A DNA stretch of 34,971 nucleotides from Enterobacterales bacterium (GTDB lineage Bacteria > Pseudomonadota > Gammaproteobacteria > Enterobacterales > Enterobacteriaceae). Of the stretch, positions 1-34,971 are shown one piece after another. The number at the start of each line of letters is the position of its first letter. Within the stretch, counting starts at the first letter, position 1. The notes beneath the pieces are model-generated. The model made no database searches, was not told where the DNA came from, and saw only the letters and a list, made by a program, of their open reading frames with translations. The stretch spans positions 1-34,971 of the forward strand of contig JAATGH010000465.1 in assembly GCA_015654745.1 (NCBI GenBank), written 5' to 3'. Both the position numbers and the translations under genes were made by a program.

Positions 1-481
1 AAAACGTGCCGATCCAGATGACCAGGAATTTTTGAAAATCGTCGGTACCGGTCCACAGGATGGTCAGGGGCACAAACGCGACCACCGGCATATAACGGAT
101 AAAATCCACCAAGGGTTCAACGATCGCTTTGAACAGACCGTAACAGCCGGCCAGGCCGCCAATAACGATGGACATTACGGACGAAATGACAAAAGCGATG
201 GCGATGCGATAGAGACTGCTTCTAATATCGCTGGTTAGCGTTCCCTCCGCCGCCAGCGTGATCATGCGTTGCCATACCCGATCAAGGCTCGGTAAAAATA
301 GTGCCGGTATGGCGCCACTGCGGGTTGCCACCCACCATGCCGCGATCAGCAGCACAAATACCGTGACCGAGATACCGATAAACTGCCCACGCGTAGGCGC
401 GCGTCCGATGGTTAATAAACCCAGCCGGCGTTTACGCGATCGAGGCCGCGGGTGGGTGTCGGTCGTTTTGGAGATGCTCAT
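1..481 (-). CDS. ABC transporter permease, SsuC/TauC type (3' end cut by window)
   Basis: Reverse-strand reading from ATG at 481 gives about 160 residues before the window edge. A basic, proline- and arginine-rich N-terminus is followed by a hydrophobic segment near residues 35-52. A conserved 'LPSLDRVWQ' stretch then leads into the first helices of a BPD_transp_1 domain. The text around 'SDIRSSLYRIAIAF' and 'RYMPVVAFVPLTI' is typical of SsuC/TauC/NrtB permeases, which form the inner-membrane channel for sulfonate, taurine or related organic substrates. The start lies 16 bases after the stop of the binding-protein gene, so the two are one transcription unit. The ATPase is probably beyond the left edge. 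The family is clear; the substrate cannot be told from sequence. Confidence 0.85.
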   Translation of the reverse strand, partial: MSISKTTDTHPRPRSRKRRLGLLTIGRAPTRGQFIGISVTVFVLLIAAWWVATRSGAIPALFLPSLDRVWQRMITLAAEGTLTSDIRSSLYRIAIAFVISSVMSIVIGGLAGCYGLFKAIVEPLVDFIRYMPVVAFVPLTILWTGTDDFQKFLVIWIGTF

Positions 482-497
482 GTGCCCGGACCCTTTT

Positions 498-1484
498 TTA
501 ATCCGCGTTGACGAAACGGGCATCAACGACCTGGGCGGCCGTTACGGGAGCGGTGAGGATACCGGCGTCCGTCGCCGCTTTTAGTACGTGTTGAAAGGTC
601 TCATTACTGAATTGATTACCCAGGACCCGTTTATTTTCCGCCAAGGTATAATACTTAACGCCGTCGAAAGCACTATTCAGATCGTCCGCGGCGGCGCCCA
701 CCTCCTTGGCGATAATCGCCCGGTCGATTTGGGTGTTGCTATTGTAGTGATTCAACGCCTCATCCCAGGTCGCGATCAATGCCGCGACCTGGCCGGGCCG
801 GTTTTTCAGCACCTCTTCGCGAACCACCAGAACGTCGCTGATCAAACCTGGATCGTTTTGGCCGCTATAGAGCATGTTCACCGTGGGATCATTTTTTTTG
901 GCTACCGAGAGATAGGGCTCATAGGTCACCGCCGCATCGACGCGTTTGGCAATCAAGGCGGCGCCGGCGGACGAGGCGGGCATGGGAACCGGCTTGATAT
1001 CCTTAAGGGTCATGCCCGCAGAGGTGAGGGCGCTATGCAGCAGGATATCGCTGGTGGTGCCTTCCTCATAAGCCACGCTTTTACCCTTGAGATCCGTTAG
1101 GCTGGTGATGCCGCTATTGGTGAGCATGGCATCAGCGGTTTGGCTTTGATCGAGCAGCAGTACCACTTTCACCGGCAGCCCCGCCGCAATCATCCCCATG
1201 GCGGTATGGGTCGCGATATTGGCGGCATCGATCTGACCGCTAGCCAAGGCAGCGTTGATATCTTTATCCTCAGCGAAATTAATCACCTCAACCTGTTCGA
1301 GACCGTGTTTCCTGAACAAATCGTAATGCTTGGCCACATGCCACTGACCATAGCCCAGCCAGGGTTCGACGCCCATCTTGAGCGCGCCGGGCTCCGGCGC
1401 GGCGGCAAAGCTTGAGGATGCCATCAGCAGCCCGGAACATAATGAGACGACCAGGGATTTGTGCAAAACTCGGTATGAAATCAT
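498..1484 (-). CDS. ABC transporter substrate-binding protein, SsuA/TauA (NMT1-like) family
   Basis: Encodes 328 residues, the usual size for periplasmic binding proteins of sulfonate/taurine/nitrate-type ABC importers. A signal peptide is visible (Met-Ile-Ser-Tyr-Arg, hydrophobic core, cleavage near Ala27). The mature protein begins with 'LKMGVEPWLGYGQWHVAKH' and has the 'ALASGQIDAANIATHTAMG' and 'LKGKSVAYEEGTTSD' segments of the NMT1/SsuA fold. The open frame extends to 1604, but ATG 1484 is preceded by a good AAGGAA ribosome site and starts exactly at the signal peptide, so it is preferred. It is the first gene of the minus-strand operon with the permease. A perfect dyad sits about 50 bases upstream (1534-1547). 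Substrate unknown. Confidence 0.85.
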   Translation of the reverse strand: MISYRVLHKSLVVSLCSGLLMASSSFAAAPEPGALKMGVEPWLGYGQWHVAKHYDLFRKHGLEQVEVINFAEDKDINAALASGQIDAANIATHTAMGMIAAGLPVKVVLLLDQSQTADAMLTNSGITSLTDLKGKSVAYEEGTTSDILLHSALTSAGMTLKDIKPVPMPASSAGAALIAKRVDAAVTYEPYLSVAKKNDPTVNMLYSGQNDPGLISDVLVVREEVLKNRPGQVAALIATWDEALNHYNSNTQIDRAIIAKEVGAAADDLNSAFDGVKYYTLAENKRVLGNQFSNETFQHVLKAATDAGILTAPVTAAQVVDARFVNAD

Positions 1485-1533
1485 GTTGGTTTCCTTCTTG
1501 AGGTTGTGCGGGAATAGAATGCTGATGTGTGTC

Positions 1534-1547
1534 CTTGTATATACAAG
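1534..1547. promoter_or_regulatory. Perfect 14-bp dyad CTTGTATATACAAG, candidate operator
   Basis: CTTGTATATACAAG is its own reverse complement and sits about 50 bases before the start of the binding-protein gene, where an operator would overlap or adjoin its promoter. The core GTATATAC resembles sites of HutC/FarR-type GntR regulators. The dyad is observed; the regulator family is inference, and no such gene is in the window. Confidence 0.45.
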
Positions 1548-1860
1548 AGTATGCAAGACTGATGCCAATCGAGGGCCCGCGATTTTAAGCGGAAATGGGG
1601 TCAAATGGTCATAAAACGGGCGTAAAAACCGTGCGTCGCACTGCCATTGTGCGTCATAACCGCGATGGATACGGAATAAGCCGCATGCATTAACCTACGT
1701 TTCCCGGCTCCGCCGCTGGCTATGGTTTTTCCGTGTGTTTTCAGCACACGGGCTGCTTCATAAAATCTCAGTTTAATGAATAAGGGACTTTATAGGGGGG
1801 AATCCACGCCGCTATGCCCCAAAGGTTAACAAAACAGGACATCTGCTAACAATCTGGCGT

Positions 1861-1887
1861 CGCCCATTGGGCGCCCAATTTTTTTTT
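1861..1887 (+). terminator. Terminator-like hairpin with nine T residues
   Basis: CGCCC-ATT-GGGCG (1861-1873) is followed after a few bases by nine consecutive T residues (1879-1887). A perfect dyad TTGGGCGCCCAA (1867-1878) abuts the T tract directly. It would act on plus-strand transcripts, yet no plus-strand gene ends just upstream. It could be an attenuator or a relic of a lost gene. Confidence 0.35.
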
Positions 1888-1956
1888 GCCACCGTCCTGC
1901 GGCCACCGCCATCTTTGTGATCAGGCCAGCAAATTTGTATTAAGTCGTTAGCGTCT

Positions 1957-1970
1957 TGGAACCGATACCA
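1957..1970. promoter_or_regulatory. Partial dyad TGGAACCGATACCA, candidate operator
   Basis: TGGAACCGATACCA matches its reverse complement at 10 of 14 positions and has a central CG, as LacI/GalR-type operators do. It lies about 60 bases before the transporter start, so it is well placed to control the glycan operon. No regulator gene is adjacent, and the match is imperfect. Confidence 0.3.
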
Positions 1971-2025
1971 TTTATATTTTAAAAATAAATAATCATATAT
2001 GAATATTTATTCAATGGAGACGGTT

Positions 2026-3393
2026 ATGAACCAGGCGCAGAAACTGACGATTAAAGAGAAAATCTGTTATGGATTAGGAGATTCATCGGCGAACATTTTT
2101 TTAGGTATGACCATGATGTTCCTGCCTTATTTTTATACCGACGTACTGGGTATCTCCGCCGGGGCCATGGGTGTGCTGTTTATCGTCGCGCGGTTGGTGG
2201 ATGCATTCTACGATCCTTTTATCGGCAGCATGGCCGATCGCACGCGTACCAAGCACGGCCAATACCGGCCTTTTTTACTCTACCTGGCCATCCCGTATGG
2301 ATTATCCTGTCTGCTGGTATTTCTGGCCCCGGACTTTTCACCGACCGGCAGGCTGGTGTACGCGTACATAACCTATCTGTTCCTTATCTTGATGTATGCC
2401 TCGACGGTAGTCCCGTACGTGGCATTGCTGACCGCGCTTACCGACGATCCGCTGGATCGCCTTAGTGCCAACTCATGGCGTTTTCCGCTGGCAAAAATGG
2501 CCTTTCTCATCTGTTCGCTGGTGGTGCCGATGCTGGTGGCCTGGTATGGCAAAGCACAGGAAGCCCATGCCTACCAAATGGCGATGAGTTTTATCGCTCT
2601 GCTGGCCACCCTGTTCCTGCTGCTGTGCTTTTGGGGCACCAAGGAACGGATCCGGGTGAGCGCGACGGAGGTGAAGATCTCCTTTAAAAAACAGCTGGGC
2701 ATTATTTTCAGCAGCCGTCCGGTGGTGGTGTTTTTTATCTTTAAAATCACCAGTTCCATTGCCTTTGTGATTAAGGGCAGCGTCACCATCTACTTCGTTA
2801 AATATTTTCTTAACCGCGGCGACAGTTTTGTCTCCGGCCTGCTGTCCGCCACGGCCATTGCCGGCATTATCGCGCCGATGATTGCCATACAGCTTATCAA
2901 GCGGCGCAAGCTCTCCAAACTGGGAGTGTTGAAAGTGGCGCAGGTGGGCGGCGGATTGGCGGCGCTGGCGCTCTATTTTGTTAATCCTGAGCAACTCTGG
3001 CTGGCGGTGTCGTTGCTGGTGGTTTCGGTATTGCTGGCGGAGCTGGGCGCCATTACCGCCTGGGCGTTGCCGTCGGATTGCGCGGATTATTGCGAACTGA
3101 ACTCCGGCGTCAAAATGTCCGGCGTGATTGCCGCCGGTACGCTGTTTTCCATGAAGGTGGGCTTGGCGCTGGCCGGTGGACTGGTGGGCGCGGTGCTGGC
3201 CGCCAACGGCTATAAAGCGGGGACGGTAATGCCCGCCCATACGCTATCCGCCATTCTGTTTTTGATTGCCGCGGTGCCGGCTATCTTCCATGGCGTCAGC
3301 TTTTTCCTGTTGACCCTGTTTTCCATTGATGAAAAGAAAAGCGAAGAAATTCGCGCCGCGCTGGATAAAACGCGTCTGGTAAATGCTGAATAA
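2026..3393 (+). CDS. GPH-family sugar:cation symporter (MelB/YicJ type)
   Basis: Encodes 455 residues with about twelve hydrophobic segments. Near residues 60-75 it has the family signature 'DPFIGSMADRTRTKHGQYRP', the cytoplasmic loop motif of glycoside-pentoside-hexuronide symporters, which use Na+ or H+ to import glycosides, pentosides or uronides. The open frame begins at 1999, but ATG 2026 follows a GGAGA ribosome site by five bases and gives the standard N-terminus 'MNQAQKLTIKEKICYGLGD', so it is preferred. The gene is 12 bases from a DUF4038 hydrolase, the usual partnership for intracellular hydrolysis of an imported oligosaccharide. The substrate is probably a plant-derived glycoside; the exact sugar is unknown. 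Confidence 0.9.
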   Translation: MNQAQKLTIKEKICYGLGDSSANIFLGMTMMFLPYFYTDVLGISAGAMGVLFIVARLVDAFYDPFIGSMADRTRTKHGQYRPFLLYLAIPYGLSCLLVFLAPDFSPTGRLVYAYITYLFLILMYASTVVPYVALLTALTDDPLDRLSANSWRFPLAKMAFLICSLVVPMLVAWYGKAQEAHAYQMAMSFIALLATLFLLLCFWGTKERIRVSATEVKISFKKQLGIIFSSRPVVVFFIFKITSSIAFVIKGSVTIYFVKYFLNRGDSFVSGLLSATAIAGIIAPMIAIQLIKRRKLSKLGVLKVAQVGGGLAALALYFVNPEQLWLAVSLLVVSVLLAELGAITAWALPSDCADYCELNSGVKMSGVIAAGTLFSMKVGLALAGGLVGAVLAANGYKAGTVMPAHTLSAILFLIAAVPAIFHGVSFFLLTLFSIDEKKSEEIRAALDKTRLVNAE

Positions 3394-3405
3394 CGGGAGC
3401 TAAAC

Positions 3406-4905
3406 ATGACCTTGCACCAACCCCTTATGAAAATAAAAAAATGGCAGCGCGCCGAGTTTACCTACCGGCAACAGGAAGACCCGCGCCATTTCATCCACAG
3501 CCGGCTGGCGGCGCGCTTTAGCTGCGGCGACCGGCAGTATCGCGTCAGCGGCTTTTATAATGATGGCGGCGAATTTAAACTGCGGTTTATGCCGGATAGA
3601 GAAGGGCGATGGACCTTTATCACCGAAAGCAACCTTCCGGAACTGGACGGCCTGACCGGCGAACTGGAGTGCGTGGCGCCGGCAAGCGACGCCACCGGGC
3701 CGGTGCGCGTGGCCGACGGGCGGCATTTTCGCCATGCCAATGGCGAACCCTATTATCCGTTCGGCACCACCGCCTATGTTTGGAATTTCCAGGCGCCGGA
3801 AATCCAGCAACAAACCCTGGATACGCTGGCCGCCGGTCCATTTAACAAGCTGCGAATGTGCGTTTTTCCTAAACATTACACGTATAATTTCGCCGAGCCG
3901 CGGCGCTTCCCTTTTCCCGGCAATATCCGGGAGGGTTTTGATTTCACGCGTTTTGACTGCGCGTTTTTTGCCGAACTGGAGCAGCAAATCGATAGCCTGC
4001 AGGCCTTGGGGATCGAGGTGGATCTGATTTTATTCCATCCCTATGACCGCTGGGGCTTTGCCAATCTGGAACGGTCGGTCGACCACCGTTATATCCGTTA
4101 TGTGGTGGCCCGGCTCGCCAGTTTCTCAAACGTCTGGTGGTCTCTGGCCAATGAGTTTGATCTGCTGAAAACCAAGCCGATGGCGTTCTGGGACGGGATT
4201 TTTGAGCTGATTGGCCACGAGGACCCCTGGCATCATTTGCTGTCCATCCATAACTGGCACAACCCGCCGCTCCATTACACCAGCAACGCCCATTGGTACG
4301 ATCATCGCAACAGCCTGGTGACGCATGCCAGTATTCAGCACCATGACCTGAACTTTATTCCCGGCTGGCTTGAGCATTTCGACAAGCCGGTGGTGATCGA
4401 CGAGTGCCGTTACGAAGGCAACGTGGATTTAGGCTGGGGCAATATCAGCGCGCAAAAAATGGTGGAGCTGTTCTGGACCGGCGTGTGCAAAGGCGGGTAT
4501 GTCACTCATGGCGAGAGTTATCTCAGCGACGACGATATCATCTGGTGGTCCCACGGCGGCCGGCTCAAAGGGGACAGCGCGCCGCGTATCGCTTTTTTAC
4601 GCGGGATTATCGAACAGGGTCGGCCCAAACGCTTGACGCCGTTTGTCCGTACCCAGGATTCACATTGGGATGCGGCCATCGGTTTTATGGACGATGACTA
4701 TTGGCTTATCTATTTCGGCGACAGCCAGCCGCAGTTCAAACTGATGACCATGCTGCCTGATGGCGTTGACTATCGGGTTGATATTATCGATACCTGGGCG
4801 ATGACGATAACCCCCCTGGGCCGGACGCTGCGCGCCGGCGAGCGCTTGACGCTGCCCGGCAGGCCCGGCATTGCCCTGCGCTTGCAAAAGGCGGTGGGCG
4901 AATAG
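3406..4905 (+). CDS. DUF5060/DUF4038 putative glycoside hydrolase
   Basis: Encodes 499 residues with no signal peptide, so it is probably cytoplasmic. Order of parts: an N-terminal beta-sandwich like DUF5060 (about 1-95, 'FYNDGGEFKLRFMPDREGRW'), a TIM-barrel DUF4038 core (about 105-400) beginning 'YYPFGTTAYVWNF', and a C-terminal all-beta region like DUF5605. Two features point to clan GH-A chemistry: 'WWSLANEFD' places an acid/base candidate at Glu250, and 'PVVIDECRY' places a nucleophile candidate at Glu333. Characterised relatives of the DUF4038 fold include apiosidases (GH140). A GGGAG ribosome site precedes ATG 3406. It most likely cleaves the oligosaccharide or glycoside brought in by the upstream symporter; its linkage specificity is not known. 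Confidence 0.85.
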   Translation: MTLHQPLMKIKKWQRAEFTYRQQEDPRHFIHSRLAARFSCGDRQYRVSGFYNDGGEFKLRFMPDREGRWTFITESNLPELDGLTGELECVAPASDATGPVRVADGRHFRHANGEPYYPFGTTAYVWNFQAPEIQQQTLDTLAAGPFNKLRMCVFPKHYTYNFAEPRRFPFPGNIREGFDFTRFDCAFFAELEQQIDSLQALGIEVDLILFHPYDRWGFANLERSVDHRYIRYVVARLASFSNVWWSLANEFDLLKTKPMAFWDGIFELIGHEDPWHHLLSIHNWHNPPLHYTSNAHWYDHRNSLVTHASIQHHDLNFIPGWLEHFDKPVVIDECRYEGNVDLGWGNISAQKMVELFWTGVCKGGYVTHGESYLSDDDIIWWSHGGRLKGDSAPRIAFLRGIIEQGRPKRLTPFVRTQDSHWDAAIGFMDDDYWLIYFGDSQPQFKLMTMLPDGVDYRVDIIDTWAMTITPLGRTLRAGERLTLPGRPGIALRLQKAVGE

Positions 4906-5012
4906 GAAGCGGGGATTACCGAGTGAACCGCTGTCGGGGCGGGCGCTATTTTTCGAAAGCGTCCACGGTGTACCACAAGGACAACCACGTATTCACGCTT
5001 AAGGAAAACACT

Positions 5013-6557
5013 ATGTTGGGGAAAACAGCACGTAACAACACATTATGGACCATGGGCATATTAACCTGCCTGGCGTCGGTTATGCCGGCTAGCGTTATTG
5101 CCGCGGAGGGCATGACGGCATTGGCGGCGAAAACGGTGCCGTTGCAAGCAAAGCCCCGGGTCTTTGTCTTAACCGATATTGGCAACGAACCCGATGATCA
5201 AATGTCGTTGACCCGGTTTTTGCTCTATGCAAATGAACTGGACGTCGAAGGTCTGGTCGCCACGACGTCGACCTGGCAAAAAGACGTGGTTCATCCGGAT
5301 ACCATTAACCTGGTATTGAGCCATTATGCCGAGGTACAGCCTAACCTGCTGCGCCATGACGCGGCGTTTCCCGCCGCCTCGGCGCTGAAGCGCATCGTGG
5401 CATCCGGCCAGCCCCATTACGGCATGGCGGCGGTCGGCAAAGGTCGGTCTACCCAAGGTTCCGATCTGCTGTTGCGCTCGATTGAGCGCAGCGTCTCGGC
5501 CGATCGGCCGCTTTATATCGGCCTGTGGGGCGGGGCCAATACCTTGGCGCAGGCGCTGAGCGATTTGACCGCAGGACGCAACGCGGCCGACGTCGCCATG
5601 CTGACCGGACATCTTATCGTTTACGCGATTTCCGATCAGGATGATGCGGGCATTTGGATCCGCAACCATTATCCCGCCATCACCTATATCGTAGATCCCT
5701 CTACCCAGAACGGTGAAGATTATGCCCGAGCCACCTGGACCGGCATTAGCGGCGATAAGTACTACCGTAATGCGCCCGGCGCCGACTTCACCACGGTCGC
5801 CAATAGCTGGCTGGATAAGAATATCCGCAGCAAAGGCCCCATGGGCAAAGGCTATCCGCAATACATGTTTATTATGGAAGGGGATACCCCATCTTTTCTG
5901 GGGCTGATCCGCAACGGACTCAATAGCGAGATGAATCCGGGCTGGGGCGGGTGGGGCGGACGCTATATTCTACGCCAGCCCCATGGAGAGACCCGTCCGG
6001 TCTGGACCAGTGGGGGCGACTTTTTCCCCGGCAATCCCAATGCGGCGGATACGGTCACGGGTACCGATGGTCAGCGCTATACGTCCAATCAGGCCACCAT
6101 CTGGCGCTGGCGCGAGGCGTTTCAGCATGACTTTGCCGCCCGTATGGACTGGACCATCAACGATTTTGCCCATGCTAACCATAATCCGGTGGCGGTGGTG
6201 AATAATCATCCTGGTAAGGATAATCTTTATCTCAACGTCAGGATGGGCAAGGACGTGGTGATCGATGCGGCCGGCACCCGGGATCCGGATGGCAATGCGC
6301 TACGCTATCAGTGGCTGGCCTATCCTGAAGCCGGTTCGGCGACCTCGAAACAGGTGGCTGTCACGGAGGTGCGGGGCAAAAGAGGGGAAGAGCCGCTTTC
6401 CACCCGACCCGTTGTGGCTCTGCGCGGGCAGGATGAACGGCGGCTGACCGTGACGCCGCAAAGGCCGGGGACCGAGCATATTATCTTGGCTGTGCAGGAT
6501 GACGGCGTGCCGTCGCTGACGTCCTATCGCCGGGTGATCATCACGGTCGATAAATAG
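5013..6557 (+). CDS. Exported Sde182/DUF1593 nucleoside-hydrolase-fold protein
   Basis: Encodes 514 residues. ATG 5013 follows AAGGAA and begins a clear signal peptide (cleavage near Ala30/Ala31); the longer GTG frame from 4923 would bury it, so it is rejected. Residues 48-350 form a nucleoside-hydrolase-like domain, with 'TDIGNEPDD' (54-62) matching the N-terminal metal-binding acidic motif of that fold. Residues from about 395 form an Ig/PKD-like C-terminal domain ('DAAGTRDPDGNALRYQW'). Such two-domain proteins (PF07632 plus a C-terminal Sde182 domain) are found in polysaccharide-use loci, where they probably hydrolyse a glycosidic bond in the periplasm or outside. It lies 107 bases after the DUF4038 gene, so co-transcription is likely. 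Substrate unknown. Confidence 0.85.
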   Translation: MLGKTARNNTLWTMGILTCLASVMPASVIAAEGMTALAAKTVPLQAKPRVFVLTDIGNEPDDQMSLTRFLLYANELDVEGLVATTSTWQKDVVHPDTINLVLSHYAEVQPNLLRHDAAFPAASALKRIVASGQPHYGMAAVGKGRSTQGSDLLLRSIERSVSADRPLYIGLWGGANTLAQALSDLTAGRNAADVAMLTGHLIVYAISDQDDAGIWIRNHYPAITYIVDPSTQNGEDYARATWTGISGDKYYRNAPGADFTTVANSWLDKNIRSKGPMGKGYPQYMFIMEGDTPSFLGLIRNGLNSEMNPGWGGWGGRYILRQPHGETRPVWTSGGDFFPGNPNAADTVTGTDGQRYTSNQATIWRWREAFQHDFAARMDWTINDFAHANHNPVAVVNNHPGKDNLYLNVRMGKDVVIDAAGTRDPDGNALRYQWLAYPEAGSATSKQVAVTEVRGKRGEEPLSTRPVVALRGQDERRLTVTPQRPGTEHIILAVQDDGVPSLTSYRRVIITVDK

Positions 6558-6630
6558 CGCTACGTGCAATGGCCTATCCGCCTGGTTGGACGTTACTTTC
6601 ATCCGCGGTCTGATGAGAGTAGCGGCCACG

Positions 6631-7569
6631 TCAATTCGTTTGATTGGTGACGCCAAATGGAATATGAACCGACGGCACCACGACGCTGGCACTCAGCAGA
6701 TGCCTGGATTGATCATCAAAAAAGATGTGGGGTCTGAGTATTGCCAATACCTTGCCTTTCTCAATACCGCCAAGAAAAAAAGCGTCATTGACCATCACGC
6801 CCCAGCTTTTTAACGTGGTGAGTGCCCTTTCGTGCGACGGCGCATTCCTGGCGGTGACTATCGAAATGCGCAGTCGATTCTCATAGCCGGGATGTTGGGT
6901 CTTATATTTTTCTTCAGCGGATTGTATTTTAGACATTTTAACCAGAAATTCTTTAAGCGGTCCAGGATGGTGCGGCTGCATGACATTTTTGACTTCATTA
7001 GCATGAAATTCACCCAGCCCCGCGCTCTGCATGACCGATTCGGAGGTGTCATCGGCCAATACGCCGTCAAAGTCGAAGGCGATCCTCAGCGACGTATCCG
7101 TTTCATCATCAATGAATTTTGAATCTAACACCTGTCCCGCCGGGAATCCCGCTTTAATCGCAGCGTCAACATCAGCCTTGTTGCCTGATAGAAATAAGGC
7201 AATATTCAGCGCGGGAATATACTCATAGGGTGAGCGGCCCTGCATAAATATGGCTCGCGTCATGCCAAGCCCGTAATGTTCAATGGTTTTCATGACGCGC
7301 AGACCCGTGTCAGGGTCATTCCTCGACAGCAACACGACTTCCACCAACGGGTCGTTTATCGGATCGGGACTGAGATCGTTTAAAGACAGCAAGCGTTTGA
7401 TAAAAGGAAAGGCAATCCCGGTAGGCAAGGCTTGATTAAGATGCGCCTCCTGAAATTTTCGATACTTTTCCTCTCCCTGGCTTTTGAATACTTCATCCGA
7501 TTCTTTCAAATCAAAAACGGCGCTTGATGCGACACCAATGACAAGACGGTGTTCAAGATCGTAGGCCAT
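6631..7569 (-). CDS. 5'-nucleotidase (PF06189 family)
   Basis: Encodes 312 residues, matching the length of bacterial PF06189 5'-nucleotidases, relatives of the cytosolic NT5C1 enzymes. Recognisable segments are 'LVIGVASSAVFDL' at the start, 'LLSRNDPDTGLRVMKTIEHYGL', and the HAD-like 'RIAFDFDGVLADDTSE' near residue 165, in which the aspartates would carry catalysis. It should dephosphorylate nucleoside 5'-monophosphates in the cytoplasm. The start has a strong GAGGAG ribosome site. It is transcribed convergently with the Sde182-like gene and divergently from a phosphodiesterase, which suggests a small nucleotide or phosphate salvage pair. Nothing appears broken. Confidence 0.85.
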   Translation of the reverse strand: MAYDLEHRLVIGVASSAVFDLKESDEVFKSQGEEKYRKFQEAHLNQALPTGIAFPFIKRLLSLNDLSPDPINDPLVEVVLLSRNDPDTGLRVMKTIEHYGLGMTRAIFMQGRSPYEYIPALNIALFLSGNKADVDAAIKAGFPAGQVLDSKFIDDETDTSLRIAFDFDGVLADDTSESVMQSAGLGEFHANEVKNVMQPHHPGPLKEFLVKMSKIQSAEEKYKTQHPGYENRLRISIVTARNAPSHERALTTLKSWGVMVNDAFFLGGIEKGKVLAILRPHIFFDDQSRHLLSASVVVPSVHIPFGVTNQTN

Positions 7570-7783
7570 TGTTTTCTCCTCAGGTTAAACCTTCCACAAC
7601 GATACCCCTTTTTCGCCGTTTTCACGACCTGGAGTGACCTCTTGTCGCGAGCGCCGTCAAATACCCGCTGCGTAAAAGCGTCCCGCGAGGCGTGCGCCGA
7701 AAACACCGAGATTGGCATATACTCATCATGGTGTAACATCAGGCGGCAAACCAGACGAACCAGGCAAAACCCCAGGGGAAGCC

Positions 7784-8518
7784 ATGCTTATAGCCCAAAT
7801 TACCGATATTCATGCCGCCCCCAATAACGGCAACCTGGCGCGTTTGCACCGCGTGATGAGCTGGATTGCGACGCTTGGACCCGATCTGTTAATTGTCACC
7901 GGCGATTTAATAGATGGCGGCTGGCATGAAGGATACCGAGCGATTGAAGTAGAGTTAAAGCGCGCTAAATGTCGTTTTCTGGTCTTGCCGGGAAATTCTG
8001 ATGATAAGGGCGCCATGTATGATTGTTTGCAAGGGACGGTTCCATGGATCGCTAATACCAACAACGCACTGCACTTCTCCGAGTCGATCGACGGCTTTCC
8101 CATTGTCGGCGTTGATTCGACGTTGGCGGGCGAAATCGCGGGCGACATTACGCCACATCTGAACTGGCTTGCGGGAACACTCAACCGGTTTTCGCTGCCC
8201 GCCCTGATATTCATGCATCACCATATCGTCCCCTGCGGGATAGCTCCGCTGGATAAAGTCATGTGCAGGGGCGCGAAAGCGTTCGGCAAATCAATTGCTG
8301 ATAGCCCAATCCCTCCGATAGCGATATGCAGCGGTCACGTCCATCGCGCGATGTCCGCCGTTATCGCCGGGGTGCCGGCGTATATCTGCGGTTCGGTTTG
8401 TCCTGCCAATCCATTACTGCTGGATAATCAACGCATTCCGCCGGTCACCGATCCTGCGGCGCTGATGATTCATGATTTAAGAACCGGTTCTCTGGTCAGT
8501 AGCCACGTGAGCGTTTGA
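7784..8518 (+). CDS. Calcineurin-like phosphodiesterase, CpdA/GpdQ type
   Basis: Encodes 244 residues. The class III phosphodiesterase metal-binding motifs appear in order: DxH (Asp8, His10), GD (Asp41), GN (Asn71, in 'GNSDD'), the 'MHHH' block, and 'GHVHR'. Family members cleave cyclic nucleotides or glycerophosphodiesters using two metal ions. The frame can be read back to a TTG at 7712, but ATG 7784 follows AGGGGAA and begins directly at the first beta strand ('MLIAQITDIH'), so it is the better start. It is divergent from the 5'-nucleotidase, which could take the nucleoside monophosphate product; that link is inference. Confidence 0.85.
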   Translation: MLIAQITDIHAAPNNGNLARLHRVMSWIATLGPDLLIVTGDLIDGGWHEGYRAIEVELKRAKCRFLVLPGNSDDKGAMYDCLQGTVPWIANTNNALHFSESIDGFPIVGVDSTLAGEIAGDITPHLNWLAGTLNRFSLPALIFMHHHIVPCGIAPLDKVMCRGAKAFGKSIADSPIPPIAICSGHVHRAMSAVIAGVPAYICGSVCPANPLLLDNQRIPPVTDPAALMIHDLRTGSLVSSHVSV

Positions 8519-8541
8519 TGCGGCAAAGACAGTAAGCTCCG

Positions 8542-8949
8542 CTATTGAGAAACCTCACGGCTGTCGGCGAGTTTACGCTCCCTATTCACCGAAGCCGAAG
8601 GGTTGCCGGCGCCGGTCATCAACCCAGTGGCGCCACGCACCACTTCAATACGGTCGTAGAGGGCGATATCAGACGCGGCATCACCCAGGTTCCATCGCTC
8701 TTCAAATACGGTTGGAATGCCATCAACCTGGTAGTTATCAATGAGGAATCCGCGCGAGTAAAACGTTCTGCGATCAAAGTCGGCGACCTTCTCCGTTATG
8801 CCGGTGGTATTACGCAACACGTCGCCCAGTGTATTCAACTGCTGATCCCGCATGCGCGGTTTGCTGATGATGCTGACGGACTGGGGGATATCGCGGGTGG
8901 TTAACGCCATTTTGGTGCCGGCCCGGTTAGGATATGAATTAAAAAACAT
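8542..8949 (-). pseudogene. TonB-dependent siderophore receptor fragment (plug domain)
   Basis: A 135-residue reading frame matches only the plug domain of FpvA/FoxA-type ferric-siderophore receptors: 'DIPQSVSIISKPRMRDQ', 'RGFLIDNYQVDGIP', 'YDRIEVVRGATGLMTGAGNPSASVN'. It ends a few residues after that motif, where intact receptors continue into a beta-barrel of roughly 500 residues. No signal peptide or TonB box is seen at the start. Both ends are therefore missing, and the remnant cannot make a receptor. It probably marks a deletion in the lineage. Confidence 0.8.
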
Positions 8950-9435
8950 GACTTTCCCCTAAGATATTCAAATACGTCTCATTGGCAGAACAAAATGAAT
9001 TTTTCATCGATGAAAAACGCGATACATCTGGCTATTTTCCCAGTACGTGCAAGAGGTTACGGCATAGCTAATGTCGACATTTTTTCCTGGAGCGCGTGGT
9101 CAGAGCCGTATGATGCCGGGAGTCCTTGCGTCATGAATGCGAATGGGAACTATAATTATTTATAATATGAATGTTAAATAATATTAATGGATTAACAAAA
9201 TTTTGCCGTCGCCAAAGGTTTGTCGGGGAGGTTGGGCGGCGCGAACAGGGGTGCGCGACCAGGCCGAACTATAGGACTAAAATGCCAGCCAAAGATTAAA
9301 CATGGCGCCAATATTCAAATCGGAATGATACAACTCACAGACTATACCTACCGCATCCGTCGGGTGAATGGATATCGATATACTCGCCCCACTTCATTGC
9401 TGACACATCATAAGGTTGTGGGATACGGAGCGTAT
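8950..9435. other. Gene-free region before the MFS/BNR operon
   Basis: About 490 bases without a convincing gene. A perfect 18-bp dyad lies at 9000-9017. An AT-rich segment at about 9150-9200 contains TATAAT at 9151-9156 and again at 9161-9166. It could hold the promoter of the downstream transporter, with TTGCGT at 9126-9131 as a poorly spaced -35. The long N-terminal reading frame through this region (from 9220) has no transporter-like sequence. Confidence 0.4.
9000..9017. promoter_or_regulatory. Perfect 18-bp dyad TTTTTCATCGATGAAAAA
   Basis: The two nine-base arms are exact reverse complements with a central CG, like LacI-family operators. It lies 50 bases upstream of the receptor fragment on one side and about 420 bases before the MFS gene on the other. 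It may be the operator of the lost receptor or of the glycan locus. Confidence 0.45.
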
Positions 9436-10713
9436 ATGAGTAATGCGTATGATATAAAAACGGGTAAAAAAGATCATTCCGGCCTTTTAATATCGCTGTT
9501 GTTGATAATATTAGGATGTGTACTTTTCTTTTTCTCATTTGACCGGCAAGTAGTTTCAATTCTTAAGACAACATTGATGCAAGAAATGGGGGTCAGCAAT
9601 ACGGGCTACTCCATTTTAGTGACCGCTTTTATGATTCCATATACGCTAATGTATTTTATCTCGGGCGTATTAGTGGATAAGTTTGGCAGCCGCTATGTTA
9701 TTTGCGGATTAATGATCCTGATGGCAATAGCAACGCTCGTTACCGGCTTGTCGACCTCACTTAGCGGGTTGATTGTCGGCCGGGTCATCCTGGGCATCGC
9801 CGAGTCCGGTATTGTGCCAGCGTTGACATTGGCTATTTTCACCTGGTTCAAAGCGGAACAACGGGCATTTGCCTTTCAATTGACCAATATCATTCAGTCC
9901 CTGGGATTGATCATCGCGCCGCCCTTTGTCGCTTGGATTACCTTATCCAGCGGCTGGCGCTGGGCCTTTTTCATTCCCGCGGCGGCGGGTGTGGCGGTAG
10001 GGCTGATTTGGTTTATCGCCAGTCACAAAACCCCGGTCAATGCCGAGGGGACCGCCGCCATCGTCAAGGAAAATATTCCTCTGGCGAAACGCTATAAACT
10101 GGTTTTAACCTCCGGCCCCATTTGGGCGCTGATCGTCGCCCGTCTGCTGACCGACCCGTTCTGGTTCTTTTACCAGTACTGGCAGGTTGGGTTTATGCAG
10201 GAAAAAATGGGACTGACGCTGGCGCAGGTCGGGAAAATAATGTGGTTCCCGCCTCTGGCCGCCGTATTCGGCGTTCTTATGGTCTGCCGCATTTCCGATC
10301 GGCTGGTGGCGAAAGGAATAGAACCTACCCGGGCGCGCTTGATTATCATCTGGTCGGTGACTCTGCTCGCGCCCCTGGTCTTTCTCTTGCCTTCCATGAC
10401 GAACGCCTATGCGGCAGTGGGCATCATGACCGTCATTAACTTTATGTGCACCGCCTGGCTAAGCATGGCGACCATCATGATGGGCGGACTGGCTCCACGT
10501 GTCGCCATCGCCACTGCAATAGGAATCATGAGCGCCTTGGGCGGCGTCAGCTCAATCATTTTTAATGGTTTTGTGGGAACTATTATTGATCACTTCGGCT
10601 ATTCTCTGCCTATTTATGCCGGAGCCCTGCTTCATCCGCTAGGGGCGATAGTACTCGCAGGTTATTTCCTGAGCCGTAAACAATTGCTAACTCATAAGGA
10701 GAGCAGTATATGA
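9436..10713 (+). CDS. MFS transporter, anion:cation symporter (hexuronate-type) subfamily
   Basis: Encodes 425 residues with about twelve hydrophobic helices. The loop after the second helix reads 'GVLVDKFGSRYV', an MFS motif A variant, and 'GRVILGIAESGIVPA' is typical of the ACS subfamily that includes ExuT/GudP-like uronate and aldarate carriers. ATG 9436 follows GGAG by five bases and begins just before the first helix; the frame upstream to 9220 lacks any family sequence. The stop overlaps the next start by four bases (ATGA), so the transporter and BNR_4 protein are translationally coupled. It likely imports the uronate-containing oligosaccharide or product acted on by that protein. Confidence 0.87.
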   Translation: MSNAYDIKTGKKDHSGLLISLLLIILGCVLFFFSFDRQVVSILKTTLMQEMGVSNTGYSILVTAFMIPYTLMYFISGVLVDKFGSRYVICGLMILMAIATLVTGLSTSLSGLIVGRVILGIAESGIVPALTLAIFTWFKAEQRAFAFQLTNIIQSLGLIIAPPFVAWITLSSGWRWAFFIPAAAGVAVGLIWFIASHKTPVNAEGTAAIVKENIPLAKRYKLVLTSGPIWALIVARLLTDPFWFFYQYWQVGFMQEKMGLTLAQVGKIMWFPPLAAVFGVLMVCRISDRLVAKGIEPTRARLIIIWSVTLLAPLVFLLPSMTNAYAAVGIMTVINFMCTAWLSMATIMMGGLAPRVAIATAIGIMSALGGVSSIIFNGFVGTIIDHFGYSLPIYAGALLHPLGAIVLAGYFLSRKQLLTHKESSI

Positions 10714-12005
10714 GATCGGATGTTGTCGTTTCGAAGGTCAGTGAGGCTTGTGCTGATTTCACGGTGCTTTACTGCCTGATGCGCCATAAGGATGACCTTT
10801 TTGCCGCATGGTACGACGCAAAGCATCGGCTGACGGTTGGCCGGCGTCATGATGCGCAACAGAACTGGGAGATATTCCAGCCTGAGGGGTTTTGGATTGA
10901 GGCGCGCCAACGCTATGCGCACATTACGGAGTATGATTCGCATAACTATCTTTCCATGGCGATTGACAGTGACGGTTATATTCATCTCTCCGGCAATATG
11001 CACGTTGATCCGCTGATTTATTTTAGGTCAGAGCGTCCGCTTGATGTGACTTCGCTGAAATGCGTTACGGCGATGACGGGCGCACGCGAGGCGCGGGCAA
11101 CCTATCCTCATTTTTTCAAGGATCATCTTGGCCGGCTACTGTTCCGCTACCGGGACGGCTGCAGCGGCAATGGCGATGATATTTATAATATATATGACAC
11201 CGACCAAAAAAGGTGGGCCCGATTGCTGGAAACGCCGCTGCTTAACGGCGAAGGCCTGCGCAACGGCTATGCCCGTCCGCCGGTGGCCGGCCCCGATGGT
11301 TACTGGCATATGATCTGGATGTGGCGCGAATCGCCCCGTTGTGAAACCAACAATAATTTATCTTATGCGCGCAGCCGCGATCTGCTGCACTGGGAAACCT
11401 CTGCAGGCGATAGCCTCGAACTGCCCATAACCCGCGACACCGGGGAGATTGTCGATGCGGTTGAGCCCGGGGGAGGGCTGATTAATATGGTACAGGAGGT
11501 GGGGTTTGATAACCGGGGCCGCGCCCTGTTGATCTACCATCGTTATGATGAAAAAGGGCTTTCGCAAGCCTACCTGGCGCGTGCCGATGGCGTGGGCGGC
11601 TGGCAAAAACGGCAGTTAAGCCGATGGAATTTCCGCTGGGATTTCCAGGGACCGGGTTCGATCCCGCCGGATTTAACGCTTGGCGCGCCGCGCGCCATCG
11701 GCGACGGCAAGCTTGAAGTGCTATGGGAATCTGTATGCGCGGGGCGCGGGAGCTGGATCATCGACGAAAATACGCTGAGCGTGCTTGAGACGCGTCCTCC
11801 CCGCCATATGTTGCCGCTGGAATTACTGACGCTTACGCAAAACGTTCATCCCCAGGCTGAGGTACAAATCGTCGCTGGTCAGAACAGCGACTACAGTCCG
11901 CAGGACAGGTATTGGCTACGTTGGGAATCGCTGCCGATATTTCGCGACTTGCCTCATTCCGTGGCGGTGGGCAGTACAACGCTGGAACTGTTAGATCTGT
12001 CTTAA
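10710..12005 (+). CDS. BNR_4 (PF15892) family protein, putative polysaccharide lyase or hydrolase
   Basis: Encodes 431 residues without a signal peptide, so it should act in the cytoplasm. It shows the seven-bladed propeller pattern of BNR_4 proteins: 'QRYAHITEYDSHNYLSMAID', 'HLSGNMHVDPLIYFRS', 'ATYPHFFKDHLGRLLFRYRDG', and 'NGYARPPVAGPDGYWHMIWMW'. Several polysaccharide lyase families (for example ulvan lyases and rhamnose-glucuronate lyases) share this fold, which fits a coupled uronate-type transporter. The catalytic residues cannot be assigned confidently; candidates are the conserved His/Tyr/Arg in the second to fourth blades. Start codon overlaps the transporter stop (ATGA). A lyase acting on an imported uronic-acid disaccharide is the best guess. 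Confidence 0.8.
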   Translation: MRSDVVVSKVSEACADFTVLYCLMRHKDDLFAAWYDAKHRLTVGRRHDAQQNWEIFQPEGFWIEARQRYAHITEYDSHNYLSMAIDSDGYIHLSGNMHVDPLIYFRSERPLDVTSLKCVTAMTGAREARATYPHFFKDHLGRLLFRYRDGCSGNGDDIYNIYDTDQKRWARLLETPLLNGEGLRNGYARPPVAGPDGYWHMIWMWRESPRCETNNNLSYARSRDLLHWETSAGDSLELPITRDTGEIVDAVEPGGGLINMVQEVGFDNRGRALLIYHRYDEKGLSQAYLARADGVGGWQKRQLSRWNFRWDFQGPGSIPPDLTLGAPRAIGDGKLEVLWESVCAGRGSWIIDENTLSVLETRPPRHMLPLELLTLTQNVHPQAEVQIVAGQNSDYSPQDRYWLRWESLPIFRDLPHSVAVGSTTLELLDLS

Positions 12006-12056
12006 TCAAGAGTTAACCGCATAACGCCCCAAAATACCGTTATGCGGTTAATGTTA

Positions 12057-12869
12057 CTAGCCGCATTGGTTAGGGGAAATACCGTAATGTTTTCGAAAGA
12101 GACGCGAAAAGTAACTGACTTCCTTAAACCCGCAGCGTAAAGCCACCTCGGTAACGTTCATTTCTGTAAATTGTAAAAAATATTTTGCTTGTAAAAGTTT
12201 TATGGTGGAAAGGTACTGCTGGGGAGAAATGCCGGTATATTCCACAAACCCGCGTTGCAACGTCCGGCGGGATAATCCGAATTCAAGGCATAATTGATCT
12301 ATATCCAGCGTGGTGTCCCAATGGCTGTTTAACCAAATAATGATCTGGCTCGTCCGGTCACCGCTGGAATTGAAATCCTGGGTCTTATATCGCCATTCGT
12401 TGAGCGTGTGCAGCACTTCGAGAAATATCATTTCTTTATGGCTTTCTGCCAAAAATTTAGTCTTAAAATCCATTGTTTCAAACGCGGACAGCTTGTGGAT
12501 TACATTTTGCATCACCCTGAGATCTATTTGCCAGACGTTGGTTTCGTCCGGACCGGGCAGCAGATGATCAATCCTTTTGATAACATTAAACTGATCACGG
12601 CTAAGATACAATAAATTAACCTGATTGAGGTTATTCATGCCTTCAAAAAGATGGTAATCATTACAGTTTAGGTAACATAACGTGCCTGCCGACAATAAAT
12701 AAGGTTTTTCATTTATCACATGTAATCCATTGCCATTCGCCACCAAAAAAAGTTCACAGTATTCATGGGTATGCTCCTGGCTTATGGTTTTTTCCGGCTG
12801 CCAGAAATGAAATACCACTTTTTCAAGAGGATGATGAAAATGCACGTCACGAGGAAGAATCAATGTCAT
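12057..12869 (-). CDS. AraC-family transcriptional regulator
   Basis: Encodes 270 residues. The N-terminal half is a cupin-like sugar-sensing domain ('EHTHEYCELFLVANGNGLHVI'). The C-terminal hundred residues hold the paired helix-turn-helix of AraC proteins: 'LDIDQLCLEFGLSRRTLQRGF' and 'NVTEVALRCGFKEVSYFSRL', then 'FRKHYGISPNQ'. GTG 12899 would extend the protein, but ATG 12869 has a GGAAG ribosome site at good spacing and is preferred. It sits convergent to the MFS/BNR_4 pair and divergent from the porin, so it probably activates one or both in response to a sugar. The architecture resembles RhaS/RhaR and related sugar activators; the inducer is unknown. Confidence 0.88.
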   Translation of the reverse strand: MTLILPRDVHFHHPLEKVVFHFWQPEKTISQEHTHEYCELFLVANGNGLHVINEKPYLLSAGTLCYLNCNDYHLFEGMNNLNQVNLLYLSRDQFNVIKRIDHLLPGPDETNVWQIDLRVMQNVIHKLSAFETMDFKTKFLAESHKEMIFLEVLHTLNEWRYKTQDFNSSGDRTSQIIIWLNSHWDTTLDIDQLCLEFGLSRRTLQRGFVEYTGISPQQYLSTIKLLQAKYFLQFTEMNVTEVALRCGFKEVSYFSRLFRKHYGISPNQCG

Positions 12870-13150
12870 AGAATCACTTCCGCTCAACTTGACCGTCACA
12901 CCGGCCGTAAAAAAACGTTAAGATCTTATCCATTTATCATCATATCTAAAACGCCTTTTCATTTATTTGCTGTGCTTCACAAAATGGTCGTTTATTAAAG
13001 GGTAGCGGGGGAGCGCCGAACTGATGATCATTAAAAAAATGAATGTTTTTACCCTGCCATGTAAGATTTATTGATATGAATTCTTAATTTAAACACGGAT
13101 GAACAATTGTGCCATTTTATTATTTAATTTGTCGTAATCATACAAATCCG

Positions 13151-13200
13151 GTTGATGATTTTCACACTTTTTTAATTGATAAATATATTATTATGCTCAC
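13151..13200 (+). promoter_or_regulatory. Candidate CRP-dependent promoter of the porin gene
   Basis: GTTGA-TGATTT-TCACA (13151-13166) matches the CRP half-sites at 8 of 10 positions. A TATTAT -10-like hexamer at 13186-13191 would place the site about 40 bases before transcription start, as in class II CRP promoters. The surrounding 12900-13345 region is AT-rich and has no other gene. A site for the divergent AraC regulator may also lie here but was not identified. Confidence 0.4.
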
Positions 13201-13345
13201 CAATTTATACTGTTGCCACAGACCATTCGGCCTTTTTACGGCACAGTTGCACCGTTTTTTCTTTGCACAATATAAGTGAACTACGGGTGTGCCGGTGGGG
13301 ATGGCTTTTTATTATAAACAAAATCAAAATAACAGTGGGGTCATC

Positions 13346-14431
13346 ATGACGGGGAAAAAAATAGGGATCGCGATTGTGCTGTCTCTTATGGCGAAAGCAG
13401 GCGTTGCGGCTGAAATTTATAATAAAGACGGTAATGATCTTTTTTTAACCGGTGCGGTTCATGCCAGGCATTACTTTAGCGATGACAAGTCACTTGATGG
13501 TGACAATACATTTATTCGCTTTGGTTTCAAAGGCCGGACACAAATCACATCTACTACCTCGGGTTATGCGCAGTGGGAGGTTAACGTTCAATCAAACCAT
13601 ACGGAAGGCGGCAGCGATAGCCAAACAGGAAATACCACCCGCCTGGCTTATGCCGGCCTTGACCTTGGCACCTATGGTTCTATTGATTATGGCCGCAATT
13701 GGGGCATTGATTATGATGTGGCGTCGCTGACGGATTATGCTCCCATCTTCAATAATCTTACCTACAGTGGCGGCGATAATTTCATGACGGGCAGGGGAAA
13801 TGGCATGTTAACGTATCGGAATAGCAACACGTTCGGTTTGGTTAGCGGGCTTAACTTTGCGTTGCAGTATCAAGGCGCTAATGATGGTACCTCGAATAAT
13901 GCCTCCGGCAGGCCGGTTATCAAACAGAATGGCGAGGGGTACGGGCTATCAGCATCTTATAATATCATCGATAATTTTACCTGGGTAAGCGCATATTCGT
14001 CGTCGCAAAAAACCGCAGATCAGCAGGCCCTGGCATTAGGCAAAGGTGACAAAGCGGAAATATGGACCACCGGCGTGAAATACTCAGGCGATAGGCTCTA
14101 TCTCGCCACGATTTATGCGCAAACCCATAACCTCACGCCCATTAAATCATTAGGCTTTGCTAATAAAACCCGGGATTGGGAAGCCGTGGCCGGTTATCTG
14201 TTTGACTCGGGCGTTAAACCGCAGATAGGCTACTTTTGGTCCAAGGCCATGGATGTCGAAGGTTACGGCGATGTTCCACTGATAAAATATGTTGACCTGG
14301 CGCTGATGTATTATTTTAATAAAAATATGGTGACCTATGTTGATTATAAAATAAACAGGTTGGATGATAATAAAAATTTCAGCATCACCAATGATGATGT
14401 CGTCGGTTTTGGTTTGACTTATCACTTCTAA
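13346..14431 (+). CDS. General porin, OmpC/OmpF/PhoE family
   Basis: Encodes 361 residues: a signal peptide (cleavage after Ala21), then mature 'AEIYNKDGNDLFLTGAVHAR'. Family landmarks are 'FIRFGFKGRTQI', the L3-preceding 'YGSIDYGRNWGIDYDVASLTDY' and the C-terminal 'VVGFGLTYHF' ending in Phe, the outer-membrane sorting signal. It should form a trimeric 16-strand pore. The N-terminal extension of the frame to 13289 adds nothing family-like; ATG 13346 starts the signal peptide. Its position beside an AraC regulator and a glycan locus, and a CRP-like promoter, suggest it is a specialised porin induced for oligosaccharide entry rather than a housekeeping one. Confidence 0.9.
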   Translation: MTGKKIGIAIVLSLMAKAGVAAEIYNKDGNDLFLTGAVHARHYFSDDKSLDGDNTFIRFGFKGRTQITSTTSGYAQWEVNVQSNHTEGGSDSQTGNTTRLAYAGLDLGTYGSIDYGRNWGIDYDVASLTDYAPIFNNLTYSGGDNFMTGRGNGMLTYRNSNTFGLVSGLNFALQYQGANDGTSNNASGRPVIKQNGEGYGLSASYNIIDNFTWVSAYSSSQKTADQQALALGKGDKAEIWTTGVKYSGDRLYLATIYAQTHNLTPIKSLGFANKTRDWEAVAGYLFDSGVKPQIGYFWSKAMDVEGYGDVPLIKYVDLALMYYFNKNMVTYVDYKINRLDDNKNFSITNDDVVGFGLTYHF

Positions 14432-14483
14432 AAGACGGCAAGCGCCCATCGTAAGCGTAAAGGCGCCTGCCGCGGCACGAACT

Positions 14484-14508
14484 GGCCCTGGTTTTCGCAA
14501 GCCAGGGC
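14484..14508. terminator. Hairpin between convergent porin and TetR genes
   Basis: GCCCTGG (14485-14491) pairs with CCAGGGC (14502-14508) around a ten-base loop in the gap between two convergent genes. No T tract follows on either strand, so it would be a weak or Rho-assisted terminator. Confidence 0.35.
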
Positions 14509-14512
14509 GGTA

Positions 14513-15085
14513 TTAGCCCGTTTCCGCTGGCGAAGACAGCGGCTCAAGAATTGCGGTACGGCAAGCCTCGAGGATTTCATCCGCGAGCGGTGAGTCGTCT
14601 GGACAGGCCCGCGACAATACGATAGCGCCGATGGCATGGGCGAGGATGTCGATCTGCCTGTCTCGCGCCAAACCGTCCAACGCCGCGCCTTCATGGTTAA
14701 GGGCCGCGAGAAAACCCTCGATCCCGTTCGCAAAGGCGGCTTTGATAGATTCCGGCTGACGTGCGGCATCCCCGCAAAGCGCGGCCATTGTGCAGCCGTC
14801 GCTACGGGCGTCGCGGTGTTCCCTGGACACGTAAAGTTCGACGAACTCAAGGATGTTGACGCCGCCGGTTTTCGCCGCGGTGCGCGAAAGCCCGCTCGCC
14901 GCCGCCTCCGCCATTAGATCGGCCTTGGACCGGAAGTGTTTATAGAATCCACCATGAGTAAAGCCGGCTGTCGCCATCAACTCTGCTACACCTACGCCGT
15001 CATAACCCCGTTCACGAAACAGCCTGGAGGCCGTCTCCACGATATGCGCTCGATTTTCCTGTGCCTGTGCTTTGGTAACCTTCAT
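14513..15085 (-). CDS. TetR-family transcriptional regulator
   Basis: Encodes 190 residues. The N-terminal helix-turn-helix is clear: 'IVETASRLFRERGYDGVGV', then 'ELMATAGFTHGGFYKHFRSK' with the recognition helix. The C-terminal part is a ligand-binding helical bundle ('CRTAILEPLSS' at the end). It resembles the subgroup that represses adjacent dehydrogenases and is induced by electrophiles or quinones. A TTG at 15106 could extend it by seven residues, but ATG 15085 is closer to family starts. It is divergent from an SDR gene, and the shared intergenic region carries a dyad and a direct repeat, so autorepression and control of the SDR are likely. Confidence 0.88.
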   Translation of the reverse strand: MKVTKAQAQENRAHIVETASRLFRERGYDGVGVAELMATAGFTHGGFYKHFRSKADLMAEAAASGLSRTAAKTGGVNILEFVELYVSREHRDARSDGCTMAALCGDAARQPESIKAAFANGIEGFLAALNHEGAALDGLARDRQIDILAHAIGAIVLSRACPDDSPLADEILEACRTAILEPLSSPAETG

Positions 15086-15131
15086 TTCAGTGTGCCTTGG
15101 GTTCAAACCGTCTTTCTCAGTAGATTATACA

Positions 15132-15184
15132 TTGATGTCGATCATCATCAAAGTACTTGACGTTTTAGATTGCGATCATCATCA
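15132..15184. promoter_or_regulatory. Dyad and direct repeat in the TetR/SDR intergenic region
   Basis: TTGATGTCGATCATCATCAA (15132-15151) has six-base outer arms and a GATC core that are exact inverses, a typical TetR-type operator. The block CGATCATCATCA occurs at 15139-15150 and again at 15173-15184, 34 bases apart. A TTGACG -35-like hexamer (15157-15162) lies between the copies. Binding here could repress both divergent genes. Confidence 0.5.
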
Positions 15185-15302
15185 TAACATGGCGTATCGG
15201 TCCTGATACGAGGCTTACTCTTCATTATAACCGGCGGGCCGCGATGTGCGGCCCTCACCGCCACGCCCCGTGGCATGGATTTACAACAACAAGGGTTAGG
15301 AT

Positions 15303-16091
15303 ATGACTACTCGCCCCACCGTCCTTATTACCGGTGCCTCCACGGGTATCGGTGCCACCTATGCCGAGCGTTTCGCCCGCCGAGGCCACGACCTGGTGCT
15401 GGTTGCCCGCGATCGGGCGCGGCTTGCCGCGCTCGCAACGCGCCTGCGCGAGGAGACCGGTGTTGCCGTCGATCTCCTTGCGGCCGATCTAACCCAGCCC
15501 GCCGATTTGGCCACCGTCGAAGCGCGCCTGCGCGGCGACGCCAGGATTGGTATCCTTATCAATAATGCCGGGACGTCCCTGGCCGGTAGCTTTATTGAGC
15601 AGTCAACTGATGATATCAGCCGCCTGGTAAGTCTTAACACCACCGCCCTGGTGCGGCTTGCCAGCGCCATCGCCCCGCGTTTGGCGGCTGCCGGGGAAGG
15701 CGCGATAGTGAATATCGGCTCGGTGGTTGGACTGGCGCCGGAATTCGGCATGACGGTCTACGGTGCCACCAAGGCCTTTGTGCTGTTTCTCTCCCAGGGG
15801 CTGAGCCTGGAGCTCTCGCCTAAGGGCGTCTACGTGCAGGCGGTACTGCCGGCGTCGACCCGCACCGAGATCTGGGCGCGAGCCGGCATAGACGTCAATA
15901 CGCTGCCTGAGGTGATGGAAGTCGGTGAACTGGTCGACGCGGCGCTGGTCGGCTTCGATCGCCGTGAGCCGGTAACCATCCCGCCGCTGCATGTCGCCGA
16001 GCGTTGGGATGCGTTGCAGTCCGCACGGCAGGGGTTGCTGTCCGATCTACGTCAGGCCCATGCCGCCGAGCGCTATCGTCCGGGGGTATGA
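15303..16091 (+). CDS. SDR-family NAD(P)-dependent oxidoreductase
   Basis: Encodes 262 residues, the usual length for classical short-chain dehydrogenases. The Rossmann signature 'TGASTGIG' lies near residue 10, 'NNAGTS' near 81, and the catalytic Ser/Tyr/Lys set is visible as 'NIGSVVGL' and 'YGATKAF'. After TGASTGIG the sequence 'LVARDRARL' places Arg after the second strand, which favours NADP(H). It should reduce or oxidise a small carbonyl/alcohol substrate. It is divergent from the TetR regulator and followed by an MDR oxidoreductase 80 bases on. Start preceded by TTAGGAT. Confidence 0.88.
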   Translation: MTTRPTVLITGASTGIGATYAERFARRGHDLVLVARDRARLAALATRLREETGVAVDLLAADLTQPADLATVEARLRGDARIGILINNAGTSLAGSFIEQSTDDISRLVSLNTTALVRLASAIAPRLAAAGEGAIVNIGSVVGLAPEFGMTVYGATKAFVLFLSQGLSLELSPKGVYVQAVLPASTRTEIWARAGIDVNTLPEVMEVGELVDAALVGFDRREPVTIPPLHVAERWDALQSARQGLLSDLRQAHAAERYRPGV

Positions 16092-16170
16092 CGCACCCGC
16101 GCGCCAACCGCGGCTGGCGTCAAGGGCAAGGCGCTGCCGCTTTTTAATTGACAGCAGAACGTGATACCCC

Positions 16171-17172
16171 ATGAAAGCATTTATCATTGATCGTTATGGA
16201 AAAAAGGAACGTGGCCGCATAGGCGAAGTGCCCGTTCCGCAGATTGGGCAAGATGAGGTCCTGGTTCGGATCCACGCCGCCAGCGTCAACCTCCTGGATG
16301 CCAAGATCAGGAATGGTGAATTCAAGCTGTTGCTGCCCTATGGCTTGCCACTCGTTCTCGGCAATGATGTGGCCGGCGTCGTGGTTCGCGTCGGCGCCGA
16401 TGTCCGGCGATTTAAGCCCGGCGACGAAGTCTATGCACGTCCCGATCGGGATCGCATCGGCACTTTTGCCGAGCATATTGCGATAACACAAGATGCGCTG
16501 GCGCTGAAACCTAACAACCTGAGCATGGAGGAAGCCGCTGCCGTTCCCCTGGTCAGTTTGACGGCGTGGCAGGTACTGGTTGAAACCGCGAGGTTAAGCC
16601 AGGGACAGAAGGTGCTCATTCATGCCGGCTCCGGTGGCGTCGGTACCATAGCCATCCAGCTCGCCAAGCACCTTGGCGCCTTTGTGGCCACGACGACGAG
16701 TACCGGCAACGTTGGCTGGGTGAAAGCCTTGGGCGCAGATGTGGTTATCGATTACAAGACTCAGGATTTCCATAAATTGCTGCGCGGCTACGACGTCGTC
16801 TTAAATAGCTTGGGAGGAGACGTGCTCGCCAAATCGCTGCAGGTGCTCAAGCCTGGAGGTCGACTCATCTCTATATCCGGTCCTCCCGATCCCGCATTTG
16901 CGACGGAACTTGGCTTATCCTGGCCCCTGAAACAGGTAATGCGTCTCTTGAGCTACCGAATCAGGAAACAAGCAAAGCGACATGGTGTCAGCTATTCCTT
17001 TGTTTTTATGCGAGCCAGCGGAGAACAATTGCGCGAGATCGGCGCGCTCATTGAGGAGGGCGTGATTACCCCGATTATAGAACGGGTCTTTCCTTTCGAA
17101 TCGATCGCCGAGGCCCTGGCTTATATCGAGAAGGGGCGAGCGAAAGGAAAAGTGGTCGTTAAGCTGGTATAG
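16171..17172 (+). CDS. NADP-dependent MDR oxidoreductase, quinone-oxidoreductase-like
   Basis: Encodes 333 residues of the zinc-independent medium-chain reductase group. The GroES-like N-terminal domain has 'VLVRIHAASVNLLDAKIRNG' and 'LGNDVAGVVVRVGADV'. The Rossmann domain has 'IHAGSGGVGTIAIQLAKHLGA' (about residues 150-170). The Cys/His ligands of zinc dehydrogenases are absent, as in quinone oxidoreductases. It probably reduces quinones or alpha,beta-unsaturated carbonyls with NADPH. It follows the SDR gene by 80 bases and probably belongs to the TetR-controlled unit, which together looks like a reactive-carbonyl detoxification set. Confidence 0.85.
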   Translation: MKAFIIDRYGKKERGRIGEVPVPQIGQDEVLVRIHAASVNLLDAKIRNGEFKLLLPYGLPLVLGNDVAGVVVRVGADVRRFKPGDEVYARPDRDRIGTFAEHIAITQDALALKPNNLSMEEAAAVPLVSLTAWQVLVETARLSQGQKVLIHAGSGGVGTIAIQLAKHLGAFVATTTSTGNVGWVKALGADVVIDYKTQDFHKLLRGYDVVLNSLGGDVLAKSLQVLKPGGRLISISGPPDPAFATELGLSWPLKQVMRLLSYRIRKQAKRHGVSYSFVFMRASGEQLREIGALIEEGVITPIIERVFPFESIAEALAYIEKGRAKGKVVVKLV

Positions 17173-17213
17173 CAATGCGCCAATGAATGGTTTCTTCATA
17201 GCCCACGCCCAGA

Positions 17214-17393
17214 TTGGTTGCCCCGGTTTGCGACCGATTTTATCGTAGCGAGGCGGCACACGCCGTGACTGAAAATACCGGGCCAGGGTTAGCCATGGTC
17301 TAAACCATTGCCGAGCTTCACGGTGGTAACGTCGCGGTCGAGAGCGAATGGGTCCAAGGCGGCAAATTTGTATTGATATTGCCTAGGCAGCAA
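17214..17393 (+). pseudogene. Sensor histidine kinase C-terminal remnant
   Basis: Plus-strand frame starting at 17214 reads a decayed HATPase C-terminus: 'CDRFYRSEAAHA', 'NTGPGLAMV', a TAA stop (17301-17303), then 'TIAELHGGNVAVES' and 'GGKFVLILP'. These correspond to the F box, the G2 box (normally GTGLGLAIV) and the last strands of the ATP-binding domain. The in-frame stop and altered glycine motif show it is not functional. The rest of the kinase and its response regulator are absent. Confidence 0.7.
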
Positions 17394-17475
17394 CCCTTTA
17401 CGGCCCAACGGGCGAACCGCAGCGTACTCTGCCGGCGTTTGCCTTCCCATGGAAGCATGGGGAGAGGCAGCTTAA
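17390..17475 (-). mobile_element. IS3-like transposase (OrfB) C-terminal remnant
   Basis: On the minus strand from about 17475 the reading 'SPHASMGRQTPAEYAAV' followed by 'RPLGRKG' matches the extreme C-terminus of IS3-family integrases (the 'RPHxxLG..TPAEY' motif). Only about 28 residues remain and no inverted repeats are seen. It abuts the kinase remnant, so an insertion followed by deletion probably destroyed that gene. The match is short. Confidence 0.5.
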
Positions 17476-17572
17476 ATAGGGTTATAGGGGTTGCTGGTTT
17501 GGTTTCTTTAAGTTTAACCGTAGGGGCTGCCGGAGTAGCAAGGTAAACGACTACTATGACTTATAAACTAAG

Positions 17573-18313
17573 CTACATGTTGTTGTACGTGCCTCCAGAA
17601 AAAAATGATTTATCTACCGCGTATCCTTGAAGACGGGCTAAGGTTTCCGGATTAGTGAACATTTCCTGTAGCCCATAGCTTGGCGTGAAGTAAAACGCTT
17701 TTCCCCGCTGTTCTTGCGTGAGGTAGCCTTTATCCACCAGTTCCAGGAAATCACGTCGCGCCGTGGGATAGGCGATGCCATGATTGTTCTTGTGATAGCG
17801 GATCGTAAACTCGGCCTCCGACTTGCGAAGGGCCCGGCCCAGGATGGATCGCTGTCGGTCGTTGAGGTGGATATCTTTCTTGAGCATTTGGCGCAGTTCT
17901 CGATCCCAGTTCTCCCATGCGGCGACATAATGCTCAACGATTCTCAGCGCAACCAGCATCAATTGAGCGGCGAGCGTTTGCAGGGAGGTGAGGTCGCCCG
18001 GGTTTCTTTTGCGCAGGGTTTCATAGGTGGGACGGTCAAAGGATACCGCAGGCGGGAGTATTCGCCCCTCGTCCCAATCCAGCTTGACGCGGGAGGCGGG
18101 CAGCAGCCCCAGGACCGGCAGTTGATGTTTGAGCGCGTAAAGATGCGCAACCAGACTTCCGACCTGGTAACTGACCTGTTTGAGCGGGCGATAGAAGCGA
18201 AACGAATCCGTGAGAATCAGGGCGCGCAGGATATCATGATCATACTCGCCGGTTTCATGGTTCGCGTAGGCGGCAATATAGTCCATCTGCCGGTCGGCAA
18301 ACTGCTCGGTCAT
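17573..18313 (-). CDS. Fic-like protein, C-terminal half (catalytic motif lost)
   Basis: Encodes 246 residues. The central part follows the Fic fold ('HDILRALILTDSFRFY' then 'LVAHLYALKHQLPVLGLLPAS'). Where active Fic AMP-transferases have HPFxDGNGRxxR this one has 'YRPLKQVSYQVGS' (41-53), so the catalytic His, Asp, Asn and Arg are gone. Residues 150-215 form a Fic-type winged helix ('TARRDFLELVDKGYLTQE'). It is in the same frame as the upstream gene, separated only by one TAA stop and four codons, so the two were almost certainly one gene. No good ribosome site precedes this ATG; expression would need reinitiation or readthrough. It is either decaying or a two-part pseudoenzyme. Confidence 0.65.
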   Translation of the reverse strand: MTEQFADRQMDYIAAYANHETGEYDHDILRALILTDSFRFYRPLKQVSYQVGSLVAHLYALKHQLPVLGLLPASRVKLDWDEGRILPPAVSFDRPTYETLRKRNPGDLTSLQTLAAQLMLVALRIVEHYVAAWENWDRELRQMLKKDIHLNDRQRSILGRALRKSEAEFTIRYHKNNHGIAYPTARRDFLELVDKGYLTQEQRGKAFYFTPSYGLQEMFTNPETLARLQGYAVDKSFFSGGTYNNM

Positions 18314-18325
18314 CTCATCCGGCCA

Positions 18326-18955
18326 TTAATACAGTCCCGTGCCCAGGGATGCCTTGGTCGTTGCCAGGGCGCTGATGTCCACCCCTTCAAGCAGGCGATC
18401 GCGCAGGTGCATAAAGAGGTGCCGGGAGAACGGCTCGCCAAGTAAATCGGGCAGGTGGTCGATGGCGCTAAACGTATTGGCCACCAAACGTTCAGTCGCA
18501 TTACGTGGCGCCCGATCAAGCCTCAGTTGGATGTCCGCATCCCGCATGGAGAGCGCGAGACCGTCAAGACGCGCGGCGGCGATCACTTCGGGGATGCGCA
18601 CGTTCATCAGAAAATGCTGACCTCCCGCGGAGGTCATGGTCCGGTGCAGCGGGGAATCCGGGCCACAGGCGCGGGTGACAATGCTTATCACATCGGTAAT
18701 TTCATGGGTACGGCGATACCAGTACTCGCCGTTATTTAAATCCGGAATCGGCAGCTCGATGCCCATATAGCGGCTCATCCGATTCATGACTTCCCACATG
18801 CCGAGAGGACTGATGTTGGGGGGGAGCCTCAGCGACAAGAACTCATCCCAGGACATACACTTCTGTGAGAAGCGCTTGAGCAGAGCCTGAAACGCGTGGT
18901 CGTCCAAAAGTTCTTCAATCCCTTGCCCCAATGAATATGTTCTAGCGTCGTTCAT
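18326..18955 (-). CDS. Fic-like protein, N-terminal half
   Basis: Encodes 209 residues ending at an in-frame TAA (18328-18326). Residues 119-160 match the N-terminal helix region of Fic proteins, in which 'RAPRNATERLVAN' (148-160) corresponds to the common 'RKPRNKSERMIxN' block. The autoinhibitory motif normally written S/T-xxx-E-G/N is here 'AARLDG' (about 127-132), so both the Ser/Thr and the Glu are replaced. The ATG has an AAGAG-like ribosome site. Together with the downstream half the full product would be about 460 residues. Loss of both the inhibitory Glu and the catalytic HPF motif is consistent with a pseudoenzyme or with relaxed selection. Confidence 0.65.
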   Translation of the reverse strand: MNDARTYSLGQGIEELLDDHAFQALLKRFSQKCMSWDEFLSLRLPPNISPLGMWEVMNRMSRYMGIELPIPDLNNGEYWYRRTHEITDVISIVTRACGPDSPLHRTMTSAGGQHFLMNVRIPEVIAAARLDGLALSMRDADIQLRLDRAPRNATERLVANTFSAIDHLPDLLGEPFSRHLFMHLRDRLLEGVDISALATTKASLGTGLY

Positions 18956-19114
18956 AATGAACTCTTCATGGATTCTGTGGTTGACCTCAAGACTGGATTA
19001 AGGCGGGTTGTCGGCAGCCTGGCGCCAGCGTTTTCCTCGGCCGGGCCAAAATTCTTGTCTAGCCGGGCGGGGAAACGGTGCTTTATGCTATCTGAATCGC
19101 GGCTGACCTATACA

Positions 19115-19137
19115 AAATGTATATATATAGTACATTT
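19115..19137. promoter_or_regulatory. Dyad AAATGTA-N9-TACATTT
   Basis: Seven-base arms (19115-19121 and 19131-19137) are exact inverses around an AT spacer, about 160 bases upstream of the Fic-like gene on the minus strand. It looks like an operator; the factor is unknown. Confidence 0.4.
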
Positions 19138-19338
19138 CCATCCTTTTAGAGTATCCCATATATACATAATTTTCATATTAATAAAAATGTTGAAAAATAT
19201 CGACCCTATCACCAACCTTTTGCGACGTAATCTCCATTTTGACCACACCCCTGCGGCAGGCGCCGGGTTGGCTCGGTCTCAACACCGCTATGGCTCGTGT
19301 GGCCAGCAGTCCATATTCAATTTCATTGGTGTGCATCA

Positions 19339-19354
19339 AGTGATGTAAATCACA
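19339..19354. promoter_or_regulatory. CRP-like site AGTGATGTAAATCACA
   Basis: AGTGA-TGTAAA-TCACA matches the CRP consensus TGTGA-N6-TCACA at 9 of 10 defined positions. TATAAA at 19407-19412 could serve as the -10, placing the CRP site near -72, a class I position, with a leader of about 180 bases before the SDR start. This points to catabolite control of the SDR/ETF operon. Confidence 0.55.
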
Positions 19355-19596
19355 GTATGTTATTTCTAAATCATGTAAGTGGCGGCCGAAATAATGACCA
19401 TCGATGTATAAAAAATCTATATTTCTATTTTTTATAGGATATGAAATTTTAAGAAATATATACAAAATCTATATATTGACAGATTGATTGCGGAGACTTA
19501 ACTTGATGAAAAATAGCATATTAATAAGATTATCCGAGCGCCGTCGCCGCTAAAGGACAGCCGCTCTCATGGCTTATTCTTTAAGAGGATGTGATC

Positions 19597-20358
19597 GTGC
19601 CTAGACAATTGTTGGATTTTACCGGGAAGGTGGTTGTCATTACCGGCGGGAAGTCTGGTATTGGACGGGCTGCCGCCATTGCTTTCGCTCGTCAGGGCGC
19701 TCAGGTTGTTATCGCCGGCAGGAGCAACGCGAATGAGACACTGCGCGTAATCAAGGATGATGAAGGTGAGGCCATCTTCGTCCCAACCGATGTCAGCGTT
19801 GCGGCCGATGTCCAAAATCTGATCAAGATCACCTTGGATACCTATGGCCGGCTTGATATTGCCTTCAATAATTCCGGCCTGCTGCCGGTAACCGCCAATC
19901 TGGTTGATCAGACCGAAGCGGACTTCGATAAGATCATGTCCGTCGATCTTAAAGGCCTCTTCCTGTGCATGAAATACCAAATCCCTGAAATGCTCAAAGC
20001 CGGATGTGGCTCAATTATCAACTGCGGATCGGTTGTCAGCCTGGTGGCCGACCCGGGAATGAGTCCGTACGTGGCGGCCAAGCATGGCGTCGCGGGCCTC
20101 ACCAAAGCCGCCGCGCTGGAGTACGCGCAAAGTAATATTCGCATTAACGCGATTTGCCCGGGCTTCACCGCCACCGAGATGACCAAAGGGTGGATGGAAA
20201 ACCCGCAAATGCGCGAGTTAATCAAGTCGTTCAACGCGACAAATCGAATTGCCACCCCGGACGAAATTGCGGGCATTGTCCTATTCCTGGCATCCCCGAT
20301 GGCATCCTTCATGACCGGCGCGGTCATCCCGGTGGACGGTGCTCAAACCGCGCATTGA
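19597..20358 (+). CDS. SDR-family oxidoreductase, first gene of the ETF operon
   Basis: Encodes about 253 residues. 'ITGGKSGIG' near residue 15 is the nucleotide-binding turn, 'NNSG' is the NNAG-type motif, and 'NCGSVVSL' with 'YVAAKHG' supply catalytic Ser, Tyr and Lys. The C-terminus 'FMTGAVIPVDGAQTAH' is typical of classical SDRs. GTG 19597 sits eight bases after AGAGG and is preferred; GTG 19591 would leave only two bases. It probably oxidises a hydroxy compound (or reduces the ketone) that is also handled by the downstream flavoprotein. E. coli has a comparable SDR (ygcW) near its ygc ETF genes, an analogy of content only. Confidence 0.88.
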   Translation: MPRQLLDFTGKVVVITGGKSGIGRAAAIAFARQGAQVVIAGRSNANETLRVIKDDEGEAIFVPTDVSVAADVQNLIKITLDTYGRLDIAFNNSGLLPVTANLVDQTEADFDKIMSVDLKGLFLCMKYQIPEMLKAGCGSIINCGSVVSLVADPGMSPYVAAKHGVAGLTKAAALEYAQSNIRINAICPGFTATEMTKGWMENPQMRELIKSFNATNRIATPDEIAGIVLFLASPMASFMTGAVIPVDGAQTAH

Positions 20359-20430
20359 TCGCCCCCCTGCATTTGCACCGGTCTCAATGTCAATGTGGGC
20401 CGGTGAGCTGATTTTGGATGAGGTAAAGCT

Positions 20431-21165
20431 ATGAAGATTATTGTTGTGTTCAAGTGGTCAATGAATCCACAGGATGCACGGGTGGGGGCGGATGGTTCCG
20501 CCAACTGGCAAGGCGTCAAAATGTCGGCAAGTGACGATGATCCCGCGGCGCTGGGCGTCGCCAGAGACATTGCCGCCACCGGGGATGAAATCATTGGACT
20601 CACCATCGGTGATGGTGATGTGGCGTGGGCCGCGGCACGCGGCGCCTCAAGCACGGTCGCCGTGACCGATATACAGACAGGGTTGGACAGTGCGTCCACT
20701 GGCGCCATCTTGGCCGCCGCCGTGCGCCATATCGGCGGCGTGGATCTCGTCCTGATGGGCGACTCTGTATGGGATTACGGCGTGGTGGCGGCCCTGGCGG
20801 GCCAACTGGGATGGGCCGCCCTCGCCAATGTCGTATCGGTCAGGGTGGACGCGGGTTGCCTGCGGGTGACCCGCAAGCTTGGTGGGGTGACTCAGTTGGT
20901 AGACGTGACCGGTCCCGCCTTCCTTGCCGTTGCCGCGAGCCGGGCTGAACAGCACGTGCCCAGCATGAAAGATGTCCTCGCCGCGCGCAAGAAGCCCGTC
21001 GTTAAGCTGACGTTGGCGGACTTGGACATCAAATCCACCGCCACGGTAACGTCGCAAGGAACGCGGCTCCCCGATTCGGCACCGGCACGGATCATCGGTG
21101 GCGCGGATCCCGCCGCGGCAGCCAGGGAGTTGCTGACGATACTGCGCACGGAGGGAGTTCTGTGA
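20431..21165 (+). CDS. Electron transfer flavoprotein beta subunit (FixA-like)
   Basis: Encodes 244 residues, matching ETF beta/FixA length. The start 'MKIIVVFKWSMNPQDARV' and 'SASDDDPAALGVARDIA' are the N-terminal Rossmann-like ETF domain; 'LVLMGDSVWDYGVVAALAGQLGWA' and 'VTRKLGGVTQLVDVTGPAFLAV' are hallmark beta-subunit blocks, and 'VPSMKDVLAARKKPV' is the conserved C-terminal segment. It pairs with the alpha subunit to shuttle electrons between a flavin dehydrogenase or reductase and the FixC quinone oxidoreductase. It follows the SDR by 72 bases and precedes the alpha subunit by 52. Confidence 0.9.
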   Translation: MKIIVVFKWSMNPQDARVGADGSANWQGVKMSASDDDPAALGVARDIAATGDEIIGLTIGDGDVAWAAARGASSTVAVTDIQTGLDSASTGAILAAAVRHIGGVDLVLMGDSVWDYGVVAALAGQLGWAALANVVSVRVDAGCLRVTRKLGGVTQLVDVTGPAFLAVAASRAEQHVPSMKDVLAARKKPVVKLTLADLDIKSTATVTSQGTRLPDSAPARIIGGADPAAAARELLTILRTEGVL

Positions 21166-21217
21166 GCTCGAACTTTGCCGTTGTCGCTAAACCGGTGCAA
21201 ATAACAGGAGGATTTTA

Positions 21218-22144
21218 ATGAATCTGGACAGTTGGATTATCGTTACCGACGAAAGGCGTATCGGCGGGATGCTTGCCGCCGCGCGGCGGCTCGGTGGCTT
21301 CACCACCGCGGCCGTGGTCGGTCCCCGCGCCTTGGCTGACGTCGCCGCCGCCACCGGATTTGACCGGGTACTTTGGTATGCCCCGACTGATGGCGCGCCT
21401 GTCGAGTCCTACGCCGAGCCAATCGCCGCAGCCTTGAAGGCGGCGGGGCCACGCGTCGTGCTGTCGTCCGACGCGCCGGCGGGGCGAGTTCTGCTGGGCG
21501 TTGCGGCGATGGGTCTGAACGCCGCCGTCGTTGCCTCGGTGCGGGGGCTTAATGTGGCGGGCAATAACATTCTGGTAAGCCGTGCCGCTGCCGAGGGCAA
21601 GGTCGTCGAAACGCTTGAAGCCCTTGACACACTTGCATGCATCTTCGATGGGGAAGATGTCCCGCCGACCCCCACTCAGCCCAGGATAATCGAACCGGCG
21701 CCGATCTTGGGCTCGGGCGGCGCGATGCGGGTGGTGGACTCTGCCGGGGCAGGCGCCGACAGCGCCGGATTGCTGAGCGCAACGCGGGTGGTGGGCATCG
21801 GCTTGGGATTGAGGGCGAAAGACGACCTGACACAGATCGAAGAACTGGCCGCGGCGGTCCACGCGGAGATTGCCTGCTCGCTACCCGTATGCGATGACAT
21901 GCGCTGGTTTGAGTCATCCAGGGTCGTTGGATCGTCGCATAATCAGATCGCGCCAGATATCTACATTGCCGTGGGTATCTCTGGACAGCCCCAGCATATG
22001 GCGGGTGTACGCGACGCAAAGGTGGTCGTTGCCATCAACAACGATCCCGAGGCCAGGATATTCAAGCATTGTGACATCGGTATCCTCGGCGATCTCTATC
22101 AGGTCGTTCCCGCGCTGACGGCGGCGTTTAAGGCCGCCAACTGA
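21218..22144 (+). CDS. Electron transfer flavoprotein alpha subunit (FixB-like)
   Basis: Encodes 308 residues. The C-terminal FAD-binding domain is clear: 'VVGIGLGLRAKDDLTQIEEL', 'SSRVVGSSHNQIAPDIY', 'IAVGISGQPQHMAGVRDAK' and 'VVVAINNDPEARIFKHCDIG'. The usual RQVGQTG stretch is replaced by RVVGSSH, so the FAD environment may differ from mitochondrial-type ETF. AGGAGG precedes the start. It forms the heterodimeric ETF with the upstream beta subunit. The subunit order beta then alpha is as in fixAB of E. coli carnitine metabolism. Confidence 0.9.
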   Translation: MNLDSWIIVTDERRIGGMLAAARRLGGFTTAAVVGPRALADVAAATGFDRVLWYAPTDGAPVESYAEPIAAALKAAGPRVVLSSDAPAGRVLLGVAAMGLNAAVVASVRGLNVAGNNILVSRAAAEGKVVETLEALDTLACIFDGEDVPPTPTQPRIIEPAPILGSGGAMRVVDSAGAGADSAGLLSATRVVGIGLGLRAKDDLTQIEELAAAVHAEIACSLPVCDDMRWFESSRVVGSSHNQIAPDIYIAVGISGQPQHMAGVRDAKVVVAINNDPEARIFKHCDIGILGDLYQVVPALTAAFKAAN

Positions 22145-22184
22145 ACGGGCTTCGACAAATCTGAACGTAACAGGAGAGAATAAA

Positions 22185-23675
22185 ATGGCTGAACAGAATG
22201 TGTCCGTCGATGCCGAGTATGATCTTATCGTCATCGGAGGCGGCGGCTCGGGTAAATCCGCCGCGCTAACGGCAGCGCAGAGCGGACTGCGGGTTGCGCT
22301 ACTGGAAAAAAAACCGGAAACGGGTGGATCCTCCATTTATGCCGAAGGCACGGCGGCCTTTGAGTCGAGCGAGCAGAAAGCGCGTGGCGTTCCGGAGCAT
22401 GAAGGGGCGCATTTCCCTACTCGGGGCGAGGGTTTTCGCCGCTATATCGAATACAGCCACCATCGCGCCAATCCCGATGTTGTGCGGATGCAGGTCAATA
22501 ACAGCGCCGAAACCATCGACATTTTAAAGTCCATGGGTATTGAGTATACCGACGTGACGATCTACGCCTACGATCAGCCCCTGGAACTCTACACCTTTCA
22601 TCGGCCCGATGGCTTGGGCGCCCACGTCCAGGACATTTTGCTGCGCGCCTGCATTAACGCGGGCGTGGATATCTTCACCTCGACGCCGGCCAGAAAGATC
22701 ATCATGAAACACGGCGCCGTCGCCGGTGTGCTGGCCGAGGACTCGGACGGCAGTCAAATGAATCTCGCCTGCCAGGCCGTGGTCATCGCCAGCGGCGGCT
22801 TCGGCAACAACCCGGAGATAAGAAAGAAGTATTCATGGCTTGCACGCTATCTCGACGATACCTATCAATGCGTTCCCACCCAAAACACGGGTGACGGGCT
22901 TACCATGGCGCTCGAGGTCGGCGCCGATACGGATAACATCGGCGCGCTGATGATCATCCCGTGCGCCCGTGGCAAAACCCTGACTTCGCATATCAGCGGC
23001 GCCGGTTCCCAGCCCGTGTTATGGGTCAACAAAACGGGCCGCCGCTTTGCCAACGAGGAGGTCGCCATGAGCTTTGCCGACGCGGGCAATGTATTGGCCA
23101 GGCAACCGGAGTCGACCGTGTACTCGATCATCGACGGCGACACCGTGCGACACCTGATGGAGAACGGCTCGGATATCGGGTTAGGCGACTTTATCGAATA
23201 TAAAATGAAGCTTAGCCGGCTTTTGGCTGAACTCGACAAAGATGTAGCCGACGGCCTGGCGTGGAAGGGCGACACCATTAACGCTCTGGCCAAGGCAGTG
23301 GGTCTTGACCCGGCGGTGCTTGAGCAGACGGTGGACGAGTATAACGCGGCCTGCGACCAGGGGTATGATTCCCTATTCTATAAGCCCGCCAAGTTCCTAC
23401 GCCCGGTACGCCAAGGGCCGTTCTATGCCATCAACCTCACGGGAAGCGTGCTGGTGTCCTCCGGCGGCATTCGGGTTAACGGCAACCTTCAGGTTACCGA
23501 CAAAGACTATCAGCCTATCCCGGGCCTGTACGCCGTCGGTAATGATGCCAGCGGACTTTATGGCGATACCTACAACCTGGATGTACCCGGATCGGCAAAC
23601 GGTTTCGCCCATACGTCGGGACGCATGGCGGCACGGCATGTGATCACGTTCCTCAAGCACGCGCCGATCGTCTGA
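22185..23675 (+). CDS. FAD-dependent oxidoreductase, fumarate reductase/ketosteroid dehydrogenase-like
   Basis: Encodes 496 residues of the FAD_binding_2 family. The N-terminal dinucleotide motif is 'VIGGGGSGKSAALTAAQSG' (about 17-35), followed by 'LLEKKPETGGSS'. The C-terminal FAD contact reads 'PIPGLYAVGNDASGLYGDTY', closer to 3-ketosteroid dehydrogenases than to fumarate reductase. No heme-binding CXXCH motif, FMN-binding domain or signal peptide is present, so it is a soluble cytoplasmic enzyme needing an external electron carrier. Lying between ETF alpha and FixC-like genes, that carrier is almost certainly the ETF. It probably reduces or forms a carbon-carbon double bond next to a carbonyl; the substrate is unknown. 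Confidence 0.85.
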   Translation: MAEQNVSVDAEYDLIVIGGGGSGKSAALTAAQSGLRVALLEKKPETGGSSIYAEGTAAFESSEQKARGVPEHEGAHFPTRGEGFRRYIEYSHHRANPDVVRMQVNNSAETIDILKSMGIEYTDVTIYAYDQPLELYTFHRPDGLGAHVQDILLRACINAGVDIFTSTPARKIIMKHGAVAGVLAEDSDGSQMNLACQAVVIASGGFGNNPEIRKKYSWLARYLDDTYQCVPTQNTGDGLTMALEVGADTDNIGALMIIPCARGKTLTSHISGAGSQPVLWVNKTGRRFANEEVAMSFADAGNVLARQPESTVYSIIDGDTVRHLMENGSDIGLGDFIEYKMKLSRLLAELDKDVADGLAWKGDTINALAKAVGLDPAVLEQTVDEYNAACDQGYDSLFYKPAKFLRPVRQGPFYAINLTGSVLVSSGGIRVNGNLQVTDKDYQPIPGLYAVGNDASGLYGDTYNLDVPGSANGFAHTSGRMAARHVITFLKHAPIV

Positions 23676-23771
23676 CCGTTCTGCTCCCGCCCTTCACCTA
23701 TCCAATCTCTGATGTTTGGCTAGGGCGGGATATGAATTTTTCCGGTGAAGGATTGAAGGAGTACGCAATAT

Positions 23772-25082
23772 ATGGCGGAAGATGTTAATTCTCCGGACGT
23801 TGATTTTGACGTTATCGTTATCGGGGCGGGTGTGGCCGGCTGCGTAACCGCATACCAATTAGCCGTCAAGGGGCATTCCGTATTGCTGGCTGAACGGGGC
23901 TCAAAACCAGGCAGCAAGAATCTCTCCGGCGGCGTTTTCTATTGCCGGGTGATGGAAGAAGTCTTTCCCGGCTTTGTCACCGAGGCGCCGATTGAGCGGC
24001 GCATCACCCGTAACTGTTTGAGTTTCCTTACACCGTCATCCTTTGTGAATGTGGACTACCGCGACGCGCGCCTGGCGCAGTCCGTGACGGCCGTGACCGT
24101 GCTGCGGGCTAAACTCGACGATTGGCTGGCCGGCAAATGCGAAGCGGCCGGCGTCACGCTGATGCCGGGCGTCAAGGTGGACTCGCTGGTTAGGAACGGA
24201 GATCAGATTGTCGGTATCAAGGCGGGTGACGATGAATTACGCGCCCATGTGGTCGTCGCCGCCGATGGTGTGAACTCGTTTATCTGTCAGGATGCGGGCA
24301 TCAGGGAGAAAGCGCTGACCAAGCATCTGGCCGTAGGGGTAAAGTCAGTTATCAAGTTGCCGCGCAATGTGATCGAGGAACGATTCAACCTGACGGGAGA
24401 CGAGGGCGCCGCGTATGCCGTGGTGGGGGATTGCACCAACGGCGTGGGGGGCGGCGGGTTTATGTACACCAATATAGATTCCATATCGATCGGGGTGGTT
24501 CTAAGGCTCGACGACCTGGAAAAACGAGGCGAGACCTCATCAGATTTGCACGATAGGTTTCTTGCTCATCCGGCGATCGCGCCATTTCTCAGCGGTGGCG
24601 AATTACTCGAGTACGGCTGCCATATGGTGGCCGAGGGGGGGGCGGCGATGGTGCATGACCTCACCCGGCCGGGGCTGGTGGTAGTGGGCGACGCGGCGGG
24701 ATTGACATTAAACACCGGCCTGACGGTGCGCGGCATGGATCTGGCCGCCGGATCGGGGATAGCGGCGGCGAAGGCCATTGACAGCGCACTGCGAAAGGGC
24801 GATTTCTCTCAGGTCACTTTGGACGTCTACGCCGCCGAACTTAACCGGTCTTTTGTCGGACAGGATATGCGTACCTATGCCAAGGCGCCAAGGTTTATGG
24901 AGACTCCGCGGATTTATGGCGACTACGGTGTACTGCTGAGCGACATATTGTACGGGGCATACAACCTCGACACCCGTCCGCGCCAGCGTCTGCTGCCAAC
25001 CGGGATGGCGGCGTTGCGGAAATCCCCGCTGAAGGTTACTCATCTGGTCAAAGATATTTTCACCGCAATGAGGTCGTTATGA
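23772..25082 (+). CDS. FixC-like ETF:quinone oxidoreductase
   Basis: Encodes 436 residues, the length of FixC/YgcN/YdiS proteins. 'VIVIGAGVAGCVTAYQLAV' (about 16-34) binds FAD; 'SKNLSGGVFYCRVMEEVFPG' and 'AADGVNSFICQDAG' are the FixC landmarks, followed by 'LVVVGDAAGLTLNTGLTVRG'. It should pass electrons between ETF and the membrane quinone pool, with the small ferredoxin FixX as partner. AAGGAG lies ten bases before ATG 23772. The four-base ATGA overlap with the ferredoxin shows translational coupling. The 96-base gap upstream holds arms CCCGCCC and GGGCGGG separated by about 30 bases. Confidence 0.92.
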   Translation: MAEDVNSPDVDFDVIVIGAGVAGCVTAYQLAVKGHSVLLAERGSKPGSKNLSGGVFYCRVMEEVFPGFVTEAPIERRITRNCLSFLTPSSFVNVDYRDARLAQSVTAVTVLRAKLDDWLAGKCEAAGVTLMPGVKVDSLVRNGDQIVGIKAGDDELRAHVVVAADGVNSFICQDAGIREKALTKHLAVGVKSVIKLPRNVIEERFNLTGDEGAAYAVVGDCTNGVGGGGFMYTNIDSISIGVVLRLDDLEKRGETSSDLHDRFLAHPAIAPFLSGGELLEYGCHMVAEGGAAMVHDLTRPGLVVVGDAAGLTLNTGLTVRGMDLAAGSGIAAAKAIDSALRKGDFSQVTLDVYAAELNRSFVGQDMRTYAKAPRFMETPRIYGDYGVLLSDILYGAYNLDTRPRQRLLPTGMAALRKSPLKVTHLVKDIFTAMRSL

Positions 25083-25375
25083 GCAAGACGCAATTTGGCA
25101 CCGTCAGCGAACGGCTTGACGGAAATCGCTACGAGACCGACGCGGAGCAGTCCCATATCCAAATCGACCAGGCCGCGGCCAAGTCTACCGGCGCGGGCCC
25201 TTTATTGGTCCGGATCTGTCCTGCCCATGTCTATTCGATGCAGGCCGACAACACGGTTGGCATTATGTACGCCGCCTGTCTGGAATGCGGTACCTGTCGG
25301 GCCATGGCCCCTCCCGGCGTACTTACCTGGCACTACCCTCGCAGCGGCATGGGGATTGCCTATCGGGAGGGGTAG
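25079..25375 (+). CDS. FixX-like ferredoxin
   Basis: Encodes 98 residues. The four cysteines are spaced as in FixX: one in 'ICPAHVYS' and three in 'CLECGTCR'. The C-terminal 'WHYPRSGMGIAYREG' is also characteristic. It carries an iron-sulfur cluster and completes the FixC quinone oxidoreductase. Start overlaps the FixC stop by four bases. Confidence 0.92.
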   Translation: MSKTQFGTVSERLDGNRYETDAEQSHIQIDQAAAKSTGAGPLLVRICPAHVYSMQADNTVGIMYAACLECGTCRAMAPPGVLTWHYPRSGMGIAYREG

Positions 25376-25445
25376 CCGCCCGGCGGATCGGCAAGATCTT
25401 CATTCTGCAAAATGAGTTAGAACAACAATAGAGGTATAGCTATTT

Positions 25446-26312
25446 ATGCGTATTGAACCCTTGAAGATAAAAGTTTTCATTAGCAGCGACGAACACGACG
25501 GATTCGGTGTCAGCTCCACCATTGTCTATGGCCAAAAGGAAGCCCTGCTGGTTGATTCGCAGTTTACGTTATCGAACGCCCACCGCCTGGTGGCAGATAT
25601 TATCGAAACCGGCCGGCAGCTGACCACCATCTTTATCACCCATCTTCATCCCGATCATTTCCTTGGCCTGTCCGTCATCAAACAGGCTTTTCCCGACGCA
25701 CGGGTGGTCGCCTATCAGCAAGCCGCCGAGGATGTCAGACAGGCTTATGATTTTAAAATCGCCTACTGGGGCAACCAGGTATTAAAGGAAAATGGCGCCA
25801 AAGAAAAGGTCGATGTGGAAACCGCTGATGCTTCGTTCTTGACCCTGGAGGGGCAGCGCCTGGAAATTCTTGGATTATTGCGGGGTGATTGCCTCAATAT
25901 CGCGCCGATCTGGATCCCTTCAATAAAAACCCTGATTGCCTCGGATCTGGTGTTTTCCGATGCGCACGTTTGGGTGGCGGATGCTCGGGATATGAATATG
26001 TTTAATGCCTGGTTCAAGACCCTGGATTATCTTGAAAACCTCGGCGCGGAAGTGGTTGTCCCTGGTCATGGTCCACAAAATGACAGATTGCGTCCCTCGG
26101 CTATCGGTTTTACCCGGCAGTATATTCAAACCTTCCTGAGAACCTATGCCCTGACAAAAGATGCCAATGAATTGATACGGGAAATGGACCGGATTTATCC
26201 TGGCCTGCCCGTCAGGATTTGCCTGGAATACAGTGCAAAAATCCTTAAGGACCACATGGTATGGGAAGGCGACTGGCCAATTTCATTACGTCATACCCAG
26301 GCAACCCTGTGA
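25446..26312 (+). CDS. Metallo-beta-lactamase-fold hydrolase
   Basis: Encodes 288 residues. The HxHxDH motif is 'THLHPDHFLG' (His66, His68, Asp70, His71), the bridging Asp is probably Asp167 in 'LIASDLVFSD', and the final ligand is His208 in 'VVPGHGP'. The usual intermediate His (as in GHT or GHSD) is not seen; the region reads 'LRGDCLN' near residue 147, so one metal site may be altered. It is 70 bases after the ferredoxin and the last gene of the ETF operon. A thioesterase, lactonase or ester hydrolase supplying or clearing a pathway intermediate is plausible, but the substrate is not known. Confidence 0.85.
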   Translation: MRIEPLKIKVFISSDEHDGFGVSSTIVYGQKEALLVDSQFTLSNAHRLVADIIETGRQLTTIFITHLHPDHFLGLSVIKQAFPDARVVAYQQAAEDVRQAYDFKIAYWGNQVLKENGAKEKVDVETADASFLTLEGQRLEILGLLRGDCLNIAPIWIPSIKTLIASDLVFSDAHVWVADARDMNMFNAWFKTLDYLENLGAEVVVPGHGPQNDRLRPSAIGFTRQYIQTFLRTYALTKDANELIREMDRIYPGLPVRICLEYSAKILKDHMVWEGDWPISLRHTQATL

Positions 26313-26322
26313 ATTAAGCCGC

Positions 26323-26336
26323 GTAGGCCGGCCTAC
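26323..26336. repeat. Perfect 14-bp palindrome GTAGGCCGGCCTAC
   Basis: The dyad lies ten bases after the hydrolase stop and has no loop or T tract. It sits inside GCGTAG ... CTACGC (26321-26350), a larger possible hairpin, so it may help end the ETF operon transcript. Confidence 0.4.
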
Positions 26337-26355
26337 CCTTAAGGCTACGCATGCT

Positions 26356-26484
26356 AAGCCCGTCCCACCGCCATCGGATGCCCTAGGCGGGTATGTACTC
26401 CTGTACCCGTCGAGCGGCCAGGCTCCAAAAAAAAGTGGTTTCCGCGATTTTGTCATTGATTGGGTACAGCGCTATCCGCTCTGA
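26356..26484 (+). pseudogene. LysR-family regulator C-terminal remnant
   Basis: The plus-strand frame reads 'KPVPPPSDALGGYVLLYPSS' and then 'FRDFVIDWVQRYPL' before TGA 26482-26484. This resembles the last 40 residues of LysR effector domains, where a PxPxYLLYPS block precedes a final FRDFL helix. No DNA-binding domain or the rest of the effector domain is present. It is likely the tail of a deleted regulator; the match is short. Confidence 0.45.
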
Positions 26485-26678
26485 CATTCTTCTTCGTCGT
26501 CTGCGTTGCACACAAAAATACGCGATTCCATACGCGTCCATAAAAAAATTAATGAGCACGCTCTTTATGCCGATAACATCGGCTTATTGCCCTTTAGCGG
26601 GGTGCGGGCGTTATGGCCGCGGTAGGCGAGCTAGGGTAAACATGGCAGTCGTTTAATTTCGAATCAGGAGTAATTGAA

Positions 26679-27287
26679 TTGAGACATTTTTTGGCGCTGG
26701 CTGGAGTTATGCTGCTAACCGGTTGTTCTACCCTCACGATGGTATCTGATTATAATAAACACTTAACGGATTATACCGGGGATAAAAAAGTAGGAATTGC
26801 GTTTGATACTCATTATGAGCAGGTCCGGGTCTATCCGGAGGTCAAGACGTGTATTGATTTATACTCCAAAAATAATGGTTTTGTGCCTCGCGGTTTAGCT
26901 GCAATAAGTGATGATCCTCACGGCAAAAAAATAGGCATGCCTACCGTAGAAGAAATGAATAGATACAGTCAGGAATTTTGGGTCAATGCCAATGATAACC
27001 TTGCGATAAGAGCCATTTATACGGGGAAAAAGGATACGACGAATTTCCTTGAACCAAAGATTACCGTGGCTGAAAGCATCATTGCCTTCAAACCCCAGCC
27101 GGGCGCATTCTATTATGTGACCATTGATTTTGACTATCAAAACCCTCAAACCGGCAAATATCTTAGAGTTTACCAGATTGTTGATAGTAGTACCGGCAAG
27201 AAACAGCTCAAGCATGTGGATATATTGAATATAGTAAATTGTCCAGGACAACAGCCTTGGTATCTGCAAAACGGCGCAATCATGTGA
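26679..27287 (+). CDS. Putative lipoprotein of unknown function
   Basis: Encodes 202 residues from a TTG start that sits eight bases after AGGAG. The lipobox 'LLTGCS' places the acylated Cys at residue 16; residue 17 is Ser, not Asp, so outer-membrane sorting is expected. The rest is soluble and rich in charged residues, with no domain I recognise. It is isolated: a LysR scrap precedes it and a 290-base gap with no recognisable gene follows. The base composition is more AT-rich than that of its neighbours, which might reflect transfer. Confidence 0.75.
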   Translation: MRHFLALAGVMLLTGCSTLTMVSDYNKHLTDYTGDKKVGIAFDTHYEQVRVYPEVKTCIDLYSKNNGFVPRGLAAISDDPHGKKIGMPTVEEMNRYSQEFWVNANDNLAIRAIYTGKKDTTNFLEPKITVAESIIAFKPQPGAFYYVTIDFDYQNPQTGKYLRVYQIVDSSTGKKQLKHVDILNIVNCPGQQPWYLQNGAIM

Positions 27288-27580
27288 TATTCATTTATTT
27301 TTTAATTTTCACGTAGTATCTCTGGACGAGTCGTTCAGCCGCGATAATAGCGGTGGCTCGGATGGGCGCCGATCGCGCTAAGGCTAAATGGGCCGGCGCA
27401 CTTCATGCATGCCTATTTGTTGCGGGTACGACTTGACGATGTAATAGGTGCAGCACGGCACCCATGGACTTTAGGTGATCAAGCCGATACCATTCGTTCA
27501 ACAGTATATACGCATAAAATTCAATCTGCGGTTGTTCCTGAAATTTCTCAATCGGCGCCGAATGACAAATCGGAGTTAGC

Positions 27581-28789
27581 ATGGCAAATCATTATCGCGA
27601 AATGCTGAAAACTCCTGGGGTTATGGGGTTGGTGTTCGCGAGCCTAATCGTCCGCCTGCCTCAAGCGATGATCGGTATTGGCATCATCACCATGCTGGTG
27701 CAACAGAGCGGCCTTTACCGGTTGGCCGGGGCGGTCGCAGCCACATTTACCCTGGCGAACGCGCTTATCAGTCCAAAAGTGTCGAAATTCGTCGATCAAT
27801 ACGGCCAGAGCCGAGTTCTTCCCATGGTCAGCGGCTTTAGCTGTGCCATGCTGCTGGCGCTATTGGTTGCCGCCCACATATCAGCATCAGCCGCAGTGCT
27901 GTTTATCCTGGCGGCCCTGGCCGGCTCGATGCCGAACATGCCCGCCATGATAAGAGCCCGCTGGGCAGAGCTTTTCCGTGGCAAACCGCAATTGCACACG
28001 GCTTTTTCCTTTGATGCGGTGTTAACTGAACTGACCTATATAGTCGGCCCACCACTGTCCATTGGCCTGAGCGCCAGCCTGTTTGCCGAGGCCGGTCCTC
28101 TTGCTGCCGTCCTGCTGCTGGTGATTGGCATGACCGCCTTTCTTTTGCAACGGCAGACTGAGCCGAAGGTGGCTCGCGGCGGTAGGGCGAGCGGAAGCTC
28201 GACTCTGCGTATCCCCGGTCTTCGAATCATCGTGCTGGCATTTTTAGCGATGGGCGTGATTGGCGGGTCAATCGACGTGGCCGTTGTGGCTTTCGCCAAT
28301 GCGCAAAATTGGCCAACGGCAGCCAGTTTCATCCTGGCCGCCTATGCGCTTGGTTCTATGACTTCTGGCCTGGTTTTCGGCGCGTTCAGGAGTGACTTAC
28401 CGATTGAGAAACAGTTCCTTGTCGGGATAGTGGTAACGGCAGTTACCGCCATACTGCCCATTCTTTCACCGGACGTCTATATCATGACGGGGATGGTGTT
28501 TATGGCAGGGCTGTCCTTCGCGCCGACAATGGTCATCGTCATGAATCTCGGCACCATCATTGTGCCACTGCCCAAGCTTACCGAAGGACTGACGTGGATG
28601 ACGACAGGCATCAGCATTGGCGTGGCGCTTGGTGGAGCGCTTTCAGGCCGGATCATCGATGCCTATGGCGCACGGGCAGGCTTTGGCGTACCTATTATCG
28701 CGGGGCTGGCCTTGGTGGTGGTAGTGCTTATCGGTCTGCGCACGCTTCGCGCCGCGTCCGCGAGGCCAGCCGAACTGACCTTCCCGTAA
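27581..28789 (+). CDS. MFS transporter
   Basis: Encodes 402 residues with about twelve hydrophobic segments and the N-terminal 'FASLIVRLPQAMIGIGIITM', seen in MFS proteins annotated as sugar or drug exporters. The loop after the second helix reads 'SPKVSKFVDQYGQSRVL', a loose motif A. A GGAG ribosome site precedes ATG 27581. No enzyme or regulator is obviously linked to it, and the substrate is unknown. Confidence 0.85.
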   Translation: MANHYREMLKTPGVMGLVFASLIVRLPQAMIGIGIITMLVQQSGLYRLAGAVAATFTLANALISPKVSKFVDQYGQSRVLPMVSGFSCAMLLALLVAAHISASAAVLFILAALAGSMPNMPAMIRARWAELFRGKPQLHTAFSFDAVLTELTYIVGPPLSIGLSASLFAEAGPLAAVLLLVIGMTAFLLQRQTEPKVARGGRASGSSTLRIPGLRIIVLAFLAMGVIGGSIDVAVVAFANAQNWPTAASFILAAYALGSMTSGLVFGAFRSDLPIEKQFLVGIVVTAVTAILPILSPDVYIMTGMVFMAGLSFAPTMVIVMNLGTIIVPLPKLTEGLTWMTTGISIGVALGGALSGRIIDAYGARAGFGVPIIAGLALVVVVLIGLRTLRAASARPAELTFP

Positions 28790-28793
28790 TCGG

Positions 28794-28819
28794 CAACATT
28801 GGGTTTCCGCCGAATGTTG
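28794..28819. terminator. Inverted repeat after the MFS gene
   Basis: CAACATT (28794-28800) and AATGTTG (28813-28819) form a 7-bp stem with a twelve-base loop just after the transporter stop. No T tract follows, so a terminator role is only possible. Confidence 0.35.
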
Positions 28820-28892
28820 GTAGGGCGCGATGGGTAAAACGATATCGACTTCGCCTTCAACCAGGGCGCAACATGTGATGTGGCGGGTCAAC

Positions 28893-28938
28893 ATCACCAT
28901 TTTGGTGCACTCATCCCCCTTTGCACCATTCCATTGCC
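28893..28938. promoter_or_regulatory. Tandem NtrC-like enhancer sites
   Basis: ATCACCATTTTGGTGCA (28893-28909) matches the NtrC consensus TGCACC-N5-GGTGCA at 10 of 12 defined bases. TGCACCATTCCATTGCC (28922-28938) keeps the left half-site exactly and three of six bases of the right. Centres are 29 bases apart, close to three helical turns, and about 225-255 bases before the predicted sigma-54 start. This is the arrangement expected for NtrC activation. Confidence 0.6.
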
Positions 28939-29127
28939 CAAGTCGTTTCATCCCGCGGTCGAAACGCCGCGCGTCTGTTGACCTTTTCTCTTTTTTTATT
29001 GCCCTTGCAGCTTGGATACCACGGCCTTTAAAACCCAGCGGCAGCAACGATCGGTACCGATTCTAGCGCATCGTTGCCTGCAATATACGGCATGATTCCC
29101 ATCTAGTGAGACTGCATTCTCAAAACA

Positions 29128-29143
29128 TGGCACGGATTCTGCT
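29128..29143 (+). promoter_or_regulatory. Sigma-54 promoter TGGCACGGATTCTGCT
   Basis: The -24 element TGGCACG is a full match and the -12 element CTGCT differs from TTGCW at one base. GG (29129-29130) and GC (29141-29142) are separated by exactly ten bases, the rule for RpoN promoters. Transcription would start near 29154, 28 bases before the IclR gene. Confidence 0.7.
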
Positions 29144-29181
29144 TGGTTAAAAACACCTTGGAACAGGTTACCTAAGCAACT

Positions 29182-29952
29182 ATGCCAACACGTAATCACC
29201 TTGCCGCAGAAGATCAACACCCAACGGAAAACGTTTCTTCCCACGAACGGGTCCTGGCGCTGTTAAAAGTGCTGGCGCAGCTCGGCCGGCCGGCGAGTGC
29301 GGCTGAACTGATGAAAGCCACCGGCCTGGCTAAAAGTACGCTGTATCGACAACTGGCTATGCTCAAGCGCTGGGGGTTTGTGTTTGAAACCGGCAATTTG
29401 TATGCTCCCGGTCCGGTGAGTTTACAGCTGGCGCTGGGATTTAATGCCGTAGCGATGCTGACGCATTATGCCCAGGACGATTTGCAGTGGCTGTCGGAAC
29501 GTTCCCGCGAAACGGTGGCGATTACGGTGGCGGTGCATCGCCATGCGGTGTGCGTTGATATGATTGAAGCGCCGCAATCGCTTCGCTGTTCCTTTGAGAA
29601 AGGCCGCAGCGTGCCGCTCAGAGAGGGCGCCACCGCCAAATGCCTGCTGGCCCATCTACCGGGGCCAGAGCTGAATAGTATTTTACAAGCCGAGTTCCCC
29701 GATAAAGATCAGCAAACCATCCGGTTGGCCCAATTGGCCAATATTCGCGCGTCAGGCTATGCCTGCAGCAGCGGCGAAGTGGACGAGGGCGTGTGGGGAG
29801 TCTGTTTCCCTATATTTACCCGCGGCCGATTTTTACTGGGCGGATTAACGCTGATGGCGCCGCTGCAGCGGATGACCGACCAACAGGCCGCGTTTATCCG
29901 GCTAACGTCCGAGGCTGCGGAACGCCTAAACACGCGTCTGTTAAATGAATGA
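29182..29952 (+). CDS. IclR-family transcriptional regulator
   Basis: Encodes 256 residues. The N-terminal winged helix is 'ALLKVLAQLGRPASAAELMK' followed by 'TGLAKSTLYRQLAMLKRWGF'; the rest is the IclR effector domain, ending with 'RLTSEAAERLN'. It is the first gene after the sigma-54 promoter and only 38 bases before the binding-protein gene, so it is probably part of that operon and may control it in response to the transported substrate or a breakdown product. Confidence 0.9.
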   Translation: MPTRNHLAAEDQHPTENVSSHERVLALLKVLAQLGRPASAAELMKATGLAKSTLYRQLAMLKRWGFVFETGNLYAPGPVSLQLALGFNAVAMLTHYAQDDLQWLSERSRETVAITVAVHRHAVCVDMIEAPQSLRCSFEKGRSVPLREGATAKCLLAHLPGPELNSILQAEFPDKDQQTIRLAQLANIRASGYACSSGEVDEGVWGVCFPIFTRGRFLLGGLTLMAPLQRMTDQQAAFIRLTSEAAERLNTRLLNE

Positions 29953-29990
29953 TTTGACCCACTCCGATTGAAATAAAAAGGAAATACGCC

Positions 29991-30743
29991 ATGTCTACTA
30001 CCCATCGTCTATTCACCAGTTTGTTTGCCGTCGGCATGATCTGCCTGTCGGCTACGATGCCGGCGCAGGCCGCCGAACCGATTAAGGCGGTTACCGACGC
30101 CACCTTCCCGCCAATGGAGTTTATGGAAAACGGTAAATTCACCGGCTTTGATATTGAACTGGTGGACGCTATCGGCAAAGTCCTCGATCGTCCGATCCAA
30201 TGGACAAATGTGGATTTTAAAGGATTGGTCCCAAGCGTCACCTCTCAGCGCGCCGATATTGCCGTTTCCGGTATCTACATTACGCCCGAGCGCGCCCAGG
30301 TCATCGACTTCACTCAGCCGTACCTGAGCGGCGGTCTAGTGGCCATGGTAAAGAGCGACAATAACGCCATCAAAACCATCGGCGATCTAAAAGATAAAAA
30401 AATCAGCGTCCAGGTGGGGACCAAGTCGGTGCAATGGCTAAAGGATAACCTTCCCTCTGCGCATGTGGTTGAAGTTGAAAAGAACCAGCAAATGTTCAGC
30501 CTGGTGGACATCGGCCGGGTGGACGCCGCGGTTACCGGCAAACCGGCGGCATTTCAATATGCCAGAACCAAAGGGGGGGTGCGGATACTAAGCGATCAGC
30601 TGACGACCGAGGAATATGGCATTGCGGTACAAAAAAACCAGCCAGAGCTGACCGCCGCCATCAACGGCGCCTTGGTTAAACTCAAGGCTGACGGTACGTA
30701 CGCCGCGTTAGTGGCAAAGTGGTTTCCAACGCAGGCGAAATAA
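29991..30743 (+). CDS. Polar amino acid ABC transporter binding protein
   Basis: Encodes 250 residues: signal peptide to about Ala27, then an SBP_bac_3 domain with 'TDATFPPMEFMENGKFTGFD' and 'VDAIGKVL', 'ITPERAQVIDFTQPYL' and 'VQVGTKSVQWLKDNLP'. These are hallmarks of HisJ/GlnH/ArtJ periplasmic proteins that deliver amino acids to an ABC importer. AAGGAAA precedes the start. It lies in one operon with a permease, ATPase and HutF-like enzyme, so formiminoglutamate, histidine, or a related amino-acid derivative is a reasonable ligand, but this is inference. Confidence 0.9.
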   Translation: MSTTHRLFTSLFAVGMICLSATMPAQAAEPIKAVTDATFPPMEFMENGKFTGFDIELVDAIGKVLDRPIQWTNVDFKGLVPSVTSQRADIAVSGIYITPERAQVIDFTQPYLSGGLVAMVKSDNNAIKTIGDLKDKKISVQVGTKSVQWLKDNLPSAHVVEVEKNQQMFSLVDIGRVDAAVTGKPAAFQYARTKGGVRILSDQLTTEEYGIAVQKNQPELTAAINGALVKLKADGTYAALVAKWFPTQAK

Positions 30744-30824
30744 CGCCATAACCGCATCTTTACCGCATACCATGACCTGCGATGGCCGATGCCGCGATCG
30801 GCCGTACGAGAAACGGGAATACTT

Positions 30825-31496
30825 ATGAGTCTTGATTTGAACTTTTCCCCAGTCTTTGCCAACACCGATCTCTTATTGCGCGGCACGGTAGTGACCATTG
30901 AAATCACTCTTTGCGCACTGCTGCTTAGCTGTATGTTGGGATTATTATTGGGTATCGGTCGTCTAAAGCCCGAACGGCGCCTGATTTATTCTGTTTGCAG
31001 TGCCTATGTGGCCCTGATTCGGGGTACGCCGCTGCTGGTACAGCTGTTTATCTGGTATTACGGCCTGCCCAGGCTGGGACTGATGTTGCCCTCGTTCCTT
31101 TGCGGCGTGATCGGTTTGGGGTTGTATTCCAGCGCATACGTTTCGGAAGTGGTGCGCGGCGCGATCCAATCCATAGAAAAAGGTCAAACCGAAGCGGCAC
31201 GTTCCCTTGGTATGTCCGGTGGACAGGCCATGGTTAAAATTATCCTGCCGCAGGCGGCGGTCAGAATGATTCCGCCGCTGGGCAATGAATTTATCGCGCT
31301 GATCAAGAACTCGGCGCTGGTTTCGCTCATTACCATCCAGGATGTGATGCAGGCGGGATCAACCATTATCAGCAACTCGTACCGGGATCTGGAGACCTAT
31401 CTCGCCATCGCGCTGGTGTACTTCGTTCTGACCGGGGTCTCGGTGCTGACATTGCGTTATGTTGAGCAAAGGCTTAAGGCCAAGGGGGCAATGTAA
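30825..31496 (+). CDS. Polar amino acid ABC transporter permease
   Basis: Encodes 223 residues of the HisM/GlnP family. 'YVALIRGTPLLVQLFIWYYG' is the HEAT-like 'RGTPLLVQ' motif; 'EAARSLGMSGGQAMVKIILPQ' is the EAA loop that docks on the ATPase; 'IPPLGNEFIALIKNSAL' follows. The frame can be read from 30789, but ATG 30825 follows GGGAA and starts the usual N-terminus. Its stop TAA shares one base with the ATPase start (TAATG), showing tight coupling. It forms the inner-membrane channel for the substrate bound by the upstream protein. Confidence 0.9.
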   Translation: MSLDLNFSPVFANTDLLLRGTVVTIEITLCALLLSCMLGLLLGIGRLKPERRLIYSVCSAYVALIRGTPLLVQLFIWYYGLPRLGLMLPSFLCGVIGLGLYSSAYVSEVVRGAIQSIEKGQTEAARSLGMSGGQAMVKIILPQAAVRMIPPLGNEFIALIKNSALVSLITIQDVMQAGSTIISNSYRDLETYLAIALVYFVLTGVSVLTLRYVEQRLKAKGAM

Positions 31497-32281
31497 TGCA
31501 GCCGTTATCCGAAAAAATGCAGCACAATCATCCGGTTATTAATATTCGCAACCTTGGCAAACGGTTTGGCCGGCATCAGGTATTAAAGGGGATTGATTTC
31601 CAGGTATTCGCGGGTCAGGTGGTCGTGATCATCGGCCCCAGCGGTTCGGGAAAAAGCACGTTTCTGCGCTGTTGCAACGGGCTGGAACATGCGGAAGAAG
31701 GCGATATTGAAATTTGCGGCAGCCAGCTGATTAACCAGGGCAAGATGCTGCCCGATCTCGAGCTTAACGCGCTGCGTAAAAACGTGGGGATGGTGTTTCA
31801 ATCCTTCAACCTGTTTCCACACCTGAACGTTTTGAATAATATCTGAGTCGCGCCGATGACGCTGCGGCATATCAACAAAACCACTGCCCATGACCAGGCG
31901 ATGAAATTACTGGGTAAAGTGGGGCTGACCGAAAAGGCGCTGGCGATGCCCAACAGCCTGTCCGGCGGACAGAAACAGCGGGTAGCCATTGCCCGCGCCC
32001 TGGCGATGGATCCCTTGATCATGTTGTTCGATGAACCCACTTCCGCGCTGGATCCCGAACTGGTGGGCGAAGTGCTGCGGGTCATGAAAATCCTGGCCCA
32101 GGACGGTATGACGATGATTGTGGTGACCCATGAAATGGCGTTTGCCCGGGAAGTGGCCGATGTGGTGGTGGTGATGGACGGTGGCGGCATTATCGAAGCG
32201 GGCCCGCCGGATCAGATTTTTGGCGCACCTCGGCATCCGCGCACCCAAAGGTTTTTGCAAACCGTGCTGTCCCGCGCGTAG
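31496..32281 (+). pseudogene. Polar amino acid ABC transporter ATPase, interrupted by in-frame TGA
   Basis: The 5' part encodes 116 residues with Walker A 'GPSGSGKS' and the Q-loop 'GMVFQSFNLFPHL', then stops at TGA 31844-31846. Three codons later, in the same frame, ATG 31856 opens 141 residues holding the signature 'LSGGQKQR', Walker B '[14 protein letters not shown]' and the H-loop 'VVTHEMAFA'. Joined, the product is the usual length for GlnQ/HisP ATPases. A single CGA to TGA change would explain it. No ribosome site precedes ATG 31856, and Walker A and signature halves cannot work separately unless reinitiation lets them associate. The remainder of the operon is intact, so the defect may be recent, or a sequencing error. 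Confidence 0.8.
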
Positions 32282-32331
32282 CCCAACCCACCGCCCTCGT
32301 GCCGGGGCATTTTTGGCGATGAGATAACGAC

Positions 32332-33732
32332 ATGACAACCTCCAAACGTATTTTTGCTCAACAGGTTTTATTACATCACGGCTGGCAGCCAAACGTGCTG
32401 ATTGAATGGGATCAACAGGGCGTGATCAGCCAGGTGACACCTCAGGCCGACTGTCCTCAGGGCGTAGACCAAGTGGCCTGCCTGATTCCAGGGATGCCAA
32501 ACCTGCATTCCCATGCCTTCCAACGGGCCTTTGCGGGGTTAACGGAAGATCGCCATGGCCAGCGGGATAGCTTTTGGAGCTGGCGCAACATCATGTATAG
32601 CTTTGCTGCGCAGATCGGCCCGGAACAATTGGAAATCATTGCCACCTGGCTCTATGCGGAAATGCTGTCGGCGGGTTATACCTCGGTCTGTGAATTCCAT
32701 TATGTTCATCATCAGCCCGACGGCCAGCCCTACGCCGATTCCGCCGCCATGAGCCGCAGCCTGCTTAACGCGGCCCGCAACACCGGCATCGGGCTGACCT
32801 TATTGCCGGTGTGCTACCAGCACGGCGGTTTCGGCGGCCAGGCGCCGGGTCCATTACAACGCCGTTTTATTCATAGTACCCCTGATATGCTGGCGCTATG
32901 GGATATCTTGCGGCCATTATGCGAACGCCAGCAGGCCAGGCTGGGCATCGCTCCCCACTCGCTGCGCGCGGTGGCGCCGGAGCCGCTGACCGAGCTGGTC
33001 AACGGCATCCGCCAGAGGGATGCCGGCGCGCCTATCCATATCCATATTGCCGAACAAACCAAGGAAGTGGAGGACTGCCTGGCGTGGTCCGGGCAGCGGC
33101 CGGTGGCATGGCTTTTAGCCCATCAGCCGGTGGATGCCCGTTGGTGCCTGGTCCATGCCACCCATATGACCGAAGAAGAGTATCGCCAGGCCGCGTCAAC
33201 GGGGGCCGTGGTAGGATTATGTCCCGCCACCGAAGCCAATTTGGGCGACGGCGTGTTTGACTACGATCAATGGCGCCGGTGCCAGGGCCGCTGGGGTATT
33301 GGCTCAGACAGCAACGCCGTGGTCAATGTGGCAGAGGAACTGCTGATCCTGGAGTATGGACAGCGGCTGCGGCTGCGACAGCGTAATATCGGCGCCAGCA
33401 GCGATTTCCCCGAGGTGGGTACCGCCCTGTATCTCGCGGCGGTCAGCGGCGGCGCCCAGGCCAGCGGCCGCAATATCAACGGTATCGCCGTCGGCCAACG
33501 GGCGGATTTTGTCGAGCTGGACGCCGGACATGTTTCCATTGCCGGACTGCCCACGGAGAAAATCTTGTCCGGACAGATTTTCGGCGGCACCGGCACCTCG
33601 CCCATCATCCGCGTCTGGACCGGCGGCCGCCTCCGGGTCGATAAAATCCATCTGCTGCATGATGCGGCCAAAGCGGCATTCGTCAGCGTGCGCAGGCAAT
33701 TGCTGGATACCGTTCGCGGGCAGCCTTGCTAG
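32332..33732 (+). CDS. hutF: Formimidoylglutamate deiminase (HutF-like)
   Basis: Encodes 466 residues, matching HutF length. The amidohydrolase metal motif is 'GMPNLHSHAFQRAFAGLTE' (His59, His61), 'IHIHIAEQTKEVEDC' supplies the next His, 'LVHATHM' another, and 'IGSDSNA' the Asp. HutF converts N-formimidoyl-L-glutamate to N-formyl-L-glutamate and ammonia in one branch of histidine breakdown. Related amidohydrolases deaminate other iminated substrates, so the exact substrate could vary. It follows the ABC genes by 50 bases in the same NtrC/sigma-54-type operon, fitting nitrogen release. No HutG, HutH, HutU or HutI gene is in this window. Confidence 0.85.
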   Translation: MTTSKRIFAQQVLLHHGWQPNVLIEWDQQGVISQVTPQADCPQGVDQVACLIPGMPNLHSHAFQRAFAGLTEDRHGQRDSFWSWRNIMYSFAAQIGPEQLEIIATWLYAEMLSAGYTSVCEFHYVHHQPDGQPYADSAAMSRSLLNAARNTGIGLTLLPVCYQHGGFGGQAPGPLQRRFIHSTPDMLALWDILRPLCERQQARLGIAPHSLRAVAPEPLTELVNGIRQRDAGAPIHIHIAEQTKEVEDCLAWSGQRPVAWLLAHQPVDARWCLVHATHMTEEEYRQAASTGAVVGLCPATEANLGDGVFDYDQWRRCQGRWGIGSDSNAVVNVAEELLILEYGQRLRLRQRNIGASSDFPEVGTALYLAAVSGGAQASGRNINGIAVGQRADFVELDAGHVSIAGLPTEKILSGQIFGGTGTSPIIRVWTGGRLRVDKIHLLHDAAKAAFVSVRRQLLDTVRGQPC

Positions 33733-33762
33733 CGTTGCCCGGGCAATGTCCCGCCGAATATC

Positions 33763-34971
33763 TTATTTTAACTCGAACCAGGTTGTCTTGAGCTTGGTGA
33801 ATTTATCCAAGGCATGAAGAGAAAGGTCGCGTCCAAAGCCAGACTGTTTATTGCCGCCAAACGGGACCGTTACGTCCAGGGCATCTACGGCGTTAACGGA
33901 AACTGTGCCGGCATTCAGCCGCCTGGCGACGCGATGGGACCGATTGAGATCATCAGTCCAAATAGAGGCCGCCAGCGCGTAAATATGGTTATTCGCCAGC
34001 GCTATCGCTTCCGATTCATCATCAAATACCCGCACCGCCAGCACCGGTCCGAAAATTTCGTCCTTCCAGAGCGGCATATCGTCTTGCAGGCCGCCGATTA
34101 AAGTCGGCTGTATATAGTTAGCAACCCCATCGATCTCCAGATCGCTACCTCCGGCCAGAATGGTGGCTCCGGCATTGCGCGCATCCTGGATAAAACCCAT
34201 GACTTTCTGTTTATGCGCGGCGCTTACCATGGCGCCCATCCGCGCCTCCAGGCTCAGGGGATGGGCCGGCTGCCATTGGTTCAGTTTTTGGGTCAGCAGG
34301 TCGATAAAAACCGGGTAGATCGAGCGTTCGACCAGCAGCCTAGAATTGGCAGAGCAGACTTCTCCTTGATTAAAACAGATGCCGAAGGCCGCTTTTTCGG
34401 CGGCAAGCTCCAAGTCCTGACAGTCGGAGAAAATAATATTGGCACTCTTTCCTCCGCACTCCAGCCATACCTGCTTGAGGTTGGACTGGGCGGAATAGTG
34501 CATAAAGGCCTTACCTACCGTCGTGGAGCCGGTGAAGGTAATAGCGTCAATATCATTATGCAGACCCAGCGCGGCGCCGGCCTCGGTACCCAAGCCCGTG
34601 ACCACGTTGAACACGCCCGCCGGCATACCGGCCTCCAGGGCAAGTTCGGCCAGCCGAAGCGCGGAAAACGGCGCGTTTTCGGACGGCTTAAGCACGACGC
34701 TGTTGCCGGCGGCCAGGGCCGGCCCAAGTTTCCATGCGGCTATATCCAATGGGAAATTCCACGGAATAATCGCGGCGATGACCCCTATGGCCTCACGGGT
34801 GATGGTTGCCAGCACGCCCTGACGGGTAGGCGCTATTTCATCATAAATTTTATCGATGCTCTCCGCATACCATGCAATAACGTGGGCCGCGGCCGGAACG
34901 TCAATGTTCAGCGCATCGTTTACCGGCTTGCCCATGCTGACGCTATCAAGCAGCGCCAGTTCCTCGCGATG
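33763..34971 (-). CDS. Aldehyde dehydrogenase, PuuC-like (5' end beyond window)
   Basis: About 400 residues are visible, with the N-terminus lost at the right edge (in-frame 'HREELALLDSVS' precedes Met 34935). Recognisable blocks are 'IIPWNFPLDIAAWKLGPALA', 'ITFTGSTTVGK', catalytic Glu in 'WLECGGKSANI', catalytic Cys in 'NQGEVCSANSRL', and the C-terminal 'VPFGGNKQSGFGRDLSLHAL'. Similarity to PuuC, gamma-glutamyl-gamma-aminobutyraldehyde dehydrogenase, is strong. It oxidises an aminoaldehyde or similar aldehyde to the acid using NAD(P)+. It is convergent with the HutF-like gene and separated by 30 bases; a related nitrogen-catabolic role is plausible. Confidence 0.87.
   Translation of the reverse strand, partial: HREELALLDSVSMGKPVNDALNIDVPAAAHVIAWYAESIDKIYDEIAPTRQGVLATITREAIGVIAAIIPWNFPLDIAAWKLGPALAAGNSVVLKPSENAPFSALRLAELALEAGMPAGVFNVVTGLGTEAGAALGLHNDIDAITFTGSTTVGKAFMHYSAQSNLKQVWLECGGKSANIIFSDCQDLELAAEKAAFGICFNQGEVCSANSRLLVERSIYPVFIDLLTQKLNQWQPAHPLSLEARMGAMVSAAHKQKVMGFIQDARNAGATILAGGSDLEIDGVANYIQPTLIGGLQDDMPLWKDEIFGPVLAVRVFDDESEAIALANNHIYALAASIWTDDLNRSHRVARRLNAGTVSVNAVDALDVTVPFGGNKQSGFGRDLSLHALDKFTKLKTTWFELK

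Follow-up and report, generated by a model that had tools for sequence, protein, structure and literature searches.

Genes at the locus

The window analysed here (34,971 nucleotides) is an entire contig (C143) of a genome that belongs to the genus Sodalis (5.05 Mb in 495 contigs, 83.7% complete). Seven consecutive, co-directional genes had been noticed in a sequence-only reading of this DNA; open reading frames, spacing, and Pfam and NCBIfam domains bear out the arrangement:

19597..20358, forward strand: oxidoreductase of the SDR family, presumably NAD(P)-dependent (Pfam/NCBIfam; orthologue in six of seven operon loci)
20431..21165, forward strand: EtfB subunit, variant without the xQQV/TAQV loop (Pfam ETF beta, alignment)
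21218..22144, forward strand: EtfA subunit, FixB/YdiR-like, FAD domain retained (Pfam, alignment)
22185..23675, forward strand: FAD_binding_2 flavoenzyme of a VprA-like clade, cytosolic as judged by eye, without heme or FMN domain (Pfam, NCBIfam)
23772..25082, forward strand: FixC-like ETF:quinone oxidoreductase (Pfam, NCBIfam, alignment)
25079..25375, forward strand: FixX ferredoxin-like protein with CxxCxxC and one more Cys (Pfam, NCBIfam, alignment)
25446..26312, forward strand: hydrolase of the metallo-beta-lactamase (MBL) fold, Vmh-like but under the cut-off (Pfam, NCBIfam, model)

The intergenic gaps measure 72, 52, 40, 96, −4, and 70 bases. For the SDR, a start at 19597 is preferred over that of the longer reading frame at 19591, because the orthologue in another Sodalis genome (G003) begins with MPEQLLDF. 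The SDR frame of Sodalis sp. dw_96, like that of the window, can also be read from an earlier GTG.

The nearest named relative at the locus is Sodalis sp. dw_96, whose flavoenzyme is 96% identical. Between these two genomes, dN/dS ranges from 0.034 to 0.197 over the seven genes, which are under strong purifying selection. The low dN/dS and the conservation of gene order in two other Sodalis and in Bacillota argue against a chance assembly. The operon had no megablast match among E. coli genomes and plasmids, viral contigs yielded just two short N-terminal matches, and a literature search, which is weak as a negative, found no paper on it.

Distribution and probable horizontal transfer

The operon is rare and patchily distributed. 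Operon-level homologs of the flavoenzyme were seen in seven genomes: three Sodalis (the window's host, dw_96, and G003, out of six genomes of the genus) and four Bacillota (Sporomusa silvacetica, S. acidovorans, G376, and G789), whose enzymes are 64–80% identical to that of the window. Among overlapping samples of genomes, each counted with its centre genome, the flavoenzyme was matched in 7 of 147 relatives of the host at E 1e-60 (three operon-level homologs and four enzymes of 36–38% identity), in 8 of 300 genomes of the Sporomusa class at the same threshold (three at operon level), and in 2 of 398 genomes of the Sporomusa phylum at E 1e-100. The samples of the host's order (1/394, E 1e-100) and class (1/321, E 1e-75) returned only the host itself. 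A heimdallarchaeotal hit (L017) was dropped, as it spans only residues 1–41.

A search for conserved neighbourhoods of flavoenzyme and FixC, as proposed in the sequence-only reading, recovered the gene order in Bacillota as well as in dw_96 and G003. All three Sodalis share the order SDR-EtfB-EtfA-flavoenzyme-FixC-FixX-MBL. S. silvacetica has the same order up to FixX and no match to the MBL gene, with the contig ending 866 bases past FixX; the locus of G376 has the MBL gene and lacks the SDR. G789 has a different FixC-FixX pair behind SDR-EtfB-EtfA-flavoenzyme (40% and 34% identical to the pair of the window), plus an additional ETF of canonical type; its locus gave no match to the MBL gene. 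The constant core consists of EtfBA and the flavoenzyme, whereas SDR, MBL, and even the lineage of FixCX vary.

The identities between the window and S. silvacetica are 74% for SDR, 67% for EtfB, 62% for EtfA, 79% for the flavoenzyme, 75% for FixC, and 78% for FixX. In a tree with 10 relatives, the six near-full flavoenzymes of the operon group in a single clade (support 100/100). The enzymes of Sodalis and Bacillota fall into two groups (87/80 and 90/85), so that the tree does not orient the transfer; a long-branch warning applies to the branches between the operon clade and relative x45. That anaerobes as distant as these Bacillota carry almost the same genes marks the operon as a real travelling module, probably shared horizontally with Sodalis.

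The checked operon genes are open in the window, dw_96, G003, G376, and G789. The copy of S. acidovorans is truncated and frameshifted in its contig, with damage to the SDR and ETF genes, and was excluded from the alignments as truncated. EtfA of S. silvacetica contains one in-frame TAG at a position occupied by Trp in the other operon EtfAs. Since a PylS N-terminal protein is present in both Sporomusa genomes and in G376 (3/3), readthrough of the TAG as pyrrolysine is possible.

An electron transfer flavoprotein probably dedicated to the flavoenzyme

ETFs are known chiefly as partners of acyl-CoA dehydrogenases or components of bifurcating complexes. In the operon, EtfA has kept its FAD region and is FixB/YdiR-like around the GQTG site. 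EtfB has lost the xQQV/TAQV loop, which we take to contact the second nucleotide site, through a three-residue deletion present in all six near-full operon copies. The length of the loop is retained in 15 of 15 other EtfBs, a non-random set of 11 proteins that the operon EtfB retrieved from the Sporomusa class (a twelfth, locus L053, was dropped because no reading frame was picked), three E. coli paralogues, and the second ETF of G789. In bifurcating ETFs, the domain concerned holds the bifurcating FAD, and ordinary ETFs have AMP there (PMC5861303). From the loss of the loop, we infer that the operon ETF is a dedicated, non-bifurcating carrier that has lost its second nucleotide and most likely works with a single flavin, that of EtfA.

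EtfBA adjoins the flavoenzyme in all seven operon loci (in damaged form in S. acidovorans), and no operon-type EtfA or EtfB was detected at E 1e-5 in nine fetched loci of flavoenzymes with 31–37% identity (15–18 kb each; six from relatives of the host and three from the Sporomusa class). Such a search may miss a highly divergent ETF, because the EtfB query missed the canonical EtfB of G789, whose partner was found with the EtfA query. Of 200 sampled genomes of the Sporomusa class, only the operon carriers G147 and G148 have close matches to EtfB; all further hits are at most 35% identical. The earlier proposal that the ETF is the likely electron carrier of the flavoenzyme gains strength from this pattern.

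Two ETF loci were found in the host genome. The other one (on contig C28) comprises, as judged by eye, a CoA transferase, an acyl-CoA dehydrogenase, FixC, an MFS protein, and a CoA ligase, and resembles the ydi cluster of E. coli. The operon itself encodes no CoA enzyme, in agreement with the earlier statement that acyl-CoA dehydrogenase and CoA transferase are lacking, and represents the CoA-free ETF set of its host.

Affiliation of the flavoenzyme

The best named NCBIfam family of the flavoenzyme is VprA (NF053717), which is matched over nearly the full length with 366.1 bits, under the cut-off of 600 bits. The following models also remain below their cut-offs: flavocytochrome c scores 190 bits (cut-off 285), the KstD models at most 178, and the ChcC models 113–120. 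The original designation as KstD-like is therefore loose; KstD models do match, but VprA and flavocytochrome c rank above them. The VprA model is matched by all six near-full operon flavoenzymes and also ranks first for all six relatives lacking ETF neighbours that were scanned (268–480 bits), so that the match names a clade and not a substrate. With such similar scores among the relatives, the function of VprA is too weak an answer to the question of the substrate.

Seventy positions are invariant among the six operon flavoenzymes and common to none of the 10 relatives, most of which also lack an insertion around Y129; this suggests that the operon flavoenzyme likely has a distinct substrate of its own. 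Pfam detected no heme- or FMN-binding domain, as the sequence-only reading had stated, and inspection by eye revealed no signal peptide. In flavocytochrome c3, the residues H365, R402, H504, and R544 are presumably essential for the binding and protonation of fumarate. In the alignment to the solved structure, these positions are occupied by I258, M295, L423/V424, and Y463, so that none of the four is kept; Y463, which aligns with an Arg of flavocytochrome c3, is Tyr in all 16 aligned enzymes.

FixCX and the metallo-hydrolase

FixC scores best with the NCBIfam model PRK10015 (425.6 bits; cut-off 466). At least four Cys are present in all nine FixX sequences compared, and the pairing of the FixC flavoprotein with its FixX partner is intact. 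The proposed electron route through ETF to FixCX is well supported by conservation, but the FixCX lineage of the window is not an obligate partner, because G789 uses a different FixCX and a second ETF.

The hydrolase matches the Vmh family (NF040580) with 202.1 bits, below the cut-off of 430. Its HxHxDH motif (H66, H68, D70, H71) and the residues D167 and H208 are invariant in all four sequences; a segment GDC occupies the site where we would expect the third metal-binding His. The top match of a structural model (pLDDT 77.7) is 8d2z (Z 20.0, rmsd 3.3 over 243 residues), followed by class B lactamases (Z 18–19) and a chlorothalonil dehalogenase (17.9). Roles related to phloroglucinol or as a cyclohydrolase were entertained for the hydrolase as ideas and set aside.

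Comparison with described gene clusters

The combination of genes had been regarded as distinct from described clusters, but that assessment weighed only E. coli. Among described architectures, the equol cluster of Eggerthellaceae comes closest; by its reported gene content, it shares everything except the MBL gene: an SDR (DHDR), a flavoenzyme resembling fumarate reductase/succinate dehydrogenase (THDR), fixAB (18 of 18 clusters), and fixCX (13 of 18) (PMC8898433, PMC4381290). According to the same reports, the enzymes of the equol cluster act reductively; a link of fixABCX to equol production is a suggestion of the source paper. In Adlercreutzia, ETF genes are described as induced along with the reductases (PMC6566806). 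The operon differs from the equol cluster by the MBL gene of the three Sodalis and G376. Daidzein reductase, racemase, and hydrogenase maturases are absent from the operon, as judged from Pfam and NCBIfam for its seven genes, Pfam for 13 more proteins of the window, and the list of the remaining reading frames.

VprA, the vinylphenol reductase of Lactiplantibacillus plantarum, is encoded beside its own LysR regulator (PMC10295242), whereas the operon flavoenzyme lies beside ETF and FixCX. The ygc cluster of E. coli (YgcW SDR, YgcU, YgcQR ETF, YgcNO) likewise combines an SDR, a flavo-dehydrogenase, an ETF, and FixCX; the identities to the window are low (SDR 30%, EtfB 24%, FixC 38%), and YgcU is, to our understanding, a different type of flavoprotein. 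The same EtfBA-FixC-FixX block is present in ydiQRST and fixABCX of E. coli, whose FixC are 45% and 39% identical to that of the window. However, ydi adjoins genes for a CoA transferase, an acyl-CoA dehydrogenase, and a CoA ligase, and fix adjoins caiT, none of which occur in the operon; moreover, the EtfBs of ydi and fix keep the loop that the operon EtfB has lost. The general plan of the operon is therefore already known; what is new is the combination of enzyme clade, ETF variant, MBL, and taxa.

Proposed function and alternative explanations

The reading we prefer, with a probability of about 0.5, is that the operon encodes a horizontally shared, CoA-independent redox module, in which the flavoenzyme and its dedicated EtfBA are linked to the quinone pool via FixCX and which leans towards reduction. 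The FAD-containing flavoenzyme and EtfBA would form one functional unit, possibly a physical complex, and FixC and FixX would exchange electrons between this unit and, presumably, the quinone pool. The small molecule handled by the flavoenzyme would also be the substrate of the SDR, which would interconvert its ketone and alcohol forms; where an MBL is present, it might hydrolyse a product or an intermediate. The flavoenzyme itself would most likely reduce an activated C=C bond or a benzylic position in a phenolic or cyclic substrate that is not bound to CoA, in the way of THDR and VprA. We lean slightly towards reduction, with a free compound of phenolic or cyclic enone type as the substrate, on the grounds that VprA, the THDR of the equol cluster, and the flavocytochrome c kin are all reductases.

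The same genes could also serve an oxidative catabolism, which we consider possible, with a probability of about one in three: the SDR would produce a cyclic ketone, the flavoenzyme would desaturate it in the manner of KstD or ChcC, ubiquinone would receive the electrons by way of ETF and FixCX, and a lactone or diketone would be opened by the MBL. The pairing of an SDR with a KstD-like enzyme recalls the Chc enzymes, with scores of 192 bits for the SDR against the ChcB2 model and 113–178 bits for the flavoenzyme against the ChcC and KstD models, all below the cut-offs. KstD carries a Tyr in a motif similar to that around the invariant Y463. Quinone is described as the usual electron acceptor from FixC (PMC5861303), and the entry for Sporomusa in a literature table is ubiquinone (PMC8578096), which would favour oxidation over reduction. 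However, the reductases VprA and flavocytochrome c outscore KstD and ChcC, and both the MBL and the SDR are inconstant members of the operon. A bifurcating, FixABCX-like supply of electrons to nitrogenase or ferredoxin, with the flavoenzyme as an accessory, is improbable. Although nifHDK are reported for wood-associated Sodalis (PMC8226273) and FixABCX of Azotobacter vinelandii bifurcates (PMC5861303), the EtfB loop is gone in all six copies, and just three of six genomes of the genus carry the operon. Even less probable is an ordinary operon for a soluble fumarate reductase, which would agree with the FAD_binding_2 domain and the 190 bits with flavocytochrome c, but this score lies under the cut-off and none of the four fumarate residues of flavocytochrome c3 is kept.

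A more far-reaching version is possible but less likely than not. The ETF would be of a new type that, minus its second nucleotide site, serves as a permanent subunit with one flavin in a VprA/KstD-like enzyme; the whole would be a reductase or desaturase that is linked to quinones, independent of CoA, and directed at a free compound from plants, and it would have spread between Sodalis and Bacillota. Strain dw_96 stems from beech deadwood (PMC8226273), and an anaerobic lignin consortium was the source of Sodalis ligni 159R (PMC9241852); a plant phenolic would be a plausible substrate. If the proposed function is correct, the known roles of ETFs would be widened by a module conserved in two phyla, in which a flavoenzyme independent of CoA has FixCX and a reduced ETF of its own. 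The operon would also be relevant to what fixABCX, whose role is unproven, does in equol-type clusters, and would offer a route that can be tested in acetogens and in Sodalis from deadwood.

Divergent gene and upstream region

The operon is preceded by a divergent gene and three exact copies of a 16-mer:

17573..18955, reverse strand: divergent gene, likely a regulator; split by one in-frame TAA in the window (459 aa and intact in two other Sodalis)
19109..19124, forward strand: operator-like 16-mer TATANAAAATNTATAT, copy 1 (exact repeat)
19407..19422, forward strand: operator-like 16-mer TATANAAAATNTATAT, copy 2 (exact repeat)
19459..19474, forward strand: operator-like 16-mer TATANAAAATNTATAT, copy 3, immediately ahead of a TTGACA (exact repeat)

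The intact 459-aa orthologue of the divergent gene matches no Pfam family (E up to 1) and no NCBIfam family; a profile search of the PDB gave one chance-level hit (E 1.6), and the AlphaFold model has a pLDDT of 33.8. An assignment to the Fic family was rejected, because the motifs were seen by eye only and hhalign covered 39 C-terminal residues with a probability of 1% (E 0.055). Scans for promoters and terminators were near chance, and a CRP site at 19339–19354 was discarded as not significant (one match; 0.62 expected).

The three copies of TATANAAAATNTATAT lie between the divergent gene and the operon, and the window contains no further copy with up to one mismatch. With up to two mismatches, there are five matches against 0.25 expected, for a pattern picked after viewing the sequence. 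Sites with up to one mismatch are present also in dw_96 (three) and G003 (two). In the Bacillota, the divergent gene encodes a LysR regulator in both loci tested, and that of G789 resembles LysR by eye.

Upstream region and divergent gene

Two features precede the operon in the window:
17573-18955, minus strand: divergent gene (a likely regulator), split by one in-frame TAA
19109-19474: a 16-base motif that occurs three times without mismatch

The divergent gene is intact and conserved in two other Sodalis genomes and was present in only 3 of the 118 genomes searched, all of which belong to Sodalis, the genus of the window. Its intact orthologue matched no family in Pfam or NCBIfam. Near copies of the 16-base motif occur at the equivalent place in two related Sodalis loci.

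Related operons and additional ETF sets

Codon 228 of EtfA in the operon of Sporomusa silvacetica is an in-frame TAG, at a position that is otherwise a conserved Trp; the genome of this species also encodes a PylS N-terminal protein. The TAG may be read through as pyrrolysine.

In the Bacillota genome G789, the flavoenzyme is directly followed by a FixCX unlike that of the window and by an additional ETF of the canonical type (L044, 4040-8683); next to these are genes that, by eye, appear to belong to insertion sequences. The genome of the window itself encodes a second ETF/FixC cluster on contig 28 (L070), whose gene content, compared by eye, resembles that of E. coli ydi. The neighbors recognized there by eye are a CoA transferase, an acyl-CoA dehydrogenase, and a CoA ligase.

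VprA-clade flavoproteins in genomes related to the window (L020-L025) are probably exported respiratory reductases. In some of these loci, their neighbors look by eye like NrfC/NrfD-like, MFS, and LysR genes.
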